From assembly GCF_000478195.2 (NCBI RefSeq), contig NZ_AUZM01000012.1, forward strand, positions 1 to 64,000: a stretch of 64,000 nucleotides of DNA, read 5' to 3'. Both the position numbers and the translations under genes were made by a program. The notes under the pieces were generated by a model. That model did no database searches. It worked only from the letters and a program-made list of their open reading frames with translations, and was not told where the DNA came from. Numbering within the stretch: the stretch's first letter is position 1; each line of letters begins with the position of its first letter. This stretch comes from Lyngbya aestuarii BL J (lineage in GTDB: Bacteria > Cyanobacteriota > Cyanobacteriia > Cyanobacteriales > Microcoleaceae). Positions 1 through 64,000 of this stretch are shown here, piece by piece.

Positions 1-1
1 G

Positions 2-238
2 ATAGAACAGGCGCTACGACGTTTACCTGATGCAGACAAACGACTGCAAATTTTGCGCCGTGCGGGTCAAATTCATGCTTATCCGCCCTTTTTTTTTCAG
101 GTTTGCGGTGAAGAACCGTTGGTGATCGCTCACGCTTTAGAGCGGTTGACAGATTGTGGTAAAGTTCCAGAAGCTCTGCGTTTGGCTCATTTAATTGGTG
201 CGGCTGTGATCACAGGAGAAAGCGGCAGCCAAGCTTAA
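2..238 (+). CDS. DUF99 (endonuclease dU-like) protein, C-terminal part
   Basis: Open reading frame entering from the left edge; only the last 78 codons are present. The tail PEALRLAHLIGAAVITGES matches the conserved C-terminal block of the DUF99 family (pattern PExLRxAHLI...GES), which includes archaeal endonuclease dU, an enzyme proposed to cut DNA at deaminated bases. A start at the internal ATG at 53 would give only 61 residues and cut through the family region, so the frame is read as continuing upstream of the window. Catalytic residues lie outside the window, so activity cannot be judged. The family call is from memory of the motif. Confidence 0.7.
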   Translation: MEQALRRLPDADKRLQILRRAGQIHAYPPFFFQVCGEEPLVIAHALERLTDCGKVPEALRLAHLIGAAVITGESGSQA

Positions 239-267
239 TTGATAGAGACTCAACTGAGGTCAAAAAC

Positions 268-561
268 TTATCCTTTTTCGATAGGTAAATAATTCCGCAC
301 ATATTGCCAGTGCTGATCTCCACAATGGGCTTTCAAAATATCTCGGGTTTTGACACCAATTACTAATTCTCCTTCAGGGGTATAAGAAAAGTCTTCGCCT
401 GCTTGAATGCCGTTATTTGGGGTTTGGTTGAGAAGATTGAGAGTTTCGGCAACACAAGCTAGGGAATGATGTTCCTGTATCCAGTCGCAAGGGTCAGGAA
501 TATCATCGACAGGGGATTTGTACTCGTAGGTATTATTTTTTTGAGAAGATGGTGAAAACAT
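268..561 (-). CDS. Hypothetical protein, 97 aa
   Basis: Small soluble acidic protein with no family I recognise. It has no signal peptide or membrane segment. It contains a short DIPDPCDWIQEHHS stretch and an ordered-looking C-terminal half (GELVIGVKTRDILKAHCGDQHW). It is convergent with the DUF99 gene, 29 bases away, and stands alone on its strand with a 168-base AT-rich gap before the next gene. Codon use looks like that of its neighbours, so it is probably a real cyanobacterial gene of unknown function. Confidence 0.55.
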   Translation of the reverse strand: MFSPSSQKNNTYEYKSPVDDIPDPCDWIQEHHSLACVAETLNLLNQTPNNGIQAGEDFSYTPEGELVIGVKTRDILKAHCGDQHWQYVRNYLPIEKG

Positions 562-729
562 TGCGATTATAAACCTCAGATTTGCAAAATGGCTTACAGT
601 TGACCATAGAATGCCTATTAATCATAATGACTAAAATCTGATCAAATCATCCGTGATTTAATGCCCCTTATGTCTTGATCTTAGCTGAATATTTTATTGA
701 TCGAGATCACAACTGTTAGGGGGTTTCAA

Positions 730-1854
730 CTAAGTTCGACCAAAGTTAGGATTTTGCCAGTTGTAATAATTAGGAAAAACAAAATTGGTGAATGATACGG
801 AAATACTCACATCTAATGCTCTGACATGATGCCACCAACCAACCGGAATAAAAATGACTTCTCCGGGTTTTAAAATCAGTTCAATGGGTTTAATATTTCG
901 GTAGAGAGGATATTTGTTAAAGTCGGGATTTTCGGGATCAACTTGACTAAACACACCCACATGATTGTAGAGAAAGGGAGTTTGACGAGGGGGAATCAAT
1001 AAAACCCGTTTTCGACCCAATACTTGAGCTAACATTAAATTAACAGGATCGTGATGTAAGGGGGTAATCGTTCCGGCTGAACCAAACCAAAAAAAGACTC
1101 GCCGTGAAGTGTCTTCGGGGTTGAGATATTCGGGGAAAACTTCGAGATCATTCATTAACCCTTTTAAATCTTCTCGATCTAAATTCTGATTATTCGCAAC
1201 CATATAACAATCATTACTTTCTCCTTTCTCGACTATCCAATCTATATAATCTTTAAGTAATACTTTTTGCCGATGTTTTTGGACATTGAGTTCATACTCA
1301 GGATCACTATTGCGATTGGCTTGAACTTCTACTGTTGCCGTGCCATAATGTTGTTTGAGATACTGGGGATTCCAGAGATTTAAAGCTTTCCAGTTGTTCA
1401 TTATTCCTGTAAAAACTACAGGTTTGTTTTGAGAATAAAACTCATCTAAAAATTCATCTCTATAAAGACTCACTCGACGTTCAACCGTTTCCGCTTGACT
1501 GGAAAGCATCGAGAGTTGCTGCTGAATTTGTAGAATAGATTCCAACTTTCGCAACTGTTGAACAAATTGATCTCCGGCTTGATAATAAGGATGATTGGGG
1601 GCTTGCGCGACTTCTTCGAGGGCTAACTTCACATCAATCCCATGTTCCACCATTCGCTGCACTAAAACTTCATCAGGTTGATTTAATAACTTATTAATCA
1701 CCACCCAGGTTTTCCAGGAGTCAGACACTTGAGGCTGAGGTTCAGCGGGTAAATTTAATTGTTGGGCTAACCATTGAAGACTGACTTGTTGTTCATCTTC
1801 TAGGGTGATTTGCAAAGGCGGGAGCGTAATTCGCAGAGGTTTAGAATCTGTCAT
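730..1854 (-). CDS. JmjC/cupin-like domain protein (putative Fe(II)/2-oxoglutarate oxygenase)
   Basis: A 374-residue protein. The C-terminal two thirds look like a Cupin_8/JmjC fold: a HHDPVNLML stretch supplies the HxD iron ligands, RKRVLLIPP follows, and GEVIFIPVGWWHHVRALD near the C terminus supplies the distal histidine. The WWHHV element is typical of small-molecule or protein hydroxylases of this class. The N-terminal 120 residues are helical and unassigned. It probably hydroxylates a protein side chain using Fe(II), oxygen and 2-oxoglutarate; the substrate is unknown. It is monocistronic, with 187 bases of AT-rich DNA upstream. Confidence 0.75.
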   Translation of the reverse strand: MTDSKPLRITLPPLQITLEDEQQVSLQWLAQQLNLPAEPQPQVSDSWKTWVVINKLLNQPDEVLVQRMVEHGIDVKLALEEVAQAPNHPYYQAGDQFVQQLRKLESILQIQQQLSMLSSQAETVERRVSLYRDEFLDEFYSQNKPVVFTGIMNNWKALNLWNPQYLKQHYGTATVEVQANRNSDPEYELNVQKHRQKVLLKDYIDWIVEKGESNDCYMVANNQNLDREDLKGLMNDLEVFPEYLNPEDTSRRVFFWFGSAGTITPLHHDPVNLMLAQVLGRKRVLLIPPRQTPFLYNHVGVFSQVDPENPDFNKYPLYRNIKPIELILKPGEVIFIPVGWWHHVRALDVSISVSFTNFVFPNYYNWQNPNFGRT

Positions 1855-2041
1855 TTTGGCTAAAAAATTATCAATTTTAAAAGGACTAACTGTATTAATT
1901 TACTGAATTTTAGTCTAATTGTTTATCATTATTTTTCTATTTTGTCAATCTATTTTCAGTCCGGGTATCAATCCTCTACTTTAGAGGTTACACCCAGAAG
2001 AACCCTTTGTGATCAACGGGAAAAAATTTTTCACACAACTG

Positions 2042-2902
2042 CTAAGACGATTTGATCCATTGACGAGTTCCAAAAGATTGACAAGAACAAGCAGCAATTT
2101 CAGCCGCAGCTTTTAATGATTTCACAAAAGAACTTTGCAAAATAAAATGACAAAACGCCCCATGAAACACATCACCAGCCCCTAACGTATCCACCGCCAG
2201 AATCGGCGGAATTTGAATTTCACCCTCTCGGTTTGGGCTACGATACTGAATGGGTTGATTTCCTTGGGTGCGGGCAATAAACAAAATATCCATGTCATAG
2301 AGATAGGCAAAAACATCAGCCGCAGTTTGACAATCAGGAGGATAAAAATTAGCCGAACAAATGGCATAATCGACATAGGGTAAAACCATTTCAAACCCCG
2401 GTTTCCAACTGCCACCATCAATAACAACCGGGATTTCCTGTTCTCGGGCTAGTTTCGCAATTTGTTGACTGACTTCCATTTGATGCCCGTCAATTAAGAC
2501 AATATCAACCCCATCTAAACAATTTTGAGGTAAACTCTCAACAGAGACTTGTGATTTAACGGCGTTAATTGAAACAACCGTGCGATCGCCTGTTTTTGGA
2601 GTCACTAAAATAGAAGAAACCGTTGGCGGTTCGCTGCGAGTTGGGTCTAAATCTGTTAAAATCACATTTTGTTGGGTTAAATCCGCTCGAATCAGTTCGC
2701 TGATTGGATGAGTTCCTAGCACGGCTAAAAGTTGAGCCTGATTTTTAAGAAAACTAAATGTAACTGCCGCATTAGTTGCAGGCCCCCCTGCTGCTACCGT
2801 ATAATCAGAAGCGACAACTTTTTGATTTTGAGCTGGATATTCACTGACCCCATAGAGGAAGTCTAGCGTCACTAATCCAACAAATAGTCCGTTGTGAGTC
2901 AT
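2042..2902 (-). CDS. PfkB-family carbohydrate kinase
   Basis: Sugar or nucleoside kinase of the ribokinase/PfkB family. The N-terminal GGPATNAAV motif and the C-terminal signature DTLGAGDVFHGAF, with its catalytic Asp and anion-hole GAGD, are both present, so the active site looks complete. The substrate cannot be told from the motifs. The frame is open to 2944, but the ATG at 2902 (MTHNGLFVGLVTLDF) places the first beta strand right at the N terminus as in the family, so it is preferred, giving 286 residues. It is divergent from rsmI. Confidence 0.8.
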   Translation of the reverse strand: MTHNGLFVGLVTLDFLYGVSEYPAQNQKVVASDYTVAAGGPATNAAVTFSFLKNQAQLLAVLGTHPISELIRADLTQQNVILTDLDPTRSEPPTVSSILVTPKTGDRTVVSINAVKSQVSVESLPQNCLDGVDIVLIDGHQMEVSQQIAKLAREQEIPVVIDGGSWKPGFEMVLPYVDYAICSANFYPPDCQTAADVFAYLYDMDILFIARTQGNQPIQYRSPNREGEIQIPPILAVDTLGAGDVFHGAFCHFILQSSFVKSLKAAAEIAACSCQSFGTRQWIKSS

Positions 2903-3026
2903 ATTAACACCCAGAAATATTTTCCCTATCTCAGTGTTTAGCACTTTTGTCGGAATTTAGCTGTTTATGGGTTACTAATTGTGATTAATTGAAAATTTTT
3001 GTCTGTCCTTTGTGGGTTGGAAATAA

Positions 3027-3884
3027 ATGGAAGTTAAACCAGGAACGCTTTATGTGGTGGGAACACCGATTGGTAATTTAGGTGATCTAACCTTTCGAGC
3101 GGTTCAAACCCTAAAAACTGTAGATTTAATCGCCGCAGAAGATACCCGACACACGGGTAAACTATTACAACATTTTCAAATTCAAACTCCACAAATAAGT
3201 TACTATGAACACAATCAACATCGCCGCATTCCTGAAGTCTTAGAAAAGTTGCATCAGGGAAAAGCGATCGCCATTGTTACTGATGCGGGAATACCGGGAA
3301 TTTCTGATCCAGGATATGAACTGGTGAAAGCTTGTATTGAAGCAGAAATTGCGGTGATTCCGATTCCGGGGGTGAGCGCTTGTTTGACGGCGTTGAGTGT
3401 TTCGGGTTTAGAAACAGATCGATTTGTATTTGAAGGATTTTTACCGACAAAAAACAAACTTCGACAGCAACGTTTGCAAGATTTGCGATCGCAATCTCAT
3501 ACTATTATTTTATATGAATCTCCTCATCGTGTACGACAAACGTTACAAGATTTAGCAGAAACTTTAGGAAGCGATCGCCAGATTGTATTTGGGAGAGAGT
3601 TAACCAAACTCCATGAAGAATTTTGGCGAGGAAGTCTAGAAGAAGCGATCAAGCATTATGAAAATCGTGAACCCAAAGGTGAATTTACTCTCGTTGTCGC
3701 CGGAAAAATTCAAGAAACACCAAAACTATCAGAAAGTGCAATCAAAGCCGAATTAGAGGCATTACTGCGTCAGGGATTAACGCGATCGCAAGCCAGCCGT
3801 CAACTGGCTCAAAATATCTCCCTTCCCCGTCGTGAAATTTACCAACTTGCACTCACTTTAGAAGAAGAAAATACTGAGTTATAG
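3027..3884 (+). CDS. rsmI: 16S rRNA (cytidine(1402)-2'-O)-methyltransferase
   Basis: RsmI 2'-O-methylates C1402 of 16S rRNA in the decoding centre using S-adenosylmethionine. The 285-residue length is normal. Visible motifs in order: LYVVGTPIGNLGDLT at the N terminus, AEDTRHTGKLL, TDAGIPGISDPG and the IPGVSA loop, all typical of the tetrapyrrole-methylase-fold RsmI family, then the family's C-terminal tail. The gene contains several HIP1 palindromes (for example near 3265, 3487 and 3571). It is monocistronic, starting 124 bases from the divergent PfkB start. Confidence 0.93.
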   Translation: MEVKPGTLYVVGTPIGNLGDLTFRAVQTLKTVDLIAAEDTRHTGKLLQHFQIQTPQISYYEHNQHRRIPEVLEKLHQGKAIAIVTDAGIPGISDPGYELVKACIEAEIAVIPIPGVSACLTALSVSGLETDRFVFEGFLPTKNKLRQQRLQDLRSQSHTIILYESPHRVRQTLQDLAETLGSDRQIVFGRELTKLHEEFWRGSLEEAIKHYENREPKGEFTLVVAGKIQETPKLSESAIKAELEALLRQGLTRSQASRQLAQNISLPRREIYQLALTLEEENTEL

Positions 3885-3942
3885 GTGAGGTTAAACTGGA
3901 GTCAACTGATCCTAAAATTGAGGGTTTAAAGTTAACGATTCT

Positions 3943-4446
3943 TTATTTTCCCACCATCTGACGATAACCCAGATATCCAATCCCTAAAATCACCGCAATA
4001 ATCACAAGAAAAGTTGAAAAGGGAAAAGCCGAGAAAAAAATGATTCTAATCCGTGATAAAATCCAAGATAGGGCGAGAAAAGATCCGGCTAAGAAAATAA
4101 ATCCTTCTAAAGTTCTAAATGCAGGAATAAAGTCTAAAGGCATTCTTTGTTTAGAGATCCACAAAGAAGTAAACAGATAATAAGGAGGAACAATTAGCAA
4201 TACAAAATCCGCCTGTTTCACCACTAAAGACCATCCTCCGGTATTCGTCGCATAGGCTAAATATCCGACCCAAAATAACATCGTAGTTAATGCCAGCCAC
4301 AGGTTAAAACTCAAGAGATAGGGTTCTTCCCAATACCCAGGAATGATAAAACAAATTAGCCACGTTAACCAGGGGGCAATCAGGATCAAAAAGATGATCA
4401 AATCGCGGTAATTAACGATTTGGGAGAATAAAGCTTCGAGAGTCAT
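3943..4446 (-). CDS. Integral membrane protein, unknown function, 167 aa
   Basis: Hydrophobic throughout with about five predicted membrane segments: around residues 14-34, 46-64, 76-93, 107-128 and 138-160. No enzymatic motif or transporter signature is recognised. It is convergent with rsmI, with 58 bases between the stops, so the two do not share a transcript. It resembles the many small DUF-type membrane proteins of cyanobacteria; no function is proposed. Confidence 0.6.
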   Translation of the reverse strand: MTLEALFSQIVNYRDLIIFLILIAPWLTWLICFIIPGYWEEPYLLSFNLWLALTTMLFWVGYLAYATNTGGWSLVVKQADFVLLIVPPYYLFTSLWISKQRMPLDFIPAFRTLEGFIFLAGSFLALSWILSRIRIIFFSAFPFSTFLVIIAVILGIGYLGYRQMVGK

Positions 4447-4571
4447 TGTTATGGTTATTTTACCCAGTATTTCTATTCTATCCTCTCAAATTCAAGGTCG
4501 CTAATCTTACCCGTTCAAGCCTGTTTCAGTTTTCTGGAGGGTTAAATGTTCTCATCCGCATATGATTGATA

Positions 4572-4600
4572 GGGAGGTGGGGAGGTGGGGAGGTGGGGAG
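4572..4600. repeat. G-rich octamer tandem repeat (GGGGAGGT)n
   Basis: About 3.6 head-to-tail copies of GGGGAGGT in 29 bases, all G-rich on the + strand. Four G-runs of at least three make a G-quadruplex or slippage site possible. It lies between the membrane protein gene and the TATAGC-bounded elements, outside any gene. Confidence 0.8.
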
Positions 4601-4670
4601 AAAGATGTGTAGCATTATTTTCCGTATTTGATATAACATGAAAGACTTCAATCAACGTAAAAATGGGGAT

Positions 4671-4774
4671 TATAGCAATAAGAAATCATTTGTAAACGAC
4701 ATTGCCCCCCCTTCCCCCCAACATTGGGGGGTGATCTTGATTACTTTTTTACAAATCAGCTAACATTGCTATAG
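4671..4774. repeat. Palindromic intergenic element A with TATAGCAAT / ATTGCTATA ends
   Basis: A 104-base segment begins TATAGCAAT (4671-4679) and ends with its exact reverse complement ATTGCTATA (4766-4774). Inside, ATTTGTAAA (left) pairs with TTTACAAAT (right), and the centre holds a C-run/G-run hairpin (CCCCCCAACATTGGGGGG). It encodes nothing. The structure is that of a small non-autonomous palindromic element (MITE-like). It shares TATAGC as its right boundary with element B, and a third element with the same ends lies at 36245. Confidence 0.65.
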
Positions 4775-4871
4775 CAGTGTGAAATGATTCGCAAAACTCC
4801 AACTCGTTCAAAGCCCCCAGAATTGGGGGTTTGGGGGCGAGATAATTTGAAAATTATTTCCGATTGCTATA
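4771..4871. repeat. Palindromic intergenic element B with TATAGCA / TGCTATA ends
   Basis: This begins with the TATAGCA that overlaps the end of element A and ends with TGCTATA (4865-4871). The interior contains a C-run/G-run hairpin (GCCCCCAGAATTGGGGG) as in element A, though the rest differs. A and B together fill most of the 488-base gap downstream of the NACHT-HEAT gene. No coding potential was seen. Confidence 0.55.
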
Positions 4872-4934
4872 TATTTAACGATTAACTTCTTTAGAATTGT
4901 TATCGGGAATGGGGATGAACATAAATTTGACAAT

Positions 4935-7900
4935 TCATTCACTCAACAAATTCCACAACGCATCAATTCCACTGCCAATAGATTCAGAATCTTGGTGTTG
5001 TTCTAGCCAGTCAATAACAGCAGGAAAAACAGCATCGGATTTTTTACCCAACTCACCCAAAGCAGACGCAGCACTCCTACGCGGATAAGAATCTTCATCG
5101 GTGAGTGTTTTCAGCAGGGCATCGACCACCGTTTGTGAACTGTTGCCCAACTGACCCAAAGCAGACGCAGCCCCGCCACGCACATCAGAATCTTCATCGG
5201 AGAGTTTTTGCAGCAGGGCATCGACCACCGTTTGTGAACTATCGCCCAAATCGCCCAAAGCATAGGCAGCCCACTCACGCACATGAGAATCTTCATCGGT
5301 GAGTGTTTGCAGCAGGGCATTTATAACCATTTGTGAACTGTTGCCCAACTCGCCTAACGCAATGGCAGCACTCCTACGCACATCAGAAGCCTCATCGGAG
5401 AGCGTTTTCAGTAGGGCATCCACCACCATTTGTGAACTGTTGCCCAACTCACCCAAAGCAATGGCAGCACTCCCACGCACAAAAGAATCTTCATCGGAGA
5501 GTGTTTGCAGTAGGGCATCGACCACCGTTTGTGAACCCTTACCCAAAAAACCCAAAGCAAAGGCAGCACTCCTACGCACATCAGAAGCCTCATCGGAGAG
5601 CGTTTTCAGTAGGGCATCCACCACCATTTGTGAACTGTTGCCCAACTCACCCAAAGCAATGGCAGCACTCCCACGCATATCAGAAACTTCATCGGAGAGT
5701 GTTTGCAGTAGGGCATCTAACACCGTTTGTGAACTGTTGCCCAAGATACCCAAAGCATAGGCAGCCCATCCACGCACATCAGAATTCTCATCAGAGAGTC
5801 GTTGAAGCAGAGTATCTACTAACGTTTGTGAACCTATGCCTAATTTGCTCACAGCATTGGCAGCTTTCCAACACATATTATAATTCTCATCAGTCAATCT
5901 TAGTAGTAAGGCATCTACTACAATTTCTGAACGATTTCCTAATTCGCCTAAAATTTCTGCGGCTGTCGCCCGCACATCAGAATCTTCATCGGTGAGTTGT
6001 TGCAGTAGAGTTTGAATAACTTCCTCTCGTTCTCCTAACTCGACTTGATATTTCTGCAAACGATATTCATCAATTTGATCACTGTGTTCTTTCAACAGTT
6101 GCAACGCCTGGGTTTCAAACTCAGTTTCGTAGAGACTGCACAGAATTTTAAAAACTTGCTCACTGACTCGGTTTCCAACTAGCTTTTCATGTTTAATTTC
6201 CAACCCTACTAACCGTTCTAAAACGTCTTCAACCAAACCACCATCCGCCACTTTTAAACCCTTCGGATATTCAGCCAAACAACACCCCGCAAATAATAAA
6301 TCCCGATGCAGCCATTGTTCATACTCACTTCCCCGATTTAAAATTGCCCGAATTGCTTTGGCGGCTTTCTTCGGTTTTTGTTGAGAAATTAACAACAGCA
6401 AAACTTCTCGCCAATGGGCATCGTGAAGACAGTCTTTAATCGCATTTAAAACAATCTCAAAATCGTCCTCATTATCGGCTTGATAGTTAACGTCTTGGGC
6501 GCAGAGATATTCTTGAAACGTCTTGTGAACAAAAGCATAACAATCTTGACCCTGTTCATTTAACAGTCCGGTTCTATCCCGAATAAACTCAATAAATCGT
6601 TCCGCTTCTTGCTTCGCCTGATACCGTTCAATTTGTTTGAGGGTTTTGATTTCTCGACTCAACTGTTCGATCAATTCCTCCCGATCAATAACAGTACCGC
6701 CTTCGTTATCCCCGGTATTTCCCTGAGTATGTATCCAAAACGCCAACCCTTCCATCAACCGTTGCAAATCATCTAATTCGAGATAGTTCAGAACGGTATG
6801 ATTCGAGAGTTCTTTGTTCGCATCCCAAGAGGTTAATAGGGTGTCAACCGCTCGTTGATAAAGTTTGTAGCGTTCTTTCGGTAAAACCGCCTGGTAGCGA
6901 TGAATCAATGCAATTATCGTTAATAATAGGGGATTTCGTGCCAAGAGTTTAATCCTGTCGTTACCATCGAGCGCTTTTCTGAGGCTATCTTTGCGGCGTT
7001 CGGCTTCGGTTTGATCTTTGAATCTGCTCTCATACCAGTTGTTAATAAACTGCTCAATTTTCTCATCATCAAATCGTTTAAGTTCGTAGTGGGGAAACTC
7101 CTCAGTTCGGAAAAAGTCGCGCCGATAACCCGCCGGACGAGAGGTAATAATGGCGATATTTTTATCGTACTGTCCGAGAAAGTTTTCAATCCGCCTAACG
7201 ATGTCAGACCGTTTACTTTCGTCGGCAATTTCATCCAGTCCATCTAATAAAATTAAAGTTCGTCCGTCTTCTAGCCAATATTCAAAAAATCCAGGTGAGA
7301 GCGTTTTTACAGACATTCTCTTTTCTGCAAATTGTTTCGCAAAATCGAGAATACCGAGATTCGGGTGTTGGGAAAAATCCCGCATCCGAATTAAAATCGG
7401 CAGCCAGTCAACGTTAACATCCAGGCCCAAAAGTTCGGGTCGGTTTTGAGCTAACATCACCGCAAAATAACTCACTAAAGTTGTTTTTCCTGAACCGGGC
7501 GCACCCAATAAAACGGCTTTTTTTGAAGAAAATTCTGTTAACAGTTCGGAGGCTAATAATTTTCGACCTGATGAATTTTCAAACAAGACTCGTTCGCGCT
7601 GTTCTTGGATTAATTCGGCTTGACGGCTACCTGAAATTAACCACTCCCCTAAGTTTTTTTGAGTCGAAATGTCTTCAACCACATCCGGCATCACAAAAAT
7701 TTGCGCCAATTTTTCTGATTGATCAACCTCTTGTCCAGGAACAGAAATGCCCGCAAATTTAACATCATCAAACCAATTTTCGAGTTGTTTAAAATAGTTC
7801 TCTTTGGCAACTTGAAACTTTAAATAAGTTGAAGTTTTCTCAAAATAAGCCTTGACAAATTGCTCGATCCAAGGTAAAATATCAGATGAATTGAGAGGTA

Positions 7901-8252
7901 TTTTCGAGGTTGTTGCTTCTTGTTCAAAGACTTTAGCTAAAAACGCGATATCGGGTTGACCTTTCTGACTCAAAGGTTTTTGTAATTCCGCCTGTACACC
8001 CGAATCAGCCAATACCCGTTCTAGAAATTTAGAAACTCCATTTATTCCGTCAGGACTGACTCGATAAAATAACCCCTTTTGGGCAAGATTTTGCTTTTTT
8101 TCCCAATCTTCGGCTACTTTTAAACCGGACGCGATCGCTTTTTCTATATCTGTTTTATTGAGTGTCTTTTTAACCTGTTCTGTTGCTCCTTTCCAGAGGA
8201 GATCTCCGACTTTTGGGACAACCCATCCAGCGACAGTAGTGATCGGTTCCAT
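4935..8252 (-). CDS. NACHT-domain NTPase with C-terminal HEAT repeats (STAND/NLR-like)
   Basis: A 1105-residue STAND ATPase. Residues 1-240 are a helical N-terminal region of unknown type. A NACHT NTPase follows: Walker A GAPGSGKTT (about 250-258), Walker B with the small-residue signature ILLDGLDE (about 334-341), a sensor-like IAIITSRPAGYR, then a winged-helix-like part (FVHKTFQEYLCAQ). Residues 743-1105 are eleven 33-residue HEAT-like repeats. NACHT plus a repeat sensor is the layout of animal NLRs and of bacterial anti-phage STAND proteins, in which the repeats bind a trigger and the N terminus acts. Here the trigger and effector are unknown. It is divergent from a pentapeptide-repeat membrane protein, 151 bases away. 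Defence is an inference; signalling or apoptosis-like roles are also possible. Confidence 0.85.
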   Translation of the reverse strand: MEPITTVAGWVVPKVGDLLWKGATEQVKKTLNKTDIEKAIASGLKVAEDWEKKQNLAQKGLFYRVSPDGINGVSKFLERVLADSGVQAELQKPLSQKGQPDIAFLAKVFEQEATTSKIPLNSSDILPWIEQFVKAYFEKTSTYLKFQVAKENYFKQLENWFDDVKFAGISVPGQEVDQSEKLAQIFVMPDVVEDISTQKNLGEWLISGSRQAELIQEQRERVLFENSSGRKLLASELLTEFSSKKAVLLGAPGSGKTTLVSYFAVMLAQNRPELLGLDVNVDWLPILIRMRDFSQHPNLGILDFAKQFAEKRMSVKTLSPGFFEYWLEDGRTLILLDGLDEIADESKRSDIVRRIENFLGQYDKNIAIITSRPAGYRRDFFRTEEFPHYELKRFDDEKIEQFINNWYESRFKDQTEAERRKDSLRKALDGNDRIKLLARNPLLLTIIALIHRYQAVLPKERYKLYQRAVDTLLTSWDANKELSNHTVLNYLELDDLQRLMEGLAFWIHTQGNTGDNEGGTVIDREELIEQLSREIKTLKQIERYQAKQEAERFIEFIRDRTGLLNEQGQDCYAFVHKTFQEYLCAQDVNYQADNEDDFEIVLNAIKDCLHDAHWREVLLLLISQQKPKKAAKAIRAILNRGSEYEQWLHRDLLFAGCCLAEYPKGLKVADGGLVEDVLERLVGLEIKHEKLVGNRVSEQVFKILCSLYETEFETQALQLLKEHSDQIDEYRLQKYQVELGEREEVIQTLLQQLTDEDSDVRATAAEILGELGNRSEIVVDALLLRLTDENYNMCWKAANAVSKLGIGSQTLVDTLLQRLSDENSDVRGWAAYALGILGNSSQTVLDALLQTLSDEVSDMRGSAAIALGELGNSSQMVVDALLKTLSDEASDVRRSAAFALGFLGKGSQTVVDALLQTLSDEDSFVRGSAAIALGELGNSSQMVVDALLKTLSDEASDVRRSAAIALGELGNSSQMVINALLQTLTDEDSHVREWAAYALGDLGDSSQTVVDALLQKLSDEDSDVRGGAASALGQLGNSSQTVVDALLKTLTDEDSYPRRSAASALGELGKKSDAVFPAVIDWLEQHQDSESIGSGIDALWNLLSE
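5037..6026 (-). repeat. Ten in-frame 99-bp repeats encoding HEAT units, including a 198-bp duplication
   Basis: Ten consecutive 99-base units encode residues 743-1072 of the NACHT protein (consensus like VVDALLQTLSDEDSDVR followed by SAAIALGELGNSSQ). Units 4-5 and 6-7 form a repeated pair. The DNA around 5403 and around 5601 is nearly identical over more than 100 bases at a spacing of exactly 198, that is, two units. Outer units have diverged much more (unit 2 has NYNMCWKAANAV). This indicates recent unequal exchange or gene conversion inside the sensor. It is not a CRISPR: the period is coding and there are no unique spacers. Confidence 0.85.
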
Positions 8253-8403
8253 CTGATTAACTTTTAGCGACCTACTTCTACTTTACTCAAATCATCACTG
8301 ATTTCTGAGATAAATAGATTCAAGTTGATCCGCTATTGTTGTTGAAGAAGGGAGTATCGCCCTCCTGACTGATCGCCCAACTTTAGAAATCAAGCACAGC
8401 CCC

Positions 8404-10260
8404 ATGAAAGGCCAACAGGTGTCGCAACTCTATGCTCAAGGTCGCAGAGACTTTCGAGGTCAAAACCTCCGCCATCAATCTTTTCAAGGTCAAAATTTGT
8501 CGGGTGCAGACTTTAGCTATGCCGATATCCAAGGAACAAACTTTAAAGGCACCGCCCTGTTGGAAGTGAAGTTTCGAGGGGCAAAAGCTGGACTTCCCAA
8601 GGCTTGGGTTGTCATCCTCTCCGGGACAGCCTGGTTGTTATCAGTTTTCTTGGGACTGTCTTTGGTGTTGGTGGGTTATTTTGTGTTGTTGTTTTTCAAT
8701 ATGTCCACTCCTGAAGACGCGAACACGGGTTGGGCTGCACTGGCTTTAATGCTGATCCTGGTTTTTATAGGTGGACGTCGGGGAATTGAACGGGGTTGGG
8801 GAGCGTTTATCGATACGATTGAAATTGCGATTGTCGGGATTATTATCGGGGTGATATCTGGACTGGCGAATGTTGTCACGTTGCTCGGTACTTTAGCCAT
8901 TGCGGGGGTGTTAGCGGGGTTTGCAGGAGCGATCCTGTTTGCATCAGCCGTGGCTTTTGGGGTGATTTTTGCGGTGACTAAGCGTCTGGCTTGGGTGATG
9001 AGTCTGACAAAGGTGTTAACGGTGGCGGTGACTGCGAGTGCGATCGCGGGTTATATTTCTGGTGGGGTGAGTGCAATGGCGATCGCAAGTGCTGTTTTTG
9101 TGACGTTTTGGTTTGATTATATTGGTTGGCAGGCGATTCAAGGCAACAAAAAATATGTTTTAGTTCACAATTTAGCGGTTAATTTAGCGGCGATGGGAGG
9201 AACAAGTTTTCGTCAAGCTGATTTAACAGATGCTAATTTTATTAATGCTAATCTTAAAGGAACTGATTTTCGTCAAGCTAAACTGATCCGAACTCGTTGG
9301 CGAGGAGCGAAACAACTCGATCAAGTCCGAGGCGGTAATACTTATTTAGAGAATGCACAAATTCGGGAATTATTACAAACAGGTCAAGGTCAAAACCAGA
9401 ATTATGATTTTCAAGATTTGCGGGGACTTAGCTTACAAAATGCGAATTTAGCCGGGGCGAGTTTTATCAGTGCCAATCTCAGTTTTACGAATTTACGCGG
9501 GGCTGATTTATCGAAAGCAAAATTGATTCAAACTAAATTAAGTCAAGCTAATCTGAATGGGGCTACTTTAACGGGGGCTTTTATTCAAGATTGGGGAATT
9601 ACCCTCACGACTCAACTGAGAAATATTACCTGTGATTATTTGTTTTTACGGCTTCCGTCTGAAAAGAGTAATGATCCGAATCCCTATCGTCAGCCGTCGG
9701 ATTGGAATCGAACTTTAAATCCTCAAGAATTTACGGCTTTAATTCGTTCATTTTTGCAAAGTAAACAAAGTTGGTATTCTACTATTTTAGATTCGGCTAA
9801 TGATAACGGTTCGGAGTTTTCGGGAAAAATTTCTCAAGTTTCTCTCAAAGGAGAAGAAGAATATGAGGAAATTGAAAAACAAAAAAAATCTCAAAGTTTA
9901 TCGGTGGAAAGGGTTAATCTGGAAACGTCTTTACAACGGGATTTACCTCAAAGTTTAACCGTTTCTGAATCTATTTTAGCACAACAACCTTTACCTCAAA
10001 ACTTAGCTGCTATTATTTCAGTGATTGAACAGTTTATCCAAGAAATAGAAGCAGTTTATCCGATTAATACAACGTCGGAACAGATGAAAGCCGCAGCAGA
10101 AATTGTCGAACAACTGGAAAGTGATCCGATTTTAAAACAGAGTTTAATTGAGACTTTAACGCCTAAAAATGCTGAACAAATTCAACAAGTGATTAATCGT
10201 CCTATTGGTTATTTTATTATAAAAGCGATTCAATCTTGGCGAGATAATACAGGTCTATAA
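8404..10260 (+). CDS. Pentapeptide-repeat membrane protein, 618 aa
   Basis: Layout: a short N-terminal pentapeptide block (residues about 18-55, NLSGADFSYADIQGTNF); a long hydrophobic core (about 66-250) with roughly six to seven membrane segments; pentapeptide blocks (about 262-300 and 338-398, for example LRGADLSKAKLIQTKL); and a polar C-terminal region of about 220 residues with no recognised domain. Pentapeptide repeats form a right-handed quadrilateral beta helix. Combined with membrane segments they are common in cyanobacteria, but functions are mostly unknown. The start ATG fits, with repeats beginning soon after. It is divergent from the NACHT-HEAT gene, so the two could share a control region; a functional link is only inferred. 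Confidence 0.8.
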   Translation: MKGQQVSQLYAQGRRDFRGQNLRHQSFQGQNLSGADFSYADIQGTNFKGTALLEVKFRGAKAGLPKAWVVILSGTAWLLSVFLGLSLVLVGYFVLLFFNMSTPEDANTGWAALALMLILVFIGGRRGIERGWGAFIDTIEIAIVGIIIGVISGLANVVTLLGTLAIAGVLAGFAGAILFASAVAFGVIFAVTKRLAWVMSLTKVLTVAVTASAIAGYISGGVSAMAIASAVFVTFWFDYIGWQAIQGNKKYVLVHNLAVNLAAMGGTSFRQADLTDANFINANLKGTDFRQAKLIRTRWRGAKQLDQVRGGNTYLENAQIRELLQTGQGQNQNYDFQDLRGLSLQNANLAGASFISANLSFTNLRGADLSKAKLIQTKLSQANLNGATLTGAFIQDWGITLTTQLRNITCDYLFLRLPSEKSNDPNPYRQPSDWNRTLNPQEFTALIRSFLQSKQSWYSTILDSANDNGSEFSGKISQVSLKGEEEYEEIEKQKKSQSLSVERVNLETSLQRDLPQSLTVSESILAQQPLPQNLAAIISVIEQFIQEIEAVYPINTTSEQMKAAAEIVEQLESDPILKQSLIETLTPKNAEQIQQVINRPIGYFIIKAIQSWRDNTGL

Positions 10261-10270
10261 ACTCAGCTTT

Positions 10271-10729
10271 TTAACTCCAGTATCCTCGAATGAGTTGGGT
10301 AATAGCCAAGGTTTCAAGCATCAGATAAGTAAAAAGATTAGCCTTGAAAAAGGATTGATGAATTCTTGTTTTTTCTACTTCTTTCAACACAATATAGCCA
10401 AGGGCTAATTCTAATAAAAAAGAGACGAAAAACATGGGGATGAGTGTAACGATCAGTTCTAAGGGTAATAAGGGAAAATAAAAAGGCAAACAACAATAGA
10501 TTGAACCCGCAATTAACAGCAACAAAACTCCGATAAAAGTCGAGATTAAGTTGGTACTAAAAGCAATAGAGATGGAACGATAAATTTTGAGTTTGAGTAT
10601 TTTTCTATGAATAAAAGCTTCAATAAAAATAATTGGAATCAGTAGAAGAACTTGATAGAAAATACTCTGAGTAAAAAGCGGAACTCCAGAATTTGCGAGA
10701 TAAACCGATGGGAGTGTAAGATACATCAT
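10271..10729 (-). CDS. Small integral membrane protein, unknown, 152 aa
   Basis: About four hydrophobic segments: roughly residues 22-40, 50-74, 78-103 and 108-120, with another near 135. It begins MMYLTLPSVYLANSG, which could itself be a weak signal region. No motif I recognise. It is convergent with the pentapeptide-repeat gene, only 10 bases apart, so each reads towards the other's end. A real gene is likely from the continuous hydrophobic pattern, but no function is proposed. Confidence 0.55.
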   Translation of the reverse strand: MMYLTLPSVYLANSGVPLFTQSIFYQVLLLIPIIFIEAFIHRKILKLKIYRSISIAFSTNLISTFIGVLLLLIAGSIYCCLPFYFPLLPLELIVTLIPMFFVSFLLELALGYIVLKEVEKTRIHQSFFKANLFTYLMLETLAITQLIRGYWS

Positions 10730-10834
10730 CGAGTGTATAGCTCAAAACAGTAGGGCGCATCAAATCGGGTAAATATTAATCGAAATTAACTTAAGATAAC
10801 CCACTGATACACCCGACCAATCCCCTAAAAAAGC

Positions 10835-11299
10835 TTAAAGAACTTGATGAGTATAACTGTGTTGTTTAACATTATCCTCTGCGCTAACAATTCGCTCAGA
10901 ATTTAAAATTCGTTTCCGTTCTAAGGAATAGTTAAACTCTTGAAAAACTGTCCCTAAAGCAATATGAGATTGAGCATTGGGGCGACTTTTATAAGTTCGG
11001 GTGGCGGAGATCAACCTTTCTTTGAACTCATCGGCTAATTGAACTTCGGGTGGAAATTCCGGGGGAATTTGTACAGTATCGCCCGTGAGAACCGCTCCTA
11101 TTGTTGTTGCACAAGCTTTTTGATAAGAGGTGGGAATTCCTTTGAGTATGGCTTCTAGGGCGGCTGAGGGAATGGGTTCAATAATTTCGACTTGATGAAC
11201 TTCCCCTTCTTCTTTGAGAAAGCAGGTGGCTAAACCGATAATCACGTAGTCATCTGTGGAAATATCTGGAGCGTTAGGATAGGTTGTCGTTGAAGTCAT
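10835..11299 (-). CDS. Conserved hypothetical protein, 154 aa
   Basis: Soluble protein starting MTSTTTYPNAPDISTDDYVIIGLATCF. The middle (HQVEIIEPIPSAALEAILKGIPTSYQ) looks well folded and the C terminus is polar. No catalytic motif or known domain is recognised. It resembles single-copy cyanobacterial hypothetical proteins, but that is an impression and not an identification. It lies 105 bases upstream of the small membrane protein gene on the same strand; co-transcription is possible but not shown. Confidence 0.6.
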   Translation of the reverse strand: MTSTTTYPNAPDISTDDYVIIGLATCFLKEEGEVHQVEIIEPIPSAALEAILKGIPTSYQKACATTIGAVLTGDTVQIPPEFPPEVQLADEFKERLISATRTYKSRPNAQSHIALGTVFQEFNYSLERKRILNSERIVSAEDNVKQHSYTHQVL

Positions 11300-11480
11300 A
11301 GGGTTTGGTCAGATTTCAGAGAAATATTATCGAGGTAAATTTATTTAATCGTGTGATCGCTAAACTCACAAACTGTATTTTACCAAAGTTTGGATCAGAT
11401 CAAGCGAAAGAGGAGACAGAAATACACTGAAAAATATTGATAAATCTTAACAAAAGTCCAGAGAACAAAGATGAATCAAA

Positions 11481-12155
11481 TTACAATAATATTTCTGTCT
11501 GTAACAACGCCTCTAAATCCAAACTCGCAAGTTGATCGTAGGCTTGGTCAATCACCCGTTTACCGCGTAAGGCGCCAGTATTAGCCCCAGGACAGATAAA
11601 TTGCAGGGTAGACTGTGAAAATTGCTCAATTAAGCGTTTAACACTCTGAATTTGTCGTGGCCAATGAAAGGTTTTCGCGGTGCGTAGCGGGACAGGTAAA
11701 CCCTGAAGATTGGGTAACAAGTGACGGCCACTAAACAAGATCCCGACCTGGGAGTTAGAGTATAAACAGGACGAACCGGGAGAGTGGCCGGGAGTCCAAA
11801 TCATTTGGCTGTGAGGAGTAAGGGTAAATTCCTGTTGAAACGAAGTAACAGTGGCTTCGGGAATCAGATAAGCCTCTTGTTCTTGGATGAGGAGATGACA
11901 TTCTGTGGCTTGCTGAATTTTGCGGGCGTTACCGATGCTTTCGCGATGAGTAATCACTAACCAGTCAAGTCCACCCTGTTGTTCAATAAAATTCCGGTTA
12001 ACCTCATCCCAAGCGGGAGTATCGATTAAAATATTTGTCTGATCTTCGATCAAAAAGTACGCTGTTCCCCCTAACGTCTCTCGGTTGGGAGAAAAAGCCC
12101 AAACATTATCCAAGATAGGCTGTGGGGGTTTAGAAACGGGTCGGGACTCTACCAT
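11481..12155 (-). CDS. Metallo-beta-lactamase-fold protein with degenerate metal site
   Basis: The fold is suggested by an opening NVWAFSPNRETLGGTAYFLIE, then ILIDTPAWD, WLVITHRESIGNA, WTPGHSPGSSCLY and GILFSGRHLLP. In an active family member the first block reads HxHxDH and the last carries GD. Here THRESIG keeps only the first His, the Asp is replaced in SGRH, and only the GHSPGS histidine is clear. It is therefore either a noncatalytic relative or a subfamily with different ligands. The frame is open to a GTG at 12239, but the ATG at 12155 begins just before the first beta strand, so 225 residues is preferred. Confidence 0.7.
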   Translation of the reverse strand: MVESRPVSKPPQPILDNVWAFSPNRETLGGTAYFLIEDQTNILIDTPAWDEVNRNFIEQQGGLDWLVITHRESIGNARKIQQATECHLLIQEQEAYLIPEATVTSFQQEFTLTPHSQMIWTPGHSPGSSCLYSNSQVGILFSGRHLLPNLQGLPVPLRTAKTFHWPRQIQSVKRLIEQFSQSTLQFICPGANTGALRGKRVIDQAYDQLASLDLEALLQTEILL

Positions 12156-12479
12156 AAAAATCAATGCTTCGCTAAACTCAAATGATGGGATGAAACTGTG
12201 GGTCTCCAAGCCAGAGTGATAGTATCTGGCACTCAACACGCTAATCTAGAAACAGGCAATCGTCATCCCAAGCTAGAATAATCAACTTATGGATTGTATT
12301 TACAGGCATTGTATCTGTTTCCCCCTTGATCTCTAACTGATGAACTCAAGTGGGATAATAGCATAGCAGAGAATTTAGTCTAAGCATCAGTTTGAGTTAA
12401 TGGCTGCTGGTATTTGTTCAGTCTACTCATTTTAATTGTTGATTTTAGACTAGGTAATTAGTCGCAGTAAAATTAGATC

Positions 12480-13961
12480 ATGCTTCTTTGGTTGTGGTTA
12501 CTCCTTTTAGGGTTGATAACGTACTGGATTTTGCGACGGGGTGTGGCTCGCATTACCCGTACACCGATTTGGATTTTGTGGCTGGTGATGATGACACCTG
12601 CGCTGATTTGGAGTACCTGGCAGCTTGTCTATGGTGAACAGAAGCGCATTCCCCCGGAATTGATCATCATCCCCTTTATTGTTTGTCCTTGTGTTTACTG
12701 GTTCCTGGTTAAACTCGGACGCCAAAGCCCACCTCCAACTGATTCGTCAACGACATCGACTTCAGCAATGACTTCTGAACCGACACCAAAATCACCACCG
12801 CCTCGTGTGATCACACCCGCCGAAGAAAGTCAACTCCGTGAATGCTTTCCCTGGTCAGTTTTTCCCCTACAAAAACTAGAACATCGGCCCCAAGCGGTCA
12901 TTTGTCGTGGTCAAATCCGCTCTAACCCTGAACTGGTCTACCAAACGATTCGAGATCAAATTAAGGCTCGGTTTGGCGATCGCTTTATCGTCGTCTTTCA
13001 AACGGATTTGAATGATCAGCCGTTTTTTGCCCTCGTTCCCAATCCTTTCCTCGAAAAATCCAAAACAATTACTCGCAATGACTTCTTAAATCGACCGATT
13101 CTGGCTTTGGCGTTGTTGGTGATTACAGTTTTTACCACAACAATGGTGGGAGTGAAAATGACAGAGATCTCTCCAGAAATTTGGCGATCTGATCCGAGTT
13201 GGTTACTGAAAGGATTACCTTATGCTTTGGCGTTGATGGCAATTTTAGGGATTCACAAATCTGTTCACTATTTGGCGGCTCGATATTATCAAATTCGCCC
13301 CACCTTACCTTATTTTATTCCCGTGCCGTTCTTTCCCGGGACGTTTGGGGCGTTTATGCAAATACGATCACCCCTTCCCCACCGTCGAGCTTTATTTGAT
13401 GTCAGTATTGCTGGCCCTTGGGCTGGATTTATCGCCACGTTACCGATTTTGATTTGGGGATTAGCGCATTCAACTGTGGTTCCAATCCCACCCGATGGTA
13501 CAGGAATTTTTAACGTTAATGCCATTGATCCGCGTTTTTCGCTGTTGTTAACGGTATTGAGTAAGTTAATTCTGGGAACACAATTGACGGCGACTCATGC
13601 GATCGATCTTCATCCGGTGGCGATCGCGGGTTATCTGGGTTTAATCCTCACCGCGTTTCATTTCCTTCCCATTGGTCTTTGTGATGGGGGTCACATGATT
13701 CATGCGATGATGGGTCAACGAACCAGTATGGCGATTGGTCAAGTTTCTCGCATCTTAATTCTCGTTTTGGGATTCACTCGTCAGGAGTTTTTATACTTAG
13801 CCATTATCCTGTTTTTATTACCGCTTAATGATGAACCTGCGTTGAATGATGTTAGCGAATTGAATAATATTCGAGACTTTATCGGTTTGCTGACGCTGGC
13901 TTTATTATTGGTTATTCTTTTACCTGTTCCTCAAACAATTGCTCAATGGTTGAATTATTAA
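12480..13961 (+). CDS. Site-2-protease (M50) homologue lacking the catalytic glutamate
   Basis: A 493-residue polytopic protein related to the cyanobacterial/chloroplast EGY-type intramembrane proteases. Two N-terminal membrane segments, a proline-rich linker and a soluble region precede the M50 core. The zinc motif that should be HExxH reads HKSVH (His259, Lys260, His263), followed by YLAARYYQIRPTLPYFIPVPF as in the family. The third ligand motif is present as CDGGH (Asp402). With Lys in place of the general-base Glu, the protein should be proteolytically inactive and may act as a pseudoprotease. The DNA (ATT CAC AAA TCT GTT CAC) is unambiguous and the frame is intact across 1.5 kb. Confidence 0.85.
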   Translation: MLLWLWLLLLGLITYWILRRGVARITRTPIWILWLVMMTPALIWSTWQLVYGEQKRIPPELIIIPFIVCPCVYWFLVKLGRQSPPPTDSSTTSTSAMTSEPTPKSPPPRVITPAEESQLRECFPWSVFPLQKLEHRPQAVICRGQIRSNPELVYQTIRDQIKARFGDRFIVVFQTDLNDQPFFALVPNPFLEKSKTITRNDFLNRPILALALLVITVFTTTMVGVKMTEISPEIWRSDPSWLLKGLPYALALMAILGIHKSVHYLAARYYQIRPTLPYFIPVPFFPGTFGAFMQIRSPLPHRRALFDVSIAGPWAGFIATLPILIWGLAHSTVVPIPPDGTGIFNVNAIDPRFSLLLTVLSKLILGTQLTATHAIDLHPVAIAGYLGLILTAFHFLPIGLCDGGHMIHAMMGQRTSMAIGQVSRILILVLGFTRQEFLYLAIILFLLPLNDEPALNDVSELNNIRDFIGLLTLALLLVILLPVPQTIAQWLNY

Positions 13962-14026
13962 CTCGCAGAAAAAGCACCAACCCTAGTCAGGTTTATATTC
14001 AATTTCATCTCGTTAGCTGTTTTTCC

Positions 14027-14350
14027 CTATTTGCCATAAGTTTGTGCTAAATGTTCTAACAGTAAGCGATGAATAAAAATATAACCCCCTCCCACTTGTT
14101 TAAAATGAGCGTATAGACGAGGAATTTGATCAGAATGACCTAATTTATCTAAAACTTCTGCTTCTCGCTGAAACAATTGTTGTGCCTGTTTTCAGGCTGC
14201 GGGTTGATGAAATTGCGGTTGAAACTGTTTAACAACACAAAAGGGATTTCCGGGTAAATCGTGATCGCGTGCTAAGTAGGTTTTCCCAAAGCCGCCACTT
14301 CCTAAGAAACGAATAATTTCAGATCGTTCTCGCAGTTGTTTTCCCAGCAT
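14027..14350 (-). pseudogene. Ser/Thr protein kinase N-lobe remnant with in-frame stop
   Basis: Reading the minus strand from the ATG at 14350 gives a cyanobacterial Hanks-type kinase start: LRERSEIIRFLGSGGFGKTYLA (glycine loop), FCVVKQFQPQF (the ATP-anchoring Lys) and QLFQREAEVLDKLG (the helix C Glu). A TGA at 14192-14194 breaks the frame after FHQPAA, yet homologous sequence resumes directly after it. The frame then ends at TAG 14027-14029. The catalytic loop (HRD) and DFG part are absent. It is thus a dead fragment. It fills much of the gap between the protease homologue and the Dnd-associated gene. Confidence 0.8.
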
Positions 14351-14422
14351 TCTAATAAGATGTAAGACGGTATTTTAATTTTGACATAGAAAAACTTGAA
14401 TTGAAATCGTTGAATTCAAATT

Positions 14423-14899
14423 TTAATTCAAAAATCGAGTTAAATCAAATTCTTGAGCGGGTGCTGATTGAGTATCACGATCACGTTCTGACATCAGCAA
14501 CAATAATAATCGATCTGAATAATCCACCGCCCCGCGACATTCTTCTCGCAAGACTTCTAATCCCCCATTGGCATATTCTTCAAAAATTGCCGCCCGTTTT
14601 TCTTCAGAGTCTGTATCAAAAGGAGAAAGGATTTGTGGATCATTAATTTCTAAAAAGGCGATGAGTTTAATCACCAAATCATAGCCGCGAGAAATAAAAA
14701 CCTCTAAAGAAATGGGTGACGGTTCTCGCTTAGAAACTGCTTCTAGAGGAATTCGTTTTTTGTGGCGTATTCCTAATGTTGCTGCAAATACCATCACATC
14801 GGCGTAGGTTTGAAATGGGCCTGTTTTGCCCTCAGATTCAGTTAAGGCTTTGACAAAATCTGCTTTATCCTTTGCTACTCGAATTCGATTAAATGCCAT
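14423..14899 (-). CDS. DNA phosphorothioation-associated protein 4-like
   Basis: The protein from the ATG at 14899 (MAFNRIRVAKDKADF) is 158 residues. KADFVKALTESEGKTGPFQTYADV and the later EEYANGGLEVL and ECRGAVDYSD blocks match the family I remember as Dnd-associated protein 4, which usually sits beside dnd DNA-phosphorothioation or associated restriction genes. Its molecular role is not established. No dndA-E or dndF-H gene is visible here; the neighbours are a dead kinase and lhgO, so it is an orphan copy. The open frame to 14974 adds 25 residues unlike the family. The call rests on motif memory. Confidence 0.7.
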   Translation of the reverse strand: MAFNRIRVAKDKADFVKALTESEGKTGPFQTYADVMVFAATLGIRHKKRIPLEAVSKREPSPISLEVFISRGYDLVIKLIAFLEINDPQILSPFDTDSEEKRAAIFEEYANGGLEVLREECRGAVDYSDRLLLLLMSERDRDTQSAPAQEFDLTRFLN

Positions 14900-15069
14900 G
14901 ACATTTACATTTAATTGAGCATTGACCGTTTGATCTTCCTCTAATATTATAAGTGACCTGAACTTGACCCGCAATAGATTATTAAATTTTACGCCGACAA
15001 CTTGTTAAAAACTAGATTAAACGGTAAGATAAAGTTTAAAATTGTCAACCTGATTAAGTTTGTTAATTT

Positions 15070-16257
15070 ATGTATGATTTTGTAATTATTGGAGGCGGAA
15101 TTGTTGGTTTATCAACGGCAATGGCTTTAGGTCAACGTTATCCTCAAGCTCAAATTCTGCTGTTAGAAAAAGAAAACCATTTTGCTCCTCATCAAACGGG
15201 AAATAATAGCGGTGTCATTCATTCAGGAATTTATTATAAACCTGGAAGCTTAAGAGCCAAGCTTTGTCGAGAAGGCTGTCAGTCGATGGTAGAGTTTTGT
15301 CAAAAATATAATATTGAGTATGATGTTTGTGGTAAAGTTATTGTTGCCACCGAACCGGAAGAATTACCTCTCCTCGAAAATCTCTATCAACGAGGTTTAG
15401 AAAATGGTCTTGAAATCCAAAAAATCACGGCAGAACAGGTCAAAGAAGTTGAACCCTACGTCCAGTGTTTAGCCGGAATTAAAGTCAATTCAACGGGAAT
15501 TGTTAACTATACTCAAGTTGCCCAAAAATACGCAGAAATCATTGCAGAACGAGGGGCAAAACTCCAACTTTCGACAAAAGTAGAGACTATTAAAAATACC
15601 TCAGAAGGGGCAATAATTCAAACCAATAAAGGCGAATTTAAAGCTAAATTTTTAATTAATTGTGCGGGACTCTATAGTGATAGAATTACTCAGTTAGGTG
15701 GAGTCAAACCCCAAGCTAAAATTATTCCCTTCCGAGGTGAATACTATGAACTCATTCCTGAAAAACGCCATTTAGTTAAAACTCTAATTTATCCAGTTCC
15801 AAATCCCAATTTTCCCTTCTTAGGGGTTCATTTTACCCGGATGATTGACGGGAATGTTCATGCTGGGCCTAATGCTGTTTTAAGTCTGAAACGAGAAGGC
15901 TATAAAAAGACTGATTTTGACTTTGCAGATACCGTTGATACACTGACTTATCCGGGGTTTTGGAAACTCGCCACCAAACACGCCAAAGATGGCATTGAAG
16001 AAATTATTCGCTCTTTTAATAAAGCGGCATTTGTTCAGAGTTTACAACGTTTAATCCCTGAAGTTCAATCAGAAGATTTAATTCCAACTCATGCAGGAGT
16101 GCGGGCGCAAGCGTTGAAAAATGATGGCAAACTGGTGGATGATTTTTTAATTGTAGAAGGACGTAACGCCATGCACGTTTGTAACGCTCCCTCTCCGGCT
16201 GCTACCGCTTCCCTAGAAATTGGGAAAGCTATTGTCGAGAAAGTCGCAAATGTATAA
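15070..16257 (+). CDS. lhgO: L-2-hydroxyglutarate oxidase
   Basis: FAD-dependent enzyme of the DAO fold that oxidises L-2-hydroxyglutarate to 2-oxoglutarate, a metabolite-repair reaction. The N-terminal dinucleotide-binding motif is VIIGGGIVGLS; the substrate-side GNNSGVIHSGIYYKPGS block is diagnostic of the LhgO family. The C terminus ends with the GRNAMHVCNAPSPAATASLEI block that closes over FAD. The 395-residue length is usual. The ATG directly precedes the nucleotide-binding strand. It is followed by petM 77 bases on, on the same strand, but petM has its own promoter-like sequence. Confidence 0.92.
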   Translation: MYDFVIIGGGIVGLSTAMALGQRYPQAQILLLEKENHFAPHQTGNNSGVIHSGIYYKPGSLRAKLCREGCQSMVEFCQKYNIEYDVCGKVIVATEPEELPLLENLYQRGLENGLEIQKITAEQVKEVEPYVQCLAGIKVNSTGIVNYTQVAQKYAEIIAERGAKLQLSTKVETIKNTSEGAIIQTNKGEFKAKFLINCAGLYSDRITQLGGVKPQAKIIPFRGEYYELIPEKRHLVKTLIYPVPNPNFPFLGVHFTRMIDGNVHAGPNAVLSLKREGYKKTDFDFADTVDTLTYPGFWKLATKHAKDGIEEIIRSFNKAAFVQSLQRLIPEVQSEDLIPTHAGVRAQALKNDGKLVDDFLIVEGRNAMHVCNAPSPAATASLEIGKAIVEKVANV

Positions 16258-16270
16258 TGAGGAAAAAAGC

Positions 16271-16300
16271 TTGACCAAAGGGACACTAAAATACTAGATT
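16271..16300 (+). promoter_or_regulatory. Putative sigma70-type promoter of petM
   Basis: TTGACC (16271-16276) and TAGATT (16295-16300) are separated by 18 bases, 35 bases before the petM start. An AAGGAG-like ribosome-binding sequence lies between this and the ATG. This is a pattern match only; no start site is known. Confidence 0.4.
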
Positions 16301-16334
16301 TAAAAAGGATAACATCAAGGAGAGATCAAAATCT

Positions 16335-16436
16335 ATGGCTGGTGAAATCATTTATGTTTCAGTCTTGTGCTTTTCTATCGTTTTAGTCGGTTTAGCAGGT
16401 GGCTTTCTGTTACTCAAGCTTCAAGGCGGAGAATAA
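16335..16436 (+). CDS. petM: Cytochrome b6f complex subunit 7 (PetM)
   Basis: A 33-residue single-pass thylakoid membrane protein. It reads MAGEIIYVSVLCFSIVLVG..., then a hydrophobic stretch to FLLLKLQGGE. The end KLQGGE matches the conserved PetM tail (KxQGxEE), and the acidic N terminus plus one membrane helix fit the peripheral b6f subunit. An AGGAGA sequence about ten bases upstream supports the start. PetM is one of the four small subunits around the b6f dimer in photosynthetic electron transport. Confidence 0.87.
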   Translation: MAGEIIYVSVLCFSIVLVGLAGGFLLLKLQGGE

Positions 16437-16475
16437 GTCTAGTAACTTAGCTTAAAACTGAATAAAAAACCGAGG

Positions 16476-16512
16476 GCGATCGCACTTTTAATCAAAGCGA
16501 TCGCTTAATTTT
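16476..16512 (+). terminator. Candidate petM terminator made of two HIP1 palindromes
   Basis: Two GCGATCGC octamers (16476-16483 and 16497-16504) can pair across a 13-base loop; the second is followed by TTAATTTTT. Located 40 bases after petM. Each octamer is also self-palindromic and over-represented in cyanobacteria, so the hairpin may be coincidental. Confidence 0.35.
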
Positions 16513-16692
16513 TGATATTCACTATAGAGGGGATCATCTGTCACTTTTTAACCCTCTTTTTACCGCATTGTCAAATCGATATTTTGCCGACATAATACGA
16601 CTAACTCTAGCTTTTCTGGATATTTTAGGATAGACATTCGCTTGATTTATATCGGTATTAAACCCTCTGTATCTTTATTCAAACAATCAAAA

Positions 16693-18087
16693 TTACAGTT
16701 GAGAAAAATGATGTTGAAGTAGACGATGAATAAACCGATAACGACGACCTACTTTCTGTAAAAGTAAGCGTTTAGTTGCTGTATCTAAAAACTGATTAGT
16801 TTGCCAAGGAAGATAACCTTTTAAAGACAAAAAGCTTCGTAAAACAAACTGTTTTATCCAGTCATTAATCGCAAATCGCTTATAGATAGCCGCCCAAATT
16901 ATACCTAAAATCATTCCGCCTAAAACCACCCAAATTGAACGAACAATTACCCCGATTGCAATGAAAGCCACAATTCCCCACCAAATCAACCCCGAAATAA
17001 ATTTAACCCCAATCTTATATTTTTTTTCTTGCTCAAAATCTTGTAACCAACTGGGGGAAATTTCTTGAATCGAAAACTCAGATTTATTTTCTTCTTCTAA
17101 ACGTTTTGCTAACCACTCCAAACCCTGCCTAACTGTTTCTAAATTTCGTTCTTCCCAGTTCTTTCTAGAGGTTGACTGTTCTCGGTGAGGTGCGATTTGA
17201 GATCTAATATAAGCATTAAATAAATATTGTCGTTGTTCTTTGAAAGTTTCTAAACGCTTCCAAGAAGAGATTAAAATTTCTTCATAGGCTAAAGTCATCA
17301 TACTCAGCAGTAGCGGTTTTTTCGCTAACTTCAATAAGCTTTCATCCTCAGCAATATTATTCCACAGTTCTCGGCTACGAGCATTCATCAAATAATCTCT
17401 AATTTGTTTTTTGGTGAGTGGACGCAGTAAAATTGCTCCATTGAGTTGTAAAACTGCTTCACAATGATGATAAACTTCTACACTGCTACAAACTACCAAA
17501 TGTAGAGGACAAACATCACTCGACAAAAATTCATTGAGTTTGAGAATACATTGATTGTGTTGATTGTTTCCCACTTCATCCAAACTATCTAATAGAGGTA
17601 AAATTTGTAAGTTTTCAAGCCAATCTTTACCGATCTCGGCGGGAATGTTATACTTAATCTTAAGTTGGTCAATAATCCAATTTTCAATTGATTGTTCACT
17701 ATCGGTCCAAGTTGCTAAATTTAATAATATCGGTACGGGTTCTCCATTATCCTTAATCGCCCGTTTTACCAAGACCTTCGCTAACCCCATTAATGTTGTT
17801 GTTTTTCCCGCCCCTGTTCCCCCGAGAATCAACAGCTTTCCCCCAATTCGATCAAAAACGGGGATAATTCCACAGTTGGAGGAGAGTCGAAAACTAGGAC
17901 GATTTCCCACCTTGGCTTCGATATCCCAAATTCGCCGCATTCGTAAGGGGGGAGTTTCCTGGGCTAACTGGGTTAAAACCGCTCTGTGAGGTGATTGTAG
18001 CCGAGATTGCTTGACTTCATTTTTCACCTGCTGAAGCAGTTGATAACGTTTCTGATAGGGCAATCGATGGGAATTGAATCGTAACAT
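16693..18087 (-). CDS. Short NACHT NTPase with membrane segments, 464 aa
   Basis: NACHT ATPase related to the 1105-residue protein but much shorter. Walker A is GGTGAGKTTT (about 89-98) and Walker B is LPLLDSLDE (about 163-171), followed by LKLAKKPLLLSMMTLAY. After the NTPase, residues about 360-412 hold two or three hydrophobic segments (FISGLIWWGIVAFIAIGVI and a following WVVLGGMILGIIWAAIY), then a short basic tail RYRFIHRLLQHHF. There is no repeat sensor domain. Such NACHT-membrane proteins are frequent in cyanobacteria and unassigned; a stress or defence signal acting at the membrane is an inference. It is isolated on its strand, convergent with petM. Confidence 0.8.
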   Translation of the reverse strand: MLRFNSHRLPYQKRYQLLQQVKNEVKQSRLQSPHRAVLTQLAQETPPLRMRRIWDIEAKVGNRPSFRLSSNCGIIPVFDRIGGKLLILGGTGAGKTTTLMGLAKVLVKRAIKDNGEPVPILLNLATWTDSEQSIENWIIDQLKIKYNIPAEIGKDWLENLQILPLLDSLDEVGNNQHNQCILKLNEFLSSDVCPLHLVVCSSVEVYHHCEAVLQLNGAILLRPLTKKQIRDYLMNARSRELWNNIAEDESLLKLAKKPLLLSMMTLAYEEILISSWKRLETFKEQRQYLFNAYIRSQIAPHREQSTSRKNWEERNLETVRQGLEWLAKRLEEENKSEFSIQEISPSWLQDFEQEKKYKIGVKFISGLIWWGIVAFIAIGVIVRSIWVVLGGMILGIIWAAIYKRFAINDWIKQFVLRSFLSLKGYLPWQTNQFLDTATKRLLLQKVGRRYRFIHRLLQHHFSQL

Positions 18088-18308
18088 AGAAGTATAAGAT
18101 AGTGGCGATCAATATAAAGCCAGCTCAAGTTTAATTGGATTTAATTTAAAATATACAGGGTAGACGATGATTTAAAATCTCAAGATCAAATTTTAAGAGA
18201 AAATCCTGAATTTTCAGGCGTAATCTCGAAACTCATAACACAGACTCAACAGCTTTTCAGACTAAATTGGTTCAATAAATTTTCCTGGAGAAACGAGGCT
18301 TATATAAG

Positions 18309-19058
18309 ATGTCCTTCAAACCTAGCCAGTTGATGATTGCAGGTGCAGCCGGACTCACGACAGCCGTGATTGTAGCTTATCTGACGGTATCGACCCATTC
18401 TTCTCAATCTCCTACCGCATCGACTTTAAACTCTGTGAGTCAACCCCAAACGACTCCTTCTCCCACCGCCGCAGCGCCCGCGAACCCTCCGATTTCCTCT
18501 CCTTCTTCACAAACAAACCCCGTCGTTATTCGACCCCCGGTCGAAAATTGTCGCATCAGTATGGCAGTGGTTGATGACCCGGAACCGCCTTTAAATGTTC
18601 GTTCCTCCCCAGAAGTTCAAGACGGTAATATTGTCGGTCAACTCGATAATGATACATTTATTTCTGTGGTGAATGAAGATCAAGGTTGGCTACAAATTAG
18701 TAGTCCAGTAGAAGGATGGGTTGCCAAAAATCGCACGAATAGTAGTTGTGCAAATGTAGAAACACCCATTAACTTTTTACAAGGGGGAAGTTCCGCTATT
18801 ATTCGAGGGGAAATTATCGGTGGAGGCAGCCATCGTTATACTCTCAATGCCGGATCGGGTCAAATTTTAACGGTGGAAAGTCGTCAACAAGTTTTTCCAC
18901 GGATTGTCACCCCAGATGGAGAACTTTTAGCCGGAGATCCCTATACTGAAAATCTGACTGAATGGACGGGTGAACTTCCCCAAACCGGAGAATATACCCT
19001 AGAACTTGATTCTAACTTTCGCGGATATGAATATGAATTTTTGGTGAAAGTTGAATAA
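18309..19058 (+). CDS. SH3-domain protein with N-terminal anchor, 249 aa
   Basis: Residues about 9-27 form a signal or anchor segment (LMIAGAAGLTTAVIVAYL), followed by a Ser/Thr/Pro-rich linker (about 30-78). A bacterial SH3-type domain follows (about 82-140: PPLNVRSSPEV, GQLDNDTFISVV, GWLQISSPVEGWV). The C-terminal 100 residues (IRGEIIGGGSHRYTLNAG... and GELPQTGEYTLELD) resemble a small extracellular beta-sandwich of the prepeptidase-C-terminal type. It is probably exported and cell-wall or polysaccharide binding. SH3b plus PPC-like layout is common in cyanobacteria; the ligand is unknown. Confidence 0.75.
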   Translation: MSFKPSQLMIAGAAGLTTAVIVAYLTVSTHSSQSPTASTLNSVSQPQTTPSPTAAAPANPPISSPSSQTNPVVIRPPVENCRISMAVVDDPEPPLNVRSSPEVQDGNIVGQLDNDTFISVVNEDQGWLQISSPVEGWVAKNRTNSSCANVETPINFLQGGSSAIIRGEIIGGGSHRYTLNAGSGQILTVESRQQVFPRIVTPDGELLAGDPYTENLTEWTGELPQTGEYTLELDSNFRGYEYEFLVKVE

Positions 19059-19184
19059 GCGGTAAAATCTTAAATAAAAATTCAGATGTAGAGACGTAGC
19101 ATCCAACCTATCTACAATAAATTAAAATTAAAGATATCCAAAATAGAGAAGTAGGCATCAACCGAGTTGCTAAACGGATTTGAT

Positions 19185-19811
19185 ATGAACAAGTTAATTT
19201 TTAATCCTCCTGCTTTGCTAGCAGAAATTCCCCCCGGATATCTCAATATCATGGGTTATGTTGATGAGTCTGAAGTCAATGGCCCCGGTTGTCGGGCGGT
19301 GATTTGGGTTCAAGGGTGTCAGCGAGAATGTGGGGGATGTTTCAATCCTCCTTCTTGGTCTTTTGAAGCCAATCAGTTGATCAAAGTTGAAGAATTAGCT
19401 GATAAAATTGTTAGTCATTCTTCTAATCAAGGTGTCACCTTTTCAGGCGGAGAACCCTTTTGGCAAGCCCCCGCTTTAACCCAATTGGCAAAACGTTTAA
19501 AAGCCAAGGGTTTAAATGTGATGTCATTTACGGGGTTTACCTTAGAAGAATTACACTCACCTCACGCCCCGGTCGGTTCTCAAGACTTGTTAGATGAATT
19601 AGATCTTTTAATTGATGGGCCGTTTGTCGAATCTTTAGCGATTCATTCACCGGAATCTTTAGTGTCTTCTCGCAATCAAAAAGTTAGGGTTTTTAATCCC
19701 GAATTTGCGGATAAACTGACTTGGGCCAGCGATCAAATTGAAATTCACGTTCTCAAAGATGGCCGGCGAATTGTGACTGGATTTTTGGGTCAGATGAATT
19801 TAGGAGAGTGA
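19185..19811 (+). CDS. Radical-SAM activating enzyme, NrdG/PFL-activase type
   Basis: Small radical SAM protein with the cluster motif CQRECGGC (CxxxCxxC) inside VIWVQGCQRECGGCFNPPS, then VTFSGGEPFWQ, the GGE motif that binds SAM, and MSFTGFTLEEL. This pattern is that of glycyl-radical-enzyme activases such as NrdG. No glycyl-radical enzyme gene is in the window, so its partner is elsewhere or it serves another role. The ORF starts at a TTG (19167), but the ATG at 19185 (MNKLIFNPP) is the better start, giving 208 residues. No clear Shine-Dalgarno sequence. Confidence 0.82.
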   Translation: MNKLIFNPPALLAEIPPGYLNIMGYVDESEVNGPGCRAVIWVQGCQRECGGCFNPPSWSFEANQLIKVEELADKIVSHSSNQGVTFSGGEPFWQAPALTQLAKRLKAKGLNVMSFTGFTLEELHSPHAPVGSQDLLDELDLLIDGPFVESLAIHSPESLVSSRNQKVRVFNPEFADKLTWASDQIEIHVLKDGRRIVTGFLGQMNLGE

Positions 19812-19831
19812 AATTTTAAATAATTTTAATG

Positions 19832-20557
19832 TTAAGGAACCTGATCGAGTTGTACATTGAGGAGGGAATATTGATTCCAATCGACTGCATCAAAATGCCA
19901 CCATTCGGTAATCAAAGAATCAAAGCCATATTGTTTCATTTTGTATTCCAATAAGTTGCTATTGCGGCGAACTTCTGGAGGATGAGAATAATAATCTCGG
20001 GCGGCTTTATCGGTAAAATCATCAAAATCAGTCGGCATTTTTAATTCCTCACCGGTGCGGAGATCCACTAACGTTAAATCAACCGCCGCCCCCCGATTAT
20101 GACGAGAACCTCTTGCGGGGTTAGCCACATAACGACCATCGGGTAAAATCTCCCACATTTGTTTCGTCACAGACCAAGGTCGATAACAATCAAAAACTTT
20201 GAGTCCTAAGCCCATTTCTTCTAAGTCTTGCTGGACGTTGGACAGAGATTGGGCAACATCAGCCCGCAGCAAACACCGAGGAACAGAATAGAGTTTTCGT
20301 TGTAAAAAATTGTTAGTCGTGGCGTAACGAATATCTAGTTTAATATTCGGATTAATCTCCTGAATATCAATAAGCTTTTCTCCATCTTGAACTTGAGAAT
20401 AGACTTGAATTGAAGGAGAATTAGACGAAGTTTGTGCCATTTCTACCGCCATTGCGGGTTCATAATTCACCTGAAGTTCAGTCGGAGGAACTGTCGTGAG
20501 ATGACATCCAACGACCGAGAGTAATACCGTAAAAAATAAGAAAAATTTTCGAGTCAT
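19832..20557 (-). CDS. ddpX: D-alanyl-D-alanine dipeptidase (VanX/DdpX type), lipoprotein
   Basis: M15D-family zinc peptidase that cleaves D-Ala-D-Ala. The N-terminal signal ends in a lipobox VVGC, predicting lipoprotein export. The zinc site is visible as SRHNRGAAVDLTL (His and Asp ligands) and EWWHFDAVDW (catalytic Glu and third His). The DCYRPW block (substrate Arg) also fits. Length of 241 with the signal is normal for the family. It probably recycles peptidoglycan dipeptide; no vancomycin-resistance operon is present, so resistance is not implied. It is convergent with the radical-SAM gene. Confidence 0.87.
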   Translation of the reverse strand: MTRKFFLFFTVLLSVVGCHLTTVPPTELQVNYEPAMAVEMAQTSSNSPSIQVYSQVQDGEKLIDIQEINPNIKLDIRYATTNNFLQRKLYSVPRCLLRADVAQSLSNVQQDLEEMGLGLKVFDCYRPWSVTKQMWEILPDGRYVANPARGSRHNRGAAVDLTLVDLRTGEELKMPTDFDDFTDKAARDYYSHPPEVRRNSNLLEYKMKQYGFDSLITEWWHFDAVDWNQYSLLNVQLDQVP

Positions 20558-20683
20558 GTTCTCAGTCTTAGAACTCGATAAAAGTTTAAATCAAATTAGC
20601 GAACAGGGGTCAGACGAAAGACCGGGAACTTAAAACCGCAGTTTACTTTCAAACCTAGCCGAACTAACCCCACCTATTCTGTA

Positions 20684-21979
20684 TCAAATGCCTAAGCGTT
20701 GATACACTTGGTCTAAATGCCTCAAATGATATTGAGGATCAAAACACGCTTCAATTTCTGAGGTTGAAAGCTTAGTCGTTACCCGTTCATCTTTGATAAT
20801 CAAATCGTGAAAATTTCCTCCCGGTTTGTTCCAAGCTTCATGGGCGCAAGACTGGACAATACTGTAAGCTTCTTCACGACCTAACCCCTTTTCAACTAAT
20901 GCCAACAAAACACGCTGACTAAACACAACACCTCCATAGAGATTCATGTTGCGCTTCATATTTTCAGGATAAACTAACAGGTTTTTGACTAAATCTGTCG
21001 TTTCCACTAACATAAAATGGGCAACAGTGGAGGAATCGGGTAAAATCATCCGTTCTACAGAACTATGAGAAATATCCCGTTCATGCCACAACGCTACATT
21101 TTCCAAAGCTACAACGGCATGACCTCGTAAAATTCGCGCCAATCCGGTTAACCGTTCACTGCGGATTGGGTTGCGTTTGTGAGGCATTGCTGAAGATCCT
21201 TTTTGACCTTTAGAAAAGAATTCTTCGACTTCTAAAACATCAGTCCGTTGTAGGTTACGAATTTCTACCGCAAATCGTTCGATAGATGCGCCCAATAATG
21301 CTAAAGTTTGGGAATATTCGGCATGGCGATCTCTCGAAATCACCTGAGTCGAAGCGGTATCGGGTTGGAGTCCTAAATTTTGACAGGCTTGAGCTTCTAC
21401 ACGCGGATCAATATTGGCATAAGTTCCTACCGCCCCGGAGATTTTACCCACGGCGATACTGTCACGCAAACGCACTAAACGTTCTCGGTTACGACAGACT
21501 TCAGCTAACCATCCGGCGAGTTTGAAGCCAAAGGTAATGGGTTCGGCGTGAATTCCATGCGATCGCCCCACCATCACAGTATTGCGGTGTTGTTGGGCTT
21601 GATAACGCAGGGCTTGACTCAAACATTCCACCCGTTCTAAAAGCAGATCGGTACTGGCGACTAATTGTAAGGCTAAAGCGGTATCCAAGACATCGGAACT
21701 GGTTAACCCCAGGTGAATATAACGTCCGGCGTCGCCCACATATTCGTTAACGTTAGTGAGAAAAGCAATCACATCATGGCGGACTTCGGCTTCTATTTCT
21801 TGGACTCGTTTGAGATCAAAATTGGCTTTGGCTTTGATCTGTTCGACGGCTTCGCGGGGAATGTATCCGAGTTCGGCTTGGGCTTCACAGACGGCGATTT
21901 CCACCTGAAGCCAAGTTTTCAGTTTATATTCATCTGTCCAAAGATTGCCCATTTCAGGCAGTGTGTATCGTTCAATCAT
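20684..21979 (-). CDS. purB: Adenylosuccinate lyase
   Basis: Purine biosynthesis enzyme that cleaves SAICAR to AICAR and adenylosuccinate to AMP. The fumarase/aspartase signature GSSAMPHKRNP is complete, the catalytic His region is in TVMVGRSHGIHAEPITFGFK, and the N-terminal ERYTLPEMGNLW opening is standard. The 431-residue length is normal. It has its own start with a 394-base noncoding region upstream, shared with the divergent bestrophin gene. Confidence 0.95.
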   Translation of the reverse strand: MIERYTLPEMGNLWTDEYKLKTWLQVEIAVCEAQAELGYIPREAVEQIKAKANFDLKRVQEIEAEVRHDVIAFLTNVNEYVGDAGRYIHLGLTSSDVLDTALALQLVASTDLLLERVECLSQALRYQAQQHRNTVMVGRSHGIHAEPITFGFKLAGWLAEVCRNRERLVRLRDSIAVGKISGAVGTYANIDPRVEAQACQNLGLQPDTASTQVISRDRHAEYSQTLALLGASIERFAVEIRNLQRTDVLEVEEFFSKGQKGSSAMPHKRNPIRSERLTGLARILRGHAVVALENVALWHERDISHSSVERMILPDSSTVAHFMLVETTDLVKNLLVYPENMKRNMNLYGGVVFSQRVLLALVEKGLGREEAYSIVQSCAHEAWNKPGGNFHDLIIKDERVTTKLSTSEIEACFDPQYHLRHLDQVYQRLGI

Positions 21980-22373
21980 CTTGATTTTTTTGAATTTGAC
22001 CTAATTTTTAGGGATTCAGTCACTCTACAAGTGCCGCGGCGCAAATAACACGTTGGGTATTTGCAAGCATAACCGTTTTATTGTAGCGGTCAGTGGCAAT
22101 TTGAGCGATTGTCAATGGAGATTCAATGTCATTTTACCCGTTGATCTTCTTGGATGTATTTTCAACGCTGATATTGTCCCTGGAAACTTGACGAAAGAAT
22201 TCGAGTCTTTGTCTAATATTTTTGATTTTTGTAAATCTGTGATTGATCCAGTTATATTTTTATTAAAATTAAATCAAACTCGCATCAAATGATACAGCAT
22301 CCAATTTTTTATATTTTATACTTGAGCTAGAATCTTATCTATAGTTACTTGTCTCAATAGAGAAAATATCAAT
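21980..22373. other. Intergenic region, purB to bestrophin; nothing assigned
   Basis: 394 bases between divergent starts. AT-rich, with no recognised RNA gene, repeat or protein. A 79-codon open frame at 22053-22292 on the + strand has no recognisable family and low-complexity codon use, so it is not called. The promoters of purB and the bestrophin gene must lie here. Confidence 0.6.
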
Positions 22374-23396
22374 GTGTTGTTCAATATTAATCAATTGAAT
22401 TGGTTTTGGCAAACCCTGACCTCAGAAAGCCAGATTTTTAGGGCAATTTTACCGCGAACAATCCTGTTTGCAAGTTTGGCAATGGGTGTCGCTTTTTTTC
22501 ATCAATTTAAACCCATATTAGAATTAAATGTCGTGGGTAGTTTAACGACAAATGTGGCTTGTAACTTGGTGTTAGGACTATTATTAGTTTTTCGGACGAA
22601 TGCGGCTTATGAACGGTTTTGTCAGGGTCGTCAAGCTTGGGGGATTTTAACGGTTGAAATTCGCAACTTATCCCGAGAAATTCAGATCACAATTTGGGAG
22701 ACGGATGAAGAATATCCCTCTAAAAAAACGACTTTATTAAAACTCCTCGTTGGGTTTGCAATTGCCACAAAACTCCATCTCAAACAACAAAAAATTACCA
22801 CCGAGTTAGATGAATGGCTTTCACCCCAAATCTTAGATCAATGTCGTCAAGCTAAAAATCCACCTCTGCAAATTTCATTATGGATTAGAAATGATCTCCA
22901 ACAAATTACCCAACATCAAACCGTTACACCTGTAGAACAAATGATCATGCTGAATCAACTGAATCGGTTGATTGAAGGGTTGACTTGTTGTGAACGAATT
23001 CTCACCACCCCGACTCCTCCTGCTTATGTCAATTTTTTGAGAAAATTAATTATGATTTACTGTTGTTTATTACCCTTTAGTTTGATTGATCAATTAAACT
23101 GGTGGGTAGGATTTGCAGTCGCGGTAATTGCTTCGGTTTTACTGGGGGTTGATGAAATTGGCAGTCAAATGGATAGTCCTTTTGGAAATGATTCCACGGA
23201 TCTCCCTTTAGATGAAATTTGTGGTAGAATTATGAAAGGAGTAGAAAGTACAATTTCTTTTGTTTCAGAGAATCAAACTTCAACGGAGACGAATAGTTCT
23301 GATTTTGTGGAGACGGCTTTAAGAACACATTTTAACCCCAATCCGAATCCGACTCCATCGACTCCTTTTAATTCATCACAGATCGATTTCCCATAA
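22374..23396 (+). CDS. Bestrophin-family membrane channel
   Basis: Bestrophin-like anion channel, 340 residues. The family core is clear: LVFRTNAAYERFCQGRQAWG early in the second membrane region, then further hydrophobic segments (IYCCLLPFSLIDQLNW and WVGFAVAVIASVLLGVDEIG). The late DSPFGNDSTDLPLDEIC block matches the conserved calcium-clasp-type segment of bestrophins. In cyanobacteria related proteins are proposed to move bicarbonate or chloride across thylakoid membranes. The start is GTG at 22374 and no in-frame upstream ATG is nearby. Its 3' end overlaps the convergent ppgK by 21 bases. Confidence 0.85.
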   Translation: MLFNINQLNWFWQTLTSESQIFRAILPRTILFASLAMGVAFFHQFKPILELNVVGSLTTNVACNLVLGLLLVFRTNAAYERFCQGRQAWGILTVEIRNLSREIQITIWETDEEYPSKKTTLLKLLVGFAIATKLHLKQQKITTELDEWLSPQILDQCRQAKNPPLQISLWIRNDLQQITQHQTVTPVEQMIMLNQLNRLIEGLTCCERILTTPTPPAYVNFLRKLIMIYCCLLPFSLIDQLNWWVGFAVAVIASVLLGVDEIGSQMDSPFGNDSTDLPLDEICGRIMKGVESTISFVSENQTSTETNSSDFVETALRTHFNPNPNPTPSTPFNSSQIDFP

Positions 23397-24092
23397 ACGA
23401 ATGCCGCCTAAAATTCCGGTAATATTGGGAACAACTTCAATAAAATTAGGCAACTCAAATTTAACTTTTTTCGTGTTGCCCCCTCCTAAATAAATTCGGT
23501 CACAATTTAACACTCGTTTAAGCGTTTTTAAGGCTTTTTCTAGGCGACGGTTCCATTTTTTTGAACCAATTTTATCTAAGGTTGCATGACTGAGTTGTTC
23601 TTCGTAGGTTTCTCCTTTCCGAAACGGATGATGTCCGCCTTCTAAATTCGGAACAAGCTGACCATTTAAAAATAAAGCGGTACCAATTCCAGTTCCTAAA
23701 GTCAGAACTAATTCGACACCTTGACCAGAAATTGCACCCAGTCCTTGAATATCGGCATCATTAGCAACTCGCACCGGTTTTCCAAACTGTTGAGAGAGGG
23801 TTTGGGCGAAGTTTAATTCTTCCCAGTCTGGATGTAAATTCACTGCTGTTTTTGTGACTCCTCGGACAACAACCCCCGGAAAACCCACGGAAACTCGGTC
23901 AAATTCTCCCTGTTTATGGGCTAATTCACTTAGAGTGGCGATCACTAATTTGGGTGTTGCGGGTTGAGGTGTTTCGACTCGAACTCGTTCGGTTATCGGT
24001 TCACCTGCGAGGTTCAACACCATCATTTTAATACCACTTCCCCCAATATCAATTGCTAAAGTTTGGGGAGATTCAGGATTAGATTCAAGCAT
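23376..24092 (-). CDS. ppgK: Polyphosphate glucokinase (ROK family)
   Basis: Phosphorylates glucose using polyphosphate or ATP. Visible motifs: AIDIGGSGIKMMVL (phosphate-binding), VSVGFPGVV, NDADIQGLG, LTLGTGIGTALF and EGGHHPFRKGETYEE, which is typical of the PpgK subgroup. It ends RIYLGGGNTKKV and a glycine-rich ITGILGGIRLW. The 238-residue length is normal. It provides glucose 6-phosphate and links polyphosphate stores to glycolysis. The last 21 bases overlap the bestrophin 3' end on the other strand. Confidence 0.9.
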   Translation of the reverse strand: MLESNPESPQTLAIDIGGSGIKMMVLNLAGEPITERVRVETPQPATPKLVIATLSELAHKQGEFDRVSVGFPGVVVRGVTKTAVNLHPDWEELNFAQTLSQQFGKPVRVANDADIQGLGAISGQGVELVLTLGTGIGTALFLNGQLVPNLEGGHHPFRKGETYEEQLSHATLDKIGSKKWNRRLEKALKTLKRVLNCDRIYLGGGNTKKVKFELPNFIEVVPNITGILGGIRLWEIDL

Positions 24093-24158
24093 TTAAGTAT
24101 GACTGAAATCAGATTTTATTCTTAATTTTACAATAGATTTTATTAGAAACATCTAAAA

Positions 24159-24797
24159 TCAATCTAAATTAAGTTTAATCGCTTGCCAAATTTCTGGTAA
24201 AACATTCCCTAAAGTATGATCGCTCTCCACTTCTATCAGTTTCACCCAAGGACGTGAGGCACTGTAGTGACGACTGGCTTGGACCGGGATAATTTCATCC
24301 TGTCTTCCATGTACAATTAATGTGGGCAGAGAACGATTTAACTGAGCATCAGAGTATTGAGAGAGGTCTTCTATGAAGTGATAGTTTAAAGGAACATCCC
24401 GTTGTTCACCGTGATGATAAACAGATAAATCTCGTTCAATTTGCCATTGTTGTAGCTTTTCATTGCCGAGAAGCGGTAACACATGAGTGAGAAAATCAAA
24501 GGCAGGTGCAAGCAAAAATAACTGTTCAACTGAGGGATTTCGTTGTGCTAACCAAGTCGCTGTTAATCCGCCAAAACTCGAACCAATAATTACTTTTTTT
24601 TGCTCAGATTTAAGATTATATTCCGTTTCGATTTGGTGGAGTTGTCGAGTTAGAGTAAGATTATAGAAATCCCCCTGATTCAAATTGGGAATTTGTAAGT
24701 TAATCTGTTGTTCTCGAAAGCGATCGCGCAAAAAATCGGCTTTGGCTGATTTTGGACTAGAAGCAAACCCATGTAAATAAATATAAGATTTATCCAT
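24159..24797 (-). CDS. YqiA/UPF0227-like alpha/beta-hydrolase
   Basis: Serine esterase fold with a YIYLHGFASSPKSAKADFL opening, the nucleophile elbow GSSFGGLTA, IVHGRQDEIIP (acid) and SDHTLGN (His), so the triad is complete. The short 212-residue form with HGFASSP is typical of the YqiA/UPF0227 family. The frame is open to 24860, but the ATG at 24797 is the family start. It overlaps the stop of the upstream nuclease-like gene (24790-24792) by eight bases, which suggests translational coupling. Confidence 0.82.
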   Translation of the reverse strand: MDKSYIYLHGFASSPKSAKADFLRDRFREQQINLQIPNLNQGDFYNLTLTRQLHQIETEYNLKSEQKKVIIGSSFGGLTATWLAQRNPSVEQLFLLAPAFDFLTHVLPLLGNEKLQQWQIERDLSVYHHGEQRDVPLNYHFIEDLSQYSDAQLNRSLPTLIVHGRQDEIIPVQASRHYSASRPWVKLIEVESDHTLGNVLPEIWQAIKLNLD

Positions 24798-25566
24798 TAA
24801 ACTGAGCAATAACAGGAAAATGATCAGACGGCCAAACGTGATCAATTTGAGTACGATCAACGCTCACTTGATGCAAGTTTAAACGGCTATCATAATAAAT
24901 AGTATCGACCGCCGCAAACCCTTTTCCGGTAAATTCGTGATAGGTCATTTGCTCGTCTAAGTCGATAGAGGCGAGTGCATCACGTAACACAACCCCATTT
25001 GTGAGGGGTTTTAACAGGGTTTTACGGGGAAAACTGTCGGGTTCGGCGTTAAAATCACCTGTGACAATAAACCGATATTCATCGGCGTTGAATTGGCTTA
25101 AGCGATCGCTAATTAACTGAGCGCTCAACTCTCTAGCCCGTGGACTATGATAGTCGAAATGGGTATTAAAAATAATAATCGGTTTGTCTTGACCCACTCC
25201 CTCAAAAACTCCCCAACTCACCATCCGAGGAACAGGATTTTCCCACTCCCTCGTTACGCTTCCGACTAATTTGGGAGTCTGACTCAGCCAAAACTCTCCG
25301 GTTTTGAGACAACGCCATCGCTGCTGATGATAGAAAATTGCACAATATTCACTCAAACCGTTTCCCAACCGATCAACCCCGACACTTTGATAGTCGTTGA
25401 GACGTCGATGGAGATCCAGTAACTGATGTGCTTTTCCTTCTTGAGTCCCGATCAAATCTGCACCAGATTGAGCTATCAGTTGAGCGATGATCCCTCGCCG
25501 CCAAACCCAGGCGCTGTTACCCGGATCGGGCTTATCAAAACGAACGTTAAATGTAACAATTTTCAT
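24790..25566 (-). CDS. Endonuclease/exonuclease/phosphatase family protein
   Basis: DNase-I-like phosphodiesterase fold, 258 residues. MKIVTFNVRFDKPDP (N-terminal Asn), TQEGKAHQLLDL (Glu, metal), the IFNTHFDYHS block, VTGDFNAEPDS (catalytic Asp/Asn) and HVWPSDHFPVIAQF (terminal Asp-His pair) cover all the conserved sites. The substrate could be DNA, a phospholipid or an inositol phosphate; the motif set does not say which. The ATG at 25566 starts exactly at the first strand, so the 8-residue extension to 25590 is dropped. It overlaps the YqiA-like gene and is likely co-transcribed with it. Confidence 0.85.
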   Translation of the reverse strand: MKIVTFNVRFDKPDPGNSAWVWRRGIIAQLIAQSGADLIGTQEGKAHQLLDLHRRLNDYQSVGVDRLGNGLSEYCAIFYHQQRWRCLKTGEFWLSQTPKLVGSVTREWENPVPRMVSWGVFEGVGQDKPIIIFNTHFDYHSPRARELSAQLISDRLSQFNADEYRFIVTGDFNAEPDSFPRKTLLKPLTNGVVLRDALASIDLDEQMTYHEFTGKGFAAVDTIYYDSRLNLHQVSVDRTQIDHVWPSDHFPVIAQFNG

Positions 25567-25705
25567 ATCAACACCGAAAAAGCTGAACATCAGAGCGTTA
25601 TTCGTATCATATTCATTAATGAGTCAAGACACTCATTTAAAATGTCTTAATTTCCAATAACTTTGTCTTCCGAGTCAGCTTTTTACAGGAAAGAAATTCT
25701 AGACC

Positions 25706-26467
25706 TTAAAATAAAGGAGCCGCCGGAGAAGTCGGTGCAACTAAGCAATTAACCACCTGATCAAGAATACAGACAACCGGGCCAACTTCTGTTCCTTGTA
25801 GCAAGGCATTTGTTAAGTCAGTATTCGACAATTCCGCTTGAGCGATGTTCGTATTCACTAAGATAGCCGCCTGTAAATTGGCGTTGGAGAAATCTGCACC
25901 TTTGAGGTTAGCAAGGCGAAGATCCGCTGCAAACATATTGGCATCTGTAAAGTTGGCATCGGCTAAGTTCGCTTTGAAGAAAGTCACCTGACGCAGATCG
26001 GCGTTCTCAAAATTGGCTTCTGAGAGGTAGGCTTCGCTGAAGTTGGCTTCAAACAAATTAGCATCTTGAAAATCAGCTTTGCGAAGGTTAGCTCTAGCGA
26101 AGGATGCTCCCGATAAATCAGCTTGTCGCAGATCAGCACCTTGGAGATCCGTATATCGAAGATTCGCCTCGTAAAGATTGGCATCTGCGAGGTTGGCTCG
26201 AAATAAATCGGCTACATAGAGATTGGCTCCGTACAAGTTGGCACTCCGCAAGTCAGCATCCCGTAGAATTGCCCCTTGTAGTTTTGCATTGAACAAGTTC
26301 GCCCCTCTCAAGTCCAGTCCACTGAGGTTCGCTCCCCGTAAATCGCATCCTGGACAGCGATTTGTTGCTCGTAATTGAGCGATCGCATCGTCATCGGCTG
26401 CCAAAGTTTCCATTGCCAACCCCAGTGGAGAGAGTAAAATTGTGGTGACTAAAGCTAGCAGTTTCAT
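25706..26467 (-). CDS. Exported pentapeptide-repeat protein, 253 aa
   Basis: Signal peptide (MKLLALVTTILLSPLGLAMETLAADDD, cleavage after the ALA) and then about 33 tandem pentapeptides of A(D/N)LxX type (for example LFRANLADANLYEANL) over residues about 35-225, ending in a Cys-containing tail (VVCILDQVVNCLV). It is predicted to be a secreted or lumenal beta-helix. The ATG at 26467 follows an AAAGGA sequence at good spacing, so it is preferred over the TTG five codons upstream. Lumenal pentapeptide proteins are common in cyanobacteria; function unknown. Confidence 0.85.
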   Translation of the reverse strand: MKLLALVTTILLSPLGLAMETLAADDDAIAQLRATNRCPGCDLRGANLSGLDLRGANLFNAKLQGAILRDADLRSANLYGANLYVADLFRANLADANLYEANLRYTDLQGADLRQADLSGASFARANLRKADFQDANLFEANFSEAYLSEANFENADLRQVTFFKANLADANFTDANMFAADLRLANLKGADFSNANLQAAILVNTNIAQAELSNTDLTNALLQGTEVGPVVCILDQVVNCLVAPTSPAAPLF

Positions 26468-27040
26468 TATCCTTTTCCCCAATCAGCCAACAAAAAACAG
26501 AAATGAACGCATCTACGGCTTGTGCAATCGATTCTATCACGGGTTATCCCCATTGCCAGGATGAAACAACTTTTGTTAAGACTTTAGGGGGGTAAGTTGA
26601 GGGTGATCTTTCATTGTTTGCAGTTTTATCGTTTTCTTAAGAAAGACAAAAATCAATTTCTTACGCTCGCGCCCCCAGTAATTGGATAACAGAAGTGAAT
26701 CGAGCAATTTTTTGAGAGCCGATTGACAGAGGAGCATTTTCTACAGTATGTTAAGCCAAACTAGCTATAAAAGAATCTCATGTGATCGCGATTGAAAAGA
26801 GTCCAATTCACTCAAAAGCTGGACACCTCTAGAGTTTAATCCCGCCTATCCTGGAAATAGGAGTTCAGATTTGAGAAATTTAAGTCTGCTTCTCTAGTCG
26901 ATAGAGACTTTGATGAACTATACTTGCTCATTGAGTCTCTGTTCTCGTTCAAAGGATAGAACGGGACAAACCAATCAAGCATTGCATTGAGATTCAAGTT
27001 GATATTGTCATAGTGGAATTGTGGCGTGAAGCAGAAGGGA
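26468..27040. other. Intergenic region, nothing assigned
   Basis: 573 bases between divergent genes, AT-rich and without a recognised RNA gene, repeat element or credible small ORF. It contains no HIP1 cluster and no obvious terminator. It probably holds the promoters of the exported pentapeptide protein and the following coiled-coil protein. Confidence 0.55.
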
Positions 27041-27844
27041 ATGAGTCAAACGACAGCATTTATGGGGGGGTGTATGTTCACCGTAATGACCGCCCTCCTC
27101 CTGCTCATTGGGTGGCTATTATTTGGCGACCTGCCTTCTAGTAACTCAAAGGATGCTTCAGAATCTGATCGCAACAATCAGCCCTACGGAGTTTTACCTT
27201 TTAATCCTTCTCAACCCAATCAGCCTTTTGGTATTCTTCCGTTTGGCCCTCCTCAACCGGGTCAATCTTATGGTTCGCTGCAACTGCCGCCTCCCCCTCC
27301 TCTGACGGCGGCGCCGAGTAGTCCTTCCAATCCCCCCAATAGCTCCGACTCCCAACTCCAAAACCAAGTTCAGCAGCAGCAGAATATAACGCAACAGCTT
27401 ACAACTCAGTTGGAGCGGCATCGGATGCAAATTGAGCAGTTGACAACGCAGACGGAACGCCAGCGAATGCAAATCGAACAACTGACTTCTCAAACTGAGC
27501 AGCAACGCATCAAAAATGAGCAGCTCTTGATGCAACTCAATGAACAACAACGGATGATTACTTGGTCGGGGGGTTCCTCTAAACCTTTTGCGAATCAGTC
27601 CGGAAACAACTCGATGATTCAAACGGCTGTTCTTTGGGTTTTAGTCGGAGTTGTGGTGGCTCTGTTTGTAGGCGGAAGTATTTTTGTTCTCAGTTTGATT
27701 TTTGTCCTCACTCAACCTCAGCGGCGTTCATCAAGTCCGAAAAAGTATCCCATGCAACCGATTGATTTTGCTTGGCCTTATGCTTTTTATGATGAGCAAA
27801 CTGACTTTCTTCCTCCGCAACCAAGAAGCAGACGCAATCGTTAA
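27041..27844 (+). CDS. Two-anchor coiled-coil membrane protein, unknown, 267 aa
   Basis: From the ATG at 27041: a hydrophobic segment (CMFTVMTALLLLIGWLLFG), a Pro/Gly/Gln-rich linker, and a coiled-coil region built of repeats like RHRMQIEQLTTQTERQ. A second membrane segment follows (WVLVGVVVALFVGGSIFVL), then a short basic tail. The two hydrophobic ends with a coiled coil between them suggest a hairpin or bridge at the membrane. A GTG at 27026 is an alternative start. It precedes the flippase gene by 36 bases, so they may be co-transcribed. No known family recognised. Confidence 0.6.
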   Translation: MSQTTAFMGGCMFTVMTALLLLIGWLLFGDLPSSNSKDASESDRNNQPYGVLPFNPSQPNQPFGILPFGPPQPGQSYGSLQLPPPPPLTAAPSSPSNPPNSSDSQLQNQVQQQQNITQQLTTQLERHRMQIEQLTTQTERQRMQIEQLTSQTEQQRIKNEQLLMQLNEQQRMITWSGGSSKPFANQSGNNSMIQTAVLWVLVGVVVALFVGGSIFVLSLIFVLTQPQRRSSSPKKYPMQPIDFAWPYAFYDEQTDFLPPQPRSRRNR

Positions 27845-27880
27845 GATAAGATCTGACTGATTCTAATTTGCCAGTTTTCA

Positions 27881-29236
27881 ATGGGCATTCGACAACTTTT
27901 GACTCAATGGGGTCTATCTTTTTTTGACTCTCCTTTACTGGTGAATTTGGCTAGAGGTGCGGGAACTGCTTTTTTAGTCCAGGTTTCAGGTGTTGGATTG
28001 ACTTATATGGTCCAGATTTTTCTGGCTCGTTGGCTGGGAACGGCTGAGTTTGGAATTTATGAATATGTTGTTTCCTGCACGTTGTTACTCGCCATTTTCG
28101 GTGGACTTGGTTTGCCGACTGCTGTATTGCGGTTTATTAGTCAATATAAAGTGACCCAACAATGGCAACAATTAACGGGCTTAATTCAAGGGACTTGGCA
28201 GTTAACGGGTGTGATTAGTTTTGCCCTCACTTTAGGCACAACGGCTTTAATTTTAATCTTTACTGATTCTAGTTGGATCTATTATACGCCACTCTTAATT
28301 GGAGTTTGGATGGTGCCTTTAATTGCTTTAGCCCAACTCCAGGCAGAAATGGCTCGGGCTTTTAATAAAATTATCTTAGCCTATGCTCCGTTTCGTTTAA
28401 TTCAACCACTCTTGGTATTAGGGGCAGCTTTTTCTGCTGGGCAAATTCAATCTCCCCTCCAGAGTGAAATTGTCTTAGGAGTCTCGATTTTATCTTTGAT
28501 TCTTGTAGTCGTCAGTCAGTGGCAATTCTTACAACATCAACTCAAGATTGAATATCAGTTAGCTACTCCAGATTACCAGACAACTGAATGGTTAAAAGTG
28601 GCTTTTCCATTATTATTGCAAGGAGTATTTTTTATTGTTCTTAATCAAACTGATATTTTGATGATTGGAACAATTATTAGCCCCGAATCAGTGGGAATTT
28701 ACAGCGCTGCTGCTAAAACTTCGGTTTGGGTTACGTTTGTTTTACAAGCGGTGAATACTGTGGCTGCTCCGGTATTTACCACACTTTACACTCAAAATGA
28801 CCGCTCAGGTTTACAATCGTTAGTGGCGACTGTTGCCCATTGGATTTTCTGGCCGTCTTTAATTCTTGCTATTGCGATTATTACCTTTGCTGACCCCATT
28901 TTAGGCTTATTTGGTTCAGAGTTTGTTGCCGCCCGTCTACCCATGACTATTCTAATTTTTGGACAGTTAGTGAATGTTGGTTCGGGTTCGGTTGGGTATC
29001 TCATGGTGATGACCGGACATCAAAATCAATCCGCTATCATCTTTGGATGTAGTGCAATCACCAATATTATTTTAAATGCGCTCACCATTCCCACTTTAGG
29101 CATTTTAGGTGCAGCTCTGTCTACCGCTTTAACAATGGCGATGTGGAATATTTTACTACACGTTTTAGTCGTTCGCTATCTAAACGTTTATCCTTCTATT
29201 CTCTATGCCATTTTACCCAAATCTCATCCTAACTAA
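27881..29236 (+). CDS. Polysaccharide flippase (Wzx/MurJ-like, MOP superfamily)
   Basis: 451 residues, hydrophobic throughout with about 12-14 membrane helices. The opening LARGAGTAFLVQVSGVGLTYMVQIFLARWLG fits the oligosaccharide flippase / polysaccharide biosynthesis family, as does the later NQTDILMIGTIISPESVGIYSAAAK (a charged first-helix loop of the second half). It likely moves lipid-linked sugars across the inner membrane. No glycosyltransferase or polymerase gene is adjacent, so the polymer is unknown. It follows the two-anchor protein by 36 bases. Confidence 0.85.
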   Translation: MGIRQLLTQWGLSFFDSPLLVNLARGAGTAFLVQVSGVGLTYMVQIFLARWLGTAEFGIYEYVVSCTLLLAIFGGLGLPTAVLRFISQYKVTQQWQQLTGLIQGTWQLTGVISFALTLGTTALILIFTDSSWIYYTPLLIGVWMVPLIALAQLQAEMARAFNKIILAYAPFRLIQPLLVLGAAFSAGQIQSPLQSEIVLGVSILSLILVVVSQWQFLQHQLKIEYQLATPDYQTTEWLKVAFPLLLQGVFFIVLNQTDILMIGTIISPESVGIYSAAAKTSVWVTFVLQAVNTVAAPVFTTLYTQNDRSGLQSLVATVAHWIFWPSLILAIAIITFADPILGLFGSEFVAARLPMTILIFGQLVNVGSGSVGYLMVMTGHQNQSAIIFGCSAITNIILNALTIPTLGILGAALSTALTMAMWNILLHVLVVRYLNVYPSILYAILPKSHPN

Positions 29237-29347
29237 ACCTCAATATTCACTTCTTTTTTACCCAATCATTCATATCGTTGGGGTTGAGGGCGCAGAGAAG
29301 AACGCAATACAAACCGCCCCAACAATAATACTATAGTGTTGGTAATG

Positions 29348-29590
29348 TTAGCTGATCTCATCAATAATTAATTCCGGCTGGTTCACTTCATCAGACATCT
29401 CTACAATCGCCCGTACAACAGGTTTAACTTCAGAAGCATTAGGATTGTCAAAATCTTCATAACGAAATCGTTTTGCCCGTTTTGCTACTTGTACTATAAT
29501 CTGATAACGGCTACTTGATCCGCTCTTGATTAATTGTTCACTCAAACGGTTGATTTCATGGCTATTCACTGAGGAGATAGTGTTATACAT
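29348..29590 (-). CDS. rpoZ: RNA polymerase omega subunit
   Basis: An 80-residue protein with the cyanobacterial omega pattern: NRLSEQLIKSGSSSRYQI, QVAKRAKRFRYEDFDN and VKPVVRAIVEMSDEVNQPELI. Omega helps assemble and stabilise the RNA polymerase core. The length is typical of cyanobacterial RpoZ. It stands alone, divergent from an 87-codon gene 73 bases away and convergent with the flippase. Confidence 0.9.
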   Translation of the reverse strand: MYNTISSVNSHEINRLSEQLIKSGSSSRYQIIVQVAKRAKRFRYEDFDNPNASEVKPVVRAIVEMSDEVNQPELIIDEIS

Positions 29591-29663
29591 GACTACTTGA
29601 TTTACTCTACAGTTCTATCTTAGAAAACGGAGGTAAAATCATTGTTAACGGTAGGATAAATTC

Positions 29664-29927
29664 ATGTTATCTTTGGGAAAGGATAAATTGCTGTCACGGC
29701 AAACCGTCAGACTAATCAGCGGACATGATTTAATTGAAATTCTCTCAATTGGATTGTGTCAATTCCTCGGTTCAAATAATTCAAAAGATGTAGAAGCTGA
29801 ACAAATAGAGAAAATTCTGCGACTGGCTTATGAATCTTCTTATTTTCGTAAAACACAACTCTATTCTCTCATTCAACAGTGGGAAAGTTTAAATACACCG
29901 TTTGTGATTCTCCATCAAGAAGAATAG
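29664..29927 (+). CDS. Hypothetical protein, 87 aa
   Basis: Small protein MLSLGKDKLLSRQTVRLISGHDLIEIL... with a predicted helical body and no motif I recognise. A GGTAGGA sequence lies about ten bases before the ATG, supporting the start. It is divergent from rpoZ and convergent with gcvP; a palindromic repeat that may act as a terminator separates the two stops. Confidence 0.55.
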   Translation: MLSLGKDKLLSRQTVRLISGHDLIEILSIGLCQFLGSNNSKDVEAEQIEKILRLAYESSYFRKTQLYSLIQQWESLNTPFVILHQEE

Positions 29928-29931
29928 AATT

Positions 29932-29977
29932 AGGGCGGGTTGATAGAGTTTATTGATGACTGAAAAAACCCGCCCCG
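29932..29977. repeat. GGGCGGGTT palindrome, possible bidirectional terminator
   Basis: AGGGCGGGTT (29932-29941) pairs with AACCCGCCCC near 29968-29977 across an AT-rich loop. It sits between the stops of the 87-codon gene and gcvP. Similar G-rich/C-rich palindromes occur at 47991 and 55566. Confidence 0.6.
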
Positions 29978-29996
29978 ACAATTGTTTTAGACGATT

Positions 29997-32975
29997 CTAG
30001 TTCTCAGAATAAGCCTCCATTGGTAGACAAGAACAAACAAAATTGCGATCGCCATAAGCGTTATCAATTCGTCCCACAGAAGGCCAAAACTTATGATCTC
30101 GCAACCAAGGTGCCGGGTAAGCCGCCTGTTCGCGGGAATAGGGATGATTCCACTCACCGACAATTAGCGATTCTGCGGTGTGTGGTGCGTTCTTTAAGGG
30201 GTTGTTTTCGCCGTCGATGTCTCCCGACTCAATCGCCGAAATTTCGCGCCGAATCGCTATCATCGCGTCGCAGAAACGGTCTAACTCTGCTTTCGACTCG
30301 CTTTCTGTCGGTTCAACCATCACGGTTCCCGGTACCGGCCAAGAAACGGTAGGCGCGTGGAAGCCATAATCCATCAACCGTTTAGCGATATCATCGACTT
30401 CAATATTGGCTGATTTTTTCACGCCTCGCAAGTCTAAAATACATTCATGGGCAATCAAACCATTTTTACCCTTATATAAAATCGGGTAAGATTCTTTCAG
30501 ACGATGAGCCATATAATTAGCATTTAAAATCGCTACTTTTGTGGCTTCGGTTAACCCTTCGGCGCCCATCATGGCAATATACATCCAAGAAATTACCAAA
30601 ATACTCGGACTTCCCCAAGGCGCCGCCGAAATAGCGCCCAAAGATTGAGGATTATCATCTTGCATTGTCACAACTGAATGCCCCGGTAAAAAGGGAATTA
30701 AATGAGATTTAACCCCAATTGGCCCCATTCCTGGCCCACCGCCACCGTGAGGAATACAGAAGGTTTTGTGTAAGTTTAAATGACAAACATCGGCGCCAAA
30801 ATCAGCCGGACGACACAAACCAACTTGGGCGTTCATATTCGCCCCATCCATATAAACTTGACCGCCATTGTTGTGAATAATATCACAAATTTCCTGAATT
30901 CCTTCTTCAAAAACCCCGTGAGTGGAAGGATAAGTAATCATCAACGCCGCCAAATTTCGACCGTGTTTTTCGGCTTTAGTTTTGAGGTCATCAATGTCAA
31001 TATTTCCCTCAGAATCACATTTGACAGCAACAACTTTTAAGCCGCACATCACCGCACTTGCGGGGTTGGTTCCGTGTGCAGATTCAGGAATTAAACAGAT
31101 ATTACGGTTGGTTTCGCCTCGTTCTTCGTGGTAGCGACGAATCACTAATAAACCGGTATATTCCCCTTGAGAACCTGCATTCGGTTGCAGAGAAATTCCA
31201 TCAAATCCTGTTATTTCTGCTAACCAATGTTCTAACTGTTGGAACAGAACTTGATAACCGACGGTTTGAGATTTGGGGGCAAAGGGATGAATTTTACCAA
31301 ATTCCGGCCAAGTTACGGGTAACATTTCTGCTGCCGCGTTTAACTTCATTGTACAGGAACCCAACGGAATCATCGAAGTTGTTAATGATAAATCTTTGTT
31401 TTCCAAGCGATGCAAATACCGCAATAATTCCGTTTCCGAATGATACTGATTGAAAGCGGGATGAGTCAGATAGTCGCTAGTTCGTTTAAAAGCATCTAGC
31501 AGTGTAGAATTTCCGGAGAGTTCATCCAGTCGGAAAGGCAGTTCATCGGTATCGGAGAAGATTTGCCACAAATCAATTAAATCTTGAATTGTTGTGGTTT
31601 CATCTAAACTGATACCCACAGTATTTTTATCTAGAGTTCGTAGATTAATATGATGAACTTTGGCTGCATCGAGAATTTCTTGTAACGGTTGGGAACCTAA
31701 ATTCACTCCGAGGGTATCAAAATAGGATTCATTGCTAATTTCATACCCCAATCGTTGTAATCCTTGTGCTAATATTGTCGTTAACTGATGGATTTTTTCG
31801 GCAATTTGTTTTAACCCTTTTGGCCCGTGATAAACTGCATACATTCCCGAAATTACAGCTAAAAGAACCTGGGCGGTACAAATATTGCTGGTGGCTTTAT
31901 CCCGACGAATATGTTGTTCACGTGTTTGTAAAGCTAAACGCAAAGCTGGGTTTCCGTTTGAGTCTTTTGAAACCCCAACTAAACGTCCTGGAACTTGTCG
32001 TTTGTAGGTTTCTTGGGTGGCAAAATAAGCCGCATGGGGGCCGCCATAACCGAGGGGAACCCCAAACCGTTGAGTATTTCCGACCACAATATCCGCCCCA
32101 AATTCACCAGGGGGCGTTAACAACGTTAAACTTAAAATATCAGCCGCAACGGTAACTAATGCTTTGTGTTTGTGGGCAGTTTCGATCAAGTCTCGGTAGT
32201 CGTAAATTGCCCCGTCGGTTGCGGGATATTGTAGCAACGCCCCAAAAATTGGGGTATCAAACTTAAAGGTTTTAAAATCTCCGACAATGATTTCAATTCC
32301 CAACGGTAAAGCCCGCGTTTTAACTACATCAATTGTTTGGGGATGACAATCTTGAGACACAAAAAACGCATCCGCTTTTTTCGCCTTAGAAACGCCATAA
32401 CTCATACTCATTGCTTCAGCCGCAGCAGTTGCTTCATCGAGTAAAGAAGCATTGGCAATTTCCATCCCCGTTAGATCAATAATCATCGTTTGAAAGTTTA
32501 ACAACGCTTCCAAACGACCTTGGGCAATTTCGGCTTGGTAGGGAGTATAAGCCGTGTACCAACCGGGATTTTCTAACAGATTGCGTTGAATAACTGGAGG
32601 CGTGATACAATTAGAATAGCCCATCCCAATAAATGAGCGAAAGATTTGGTTTTTTGAGGCAATTTCTTTTAATTGGGCGAGGGCGGCATATTCACTTTTA
32701 GCGATCGGTAATTTCAGGGAACGGTTGAGGCGAATTGAAGCCGGAATGGTGCGATCAATGAGTTCATTGAGATCGGAAAATCCCAAAGTTTCTAACATTT
32801 CTTGGATGGCCTCCAAGTTCGGGCCAATATGTCGCTTTAAAAAAGAATCTGTTATAGTAGTCAATTGGGGTTCATCCTCAGAAGTTGGAGAACTTGAATA
32901 AAATTGATGGGTTTTTGTAACGGTAGATCGAGTGTTGGCTTTTTCTGGATTGGACGTTGAATGAAAATCTAACAT
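29997..32975 (-). CDS. gcvP: Glycine dehydrogenase (decarboxylating), P protein
   Basis: Pyridoxal-phosphate subunit of the glycine cleavage system, which decarboxylates glycine and passes aminomethyl to the H protein. It is central to cyanobacterial photorespiration. The 992-residue length is that of the fused single-chain P protein. The cofactor lysine is in [18 protein letters not shown], and the substrate-binding [15 protein letters not shown] block is intact. The N-terminal 55 residues before LKRHIGPN are low complexity and look like an extension. gcvH lies upstream on the same strand; gcvT is not in the window. Confidence 0.95.
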
Positions 32976-33336
32976 GAAACTTTAATTAAAACTCCAAAAT
33001 GTGAATAGTATGGACTTGAGAACTACAGAACAGCCACATTGACTATAAAATGACTTCTCATTAACAGAATAGAGTAAACCTTCCCCTCTGTTCCTCAACC
33101 TGACGACAGGTCATGAAATCATTCCGATGAAATCTACAGCGTCCTTATTTATTTGTAACAAATTTTCTCACAAAGGAACTAGGAACTGTGGCTTGTGATA
33201 CACTTAATACATTTACTGGACAAATTCATACTCAAAAACAACTTTTGGGGTCGCTGTTATTGAAAAACCGTTTTCCCTCATTAGTTCAGAGTTGTGAATC
33301 CTAGATTTTTTGTTCCTAGTTCCAATGACTTAAATT
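32976..33336. other. gcvH-gcvP intergenic region
   Basis: 361 bases. No gene and no glycine-riboswitch pattern was recognised. It contains one 12-base inverted repeat, listed separately. It separates gcvH from gcvP, so gcvP may have its own promoter here. Confidence 0.55.
33175..33323. repeat. Inverted repeat bounded by GGAACTAGGAAC / GTTCCTAGTTCC
   Basis: GGAACTAGGAAC (33175-33186) is the exact reverse complement of GTTCCTAGTTCC (33312-33323), enclosing about 125 bases. No protein is encoded. It lies just before the gcvH stop on the minus strand, so it could be a transcript hairpin or the ends of a small palindromic element. Confidence 0.5.
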
Positions 33337-33726
33337 CTACTCACCTTCGACAAGCTGTCGATACTCCTCTGCCGTCAGTGAATCATCCAAGTCATTAATT
33401 TCATCAATGCGAACTTTGATCAACCATCCCTCACCATAGGGATCGTCGGCAAGCTGTTCGGGCGATTCTACCACAGCATCGTTACATTCGACTACAGTAC
33501 CACTAATGGGCGCTTTCAAATCTTCTACTGCTTTGACCGATTCTATTGTCCCAAAAGATTCGCCTTTCTCAATCGCATCGTTGAGCGAGGGCAATTCTAA
33601 AAACACAATATCCCCAAGCTGTTCAACGGCGAAAGCACTCACTCCAACCGTGGCAATTTCACCATCAAGTCGGACATATTCATGGGTGTCAGTGTATTTT
33701 ATATCTTCAGGATATTCTATCGTCAT
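33337..33726 (-). CDS. gcvH: Glycine cleavage system H protein
   Basis: Lipoate-bearing carrier of the glycine cleavage system. The lipoylation site is in [19 protein letters not shown], with the modified lysine in SVKA. The opening [14 protein letters not shown] is standard. Two starts are possible: [10 protein letters not shown] from 33732 or MTIEYPED from 33726. A GAGGA lies directly against the first ATG but six bases before the second, which fits ribosome binding better, so 33726 is chosen (129 residues). It likely works with gcvP just downstream. Confidence 0.93.
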
Positions 33727-33809
33727 AATCATTCCTCACAAATTGCAAAAATTCAGCCTAACACTGCAAACTTAGCTACAGAATAATCCCAGCATCATCG
33801 GCTAGAATT

Positions 33810-34643
33810 ATGAACAAAGTAACCCTCAAACGCCTCATTATAGGAGAATTTTCACTCCATCGCTTGCTGATCTCAACAATAATCATTTATGCGTGCGTGG
33901 GAATCTGGGCCTATTTTGGGAGTGATCGCCTAATTTTTCTCCCACCCCCGTCGAGTTACACGCAGACTAACGAGTTGATCCAACTCAAAGCCGCAAATGG
34001 CGACGATATTACCGCCCTCTACTTACCCAACCCCGAAAGTCAGTATACAATTCTCTACAGTCATGGCAATGCAGAAGACATCGGACAGACTCGCTTCCAC
34101 TTACAAAAGCTACAAGAAATAGGCTTTTCAGTTTTGGTTTATGACTATCCGGGATATGGGACTAGCAGTGGAAAACCGACGGTAAAAGGCACCTATCACG
34201 CCATTAACGCTGCCTACAACTACCTCACCCAAGACTTAAATATACCGCCCCATGAAATTCTCGTCTATGGTCGTTCTGTGGGGGGAGGGCCGTCTGTTGA
34301 TTTAGCTTCCCGTAAACCCATTGGGGGGTTAATCATTGAAAGTTCGTTTGTCAGTATTTTTCGAGTCGTTACCCGCATTCCTCTATTTCCCTTTGACAAA
34401 TTTTCCAATCTGGCTAAAATCCCAAAAGTTAACAGTCCCATCTTAATCCTGCATGGAAATCAGGATCAAGTGATTCCTTTTTGGCATGGAGAAAAGCTCT
34501 ACGCCAAAGCCAACGAACCAAAAATGTCTTTCTGGGTAGACGGCGCCGACCATAACGATGTGTTAGATGTCGCCGGACAGCGTTATCTAGAAACCCTAAA
34601 AAAGTTTACCGAATTAGTCGAAAATCATCATAGCTCAACTTAG
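33810..34643 (+). CDS. Membrane-anchored alpha/beta-hydrolase (BEM46/ABHD17-like)
   Basis: An N-terminal hydrophobic anchor (LLISTIIIYACVGIWAYFG) is followed by an alpha/beta-hydrolase domain. Landmarks: YSHGNAEDIG (oxyanion), VYDYPGYGTSSGKP, the nucleophile elbow VYGRSVGGGPS, LHGNQDQVIPF (acid) and GADHNDV (His). The layout matches BEM46-type serine hydrolases. The substrate is unknown, perhaps a lipid or acyl thioester. It is divergent from gcvH. Confidence 0.85.
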   Translation: MNKVTLKRLIIGEFSLHRLLISTIIIYACVGIWAYFGSDRLIFLPPPSSYTQTNELIQLKAANGDDITALYLPNPESQYTILYSHGNAEDIGQTRFHLQKLQEIGFSVLVYDYPGYGTSSGKPTVKGTYHAINAAYNYLTQDLNIPPHEILVYGRSVGGGPSVDLASRKPIGGLIIESSFVSIFRVVTRIPLFPFDKFSNLAKIPKVNSPILILHGNQDQVIPFWHGEKLYAKANEPKMSFWVDGADHNDVLDVAGQRYLETLKKFTELVENHHSST

Positions 34644-34725
34644 CTCGTTCAGTGTATAATCAGTCAATCCAGAATTTGTGTGGGGTGCATTTACCGTGTT
34701 CACATAACACGAGGACGTTTACCCG

Positions 34726-35088
34726 ATGAAACTCACTAAATTTTTGGGAAAATCTCTATTAGTTGTGACTGGAATTAGCTTCACTTGGGTTCCCCAATTT
34801 TCCGCAATTGCTAGCCTAACTCCGGTTAACCCCACTTCTGAAACTGGACTCAACCCGATACATCTACCTCAAGCCGAATTTCAACTTGCAAATATTCGCA
34901 GTTGTTCCGTTGCTGACCCGACAGATACCCCGCTGAATGTGCGTTCAACTCCCAACGGTAAAATTATCGGCAGTTTACCTGATGGCGTAAAAGTCGAATG
35001 GCTGAAAACTTCCAGTAATAATAAATGGGCGTTTATTCGCACTTCTATTATGGAAGGTTACGTTTGGGCCGCTTATCTCAAATGTTAA
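34726..35088 (+). CDS. Secreted SH3-domain protein, 120 aa
   Basis: Signal peptide (LGKSLLVVTGISFTWVPQFSAIAS) and then a single SH3b-type domain at residues about 58-120: CSVADPTDTPLNVRSTPNGKIIGSLPDGVKVEW, ending in GYVWAAYLKC. Two Cys residues (start and end of the domain) could form a disulphide. It is a smaller relative of the 249-residue SH3 protein at 18309. Probably a periplasmic or wall-associated protein. Confidence 0.78.
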   Translation: MKLTKFLGKSLLVVTGISFTWVPQFSAIASLTPVNPTSETGLNPIHLPQAEFQLANIRSCSVADPTDTPLNVRSTPNGKIIGSLPDGVKVEWLKTSSNNKWAFIRTSIMEGYVWAAYLKC

Positions 35089-35129
35089 TTCATAGCTAAA
35101 CCCCGATCAACGGAGACTCAAAATACCTC

Positions 35130-35170
35130 AAAGACACAGAGAAAACCCAAAAACAAATCTTTGTGTCTTT
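35130..35170 (+). terminator. Hairpin after the SH3 gene
   Basis: AAAGACACAGAG (35130-35141) pairs with CTTTGTGTCTTT (35159-35170), with one mismatch and a loop of about 17 bases, followed by TTCTC. It lies 41 bases after the SH3 stop. It also resembles the common dispersed CACAAAGACACAGAG sequence of cyanobacteria. Confidence 0.45.
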
Positions 35171-35239
35171 TTCTCTTGGTGTTCGATCTCTATTCAGACT
35201 AAAAACTCTGTTTTCTGCATCTACTTACCCTAACCGCAT

Positions 35240-36241
35240 ATGTCAATTATTATCGCCCAACAGTTAAGTAAAGTCTATCCCGTCGCCGTCAAAGAACCGG
35301 GGTTAAAAGGAACCCTTCGTCACTTTTTTAATCGAACCTATCGCCAAGTTCAAGCGGTGCGTGAAGTATCTTTTACCCTAGAAGCTGGAGAAATGGTGGG
35401 ATTTTTGGGTGCAAATGGGGCGGGAAAAACCACAACTTTAAAAATGCTGACTGGACTCATTCATCCCTCTAGTGGTCTTGTTAAAGTTGCAGGCTATACC
35501 CCTTTTGAGCGCCAATCTTCCTTCTTACATCAGATTACCCTAATTATGGGTCAAAAGCAACAGTTAATTTGGGATTTGCCTGCGTTAGACTCTCTGCGAA
35601 TTAATGCAGCCGTTTATGGGATTTATGACTCAGAATTTCGCTCTCGTTTAGGGGAGTTAAGCGAGATGCTTTTTATCAAAGAACAGTTAAAACAACCCGT
35701 TAGAAAGCTGTCTTTAGGTGAACGAATGAAAGCGGAATTATTGGCAGCTTTGTTACATCGTCCGCAAGTGTTATTTTTAGATGAACCCACATTAGGTTTA
35801 GATGTTAATGCTCAAGTTGCTGTCCGACAATTTTTAGCCGAATATAATCAACGTTATCATGCAACAATTCTACTCACCAGTCATTATATGGCAGATATTA
35901 CCGCTTTGTGTAAACGGGTGATTTTAATTCATCAGGGCGAGTTGATTTATGATGGGAATTTGGAGGGATTACTCGAACGTTTTTCCCCCTATCGAGAAGT
36001 TAAAATTGAGTTAGCCAATTCTCCCCAAGAACAACCCCAATCCGTCAATAATATCTTCGCAAAATATGGGGAAATCGAATCGATTCAAGGACAATCTGTG
36101 CGGTTGTTAGTGCAGCGAGAAACCCTCACCAACACGATTGCTGAAATTTTAGCTCAAATGGAAGTATTAGATTTAACGATTAGTGATCCTCCGATTGAAG
36201 AAGTGATTGGTCGAGTGTTTAGCGCTGGAACAGTTCAGTAA
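35240..36241 (+). CDS. ABC transporter ATP-binding protein (ABC-2 type)
   Basis: Nucleotide-binding subunit, 333 residues. Walker A is GANGAGKTT; the signature reads LSLGERMKAEL, where the usual LSGGQ is replaced as in the ABC-2 drug/polysaccharide export subgroup; Walker B is VLFLDEPTLGLD; the switch His is in LLTSHYMADI. A C-terminal extension of about 100 residues follows. The membrane permease is not adjacent: the gene ends at a palindromic element and then sodC. So the partner subunit lies elsewhere or the gene is an orphan. Confidence 0.87.
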   Translation: MSIIIAQQLSKVYPVAVKEPGLKGTLRHFFNRTYRQVQAVREVSFTLEAGEMVGFLGANGAGKTTTLKMLTGLIHPSSGLVKVAGYTPFERQSSFLHQITLIMGQKQQLIWDLPALDSLRINAAVYGIYDSEFRSRLGELSEMLFIKEQLKQPVRKLSLGERMKAELLAALLHRPQVLFLDEPTLGLDVNAQVAVRQFLAEYNQRYHATILLTSHYMADITALCKRVILIHQGELIYDGNLEGLLERFSPYREVKIELANSPQEQPQSVNNIFAKYGEIESIQGQSVRLLVQRETLTNTIAEILAQMEVLDLTISDPPIEEVIGRVFSAGTVQ

Positions 36242-36244
36242 GTA

Positions 36245-36392
36245 ATATAGCAGTTATCGCGCCTTGTGAGGTACAAAACTTTATGCTTTGGGCAAGAGGC
36301 AAAAGGCAAAAGGCAAGAGGCAGAAGGCAAGAGGCAAAAGGTAAAAGGTAAGAGGACAAATCTGTACCTCATGGCTCTGAAAAACGCTATAT
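36245..36392. repeat. Palindromic element with ATATAGC / GCTATAT ends enclosing (GGCAARA)n repeats
   Basis: ATATAGC (36245-36251) and GCTATAT (36386-36392) are inverted. Inside them TGAGGTACA (36267-36275) pairs exactly with TGTACCTCA (36363-36371). The middle, 36290-36357, is a run of degenerate heptamers like GGCAAAA and GGCAAGA. The nested inverted ends and noncoding heptamer core are MITE-like. It shares the TATAGC terminus with the two elements at 4671-4871. It begins four bases after the ABC gene stop. Confidence 0.7.
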
Positions 36393-36490
36393 AATGATTT
36401 TCATTCTAAATTTTGACTCTCAATTCTTCTACAATCGATGTACAATAAAGAGGAAATTATTAGAAATGATACGTTATAGGAAATTGTCCC

Positions 36491-37096
36491 ATGAATATAT
36501 TCAGAAGAATTTTTTCACTTTTCTTTGGATTGTTGTTAATGATCGCTGTTGTCAGTTGTGATCAAGTTAATAATACTCAATCAACAGCACCCACCGATAA
36601 CGGCGATCAAATTGTTGCGGTTGCGGATATCGAAGGCGCACCCGATTCTAATGTATCAGGAACCGTCACGTTAACAGAAAATCCACCTTCGGAAACCTCA
36701 GAAATCTTACCAACGGTAGGAGTCAAAGCCGAAGTGAGTGGCTTACCTCCGAATACCAGACATGGATTTCATATTCATCAAACTGCAAAATGTGAACCCG
36801 ATTTCGGGGCAGCAGGTGGACATTTTGATCCCGGCCCTTATGGAGAAACAAACCCCGACGCCAATCATCCGTTTCACATGGGAGACTTACCCAATTTAGT
36901 TGCAGATGCCCAAGGTAATGCTGTTTTAACCCATCGTACCAACCGCGTCACCCTTTCACCCGGGCCGTTAAGCATCTTTGATGAAGATGGCAGTGCTTTT
37001 ATCGTACACATCGATGAAGATCAAGGCACAACAGGTGTTCAAGGCGGTGCAGGCGGGGGTCGTTTAGGTTGCGGTATTATCGAGAAACAAGCCTAG
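36491..37096 (+). CDS. sodC: Cu/Zn superoxide dismutase, lipoprotein
   Basis: SodC family, 201 residues. The signal ends at AVVSCD, a lipobox-like site, so a lipoprotein is predicted. Metal ligands: HGFHIHQTAKC (copper His), FGAAGGHFDPG and HPFHMGDLPN (bridging/zinc His and Asp), and FIVHIDEDQG (last His). The active-site Arg is in GGRLGCGII. The two cysteines in AKCEP and LGCG would form the structural disulphide. It detoxifies superoxide outside the cytoplasm. Confidence 0.93.
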   Translation: MNIFRRIFSLFFGLLLMIAVVSCDQVNNTQSTAPTDNGDQIVAVADIEGAPDSNVSGTVTLTENPPSETSEILPTVGVKAEVSGLPPNTRHGFHIHQTAKCEPDFGAAGGHFDPGPYGETNPDANHPFHMGDLPNLVADAQGNAVLTHRTNRVTLSPGPLSIFDEDGSAFIVHIDEDQGTTGVQGGAGGGRLGCGIIEKQA

Positions 37097-37166
37097 AACT
37101 ACAATAGGTATCGGGTGTTAAAAGTCTGGGAACATTGATTATTGATCTCTTTTCCCAATTCCCAAA

Positions 37167-39467
37167 TTACTGAATCCCTAACACCTGACTCATATAATCT
37201 TTCCACAATTGAGCCGCATTTGCACTACTTCCATTCGTGGGTGAATTATCATCATTTCCCAACCAAACCCCTGTTGTCAACTTATATTCCGGTACAAACC
37301 CAATAAACCATAAATCCACATTATCATCAGTGGTTCCCGTTTTCCCCGCTTCTCCGACTCCGAGAGACGCACTTTGTCCGGTTCCATTTCTGACGACACC
37401 CTGTAATAATTGAGTCATGGTACTAGCAACTAAGGGCGGTAAAACTTGAGGGCGAACCGGATTTTCGCGATCATAAGAATAAATCACGCGACAGGTGGTA
37501 ATATCATTAAAATCAGTACAATCGCTGCTATCTAAAATCCGTTTAACGGCATGGGGGCGATTAAATGATCCCCCGTTAGCAATGGTTGCAAACGCCCCAG
37601 TCATTTCCAACAACGTCACTTCGCTTTGACCAATCACTAACCCCGGCACCGCTTTGAGGGAAGAACGAACCCCCAAACGTTGCGCCATCCGAATTACTGC
37701 ATCTAAACCCACTTGTTGAGCAATTCGCAAAGCCGTAACATTTTCCGAAACCGCCATCCCTCGATACATATCGACACTCCCGGCCGAGCGATCACACCCT
37801 CGAAAACTTTGACCTCGCCAAGTTAGAGGCGCACAGGAATAGCTACTTCCGGGGGGAATACCTTGCTCTAAAGCGGCGGCATAGGTAAAAATCTTAAAGG
37901 TCGAACCCGGTTGACGTAGGGCTTGAGTCCCCCGGTTAAACTGACTTTGTTGGTAGTCTTGTCCGCCCACCATCGAAACCACTTCCCCGGTGATCGAGTC
38001 TAAAGTGACAATCGCGCCTTGAGAAAAGTCAGCCGTCGCCCCTGTGGAATTTAAAGTATTACGAAGGGAATTTTCCGCCTGTTTTTGTAAGTTGGAGTCT
38101 AAAGCTGTTTCAACAATAAAGTTTCCTTCTCGAGCCAGTTGTTCGCCTAAAAGTTGCTCAATTTCCGTGAAGATATAATCATAGAAATAGGGTGCAATCG
38201 TGCTTTGTAAAAGTTCTTTCGCTCTGGGGTTAATCTCAATCCGCGATCGCCTAGCTCGATCGGCTTCTTCTTCGCTGACCATTCTCAACTCTAACATCCG
38301 GCTAATGACGCGATCGCGATATTGTACTGCTAACTGATAATTTTGAATCGGGTTAAAGGTGTTGGGAGCGGGTAAAATTCCAGCAAGGGTTGCGGCTTCA
38401 GAGAGCGTTAACTCTTTGGCGGATTTGTTAAAATAAAACTGAGCAGCATCTTCAAAACCGTATAAATCTAAGCCTAAATAAACCTGATTAAGATAAGTCA
38501 ATAAAAGCTTTTCTTTGCTGTAAATTGTTTCTAACTTTAACGCAACAATTGCTTCTCGTAGCTTCCGAGTCGCTGAATCTTCTGTTCCGACATAATCGCG
38601 AAACAAAGTTCTGGCTAATTGTTGGGAAATCGTACTTCCCCCTTCTCGAATCGTACCCCCTTCCACGTTCGTCAAAAAAGCCCGAGTAATCCCAATCGGA
38701 TCAATTCCTAAATGCCAATAAAAACGACTATCCTCAGAAGCAATCACAGCTTTAGGGAGATATTTAGAAACATCTGAAAGTTGTTGAACTTCTAAATGAG
38801 CGTTATTACTGGGTTGACGCAAAGGACGGTTATCCTCAGAAAACACAATCACAGGGCCAGTCACGGTTTTAGGAAGGGGGCGCACCGTGAATTTTTGCCA
38901 CTCCACCAACACCAACAAAGTCGCCGAAGCCGTCATCCCACACAGACTGATAAACCCATACCACAACAAACGACTGTACCAAGGGGGCGGATCAACATAC
39001 TGGAGTCTGACTCCATTAGCGAGTTCAGGTGGCCCTAAGGTGATTGTATCTCCGTGACGTAGGGGAAGTTGACCAATCCGCCGCCGCCTTAGATAGATGC
39101 CGTTGGTGGAATCTTCATCTTGAATAAAAAATTTTCGGGATCTTGATCGTCCATAACTGACTAAACACAGATGGACTTGACTGACAACCGGATTTCGCAC
39201 CACGATATCACAAGAACGAGATGAACGTCCTAAGATATAGCGATCGCCAAGTAAAGGATATACATCGGCGGTATCGGCATCTGCGTTTTGTACCCAAAGT
39301 TCAGGGACTTTGGCATTGGGTTTGAGAATCAGCCGAGAAAAGTTGACCTTCGCATGAAGGGTCTGAACAGCTTGAGTGATTGCACCCAGAAGGGTTTTCG
39401 GCTTCTGTGGAGGCTTCGTTGATGTCATACTGAGCGATCGGCAAGCAGGACAAGGCGTTTCACTCAT
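37167..39467 (-). CDS. FHA-domain class A penicillin-binding protein (PBP1a type)
   Basis: Bifunctional transglycosylase/transpeptidase for peptidoglycan. Numbering from the GTG at 39512: FHA domain about 90-170 (RYILGRSSRSCDIV, NPVVSQVHL, the STNG loop); one membrane helix about 184-203; glycosyltransferase 51 (ASEDSRFYWHLGIDP, EGGSTISQQLARTLF); transpeptidase with SxxK in GSTFKIFTY and the KTGTT motif. FHA on a PBP implies regulation by Ser/Thr phosphorylation. The start is uncertain: the GTG two bases after lspA, or the ATG at 39467 (MSETPCPACR, with a CxxC), which is preferred. Likely end of the bioB-bioY-lspA operon. Confidence 0.87.
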   Translation of the reverse strand: MSETPCPACRSLSMTSTKPPQKPKTLLGAITQAVQTLHAKVNFSRLILKPNAKVPELWVQNADADTADVYPLLGDRYILGRSSRSCDIVVRNPVVSQVHLCLVSYGRSRSRKFFIQDEDSTNGIYLRRRRIGQLPLRHGDTITLGPPELANGVRLQYVDPPPWYSRLLWYGFISLCGMTASATLLVLVEWQKFTVRPLPKTVTGPVIVFSEDNRPLRQPSNNAHLEVQQLSDVSKYLPKAVIASEDSRFYWHLGIDPIGITRAFLTNVEGGTIREGGSTISQQLARTLFRDYVGTEDSATRKLREAIVALKLETIYSKEKLLLTYLNQVYLGLDLYGFEDAAQFYFNKSAKELTLSEAATLAGILPAPNTFNPIQNYQLAVQYRDRVISRMLELRMVSEEEADRARRSRIEINPRAKELLQSTIAPYFYDYIFTEIEQLLGEQLAREGNFIVETALDSNLQKQAENSLRNTLNSTGATADFSQGAIVTLDSITGEVVSMVGGQDYQQSQFNRGTQALRQPGSTFKIFTYAAALEQGIPPGSSYSCAPLTWRGQSFRGCDRSAGSVDMYRGMAVSENVTALRIAQQVGLDAVIRMAQRLGVRSSLKAVPGLVIGQSEVTLLEMTGAFATIANGGSFNRPHAVKRILDSSDCTDFNDITTCRVIYSYDRENPVRPQVLPPLVASTMTQLLQGVVRNGTGQSASLGVGEAGKTGTTDDNVDLWFIGFVPEYKLTTGVWLGNDDNSPTNGSSANAAQLWKDYMSQVLGIQ

Positions 39468-39514
39468 TTTACTCACAAGTGCGAGAAGTTGTGGAGTTTT
39501 GCCCCTCTCCACCC

Positions 39515-40024
39515 TTAAAGGTTTCCGGAGGAGGGGTCACTGGGGGGATGCCTTGGGTGTTCGTGAATAAACATGGCGATCAGTAAACAAATAATCCCGA
39601 TATTAATCGAGACATCGGCTAAATTAAAGATGGGAAATTGAATCAGGCGAAAATCTAAAAAGTCAACGACATGACCGGAGATAAATCGATCAATTCCATT
39701 TCCTAATGCTCCCCCTAAAATTAAACCATATCCGGTTTGTTCCCATCGAATAAATCGTGGCCCCCACCAAGCCAGTGCCATTAAACCGAGACTGACCCCA
39801 AGCGATAACCACCGCAACCAAAAGACTCCGCCATTACTAAATAAGCTAAATGCTGCCCCAGTATTGATGACATAAGTGAAGTGAAAAACGTCCGGCCAGA
39901 GTGGAATGGTTTGTGGAGGGCTGGTCAATTCTAAGGTTTGAACGACCCAAAATTTAGTGAGATGATCGACAATTAAACTAAGAATTGCAGCGATCCAAAA
40001 AATCCGATTTTTTTGAAATTTCAT
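39515..40024 (-). CDS. lspA: Lipoprotein signal peptidase
   Basis: Signal peptidase II, which cuts diacylated prolipoproteins. Four membrane segments and both catalytic aspartates are visible in GGALGNGIDRF (first Asp) and FNLADVSINIG (second Asp); NTGAAFSLF is the conserved Asn-containing motif. The ATG at 40024 (MKFQKNRIFW) is preferred over the TTG at 40051, giving 169 residues. It is between bioY and the FHA-PBP gene on the same strand, with only two bases to the next possible start. Confidence 0.92.
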   Translation of the reverse strand: MKFQKNRIFWIAAILSLIVDHLTKFWVVQTLELTSPPQTIPLWPDVFHFTYVINTGAAFSLFSNGGVFWLRWLSLGVSLGLMALAWWGPRFIRWEQTGYGLILGGALGNGIDRFISGHVVDFLDFRLIQFPIFNLADVSINIGIICLLIAMFIHEHPRHPPSDPSSGNL

Positions 40025-40072
40025 AAAAGGGGAACCCGGAACAAAAAGCAAAAATTCAGTCTATATTTTGAT

Positions 40073-40657
40073 TCAATAAAACATTAATCCACGCAACACA
40101 TAGGATAACACGCTAATTGCACAGGTGACACCGAGTTGACCGGGAAGGGGATAAAGGGAATATTTTTGAATCGCTTCTGTTAAAACTAGATTTTGAGTGG
40201 CAAATCCTTCCAATAAATAATTTACAATTAAATAGGTTAATCCCACTCCATGAATCATCAGTAAACCACAAAAACAGCTAAAGGCTAAAAGTTCGAGTTT
40301 GGGGGCGGCTTTAAATGCCAGCATTCCACAGATCCAACCCCCAGGAATAAAACCGAGTAAATAACCAAAAGTTGGTTCTTGTAAGTAACCAATTCCTCCG
40401 CCTTCAGAAAACACAGGTAATACCGTTAAACCGAGTACCACATAGGCAATTTGTGAGATGGCGGCTGCATTTTTTCCGCCCATACAACCGACTAATAAAA
40501 CCGCCCCAATTTGATAGGTCACTCCCAAAGAATAGACGGAGATTTCTTGTTGTTCCCATAGCCAAGACGGATCGGCGGCAAAGGCTTCTAAAAATGTGCC
40601 ACCAATCGTTAAAAGAACACCAATAATTGCCCATAGCAATTCTAAGGGAGGAGTCAT
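40073..40657 (-). CDS. bioY: Biotin transporter BioY
   Basis: S component of the biotin ECF transporter, 194 residues, about six membrane helices. The conserved segments GAVLLVGCMGGKNAAAISQIAYVVLG, EPTFGYLLGFIPGGWICGML and LMIHGVGLTYLI match BioY. It is immediately downstream of bioB, so uptake and synthesis of biotin are linked. The ATG at 40657 follows a short tandem repeat. Confidence 0.9.
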   Translation of the reverse strand: MTPPLELLWAIIGVLLTIGGTFLEAFAADPSWLWEQQEISVYSLGVTYQIGAVLLVGCMGGKNAAAISQIAYVVLGLTVLPVFSEGGGIGYLQEPTFGYLLGFIPGGWICGMLAFKAAPKLELLAFSCFCGLLMIHGVGLTYLIVNYLLEGFATQNLVLTEAIQKYSLYPLPGQLGVTCAISVLSYVLRGLMFY

Positions 40658-40658
40658 T

Positions 40659-40686
40659 ACAGTTAACAGTGAACAGTTAACAGTGA
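40659..40686. repeat. Two perfect tandem 14-mers filling the bioB-bioY gap
   Basis: ACAGTTAACAGTGA occurs twice in succession (40659-40672, 40673-40686). The unit contains the palindrome GTTAAC. Together they occupy 28 of the 29 bases between the bioB stop and the bioY start. Confidence 0.9.
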
Positions 40687-41832
40687 TCAGCTTTGAGAGT
40701 GAACAGGGGCTTCTCCTCCCTCCAATCCTAAAGACTCTAGCATGGCTTGATCTTGTTCGGGAGACTGACCGAGCGTGGTTAAATAATGTCCGATTAACAT
40801 GGCATTTAGCCCGGATTTTAGTCCCAGGCTTTGGAGTTCTCCCATGACGGCTTCTCGTCCTCCGGCGTAGCGCAGAATTTGTTTGGGGAGAATCAGGCGA
40901 AAAATGGCGATCGCTTTTAAGGCTTCGTAGGGATCGAGTTTGGGTTGATCGCCGAGGGGGGTTCCTTCTCTGGGGTTTAATAGGTTGAGAGGAACAGACT
41001 CAACTTCGAGTTCCCGCAGGGCTAGGGCGAGATCAACTCGATCTTCCCAGGTTTCTCCCATTCCCAGAATTCCCCCTGTACAGGCTTGAATTCCTGCATT
41101 TTTGAGGGTTTTGACAGTTTCGATGCGATCGCGCCAACTGTGGCTACTGACGATCTGGGGATAGAAGTTTTCTGAGGCTTCTAAGTTGTGGTTGTAGCGA
41201 GTTACGCCTGCTTCGGCTAAAGCTGTCGCTTGTTCGGGTGTGACTTCTCCCAGGGCGCAGCAGGGTTTAATTTGGGTTTCACTTAGAATCTGCTTGACGG
41301 TTGCTAAAATTTGTTCAAATTCGCCGGACTTCGGGCTACTATATTTGGGGCCTCGTCCTTGAGAAACTAAACAGAACCGTTTTGCACCTGCGGCTTCGGC
41401 TGCTTTGGCTTGGGCTAAAATGTCTTCAGGGGATTTTAAGCCATAAACCGGAGAATTTTCGCCGGGATGATGAGAGGACTGAGAACAAAAGCTACAGTTT
41501 TCTGAACAGTTTCCGGACTTGACGTTGATGATGCTACACAGGTCTACGATGTTACCACAACAGGCTTGACGAACGCGATCGGCCGCCTGACACAGGAGCA
41601 TAATCTCGTCTTGAGTGTTGACTTGTTGAGTCAGAGCGAGTGCTTCTGAGCGACTGATGGGATCACCTGCAATGATTTGATCGGCTAAATCATTGAGCCA
41701 GATTTGAAAATCGGGTAATGTTCCCCGCACTGGAACCTGATCGTGATCGGGGACATTGATCTCGTGAGAATGGGTTGAGAGTGGGATTTGAACCACGTTA
41801 CACTTTACACTTTTGTAGTTTGCAATTTTCAT
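40687..41832 (-). CDS. bioB: Biotin synthase
   Basis: Radical SAM enzyme that inserts sulphur into dethiobiotin. The [4Fe-4S] motif CSENCSFC is at residues 109-116 and SQSSHHPG follows as in BioB; the later ACTGGILGMGETWEDRVDLAL block carries a second-cluster Cys. The 381-residue chain has about 40 extra N-terminal residues with a proline and His rich stretch that look like a leader-like extension, so a later start is possible. Head of the bioB-bioY-lspA-PBP run. Confidence 0.93.
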   Translation of the reverse strand: MKIANYKSVKCNVVQIPLSTHSHEINVPDHDQVPVRGTLPDFQIWLNDLADQIIAGDPISRSEALALTQQVNTQDEIMLLCQAADRVRQACCGNIVDLCSIINVKSGNCSENCSFCSQSSHHPGENSPVYGLKSPEDILAQAKAAEAAGAKRFCLVSQGRGPKYSSPKSGEFEQILATVKQILSETQIKPCCALGEVTPEQATALAEAGVTRYNHNLEASENFYPQIVSSHSWRDRIETVKTLKNAGIQACTGGILGMGETWEDRVDLALALRELEVESVPLNLLNPREGTPLGDQPKLDPYEALKAIAIFRLILPKQILRYAGGREAVMGELQSLGLKSGLNAMLIGHYLTTLGQSPEQDQAMLESLGLEGGEAPVHSQS

Positions 41833-42003
41833 TCAAATTTTACCATCGTACCATCTTCTCAGGGATTACTCGTCAATATATTCGTGATTCAATGTCTTAT
41901 TTCTGATTTCTTCTAAATATCTCCTGGAAAACCATAGAATATGGCTTCTAAGTTCAGATTACTTATTGAAGATGCGATCCTCGATTAGTCATTCTAATTA
42001 ATA

Positions 42004-42022
42004 TTTAACCTTGTCTTTACCT
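42004..42022 (+). promoter_or_regulatory. Putative Pho box upstream of pstS
   Basis: Two octamers TTTAACCT (42004-42011) and CTTTACCT (42015-42022) are separated by three bases. This is the direct-repeat spacing of the cyanobacterial Pho box (CTTAACCT-like octamers bound by SphR/PhoB). It ends 66 bases before the preferred pstS start. A weaker octamer may precede it. Confidence 0.65.
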
Positions 42023-42088
42023 TGATTGGGAAGGGAGACGCTATCCTCTATGGTATTCGTGCAGTCATACAAAATAATCCCGATCCTT

Positions 42089-43237
42089 ATGATTTTTCGT
42101 CTCAATCCAATTAATTTATCCAATGTAATCACCAAAATTTCGGCAGCGGCTCTCGTTGTGAGTCTCGGGGCTTGTGGAGGCGGTACTGATACTGCAACCG
42201 ACACAATGGGTGGTGATACAGGTTCTACAGGCGGTTCGGGCGGTGAAGTTAAACTGGTTCTCAACGAACAAGTCAACCTCGTCGGTGCAGGAGCGTCTTT
42301 CCCCGCTCCCTTGTATCAGCGTTGGTTCCAAGAATTTTCTCAAGATACTCAGAATTTACAAATTGACTATCAGTCTGTCGGTAGTGGTGCGGGAGTTGAG
42401 CGGTTTACCCAAGGGTTAGTACAGTTTGGCGCCAGTGATGTGGCAATGAGCGATGAAGAAATTGCCAAAGTTGACAGAGGCGTTTTAATGCTGCCGATGA
42501 CCGCAGGAAGCATCGTTCTTGCCTATAATTTGCCCGGTTTAGACGGAGAACTGAAGCTGTCTCGCGATACCTACGTTGATATCCTTCTGGGTAATATTAG
42601 CAACTGGAACGATCCGGCGATCGCTGAAGACAACCCCGACTTACAACTCCCCGATCAGCCGATCACTGTTGTTTATCGTTCAGACGGGAGTGGAACCACA
42701 GGAGTCTTTACCAAGCACTTAAGCGCCATCAGCCCTGAGTGGGAAGAACAAGTCGGAGAAGGAAAAACAGTACAGTGGCCCACAGGAATTGGCGGCGCTA
42801 AAAATGATGGTGTAGCCGCTCAACTCACTCAAACTCCCGGTGCAATTGGTTATGTGGAATTTGGTTTTGCTGAAAGTGCTGGCTTACCGATGGCTTCTTT
42901 AGAAAACCAATCGGGGAACTACATCAAACCCACCAATGATGCCGCTTCCAAGACCCTTGAAGCCGTGGAATTACCGGGTGATTTGCGAGCCTTTATCACT
43001 GATCCCACCGGAGAAGACTCCTATCCAGTCGTTACCTATACTTGGTTATTGACTTACAAAGAATATCCCGATCCAGAAATCGCCAAATCCGTTGAAGCGA
43101 TGGTCGAGTATGGTTTAACCGCAGGTCAAGAAATCTCTCCCCAATTGGGTTACGTCAAGCTCCCTCAGAACGTTAGAGAGAAAGTTGCACAACAAGCCGA
43201 TCAACTGACTCCTGATTACCAGATTAATGTAAATTAA
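42089..43237 (+). CDS. pstS: Phosphate ABC transporter substrate-binding protein, lipoprotein
   Basis: Periplasmic phosphate-binding protein. The ATG at 42089 gives MIFRLNPINLSNVITKIS then AAALVVSLGAC, a lipobox, so it is a lipoprotein. Phosphate-binding motifs: LVGAGASFPAPLYQRWFQEF, the YQSVGSGAGVERF loop, FGASDVAMSD and VYRSDGSGTTGVFTKHL. Length 382 is normal. The frame opens at 42026, but that would put coding sequence against the Pho box, so the later start is chosen. Phosphate-starvation control is expected. Confidence 0.93.
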   Translation: MIFRLNPINLSNVITKISAAALVVSLGACGGGTDTATDTMGGDTGSTGGSGGEVKLVLNEQVNLVGAGASFPAPLYQRWFQEFSQDTQNLQIDYQSVGSGAGVERFTQGLVQFGASDVAMSDEEIAKVDRGVLMLPMTAGSIVLAYNLPGLDGELKLSRDTYVDILLGNISNWNDPAIAEDNPDLQLPDQPITVVYRSDGSGTTGVFTKHLSAISPEWEEQVGEGKTVQWPTGIGGAKNDGVAAQLTQTPGAIGYVEFGFAESAGLPMASLENQSGNYIKPTNDAASKTLEAVELPGDLRAFITDPTGEDSYPVVTYTWLLTYKEYPDPEIAKSVEAMVEYGLTAGQEISPQLGYVKLPQNVREKVAQQADQLTPDYQINVN

Positions 43238-43241
43238 TAGT

Positions 43242-43418
43242 GAATGGTACGGCTCACAGTTAGTGTTTGCTGACCGATTCTATCCATCAACTAAGACTTG
43301 TTCAAGTTGTGGACATATTCAAGAAATGCTCCTCAAGCAAAGGATCTTTAATTGTGAAGCTTGCGGTCAAGTTCAAGACCGTGATTTGAATGCCAGCCTC
43401 AATGCGCGAACATCGTAG
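43242..43418 (+). pseudogene. IS200/IS605-type TnpB C-terminal remnant
   Basis: This reads WYGSQLVFADRFYPSTK then TCSSCGHIQEM, FNCEACGQVQDRDLNASLN and a stop. The two CxxC zinc-finger pairs and the DRDLNAS RuvC-III motif are those of the TnpB/OrfB C terminus. Only 58 codons remain; the rest of the RuvC fold and the N terminus are gone. It begins four bases after the pstS stop. It is a dead end of an insertion sequence. Confidence 0.85.
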
Positions 43419-43767
43419 CCGTTGGCTATTCGGTTTAAGCCTGTGGAATAGGAAGTGCCGACACCCTATGAAACCCAGATCACCTGGAAAGAAGCAGGAA
43501 CGAAACGTTAATACGGGTTATACCGCGTTATATCAGTTTTCGATAGCAGTAATCCCAGGATTGGGTAGTATTGAATCGGGTCAGTCTAGACTCGGCTACC
43601 TCATAAAGACTGAAAACAAATAGCCTTACTTTCGCAGACCCACTGTCCTCACATTCATTTAGCTGATAGGGAACCCTTCACTTAACCGTGAATGCCAGGT
43701 TCCACCTCACTGATGTTCAAGATGCTTAATCGTTTCGCTTGAACACTCGTATAATAACGAAGATGCT
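43419..43767. other. TnpB-to-pstS-remnant interval
   Basis: 349 bases with no complete gene. It likely holds the right end of the decayed insertion sequence: small hairpins such as TTCACTTAACCGTGAA near 43677 and TTCAAG...CTTGAA near 43720. A 77-codon open frame at 43390-43623 has no family resemblance and is not called. Confidence 0.45.
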
Positions 43768-43890
43768 GGAGAAGCAAGGCTTGTTCTGAAGCAACAAGTC
43801 AACTTAGTGAGTGCGGGTGCATTTTTTTCAGCATTGTGATTATATCCAGCTTCCCCAAAATGTTAGAGAAAGTTGTAGAAGTCGCAGATC
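43768..43890 (+). pseudogene. Remnant of a second pstS gene
   Basis: Reading from 43768 gives EARLVLKQQVNLVSAGAFFSAL then a stop, close to pstS residues EVKLVLNEQVNLVGAGASF. After a large deletion, CAGCTTCCCCAAAATGTTAGAGAA matches the pstS 3' end (LPQNVRE). So both ends of a pstS-like gene survive and the middle is gone. Tandem pstS genes are common in cyanobacteria, which suggests this locus once had two. Confidence 0.75.
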
Positions 43891-44017
43891 CAATCATCCT
43901 AGACTTTGAGATTTAAGTTCAATAATCAAGCGATTTAGAGGATGAAAAACCTCTCAGTCGTAACTTTTTTCGTGAAACTAGAAAACAAACGCACAACCCT
44001 GAAGTAAATACTGAATT

Positions 44018-44974
44018 ATGGTTGCACCTGCTGGTAATATTCCAAATGTTGGACGATCTCGCTCGAAAGCCGAGAAGCAGTTTGACACGGGTTTTATTTG
44101 GCTAACGCGCATTTTTGCCTGGGGTATTGCAGCAATTTTGCTTTTAATTGCATTGCCTATTGCTCAACAAGCCCTTCCTGCTTTGCAAAAGTTTGGGTTA
44201 GGGTTTCTGTTTACCAGTGCTTGGGACCCTCCTAATGAAAATTATGGGGCTTTTCCCATGATTTATGGAACCATCGTGAGTTCCTTGATTGCCCTCTTGA
44301 TTGCTGTTCCTTTAGGTTTAGGAACTGCGATTTTTCTGAGTGAGGATTTTCTCCCTCCCGGTGTTCGCCGGATTTTAACTTTCCTCGTCGAACTCCTAGC
44401 CGCAATTCCGAGTGTGGTTTATGGTTTGTGGGGAATCTTTGTTTTGATTCCTTTCCTCCGACCCATTCAGATGTTCTTCTACAACACCTTGGGCTGGATT
44501 CCGTTCTTTAGTACCCCTCCGGCGGGGCCAGGGATGTTTCCGGCGGGTGTGATTTTGGCGATTATGACTTTGCCGATTATCACCGTAATTGCTCGGGATT
44601 CTCTGGCGAGTTTACCTCCAGATTTACGACAAGCTTCGATTGGACTCGGGGCGACTCGTTGGATTACGATTTTCCAGATTTTAATTCCAGCGGCTTTTTC
44701 TGGGATTGTTGGGGGAGTGATGCTCGGACTCGGGCGAGCCATGGGAGAAACGATGGCAGCAACAATGATTATTGGGAACTCCAACCGAGTCAATATTTCT
44801 CTATTTGCACCGGGAAATACGATTGCTTCTTTGATGGCAAACCAGTTCCCTGAAGCGTCGGGTTTGCAAGTTTCAGCTTTAATGTATGCCGGAATTGTAC
44901 TTTTTCTCCTGACTTTATTGGTTAATGTTTTGGCTCAGTTGATTGTCAGCCGAGTTCAATCTAAATACCAATAA
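44018..44974 (+). CDS. pstC: Phosphate ABC transporter permease PstC
   Basis: Inner-membrane permease, 318 residues, about six membrane helices. The PstC core LSEDFLPPGVRRILTFLVELLAAIPSVVYGLWG and the EAA-loop ASIGLGATRWITIFQILIP are clear, and LGRAMGETMAATMIIG is conserved. It is separated from the live pstS by the decayed elements and likely follows a restart of transcription or readthrough. Part of the pst operon, with pstA 78 bases downstream. Confidence 0.93.
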   Translation: MVAPAGNIPNVGRSRSKAEKQFDTGFIWLTRIFAWGIAAILLLIALPIAQQALPALQKFGLGFLFTSAWDPPNENYGAFPMIYGTIVSSLIALLIAVPLGLGTAIFLSEDFLPPGVRRILTFLVELLAAIPSVVYGLWGIFVLIPFLRPIQMFFYNTLGWIPFFSTPPAGPGMFPAGVILAIMTLPIITVIARDSLASLPPDLRQASIGLGATRWITIFQILIPAAFSGIVGGVMLGLGRAMGETMAATMIIGNSNRVNISLFAPGNTIASLMANQFPEASGLQVSALMYAGIVLFLLTLLVNVLAQLIVSRVQSKYQ

Positions 44975-45052
44975 TTCAAATCAAAGTGGGTAATCTATCC
45001 CTGACTTTTTGAGGCTCAAAGTTGTTTATCGGAAGAAATTCTCATTGTTGTT

Positions 45053-45943
45053 ATGTCAAATTATGATCAAGCTTATACTGATTCTGGCGCGAAAGCTTTA
45101 ATTCGCAATCGCAGTCGTCCCCGAGATATTTTAGACATCATCATGACAGGTATTTCTGGGGCTTGTATCGCTTTGACGGTGATTCCGTTATTTGCGGTAC
45201 TGTTCTATGTTTTACTGAAGGGAGCTGCTCGTTTTAATTTGGCTTTATTTACTCAGTTACCTCCCGTTGCGGGTCAAGAGACAGGGGGAATTGCCAGTGC
45301 AATTTTAGGGACAATTATGGTGGTCTTAATTGCGACTTTGATTGCTGTTCCCTTTGGAGTGTTAGCGGCTATCTTCCTCTCGGAGTTTAGTGGGGGAAAG
45401 GTTGCTCAGTCGATTCGGTTTGCGACGAATGTGATGAGTGGAGTTCCTTCAATTATTGCCGGAGTTTTTGCCTATAGTTTAATTGTTCTGACCGTTGGAC
45501 AATTTTCTGTGATGGCAGGAGCAATTGCTTTGGCTGTTTTGATGTTACCCACGATTGTCCGAACCACAGATGAAGCCCTACAAATTATTCCTCAAGATAT
45601 TCGAGCAGCATCTGTCGGTATTGGGGCATCTAACTATCAAACGGTTTTACAAGTGGTGCTTCCGGCAGCGATTCCGGCAATTTTAACGGGTGTCACTCTA
45701 GCAATTGCTCGGGCGGCCGGAGAAACGGCTCCTTTGTTATTTACTGTGGTTTATACGAACAACTGGCCTAGAGGCCCTTTTGCCCCGACTCTACCTTCGA
45801 TGGCTTATCTAATTTACGAATTTGCCAGAGGCTTCGATAAGACGTTACAGGAATTTGCTTGGGCAGCTTCTCTCGTCTTGGTATTGTTGGTTTTATTGAC
45901 GAGTGTCCTATCTCGCTGGGCTTCTGGCCAAAGTGATTATTAA
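45053..45943 (+). CDS. pstA: Phosphate ABC transporter permease PstA
   Basis: Second permease subunit, 296 residues. It shows the PstA pattern: AIFLSEFSGGKVAQSIRFATNVMSGVPSIIAGVF, the EAA loop AASVGIGASNYQTVLQVVLPAAIP and ARAAGETAPLLFT. About six membrane helices. It is between pstC and pstB with short gaps, so all three share an operon. Confidence 0.93.
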   Translation: MSNYDQAYTDSGAKALIRNRSRPRDILDIIMTGISGACIALTVIPLFAVLFYVLLKGAARFNLALFTQLPPVAGQETGGIASAILGTIMVVLIATLIAVPFGVLAAIFLSEFSGGKVAQSIRFATNVMSGVPSIIAGVFAYSLIVLTVGQFSVMAGAIALAVLMLPTIVRTTDEALQIIPQDIRAASVGIGASNYQTVLQVVLPAAIPAILTGVTLAIARAAGETAPLLFTVVYTNNWPRGPFAPTLPSMAYLIYEFARGFDKTLQEFAWAASLVLVLLVLLTSVLSRWASGQSDY

Positions 45944-46027
45944 GGTCGAAAAATCAATAATTCTCAAAATTTTACATCGGGATGCACGACCATTAAACCC
46001 TCAACAATTTATAGGAATTAAAATGCG

Positions 46028-46846
46028 ATGATGGATTATAGCAAGCCAACAACAAACGATACAGAAACGGTTCTACAAGCTGAGAATTTAGACGTTTTCT
46101 ACGGTGATTTTAAAGCAGTTCGGGGTGTTTCTCTAAATATTCCCAAAAATAAAGTGACTGCATTTATTGGCCCTTCTGGATGTGGTAAAAGTACAATTCT
46201 TCGCTGCTTTAATCGCCTCAATGATTTGATTCCGATTTTTCATTTAGATGGGAAGATTTACTATCAAAATAAAAACCTCTATGACCCCGATGTTGACCCC
46301 GTAGAAGTCAGACGTCGTATTGGGATGGTTTTTCAAAAGCCAAATCCGTTCCCGAAGTCAATTTATGAGAATATTGCCTATGGGGTGAGGGTGAATGGAC
46401 TGGCGAAAACCAAAGAACAAATGGATGAAGTTGTAGAGCGCTCGCTCCGTCAAGCGGTGCTTTGGGATGAAGTTAAAGATAAACTGGGTCAAAGTGGTTT
46501 TGCTCTTTCTGGAGGTCAGCAGCAACGTCTTTGTATTGCTCGTACTGTTGCGGTGAACCCCGATGTTGTCTTGATGGATGAACCTTGTGCTTCTCTTGAC
46601 CCGATTTCTACTCTTTCGATTGAGGACTTGATTCACGAACTCAAGGAAAATTATACGATTATTATCGTCACTCACAATATGCAACAAGCATCACGGGTTG
46701 CAGATATGACGGCTTTCTATAATGCTAAAGCGATTGAAGGCGGTAAGCGTTTTGGGTATTTAGTCGAGTTTAATGACACCCAGAGTATTTTCCAAAATCC
46801 CCAAGAAGAATCTACACAACAATATGTCAGTGGTCGTTTCGGATAA
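46028..46846 (+). CDS. pstB: Phosphate ABC transporter ATPase PstB
   Basis: ATP-binding subunit, 272 residues. Walker A is GPSGCGKST, the signature [14 protein letters not shown], Walker [13 protein letters not shown], and the switch His is in IVTHNMQQA. The sequence [20 protein letters not shown] is a PstB hallmark. The start is a double ATG (46028 and 46031). Following a strong terminator (46899), transcription should end here. Confidence 0.95.
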
Positions 46847-46898
46847 AACCGCAAACTACAATTTTACTCTCTCTGCCTCTACCTTGAGGTGGGTTAAT

Positions 46899-46935
46899 AG
46901 AAGTCAGAAGCACGATGTCCTCTGACTTCTTTTTT
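46899..46935 (+). terminator. Rho-independent terminator of the pst operon
   Basis: AGAAGTCAGA (46899-46908) and TCTGACTTCT (46921-46930) form a perfect 10-bp stem with a 12-base loop, followed by TTTTT. It is 53 bases after the pstB stop. It also lies just past the nblA stop on the other strand, so it may serve both directions. Confidence 0.88.
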
Positions 46936-46951
46936 GTGTTGTTTTTCAATT

Positions 46952-47122
46952 CTATTCAGGATTTTTCATCCAGTGACGCATCAAATTATCTTTAACCATA
47001 CTTTGGCGTAAGACTTCTAGCAAATAGTCTTGAGCTTCTTCTAAACTAAGGTCTTTAACTTGCTCCCGTAGAACTTGGAGTTTGAATTGTTGCTCTAAAC
47101 TAAGATTTCCAGGTGCTGTCAT
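46952..47122 (-). CDS. nblA: Phycobilisome degradation protein NblA
   Basis: A 56-residue protein, MTAPGNLSLEQQFKLQVLREQ, then VKDLSLEEAQDYLLEVLRQS and a basic end. The LSLEQQFKL opening and two-helix layout are those of NblA/Ycf18, which docks phycobiliproteins to the Clp protease during nutrient starvation. An AGGAG sequence about eight bases upstream supports the start. It is convergent with the pst operon. Confidence 0.87.
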   Translation of the reverse strand: MTAPGNLSLEQQFKLQVLREQVKDLSLEEAQDYLLEVLRQSMVKDNLMRHWMKNPE

Positions 47123-47349
47123 TGTTTTCTCCTCTTTCGGTCAACTTGAACCTACGATTATCAGCAGATAACGTGCTGCCGTCTACTCTGCTCATCTCTT
47201 ATTGTAAATTATCGTAACAACTGCTTGACAATCTGTCCATTATGCACAATTTGTCACTAATATTGTTTGCAAAACTTTATGTATGAGCTTGTACAGCTTT
47301 ATCATAGAAAAGGTATCAGCCTAAAAAATCAATCAAAGGGACTATCTGC

Positions 47350-47943
47350 ATGGATGCAATGCAATTCTTTCGACAGAGTGCCGGACAGTGGCAGTCACTA
47401 CGAACTACTCATCATCTCGCCTTTAGACAAGCCGAAAAAGGCAATTCTAAAATTAACGTTGAAGCCCTCGATGCCGATGATCCCAAAGTGATCGAAATCT
47501 GCAAAATGCACGAAGTTGATCCAGCGATCGCCGCAGGCGGTGCTTATGTCACTTGGAATGGAGAGATGGCTTGGGATAAAGAAGATGAAAATCACTCCGG
47601 TTCGACGGTTTTCGCAATTGTTCCTGATGCGGATAACCCCCGTAAAGGCCGAATGTTGAGAGAACGGGGTTATGCGGAAATTGTTCCGGTGGTCGGACAG
47701 TTTGAGATGGATGAAGATGATGCTTTAATCTTGGTAACTGAATATGAAACCATGAGTTCAATTGAACGCTTTTGGTTTGCCAGTCCAAATGTGAGAATGC
47801 GAACCAGTGCCGTCAAACGGTTTGGTGGGTTTAATACTTCTACATTCTGTACAGAAATTCGCCTTGAGGAGACTGATTCAAGCGCTGCTTCTGAGTCTGA
47901 AAATACAGAAAATACAGCCTTTTATTCTACTTTGGGTTGGTAA
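47350..47943 (+). CDS. cpcS: Phycobiliprotein lyase, CpcS/CpeS family
   Basis: Chromophore lyase that attaches phycocyanobilin to a Cys of phycobiliproteins. The CpcS-type opening MQFFRQSAGQWQSLRTTHHLAFRQ, then IVPDADNPRKGRMLRERGYAE, the SIERFWFASPNVRMRTS block and the FCTEIRLEE end are all diagnostic. The 197-residue length is normal, with a short acidic tail. It is divergent from nblA, 227 bases away. Confidence 0.9.
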   Translation: MDAMQFFRQSAGQWQSLRTTHHLAFRQAEKGNSKINVEALDADDPKVIEICKMHEVDPAIAAGGAYVTWNGEMAWDKEDENHSGSTVFAIVPDADNPRKGRMLRERGYAEIVPVVGQFEMDEDDALILVTEYETMSSIERFWFASPNVRMRTSAVKRFGGFNTSTFCTEIRLEETDSSAASESENTENTAFYSTLGW

Positions 47944-47990
47944 TTGACAGTTGACCATCAATAGTGGTCTGTGAACCATCAATAGTAAAC

Positions 47991-48054
47991 GTAGGGGCGG
48001 GTTATAACAAAATCTATAGTTTCTCAAAAACAACTTATATAAACCTGCCCTTAC
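47991..48054. repeat. GTAGGGGCGGGTTATAA palindrome
   Basis: GTAGGGGCGGGTTATAA pairs with TTATATAAACCTGCCCTTAC across an AT-rich loop of about 25 bases. The right side is followed by AGTTTTTTCT, so it may also act as a terminator after cpcS. Related copies lie at 29932 and 55566. Confidence 0.65.
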
Positions 48055-48486
48055 AGTTTTTTCTCTGATTTGTCCTCAAATTTTTATCTTAACGTTGACA
48101 TTAATTAATATTTCGGGGTTGGCGTCGAATACCTATTTTTGTGGGGTGATAACCGACTAAAATAACCTCACCTTTCAAACTTTTATCTATTGAAACGGTC
48201 TTAATTTTTCCGTGATTAATCTCATTCTGTCAAGTCGCTATTTTGCAGTATATTTTGTCTTCCAATTCCAAATTCTAGGGAGATAGAACAAAGAAATATC
48301 AATACTGGGATTTGTCCCGTAATATTACAGATTGTTGCATTTCTTCACAAAAATGAGACGTAAACCCCGTGATCCCCTAATCTGAAGGATGGTATAGTGA
48401 TGCCAATATAATCCCTTGTGATCAAGGGAAGGCTTAACAGCCACATGAAGTTATCAACGTTAACTTTGAGATTAAGGAGATTTTAA
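48055..48486. other. cpcG upstream region
   Basis: 432 bases before cpcG with no called gene. A TATAGT hexamer near 48392 is a possible -10 element. The cpcG ribosome-binding sequence AAGGAGA is at its end. A 35-codon open stretch on the minus strand (about 48118-48222) has no start and is not called. Confidence 0.45.
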
Positions 48487-49248
48487 GTGGCGCTTCCTTT
48501 ATTAGACTACACACCCGTCAGCCAAAATGTACGGGTTGCCGGATACGAAGTCGGGGGTGATGAGCAACCCAGAATCTATTCGTCTGAAGATTTACCCTCT
48601 GGGACTGAATGGGACGATTTAATTTGGGCGGCTTATCGCCAAATTTTCAGCGAACACCAGATGCTCAAGAGCAACCGTCAAAAGTTCTTGGAGTCTCAGC
48701 TTAAGTTTGGTCAAATTACCGTCAGAGATTTTATCCGAGGTTTAGCAACTTCTGATCCCTTCTTGCGGTTCAACTACCAAACTAACAGCAACTACCGTTT
48801 TGTGGAAATGTGTGTTCAGCGCATTTTAGGACGCGATGTTTACAGCGAACGGGAAAAAATCGCCTGGTCTATCGTTGTTGCAACCAAAGGACCTCTGGGC
48901 TTTATCAACGCCTTAGTTGATAGCGATGAATATTTAGAAAACTTCGGGTATGATAAGGTTCCCTATCAGCGTCGTCGGGTTCTCCCCCAACGCAACCAGG
49001 GATCGGCACCTTTTAACCTGAAAACTCCTCGTTATGGCGAGTACCATCGGAACCAGCTGGGTTTCCCTCAAATCATTTGGCAAACTTCTGTTCGTCGTTT
49101 TGTTCCTCAAGAGAAGCAAGTCAAAGCGGGCGATCCTTCTATGTTCTTGGGTATGGCTAAGGATGTTACTCCGGCAACTAATACTATTACCCGAGTTGCT
49201 GTCGGTGATATCAATATTGCCACGATGGTTCCCTATCGTAAGAAGTAA
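48487..49248 (+). CDS. cpcG: Phycobilisome rod-core linker CpcG
   Basis: Linker that attaches phycocyanin rods to the allophycocyanin core. [23 protein letters not shown] is the CpcG start; the PBS linker domain (about 25-155) includes [38 protein letters not shown] and [20 protein letters not shown]. The C-terminal part is the CpcG-specific region ending [11 protein letters not shown]. It begins with GTG, supported by AAGGAG six to seven bases upstream. Confidence 0.94.
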
Positions 49249-49415
49249 AGCTTTAATAATGGATTTATAGAGTCTTTTTGCTCTGTTGATCTATTGCTTT
49301 TTCTGTCGCTGTCAGGAGTTAGACTTAGGGGTTAATTGTTAAGTTCAAAACAAAAAACACTTAAGGTTTAGCACTGGACAGCGACTATTTTAAACTCTTT
49401 TACAAATTGATAGAT

Positions 49416-50015
49416 CTACAAAAAAGTTTTGACAATACCATTGAGATCAGACTGAATAGGATTTCCTAAAGCTTTAAATCTCCACTGTCCACTATCTTTA
49501 TACACTTCTCCCATCAACATTGAAATTTTGCCTTCATAGGAGGCTTCCCCAGACAAACTATAACGGGCAATTTCTATCCCCGACGCATCAACCGCCCGCA
49601 CAAAGGCATTTTCAACCATTCCAAAATTTTGTTTTCTGGCGAGTCCTTCATAAATATTCACGCCTAAAACAATTCGTTCATAAGCTTCAGAAAGACTGTT
49701 GAGATAGAGCAAAATTTGTTCATCATCCCCCTGTCCTTCGCCTGTGAGGTTATCTCCAGAATGAACAACGGTTTGATCTTTAGATTCTAAATGAGCGTAA
49801 TAAATAACATCTTCTTTGTAGTTTTTTAACTTACCGCTTCGGTTGAGTAAAAGGGCATATCCATCTAAATCAAAATCGACGGTTTTTCCGAGAAATCCTT
49901 CAATTAATCCTTTAGGTTTTGCCACATCCCAACCTAATCCCATTGTTAACTTCGATAAATCATATTCACTTTTATCGAGAACAATACTTTGTCCTTTTTT
50001 GAGGTTAATCGTCAT
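49416..50015 (-). CDS. TerD-family protein, divergent copy
   Basis: TerD-fold stress protein, 199 residues. It starts MTINLKKGQSIVLDKSEYD and keeps the Ca-site-like FDLDGYALLL and GQGDDEQILLYL. Compared with the next two paralogues it has a longer loop (GLIEGFLGKTV) and a changed middle (VNIYEGLARKQNFGMVENAFVRA). Third gene of a run of three on the minus strand. The role (often phage, metal or acid stress) is not known here. Confidence 0.82.
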   Translation of the reverse strand: MTINLKKGQSIVLDKSEYDLSKLTMGLGWDVAKPKGLIEGFLGKTVDFDLDGYALLLNRSGKLKNYKEDVIYYAHLESKDQTVVHSGDNLTGEGQGDDEQILLYLNSLSEAYERIVLGVNIYEGLARKQNFGMVENAFVRAVDASGIEIARYSLSGEASYEGKISMLMGEVYKDSGQWRFKALGNPIQSDLNGIVKTFL

Positions 50016-50158
50016 TTTTTTTTTAGTATTATGTTGACCAATAAAGACTAATTAATCAGGAGAAAACTTCTTTTTTATTGACAAGTTACTCACTTTTTAT
50101 TCTCGTTAGACTTCTCCTGATCTCGATCCAAATGTTCCTGAAAATCTCTCAACTGAGA

Positions 50159-50728
50159 TCACACATACTTGTCTACAAAGCTTTGTAAACCTGTGTTATA
50201 ACCTTGTCCCACGGCTTGAAATCGCCATTCTCCATCTTTTTTATAGAGTCGGCTAAATTCAACTGATGTTTCTCTCGAAAAATCCTCCTCTAGATCATAG
50301 CGAGTCACTTCTGTATCTGTTTCTCGATCATAAATCCGAATAAAAGAATTACGAATCTGTCCGAAATTTTGGCGGCGCTGATCAGCTTCGTGAATTGTCA
50401 CTACAAAAATTAATTCTTGAATGGTAGGATTAATTTGAGTTAAATCAATTTCAATGGTTTCATCATCTCCACTTCCTTCCCCAGTACGACTATCTCCTAA
50501 ATGTTTAACAGCCCGATCTGGAGACAGTAAATTGTTGTAAAAAACAAAGTATTCATCCTGGGGAATTTTGCCATCTTCACCTAACATAAAGACAGAAGCA
50601 TCCAAGTCAAAGGCAGCCCCGGTATCGGTCAAGTTAGCATCCCATCCTAACCCCACTGCTGCTTTTCTCAGTCCAGGTGCTTCTTTAGCGAGGTTAATTC
50701 GTTCTCCCTTTTTGATATTAATTGACAT
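50159..50728 (-). CDS. TerD-family protein
   Basis: TerD/TerE-type protein, 189 residues. MSINIKKGERINLAKEAPGLRKA, AVGLGWDANLTDTGAAFDLDASVFML, the GSGDDETIEIDL acidic loop and NFGQIRNSFIRIYD are all conserved. The acidic FDLD and GDDE stretches are the calcium sites in the family. It is the middle of the three-gene terD run and very similar to the one upstream. Confidence 0.88.
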   Translation of the reverse strand: MSINIKKGERINLAKEAPGLRKAAVGLGWDANLTDTGAAFDLDASVFMLGEDGKIPQDEYFVFYNNLLSPDRAVKHLGDSRTGEGSGDDETIEIDLTQINPTIQELIFVVTIHEADQRRQNFGQIRNSFIRIYDRETDTEVTRYDLEEDFSRETSVEFSRLYKKDGEWRFQAVGQGYNTGLQSFVDKYV

Positions 50729-50772
50729 AGTTATAACTCAATCTTAACCCTCAACTTAAAACTCTATAATTA

Positions 50773-51342
50773 TCATGCGTACTGAGTAACAAAACTCTCT
50801 AAATCACTATTATACCCCTGTCCAACTGCTTTAAATTGCCATTCATTTCCGGCTTTAGACAGACGACCTATTTCTATGGCTGTTTCTCGGGCAAAGTCTT
50901 CTTCTAACTCATAGCGAGTGATTTCGGTTTGAGTCGCTTCATCGTAAATACGGATGAAGGAATTTCTGACTTGTCCGAAATTTTGACGACGGGCTTCGGC
51001 TTGAAATATCGTCACAATAAACACGATTTCTTGAATAGAACCCTCGACTTTTTCTAGGTCTATTCTAATCGTTTCATCGTCTCCACCTCCTTTTCCGGTG
51101 CGGCTATCTCCCGATGACATTACCGCCCCATCAGCAGATTCTAAGTTATTGTAAAATACAAAAAACTTCTCACTCGGGATTTTACCATTTGCCGCTAACA
51201 TAAACACCGAAACATCTAAATCAAATTGATCGCCCGTATCAGAAGCATTAACATCCCACCCGAGTCCAACTCCTGCTGTTTTTAAGCCGGGTGATTCTTT
51301 AGAGAGATTAATTCCTTCGCCTTTTTTTAGATTAATCGTCAT
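50773..51342 (-). CDS. TerD-family protein
   Basis: TerD paralogue of 189 residues from the ATG at 51342 (MTINLKKGEGINLSKES), the start that aligns with the paralogue; a GTG at 51357 adds five residues. It keeps GVGLGWDVNASDTGDQFDLDVSVFML, GGGDDETIRIDL and NFGQVRNSFIRIYDEATQ. First of the three genes on this strand, 44 bases before the next, so it likely leads an operon. Confidence 0.88.
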   Translation of the reverse strand: MTINLKKGEGINLSKESPGLKTAGVGLGWDVNASDTGDQFDLDVSVFMLAANGKIPSEKFFVFYNNLESADGAVMSSGDSRTGKGGGDDETIRIDLEKVEGSIQEIVFIVTIFQAEARRQNFGQVRNSFIRIYDEATQTEITRYELEEDFARETAIEIGRLSKAGNEWQFKAVGQGYNSDLESFVTQYA

Positions 51343-51644
51343 TTTTTCTGACTCCACTTAATTTAAGGATAAACATTCTGTTCAATTACAATTTCCCAGC
51401 ATCGGCAGAAAACACGACCTCAAGCTTTGACATCATTTTTGACCTGACAATCAACTCAAAAATGAGTCATTCCACTTAAGTATAAATCGCGGTTCTCCTG
51501 GATGCAGTCGGATCAAAACGTTCTAGTAATTGAATTTAAAATTGATCGGCAAGTTCTCTTTTAGTTTATCTCTTTTAGTTACTCTACAAGCACTTAAATT
51601 GTTATTTCGGATCAAAATATCTTAACAGATTGAATCATCAACCC

Positions 51645-52172
51645 CTAACGACTATACAAAGCCTGATATTCGGCTTCGCTGATCAAATCCTGTTCACTGT
51701 TGACTCGATCTAAAAAGACAATTCCTTCAAGATGGTCATATTCATGCTGAAAAATACGAGCGACAAAATCTTGAAGTTGCTGTCGCTGAAGTTGGCCGTC
51801 TCGATCGGTGTATTCCACCTCAATCGTTTGATATCGCCGAACCAATCCCCGCACTCCCGGAACACTCAGACAGCCTTCCCATCCCTTTTCTTGTGTCGTA
51901 GAGTGATCGACAATTTTGGGGTTAATCATCGCAGTAGGAGCCATCCGAGGAGCCTGGGGATAGCGACGGTTAGGACGAGAAGCCACAATCAACAGGCGAT
52001 CGCTACGAGAGACTTGAGGTGCAGCGATACCCACTCCATTAGTTTTGACGACAGTGGCAATCAAATTATCGATCAGCGTTTGAAGACCCTGATCGGCAAT
52101 TTCAGTAATCGGTTGAGCATGACGGCGCAACACTGGATTTCCGAGTTGAGCCACGGGTAAAATCTCAGTCAT
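51645..52172 (-). CDS. def: Peptide deformylase
   Basis: Removes the formyl group from new proteins. The three motifs are complete: GVGIAAPQVS, EGCLSVPGVRG (metal Cys) and FQHEYDHLEGIVFLDR (HExxH). The 175-residue length is normal. The gene starts five bases after the hhoA stop on the same strand, so the two are likely co-transcribed. Confidence 0.93.
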   Translation of the reverse strand: MTEILPVAQLGNPVLRRHAQPITEIADQGLQTLIDNLIATVVKTNGVGIAAPQVSRSDRLLIVASRPNRRYPQAPRMAPTAMINPKIVDHSTTQEKGWEGCLSVPGVRGLVRRYQTIEVEYTDRDGQLQRQQLQDFVARIFQHEYDHLEGIVFLDRVNSEQDLISEAEYQALYSR

Positions 52173-52177
52173 AACAA

Positions 52178-53446
52178 TTAAAACTCAGGAGGTAAATTCC
52201 CCGTCATCACATCCAGGGTGACATTTTGTCCGTTGCGGTTGACTTCAACTTGCAGCGAACTACCAACAGTTTGATTTTGAACAATTTGTTGAACCGCTTC
52301 CGACTTCCGCACCAATTGGCTATCAATTTTTTGAATCACATCTCCGGGTTGTAGCCCCGACTGTTCAGCCGGAGAACCGGGAACAATATTGACAACCAAA
52401 ACCCCTTCATCGCTAGCAATGGGAGACGTTAATTCTGGGTTGAGGCGGCGTTTTACCTCTGGAGAGAGTGTCACCATCTCAATTCCCAAATAGGCGTGTT
52501 CAGCACGACCTGTCGCGATTAACTGTTGGGCGATTTGTTGCGCTTTCTTAATCGGAATGGCAAATCCTAAGCCTTGAGCGCCGCTAATAATGGCGGTATT
52601 CATCCCGACCACTTCTCCTTCGGCGTTCAACAATGGGCCACCGGAGTTGCCTGGGTTAATGGCGGCATCTGTTTGAATAAAACCAATACGCTTATCGGGA
52701 ACCCCAACATCGGTACTGGAGCGACCTGTGGCGCTAATAATTCCCACTGTGACCGAGTTATCCAAACCCAAAGGATTACCAATGGCGATCGCCCATTCTC
52801 CGGGGGCAAGCTGTTCAGAATCGCCGATGCGAACGCTCGGTAGGTTATTGGCATCAATTTTAATCACAGCGACATCTGTGACTGAATCTGTCCCCAAAAC
52901 CCGACCTTCAAACAAACGACCATCTTTGAGAACGACCTGAACCGTGTCCGTATCCTCAACCACATGGCTATTGGTCAAAATATGACCTTCGGAGCTAATA
53001 ATAAATCCCGATCCGGTGCCTTGTTCTGTGGGAGATTCATCAGGGAAGTCACGCGGCCCTCCAAATCCAAAAAAGTCTTCAGGAAATTGCTCATCAAAGC
53101 GATCTAATCCTCGACGTCCGATCCGTCTAGAAGCGTTAATCCGCACGACAGCAGGCCCTACCTGTTCAACCGCAGAAACAATAAAGTTAGCGTTTGCTGT
53201 TTTGGGGAGGGGAAGGGAAGGTTTTTGGGCAAACCAGGACGGTGAACTTGCTTGATCAACTTCTTTTTCTGTTTTCGGGGGAATCGGAACTTGAGTGAGC
53301 GCCTCCTGAGTGCTTTCTTTTGAGGAGAGAAGGGCTTGGTTTTCTATCCACCGTTCGCCGAGTAAAGCACCTCCTGCTCCGGTGAGCAGAAGCATAAGAT
53401 AGATTATGGGTTGCTTCCAAAAAACTTTTTCCGTTGTACCACTCAT
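52178..53446 (-). CDS. hhoA: Trypsin-like HtrA/Deg protease (HhoA type)
   Basis: Deg-family serine protease with an N-terminal anchor (about 13-28), a Ser/Pro linker, protease domain and one PDZ domain. The triad is visible as TNSHVVED (His), TDVAVIKID (Asp) and NPGNSGGPLLN (Ser). The PDZ part (about 310-415) includes VLVVNIVPGSPAEQSGLQPGDVI. One PDZ and the cyanobacterial linker fit the HhoA/HhoB/HtrA group; which paralogue is uncertain. It handles misfolded proteins outside the cytoplasm. Confidence 0.9.
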   Translation of the reverse strand: MSGTTEKVFWKQPIIYLMLLLTGAGGALLGERWIENQALLSSKESTQEALTQVPIPPKTEKEVDQASSPSWFAQKPSLPLPKTANANFIVSAVEQVGPAVVRINASRRIGRRGLDRFDEQFPEDFFGFGGPRDFPDESPTEQGTGSGFIISSEGHILTNSHVVEDTDTVQVVLKDGRLFEGRVLGTDSVTDVAVIKIDANNLPSVRIGDSEQLAPGEWAIAIGNPLGLDNSVTVGIISATGRSSTDVGVPDKRIGFIQTDAAINPGNSGGPLLNAEGEVVGMNTAIISGAQGLGFAIPIKKAQQIAQQLIATGRAEHAYLGIEMVTLSPEVKRRLNPELTSPIASDEGVLVVNIVPGSPAEQSGLQPGDVIQKIDSQLVRKSEAVQQIVQNQTVGSSLQVEVNRNGQNVTLDVMTGNLPPEF

Positions 53447-53461
53447 CGCCAGATTGTCCGG

Positions 53462-53683
53462 TTAACTAATAGGATTCGTACTGGTTTCGGGTTTTCCCGA
53501 AGTTAGACCGTTTGAGCCATCATAAAGGAACAGGTGTTCAATTGCTTCTCTCAACTGTAACATTATCGATGCTGGAACAAGCAGTTTTTCCGGTTCTAGT
53601 TTTGATACATCCTCTGCTTTTAAATCGATTTGCGGGAGATTCCCAAACCTGACAATTTGAGTTTCTGCTTCTTTTGGCGGCAA
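53462..53683 (-). CDS. Hypothetical protein, 73 aa
   Basis: Short acidic protein MPPKEAETQIVRFGNLPQIDLKAEDVSKLEPEKL..., then a helix VPASIMLQLREAIEHLFLYDG. It is 15 bases upstream of hhoA on the same strand. No known family. The compositional bias and neat spacing to hhoA suggest it may be a real first gene of that operon. Confidence 0.5.
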   Translation of the reverse strand: MPPKEAETQIVRFGNLPQIDLKAEDVSKLEPEKLLVPASIMLQLREAIEHLFLYDGSNGLTSGKPETSTNPIS

Positions 53684-53913
53684 TTCTTGAGGGGCTGTCT
53701 GCGCTCTATTGAGATGATCGTGATGGAAAGATTCGTTAGACTTGTAATTTAGACCATTGAGGTGGATGGACGCATTTCTCGTTGAAGATGGAAGCTCTGC
53801 TCTCTATTAGGCCGGGTAGTTCACACTGGTATTTTTTGTAGGCTCGAATGTTAGCTGGTGTATGGGTCTATTGTCCCATAGTGTCTCAACTCTATTAAAA
53901 TCGGAAGGAAGCC

Positions 53914-55273
53914 GTGGAAATTTCCCTTGAAAGTTTATGGCATCAGGTCTTAGACCGTCTCCAGGTACAACTCGGTGAGCCGACATTCGACACGTGGATC
54001 AAAACGGCGAGTGCGGAACGACTCGAAAATCATTGTTTGGTAATTCGCACGCCTAATCCTTTTGCTCGCAATTGGTTGCAAAAACACTACAAGGAAATTA
54101 TCGCCGAAGCGGCGCAAGATATTTTGGGCTATCCGGTGGAAATTTACGTGACGACTGAAACACAAACAACGCTTGATCAGGCGAAATCACAACGGGTTTG
54201 GCCGTCTACTGTAGCGGAAACGCCTTCAAATCAACGCCTGAAACCGCCTAATCTTAATTCTAAATATGTGTTTTCTCGGTTTGTGGTTGGGGCAAATAGT
54301 CGTTTGGCTCATGCTGCGGCGTTGGCGGTGGCGGAGTATCCTGGACGAGAGTTTAATCCGTTGTTTTTGTGTGGTGGTGTCGGGTTGGGAAAAACCCATT
54401 TAATGCAAGCAATTGGACATTATCGGATTGAAATTAATCCTGATGCTAAGGAGATCGGAAGTTTCTACCGAAAAGTTTACAAATGATTTAATTGCGGCGA
54501 TTCGTAAAGATAGTATGCAAAGTTTCCGCGATCATTATCGGGCGGCTGATGTGTTGTTGGTCGATGATATTCAGTTTATTGAAGGAAAAGAATACACTCA
54601 AGAGGAATTTTTTCATACGTTTAATACGTTGCATGAAGCGGGAAAACAAGTGGTTCTCGCGTCTGACCGTCCTCCGAATCAAATTCCTCGGTTACAAGAA
54701 CGGTTGTGTTCTCGCTTTTCGATGGGGTTAGTGGCTGATATTCAACCGCCTGACTTGGAAACGCGGATGGCAATTTTGCAGAAAAAAGCCGAGTATGAAA
54801 ATGTTCGTCTTTCTGAAGGGGTGGTTGAATATATTGCAACTCGTTACACGTCTAATATTCGAGAATTGGAAGGGGCATTAATTCGGGCGGTTGCTTATAC
54901 TTCGATTTCGGGTTTACCGATGACAGTCGAAAGTATTGCCCCGGTTTTGAGTCCGGCTGAACAACCTCAAGAATCTTCCCCGGAAGCGGTGATTCAAATT
55001 GTTGCTGAAACGTTTAAAGTCTCTGTTGAGGATTTGAAAGGGACGTCTAGACGGCGAGAAATTAGTCTAGCCCGTCAGGTGGCAATGTATTTGATGCGAC
55101 AACATACGGATTTGAGTTTGCCGAAAATTGGGGAATTATTTGGGGGAAAAGACCACACCACGGTTATGTATTCCTGTGAAAAAATTACTCAATTACGCAA
55201 TAAGGATTTAGAGTTAGCCCAAACGCTCCGACAGTTAAGCGATCAAATTAATTATACCAGTCGCTATCATTAG
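53914..55273 (+). pseudogene. dnaA: dnaA, split by a +1 frameshift (replication initiator)
   Basis: The first frame (53914-54486) has the DnaA N terminus SLWHQVLDRLQVQLGEPTFDTWI and the AAA+ start YVFSRFVVGANSRLAHAA, with Walker [14 protein letters not shown]. The second frame (to 55273) resumes with [32 protein letters not shown] (Walker B) and the DNA-binding tail [15 protein letters not shown]. Homologues read DAK-IFY-VSTEKF; here ten bases replace the nine expected, a +1 shift. DnaA is essential, so a true break is unlikely; a sequencing or assembly error is suspected. GTG start with GGAAGGA upstream. Confidence 0.9.
54452..54461 (+). other. Ten-base adapter-like sequence at the dnaA frameshift
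   Basis: AGATCGGAAG sits exactly where the dnaA frame breaks. It equals the first ten bases of the common Illumina read-through adapter. It replaces the expected IFY codons. This suggests leftover adapter in the assembly and not a biological insertion. Confidence 0.7.
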
Positions 55274-55307
55274 CACCACAAAGACAGGGAACAGGCAATA
55301 GGCAACC

Positions 55308-55415
55308 CGCTCTTTAGTTGAATAAAAAGTCAAGCGCGTAGCCGAATTACCCCTAATACATCCTCTTCCATCTTACCGAAAATTCCCCCAATTGTCAATA
55401 TGTTTGATGGCGCCG
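55308..55415 (+). repeat. 108-bp direct repeat, copy 1
   Basis: 108 bases identical to 55449-55556 except one base (G at 55334, A at 55475). The unit begins CGCTCTTTAGTTGAAT and ends TGTTTGATGGCGCCG; the spacing is 141 bases. Intergenic, after dnaA. No protein or known element recognised. Confidence 0.9.
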
Positions 55416-55448
55416 GGAGCGAACACTGGAACACCGGAACAGGGGACT

Positions 55449-55556
55449 CGCTCTTTAGTTGAATAAAAAGTCAAACGCGTAGCCGAATTACCCCTAATAC
55501 ATCCTCTTCCATCTTACCGAAAATTCCCCCAATTGTCAATATGTTTGATGGCGCCG
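55449..55556 (+). repeat. 108-bp direct repeat, copy 2
   Basis: Second copy, 107 of 108 bases identical to copy 1. The two copies are separated by 33 unrelated bases. A third palindromic repeat follows directly at 55566. Such a near-perfect tandem can be biological or an assembly duplication. Confidence 0.9.
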
Positions 55557-55565
55557 CCAGTCGTT

Positions 55566-55626
55566 GTAGGGGCTGGTTTATAGTCAATCGATCATCTCCC
55601 AGAGACAAATTCTATAAACCCGCCCC
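55566..55626. repeat. GTAGGGGCTGGTTTATA palindrome
   Basis: GTAGGGGCTGGTTTATA pairs with TATAAACCCGCCCC (with one mismatch) across about 30 bases. Third member of the set at 29932 and 47991; it is followed by GGTTTTTCTC. It lies between dnaA and the convergent low-complexity gene. Confidence 0.65.
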
Positions 55627-55660
55627 AGTCGGTTTTTCTCGGGGGAAATCTTCTCAAAAA

Positions 55661-56650
55661 CTACTGAGGAGGCTTCACTTCTAAAATTCCAGAAGTTGAA
55701 AATACTACTTCAAATTGGGCAGCCGGGTCAGTCGAGGCAGCGTCAGACTTCACTAACTCAGGAAGGGGTGTATTCTCAACGTTATTCTTTGCCACTTGAG
55801 ATTTTGGTTCGTATCCGATAATCTCACCCTCGCTGTTGAGTTTCACCACATAAGCAGACTCTCCATCAACCGGCGAAGTCCAAGTGGAGTCAATTTGATT
55901 ATAGAGACTCTGGCTTAACTGGGTTGTATCGACTTCTTCTGGGGCTGCTGCGGTCATTGTCTCTTCTGGGGTTGCTGTTTCGGGAGTCGATGCAGCAATT
56001 TCACTGTCTGGTGTTTCAGCAACGGGGTTAAGGGTATCCGGTTGAGTCGGTGGGGTTGCTACGGGGTCAGTCTCTACCGGGGGTTGAGTTTCCTCTACGC
56101 TGGGTGAAGAAGTTACAGCAGGTAGCCCTGATGGTGAGGTTGATGCTTCGGGGGGAGAAACGGTTGCATCGGTTGTCGGTGCGGTTGTTTCTATTTCTAT
56201 TTCTGTTTCTGGGGTTAGGGTTGAAGTCGTTGAACCTGCTGTGGGATCGGTAATATCGGGTTCGCTGATTTCCATTTCAGAGTCTGGAGTGGCAATCTCA
56301 CTGTCTGTCTCAGAGTCTGGGGTTGGAATGACAATCTCGCTGTCTGTCTCTGTTGTCGGTGTTACTGGAGTTTCAGTCTCTAGATCTTCGACAACAACGA
56401 TAGAACTGGTATCGGTTGATGTTGGGGTGAGTGATTCTATCTCCTCACTTTGGCTGGCGATTTCTTCGGGTGAAGGACTCGCTAACAAAGAACCGACTAA
56501 GGTTGCGAATATGATGGCAACTAAAGCAACCAGTGAGGAGGTTTTAACTGCGGGAGGGAGTTCAGATGTGCCGATTGATTTCACTGGAGATAAATGACTT
56601 GAGTGTTGGGCTTCGGTCGGATTAGAGGAGGATTCATATTTTGTCTGCAT
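55661..56650 (-). CDS. Anchored low-complexity protein with TonB-like C terminus, 329 aa
   Basis: One membrane segment (TSSLVALVAIIFATLVGSLLA) near residues 39-59. Then about 180 residues almost wholly Thr, Pro, Glu, Ser, Asp and Val (for example PDSETDSEIATPDSEM repeated). The C-terminal 85 residues are globular: LYNQIDSTWTSP, SAYVVKLNSEGEIIGYEPKSQ and FEVVFSTSGILEV, which resembles a TonB/TolA-type C-terminal domain. A periplasm-spanning energy or scaffold protein is plausible. The acidic repeats vary and are probably fast-evolving. Confidence 0.65.
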   Translation of the reverse strand: MQTKYESSSNPTEAQHSSHLSPVKSIGTSELPPAVKTSSLVALVAIIFATLVGSLLASPSPEEIASQSEEIESLTPTSTDTSSIVVVEDLETETPVTPTTETDSEIVIPTPDSETDSEIATPDSEMEISEPDITDPTAGSTTSTLTPETEIEIETTAPTTDATVSPPEASTSPSGLPAVTSSPSVEETQPPVETDPVATPPTQPDTLNPVAETPDSEIAASTPETATPEETMTAAAPEEVDTTQLSQSLYNQIDSTWTSPVDGESAYVVKLNSEGEIIGYEPKSQVAKNNVENTPLPELVKSDAASTDPAAQFEVVFSTSGILEVKPPQ

Positions 56651-57012
56651 ACTTGATACCTCTGCGGTTCTAACATAAGAATTGGATAATATTCTTACAT
56701 AAAACTGGCCCCATTCTAATCTGTTTTTGGACTGGTTTTCTGCGATTTTAATTTTTGATGTTCTGATTGTTTATCAAATCGATGATTGTTAAAGTTATCT
56801 ATGATACAAATTATGGCAACATGGCGTTCGTTGCGATCGCTGTTTCCAGATCGTTAAGATGCTTATATTGAGCTAATTTCGCTCTATTACTCGGAGTCTG
56901 GCTTTCCTGAAAGTTGAAAACAATTTACCCCCAGACTCTCGATATTACAGATCAACTTTGTCTGTTTGACACCCGGCTTTGCCCAGATAACACTTTAAGG
57001 AATTATTTATTT
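56651..57012. other. Intergenic region, nothing assigned
   Basis: 362 bases, AT-rich. One HIP1 octamer near 56836. No RNA gene, palindromic element or small ORF is supported. It probably contains the promoter of the TonB-like gene. Confidence 0.55.
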
Positions 57013-57195
57013 TTAGTCTTTCCACAAACTCGCTTCGTGGGGAATGAAGTCAGTAGAAATCACAGACATCGGTAGTATCGCAATCGGAAGTAATCCCATC
57101 GACAAAGAATTTAACACGATGATGATCACCAGGCTGAGGCGATCACCCCGCTTGGACTCAATTCGATAACACTTTAACTGTTCTTGAGTATTCAT
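57013..57195 (-). CDS. Small membrane protein, unknown, 60 aa
   Basis: MNTQEQLKCYRIESKRGDR, then one or two hydrophobic segments (LSLVIIIVLNSLSMGLLPIAILPMSV) and a short polar tail. A GAGG lies three bases before the ATG. No recognised family. It could be a real small membrane protein or a chance frame; the strongly hydrophobic block supports the former. Confidence 0.42.
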   Translation of the reverse strand: MNTQEQLKCYRIESKRGDRLSLVIIIVLNSLSMGLLPIAILPMSVISTDFIPHEASLWKD

Positions 57196-57348
57196 GCCTC
57201 GATCCCCTTGCTGCTGTCATCTATGACTCTTTACTTAGTTTATCAATTTTTTGTAGCTTAGAATACAGAATTTAAAATCTGTTACAAAAGATACTTTTTG
57301 ACAAAATAAAGAGACAGAAGTGATCACAACTGTCTCCCGATCCTCAAC

Positions 57349-58794
57349 TCATCGATGCCAGACTGTTTCTCCCCCCGGACGATCAATTAAAGTAATTCCG
57401 GCTTCTTTTAAGCGATCGCGAATTTGATCGCCTTCGGCATAATTTTTAGCTTTGCGGGCAGCCAGACGCTGTTGAACTAAGTCTTCGATCTCCTGATCGC
57501 TTAACCCTGGTGTGGTATCTGTTGAAGTTTCTTCCGCGTCAACTTCCAACCCCAACACCGAAGCGAGTTGTACCAAAGTCCACCAGGTTTGTTGAATTTG
57601 TTTGAGGGGAGTTTCGGTTTTACCTTCGTGAGTAAGAACGTTACCTTCTTTGCGTAACTCCTTCGCCAATTCAAATAAAACCGCCAAACCCCCTGGCGTG
57701 TTAAAATCGTCATCCATTGCAGTTTGGAAGCGTTCAACGGCTTCTGAATGCAGAGCGGGCGGCTTTTCGTGATCATCCCACCCTCCCAATTTCTCGCCGT
57801 ATTGAGATTTAAACAACAACCCTTCTTTTAAAGTATTCCAACCATTTTCCGCTGATGCGATCGCGTCATTCGTAAAATCTAAAGGCTTACGATAACTTGC
57901 TCCCAACACAAATAACCGAATCACCATCGGATCAACCGTTTCCAGCAATTGACGAATTGTGGTAAAATTTCCCAAAGACTTTGACATCTTTTCACCACTA
58001 ACGGTCACAAACCCATTGTGCATCCAAAAACGAGCCAAGGGTTCACAGTTCGCCGCTTCTGACTGAGCAATTTCGTTTTCATGGTGAGGAAAGATTAAAT
58101 CTCCACCGCCCCCGTGAATGTCAATGGTTGCGCCCAAGAGTCGCCGTACCATTGCAGAACATTCGATATGCCAACCGGGGCGCCCTTCTCCCCAAGGAGA
58201 CTTCCAAGCTGGTTCTCCGGGTTTTGCGGCTTTCCAAAGGGCAAAGTCAGAGGAATGTTTCTTTTCGCCTTCAGCCCCCGAAACTCGCCCACTGGCGCCT
58301 GCTTGAAGTTGATCTTGTTTGCGCCCGGAGAGTTTACCGTATTCGGGGAATTTTTCTACATTGTAAAAAACATCGCCTTTGCTGGCGTAAGCATACCCTT
58401 TTTTTTCAAGTTGTTGAATAAGTTGATAAATTTCAGAAATATTATCAGTAGCGCGAGGATAAGCATCGGCATCTCGAATGTTTAAACGCCGGAGATCTTC
58501 AAAATAAGCTTCGATAAAGCGTTCAGAGACAGCTTCCATTGAGGAGTTTTCTTTTTTTGCCCGGTTGAGAATTTTATCGTCAATATCGGTAAAGTTTTGA
58601 ACGTATTTGACGGTATATCCTATCCATTCTAAATAACGGCGAACCACATCCCAAAAAATATAAGAACGGGCATGACCCAAATGGCAATAGTCATAAACTG
58701 TGACTCCGCAGCAATACATTTTAACTTGTTGGGGTTCTAGAGGAGTAAAGGTTTCTTTTGTGCGGGTTTGGGTGTTATAAATTTTAAGATTCAT
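57349..58794 (-). CDS. cysS: Cysteinyl-tRNA synthetase
   Basis: Class I synthetase, 481 residues. The HIGH-like motif is LGHARSYIFWD, the KMSKS motif MSKSLGNFTT, and the zinc Cys region is in CCGVTVYD and IECSAMV. The tRNA-binding C terminus ends with LIDRPGGETVWHR. Length is normal. It is last of the sufE-hisI-cysS run. Confidence 0.95.
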   Translation of the reverse strand: MNLKIYNTQTRTKETFTPLEPQQVKMYCCGVTVYDYCHLGHARSYIFWDVVRRYLEWIGYTVKYVQNFTDIDDKILNRAKKENSSMEAVSERFIEAYFEDLRRLNIRDADAYPRATDNISEIYQLIQQLEKKGYAYASKGDVFYNVEKFPEYGKLSGRKQDQLQAGASGRVSGAEGEKKHSSDFALWKAAKPGEPAWKSPWGEGRPGWHIECSAMVRRLLGATIDIHGGGGDLIFPHHENEIAQSEAANCEPLARFWMHNGFVTVSGEKMSKSLGNFTTIRQLLETVDPMVIRLFVLGASYRKPLDFTNDAIASAENGWNTLKEGLLFKSQYGEKLGGWDDHEKPPALHSEAVERFQTAMDDDFNTPGGLAVLFELAKELRKEGNVLTHEGKTETPLKQIQQTWWTLVQLASVLGLEVDAEETSTDTTPGLSDQEIEDLVQQRLAARKAKNYAEGDQIRDRLKEAGITLIDRPGGETVWHR

Positions 58795-58857
58795 TCTTTA
58801 TAGTAACAAGTTAAGAGTTAACAATTAAGGTTTAAATTGAGTTCTTGAAGATAAATT

Positions 58858-59223
58858 TCAGTCTTTAATTTCTCTAGAAGATTTGAGCGGAACAGAATTA
58901 AAAAAACAACTTCTAACTCCGGTATGACAGGCGATATCTCCAACTTGCTCGATTTTAATTAACAATACATCTGCATCACAATCGTAGTAGAGTTCTTTCA
59001 CAATTTGAATATGCCCGGATGTTGCTCCTTTGTGCCAAAGTTCAGCCCGAGAACGACTCCAATAGTGAACTTCTCCGGTTTCGAGGGTTTTTTTCAGCGC
59101 TTCGAGATTCATCCAAGCCATCATTAAAACGGTATGATCGTGATAGTCTTGGGCGATGGCTGGAATTAATCCTTGGTCGTTAAATTTTAGGGTTTCTATC
59201 CACAAATAATCTTGATTGATCAT
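58858..59223 (-). CDS. hisI: Phosphoribosyl-AMP cyclohydrolase, monofunctional
   Basis: Histidine pathway enzyme, 121 residues. Motifs: [50 protein letters not shown] (metal Asp) and [11 protein letters not shown] (zinc Cys). The HisE pyrophosphohydrolase half, fused in many bacteria, is absent here. It lies 50 bases after sufE and 63 before cysS on the same strand. Confidence 0.9.
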
Positions 59224-59272
59224 CTTTTATTCAACAAGAGCAGCCCGAGGAGGAATGAGGAGTTAAAGTCAA

Positions 59273-59704
59273 TTAGCTTTGAGTGGCGATCGCTTTTTGC
59301 TGCATCGTTTTAAAGATGTTATAAAATCCGTTCGCGCGGGAAGGAGTGAGACTGGCTTGTAAGCCGGTTTCTTGAATAAAGTCGGGGGCTATTTTTTCGA
59401 TTTCTGCACTCTCAAGCCCATTTAAACCCCGAATTAATAAGGCGACTAATCCTTTGGTGAGTTGGGAATCTGAGTCTCCTTGAAATTGTACTTTACCGTT
59501 TTCATCTAAATCGGCAATCACGTAAACTTGAGAGACACAGCCGGGAACTTTATTGTCTGGAATTTTAGCATCAGCCGGAAATTCGGACAATTTTTGAGCT
59601 AGTGTGATCAGTTGTTCGTAGCGCAGTTTATTGGAGGATGCACGTTTGAACCGTTGAACAATGCGATCGAGCGATGGCGGTAGGGGTGTTGCAGTTGATG
59701 ACAT
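59273..59704 (-). CDS. sufE: SufE-family sulphur acceptor
   Basis: Accepts sulphur from SufS cysteine desulphurase for Fe-S cluster assembly. The active Cys is in PDNKVPGCVSQVY; the rest (RYEQLITLAQKLSEFP, LIRGLNGLES, SRANGFYNIFKTMQQK) fits the SufE fold. The ATG at 59704 gives 143 residues; an upstream ATG at 59728 adds eight. First of the sufE-hisI-cysS run. Confidence 0.88.
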   Translation of the reverse strand: MSSTATPLPPSLDRIVQRFKRASSNKLRYEQLITLAQKLSEFPADAKIPDNKVPGCVSQVYVIADLDENGKVQFQGDSDSQLTKGLVALLIRGLNGLESAEIEKIAPDFIQETGLQASLTPSRANGFYNIFKTMQQKAIATQS

Positions 59705-59820
59705 GATAGGCAATAAAATAGACCTCATCTATTCTCAGTCTAACTGAAAGCGGGGACGGGGACGGTAGGAAATTGCACGAATTGTCAGAAAAAAAGATGC
59801 ACTCCAGGGGTCGGGAGAGT

Positions 59821-62439
59821 TTAGGAACAGATAGAAGGATTAACCTTTAAACTGAAGTCAGACTGACGAAGCAATTGAGTGATTTCAATGGCGGGAACCG
59901 GGGGACAGAAGTAATAGCCTTGGGCGAGATCGCAGTGAATGGAACGTAAAAATGACAGTTGTTGAGGTGTTTCTACCCCTTCGGCAACGACTTGTAGTTT
60001 GAGTCCCTGGCCGAGTGCGACAATGGTTTGAGCGATCGCCGCATCACTAGAATTTTCCACGATATCTTGGACAAAAGAGCGGTCAATTTTCAGGGTATTC
60101 AAGGGAAAATGCTTGAGAACATTGAGGGAGGAGTAGCCTGTGCCAAAATCATCAATGGTGATGTGCAAGCCCATTTCTCGCAGTTCTTGTAAAGTTTGGA
60201 TGGTAAATTCAACATCCTGCATGGCGGCACTTTCGGTAATTTCTAACTCCAAATATTGAGGATCGATTTCGGTGGCCTCGAGGGTTTGGAGAATAATTTT
60301 GATCAGTTGAGACTGATGAAATTGTCGGGCTGATAAATTAACGGCAATTCGTAGGGGAGGCAAACCTTCAGCCTGCCAAGATTGATGTTGAATACAAGCG
60401 GTTTGTAAGACCCATTGTCCAATCGGTGCAATTAAGCCAATTTCTTCAGCGAGGGGAATGAATTGGTCGGGGGGAACGAAGCCGAGTTTGGGATGTTGCC
60501 AGCGAATTAAGGCTTCTAAACCGACGATCCGGCCTGTGCTGATTTCGACTTGAGGTTGATAATAGAGTAAAAATTCTTCTTGGATTAAAGCCCGTCGTAA
60601 GTCTGCTTCTAGGGTTAATTGGTTGAGGGCTTCATGGTGCATTTCTTCGGCAAACAATTGAGAGTTGTTACGACCTAGCTTTTTGGCGCGATACATGGCG
60701 GCATCGGCGTGCTTGAGTAGGGTTTGGGCGTCTTCAGCATCATCGGGACACAGGGCGATACCTAGACTGGCGGTGACATACAGTTCTTGATTGTCGATCA
60801 CGAAGGGAATACTAAGTTTATCGAGTATTTTTTGAGCAATTTTGGTGATTTCGTCGGTAGAGGCCAGATGAGGGAAAAGTAGGGTGAATTCATCTCCCCC
60901 CCAACGGGCAATGGTGTCACAGTTTCGTAAACATTGCTTGAGACGGGTGGCGACTTGCTGCAATAGCTGATCTCCAGTGGCGTGGCCGAGGGTATCGTTA
61001 ATCACTTTAAAGCGATCGAGATCTAAAAAGGCGACCCCTAAAAGTTCTGGTTGTTGTTTGCTGTTGGCGAGGGCGAGGGCGAGTTGTTCGTCAAACAGGA
61101 GACGGTTGGGAAGCCGAGTCAGGGCATCGTGGCAGGCTTGATAACGTATAATGGATTCGACTCGTTTTTGAGCGATCGCCATGTATAGATGAAGGCTGAT
61201 GGCAAGAGCGAGTTTGAGTTCTTGAGAACTCCAAGTCGGATTTTGGTCAAATTTTTGTTCTCGCCACACTTCAAAGGAGGCACGGGGCATTTGATGGCGT
61301 TCGTCCTGACTGTAATGACCAGCCCAGTAAATGTCGCTGTTGTAGCCGTTGCGAAAGATCGTTAGACAGCCGACTTGTTGGTGGTGAAACTGGATGGGAA
61401 TCAGGGCAATTGAACGAATATTGGTTCTCTCAAACGCATTGGCGATTGTGCTGAGATGGGGATTGGCTTGTAATTGGGTGATGGTGATCACTTGATGATT
61501 TTGTTCTCCGAGATTCCAGGAGGTGGCTGGAGAATTCTGAAGTTGTTGGTAATGGTGTTGCCATTGTTCAATTGATTCTGTTTCGGGTAGTTTGGCATCG
61601 AGTTTTCCGAGGGGATGAATAAAATTTTGCCATTGAGGGATTTCTTCGAGGAAGGGTTGACAAGGTTGCTCTCCGGTGATGTACAGTTGGGCGGGGATAC
61701 CTGTCGGTTCCGCTACGATGTATAATCGACCTCCTGAACCGTTGAGGGCGGCTACAGCTTCTTCTAGGACGCGCTGGCGAATTTGATTGACGGAAAGGGG
61801 ACAGTGAAGCAGTTGACTGACTTGATTGATGATCGCTTCATAACGGGCTTGTTCTCGGGTGCGACGGAGAAGGTCTGACTGAGAGATGGCAATGGAGACT
61901 TGATCGACGATCAGTTGAATGATTTGGAGTTCTCGCGGTTTGTAGGGACGAGGTGTTTGATGATGAATGGCGAGTAAGCCCCAGAGGGACTTCCCGTGTA
62001 AAATTGGAGTCACCAGTGAGGCTTGTACACCCATGGCATTGAGATATTTAATATGGCAAGGATCGACCGGGGCGTAGCGAATGTCTTCTTGGGGGAGTTG
62101 TTCTCCGGTGGTTTGACTGTCAAGGTTACTGGTAATTCGGCGTTGCGTGGCGATATCTACAATAACTCGCTGTCTTGCTTTGAGAAAGAGTTGTCGATCA
62201 CGATTGGGAATATCTGTTGCTGGAAACTTCAAGTTTAAGAGCGAAGGAAGACTATTTTCTTCTAGAGACTCAGCAATCACTTCACCACTACCATCGGTAT
62301 CAAAGCGGTAAATTTTGACCCGATCTACCTTTAAAAAGGAACGAATTTCTTCAACTGCTGTATTGAGGATTTCTGACAATTCTAGAGATTGCCGAATCCG
62401 GTTTGTGATTTGATGCAGAAAGTATTCTTGGTGTGGCAT
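59821..62439 (-). CDS. Bilin-type GAF, GAF, GGDEF, EAL signalling protein
   Basis: An 872-residue c-di-GMP protein. GAF1 (about 18-190) is phytochrome-like: FPATDIPNRDRQLF and the DPCHIKYLNAMGV block with Cys128 followed by His, the usual bilin-attachment pair. There is no PAS or PHY domain. GAF2 (about 215-425) lacks this Cys. GGDEF is intact (RWGGDEFTLL, about 513-522) and EAL reads LEALIRWQHP (about 641-650), so both cyclase and phosphodiesterase may be active. Probably a light-sensing regulator of c-di-GMP. Confidence 0.88.
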   Translation of the reverse strand: MPHQEYFLHQITNRIRQSLELSEILNTAVEEIRSFLKVDRVKIYRFDTDGSGEVIAESLEENSLPSLLNLKFPATDIPNRDRQLFLKARQRVIVDIATQRRITSNLDSQTTGEQLPQEDIRYAPVDPCHIKYLNAMGVQASLVTPILHGKSLWGLLAIHHQTPRPYKPRELQIIQLIVDQVSIAISQSDLLRRTREQARYEAIINQVSQLLHCPLSVNQIRQRVLEEAVAALNGSGGRLYIVAEPTGIPAQLYITGEQPCQPFLEEIPQWQNFIHPLGKLDAKLPETESIEQWQHHYQQLQNSPATSWNLGEQNHQVITITQLQANPHLSTIANAFERTNIRSIALIPIQFHHQQVGCLTIFRNGYNSDIYWAGHYSQDERHQMPRASFEVWREQKFDQNPTWSSQELKLALAISLHLYMAIAQKRVESIIRYQACHDALTRLPNRLLFDEQLALALANSKQQPELLGVAFLDLDRFKVINDTLGHATGDQLLQQVATRLKQCLRNCDTIARWGGDEFTLLFPHLASTDEITKIAQKILDKLSIPFVIDNQELYVTASLGIALCPDDAEDAQTLLKHADAAMYRAKKLGRNNSQLFAEEMHHEALNQLTLEADLRRALIQEEFLLYYQPQVEISTGRIVGLEALIRWQHPKLGFVPPDQFIPLAEEIGLIAPIGQWVLQTACIQHQSWQAEGLPPLRIAVNLSARQFHQSQLIKIILQTLEATEIDPQYLELEITESAAMQDVEFTIQTLQELREMGLHITIDDFGTGYSSLNVLKHFPLNTLKIDRSFVQDIVENSSDAAIAQTIVALGQGLKLQVVAEGVETPQQLSFLRSIHCDLAQGYYFCPPVPAIEITQLLRQSDFSLKVNPSICS

Positions 62440-62613
62440 TTATGATGTTTTTTGTCTTTAAATAAGGTTTATTTTAGGATTAATTTATTTAAAGCTGAGT
62501 TTATTTTTATATTCTATATGCTATCATTTTTTGAAATTCTGGTCAATTTCTACGCCATTTTGCTCTATTGATCACAAATACTTTATAAAAATTATTGATT
62601 CTTTATATTAAAT

Positions 62614-62641
62614 GAGCCAAGGAGTTTTTTCTCCCCGGCTC
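62614..62641 (-). terminator. Hairpin after hemB
   Basis: GAGCCAAGGAG (62614-62624) and CTCCCCGGCTC (62631-62641) form a stem with a two-base internal mismatch and a six-base loop. It is 33 bases after the hemB stop on the minus strand. The following T-run is weak. Confidence 0.5.
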
Positions 62642-62673
62642 AAAAGTTATTCTATTGTACAATAAAATCAGGT

Positions 62674-63675
<1,002 letters not shown>

Positions 63676-63896
63676 TCAAAAGATGCGTTAAAAGTGTCAA
63701 TTCTGGAGTTAAAAAACTGTGGCTCTAATTGTTCAGTTGATCGTTAAAAACATTAGACAACTGATCGAGATGATCACGGTCTGAACAAGTTCATTATTAT
63801 TACATTTTGCGAATCACTTCAATTCAGTCGATACAATTCAATACAATTTTGTAAATAAGTATGAACATTGATTGACAACAGACCCCTCAGATTCCT

Positions 63897-64000
63897 CTAA
63901 TCTGAATAGATTTTTCCATTGGGTAAAATCGCCCCTGTTAGATCCACATCTCGTAAATTCGTCCCTTTCAGACTCGCCCCTTTCAGGTTCGCCCCCCGCA
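63897..64000 (-). CDS. Pentapeptide-repeat protein, C-terminal end
   Basis: The minus strand from the window edge reads RGANLKGASLKGTNLRDVDL, then TGAILPNGKIYSD and a stop at 63897-63899. At least four A(N/D)LxX pentapeptides are present. The rest of the gene lies beyond the window. Function unknown. Confidence 0.75.
   Translation of the reverse strand, partial: RGANLKGASLKGTNLRDVDLTGAILPNGKIYSD

Follow-up and report, generated by a model that had tools for sequence, protein, structure and literature searches.

A frame break in dnaA of the draft Lyngbya aestuarii BL J assembly coincides with Illumina adapter bases and is very probably an assembly artefact

The DNA analysed here (the window) is a stretch of 64,000 nucleotides forming part of contig 12 of the draft assembly of Lyngbya aestuarii BL J, which comprises 6,864,627 bases (6.86 Mb) in 437 contigs, with a completeness of 99.96 % and a contamination of 3.26 %. 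A dnaA gene with its nearest relatives in cyanobacteria is located at 53914-55273 on the + strand, divided over two reading frames. Its 5' part (53914-54451) begins with a GTG start and encodes the DnaA_N domain (PF11638) and the first part of the AAA+ domain; the 3' part (54462-55273), which lies in another frame and is open to the stop, encodes the remainder of the AAA+ domain and the DNA-binding domain (PF08299, positions 1-69 of 69). The N-terminal, ATPase and DNA-binding domains are all present. The two parts are separated by AGATCGGAAG (54452-54461, +), which is identical to the start of the common Illumina TruSeq adapter over 10 bases; it takes the place of native codons, with a net gain of 1 nt. 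The first open reading frame (ORF; 53914-54486) is in frame up to this 10-mer, passes through it and terminates at a premature stop at 54484-54486, while the second ORF extends from 54413 to 55273. In profile searches, positions 1-169 of the DnaA model TIGR00362 matched the first piece and positions 173-437 the second; for PF00308, these were positions 1-66 and 69-161. Because the matched positions adjoin in both models, the two pieces are adjoining parts of one protein. The coincidence of the 10-mer with the frame break, pointed out in an earlier note on this DNA, was confirmed in this way. The 10-mer occurs nowhere else in the window, where its chance expectation is 0.15 (at least one copy in 13 of 100 shuffles). 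The adapter match ends after these 10 bases, the next base, a T, departing from the adapter. A search of the whole assembly for a second, intact dnaA, which the earlier note had named as grounds for giving up its reading, returned only the two pieces of the gene at 53914-55273. The DnaA box has the consensus TTWTCCACA, of which the 64-kb window contains 0 copies vs 1.87 expected, a difference too small to be informative.

The break was compared with 109 dnaA loci of relatives, some of which represent one genome counted twice. At the break point, 107 of the 109 read in a single frame through [IV]FYV or a closely similar motif; the search pattern missed the remaining two. The distance between the conserved anchor codons flanking the break is 28 nt in the window vs 27 nt in all 101 loci where both anchors could be located; the other 8 of the 109 were not measurable. 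Native codons have therefore been replaced by adapter bases, about 9 native bases having given way to 10, and the claim of the earlier note that the 10-mer stands where IFY codons are expected holds. The codons that were lost are conserved in relatives. In the assembly as given the frame is disrupted relative to its homologues, as in a pseudogene. Further signs of a pseudogene, extra lesions or relaxed selection, were not seen in dnaA: both halves are otherwise open and under purifying selection. Both are conserved against the closest relatives: compared with one of these (L084), 129 of 179 residues of the left half are identical (dN 0.20, dS 1.45, dN/dS about 0.14) and 233 of 270 of the right half (dN 0.09, dS 1.05, dN/dS about 0.08).

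Across the assembly, AGATCGGAAG is present in 34 copies, with 2 copies of the reversed control and 12-17 expected from Markov models. As 12-17 chance copies are to be expected in a genome of this size, the 10-mer alone is weak evidence for an adapter origin, and 22 of the 34 copies do not extend into the 13-base adapter AGATCGGAAGAGC. Of the latter, 12 exact copies exist in the assembly, none of the reversed control, and 0.04-0.22 were expected from Markov models (orders 1-4) trained on the window. This excess of about 50-fold or more is decisive for a resemblance to adapter beyond chance. At one mid-contig site (L114; contig 2, 143241-143263) the adapter continues to 23 bases, as AGATCGGAAGAGCACACGTCTGA, and the bases after the universal part agree with the forward-specific adapter as quoted by Moeller et al. 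(2024; PMC11536531). In three pairs of sites (L132/L138, L136/L145 and L142/L143) the sequence surrounding the 10-mer is the same in both members; these are repeats or overlapping contigs and were kept in all counts.

Moeller et al. describe the same universal adapter in microbial assemblies, in excess over chance as it is here, and the forward-specific bases that follow it in at least one Lyngbya copy are a further likeness. The adapters reported there were concentrated at contig ends (PMC11536531). Unlike these, all 12 Lyngbya 13-mers are internal to contigs, separated from the contig ends by about 320 bases or more, and some of them disrupt genes. The 13-mer was absent from 54 of the 58 other genomes searched. 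In the assemblies of the four remaining relatives (G012, G013, G019 and G042) a total of 11 hits was obtained, 9 of them within 100 bases of the contig start; the other two may also be near an end.

Reading frames were examined around all 34 copies of the 10-mer. A register switch was defined as long open frames on both sides, on one strand and in different registers, with thresholds of 60, 100 or 150 codons, and 1652 positions spaced along the window served as controls, which are not independent of one another and take in normal boundaries between genes. At 100 codons, 12 of 34 adapter sites switch register vs 13 of 1652 controls; the figures are 13 of 34 vs 18 of 1652 at 60 codons and 9 of 34 vs 13 of 1652 at 150 codons. 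At 100 codons the switch is seen at 5 of 12 sites with the 13-mer and at 7 of the 22 sites with the bare 10-mer, which include dnaA. When dnaA is left out, 11 of 33 sites still switch at this threshold (Fisher p about 5e-14), and for the 21 bare 10-mers other than dnaA p is 4e-8; both values are rough, as the controls are not independent. Five of the 22 sites without a switch at 100 codons lie in a single open frame (L114 and L134 with the 13-mer; L115, L120 and L129 with the bare 10-mer). The other 17 lack a long frame on at least one side, and include L128, in chlL, owing to its left piece of 72 codons. In a coarse scan of the window from 1300 to 62700, the long frames on the two sides were in different registers at seven places: dnaA and six others (near 24.8, 33.8, 39.5, 40.7, 52.2 and 53.5 kb), which on visual inspection resemble normal ends of genes. 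A chance origin of the 10-mer was also considered and was rejected in view of the genome-wide excess of the 13-mer and of the switches found where the adapter occurs elsewhere.

The 11 sites besides dnaA that switch at 100 codons, together with L128, were scanned for protein families on both sides. At 4 of these 12 sites one family spans the adapter, with adjoining or successive parts on the two sides: L128 (see below), L118 (DUF3616, positions 1-175 and 180-327), L135 (an ABC transporter; ABC_membrane, positions 22-134 and 140-273) and L137 (a D-Ala-D-Ala carboxypeptidase; Peptidase_S13, positions 31-120 and 310-437). Only the repeated SLBB domain is common to both sides of L122. No common family was found at the other 7 of the 12 sites: Pfam gave no match on either side at L113 and L116, a match on one side only at L131 and L144, and different families on the two sides at L119, L124 and L141.

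The gene at L128 is chlL, which encodes a subunit of the light-independent protochlorophyllide reductase. Positions 2-68 and 76-267 of TIGR01281 match on either side of the adapter at L128 (contig 44, around 50978-50990), where the bases after the 13-mer read like further adapter sequence, though not as a perfect match. The distance between anchors is 32 vs 27 nt (+5; two loci of relatives could be measured, three could not), and chlL is broken by adapter bases. In purL (L134; contig 78, 888-900), identified by matches to positions 230-500 and 505-723 of NF002290 on the two sides, the adapter is in frame and the reading frame is unbroken, the anchor distance being 36 vs 33 nt (+3; 5 of 5 relative genomes). 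The 23-base copy at L114 is likewise inside a long open frame, with TPR repeats on the one side scanned. The proteins predicted at L134 and L114 carry adapter-coded residues with no frame break as a warning. Replacement comes with a small net gain in each case, of +1 in dnaA, +5 in chlL and +3 in purL: native sequence was lost from the three genes and a slightly longer adapter tail is in its place, which is replacement and not insertion.

Exact adapter bases at the lesion, an excess of adapter across the assembly and lesions at other adapter sites are all found. The frame break in dnaA is very probably an assembly artefact resulting from adapter carry-over (probability about 0.97), and the organism itself most likely carries a normal, unbroken dnaA. 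The 3' end of a short-insert Illumina read would have extended into the adapter, and this tail would have escaped trimming. During the making of the contig or consensus the tail would then have been written over native dnaA bases, turning about 9 of these into 10 and shifting the frame by +1. The loss of native bases in favour of a slightly longer adapter tail fits untrimmed read tails, which probably came in while contigs were joined, gaps were filled or the consensus was called. What counts against an artefact is that the adapter match in dnaA is no longer than 10 bases, that bare 10-mers are only mildly in excess (22 seen), that 22 of the 34 sites show no switch at 100 codons and that the two sides have no family in common at 7 of the 12 sites scanned. 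The trimming or assembly error proposed in the earlier note is supported by the excess of the 13-mer, the 23-base copy at L114 and the register switches, that of chlL included. Its premise that dnaA is essential is unsafe in cyanobacteria, given PMC7198777 and the related genus discussed below, in which 7 of 10 genomes have no detectable copy. The verdict of an artefact follows from the adapter evidence, and essentiality of dnaA is not needed for it.

Gene loss in the phylum is what lends some weight to a genuine recent frameshift, in which dnaA would be on its way out, as in some related cyanobacteria, and the likeness to the adapter would be a matter of chance. Free-living cyanobacteria without dnaA are reported, as are others in which the gene is not essential (PMC7198777). 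As this concerns the same gene in the same phylum, a broken dnaA in Lyngbya is not impossible. In one genus of the same family (g3), no match to PF00308 was found in 7 of 10 genomes (G011, G017, G022, G026, G033, G059 and G060). Among the g3 genomes that are at least 90 % complete these are 6 of 9, G060 being 73 % complete, and two of the seven were assembled in about 5 contigs. An unbroken dnaA of 464 codons is present in the other three (G002, G030 and G061), and to judge from these gene contents dnaA seems to have been genuinely lost in part of this genus. There was also no PF00308 match in G040, G046, G047, G050, G056 and G057, which belong to other families of the order, one each, and are 95-99 % complete. 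Unlike the losses described in PMC7198777, the Lyngbya gene is otherwise open and conserved, and its lesion consists of adapter bases. With about 16 chance 10-mers per 13.7 million positions, or about 1e-6 per position, the odds that one of them coincides by chance with the roughly ten bases at the break are of the order of 1e-5, and adapter sites disrupt other conserved genes of the same assembly. Strong purifying selection on two open halves also speaks against a decaying gene, but a very recent real mutation would leave the same conservation, so that conservation alone does not separate the two readings. On balance a genuine frameshift is very unlikely, and it is just as improbable that the break is real and marks a first stage of dnaA loss in a species whose replication no longer depends on DnaA.

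Programmed +1 ribosomal frameshifting, which would join the two frames with the aid of an internal AAGGAG at the break, is extremely unlikely. The sequence at the break, CTAAGGAGATC, does contain this hexamer, which we take to resemble a Shine-Dalgarno sequence, but its last two bases are the first two of the adapter. The shift is not seen in relatives, in which 107 of 109 loci read in one frame (two were missed by the pattern) with 27 nt in all 101 measurable cases, and the codons lost at the break are conserved among them. That the split gene encodes two separate proteins, the second from an internal start, for which a possible TTG at 54413 upstream of the break is available, is barely conceivable, as the break is inside the AAA+ domain and 45 of the 46 other genomes with a match have one open dnaA frame of at least 440 codons, the 46th (G052) having just a 58-codon C-terminal piece with a stop.

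Carry-over of adapter into the assembly, the favoured explanation, has consequences for comparative work. The loss of dnaA is a topical issue in cyanobacteria, and a gene wrongly recorded as broken in a nearly complete genome could be taken for a real loss. Surveys of gene loss or pseudogenes that make use of this assembly should distrust the surroundings of AGATCGGAAG, with adapter present in chlL, purL and other genes.

Just downstream of dnaA, the window also contains a direct repeat of 119 nt (55297-55415 and 55438-55556), the two copies of which are 96 % identical and have a start-to-start spacing of 141.
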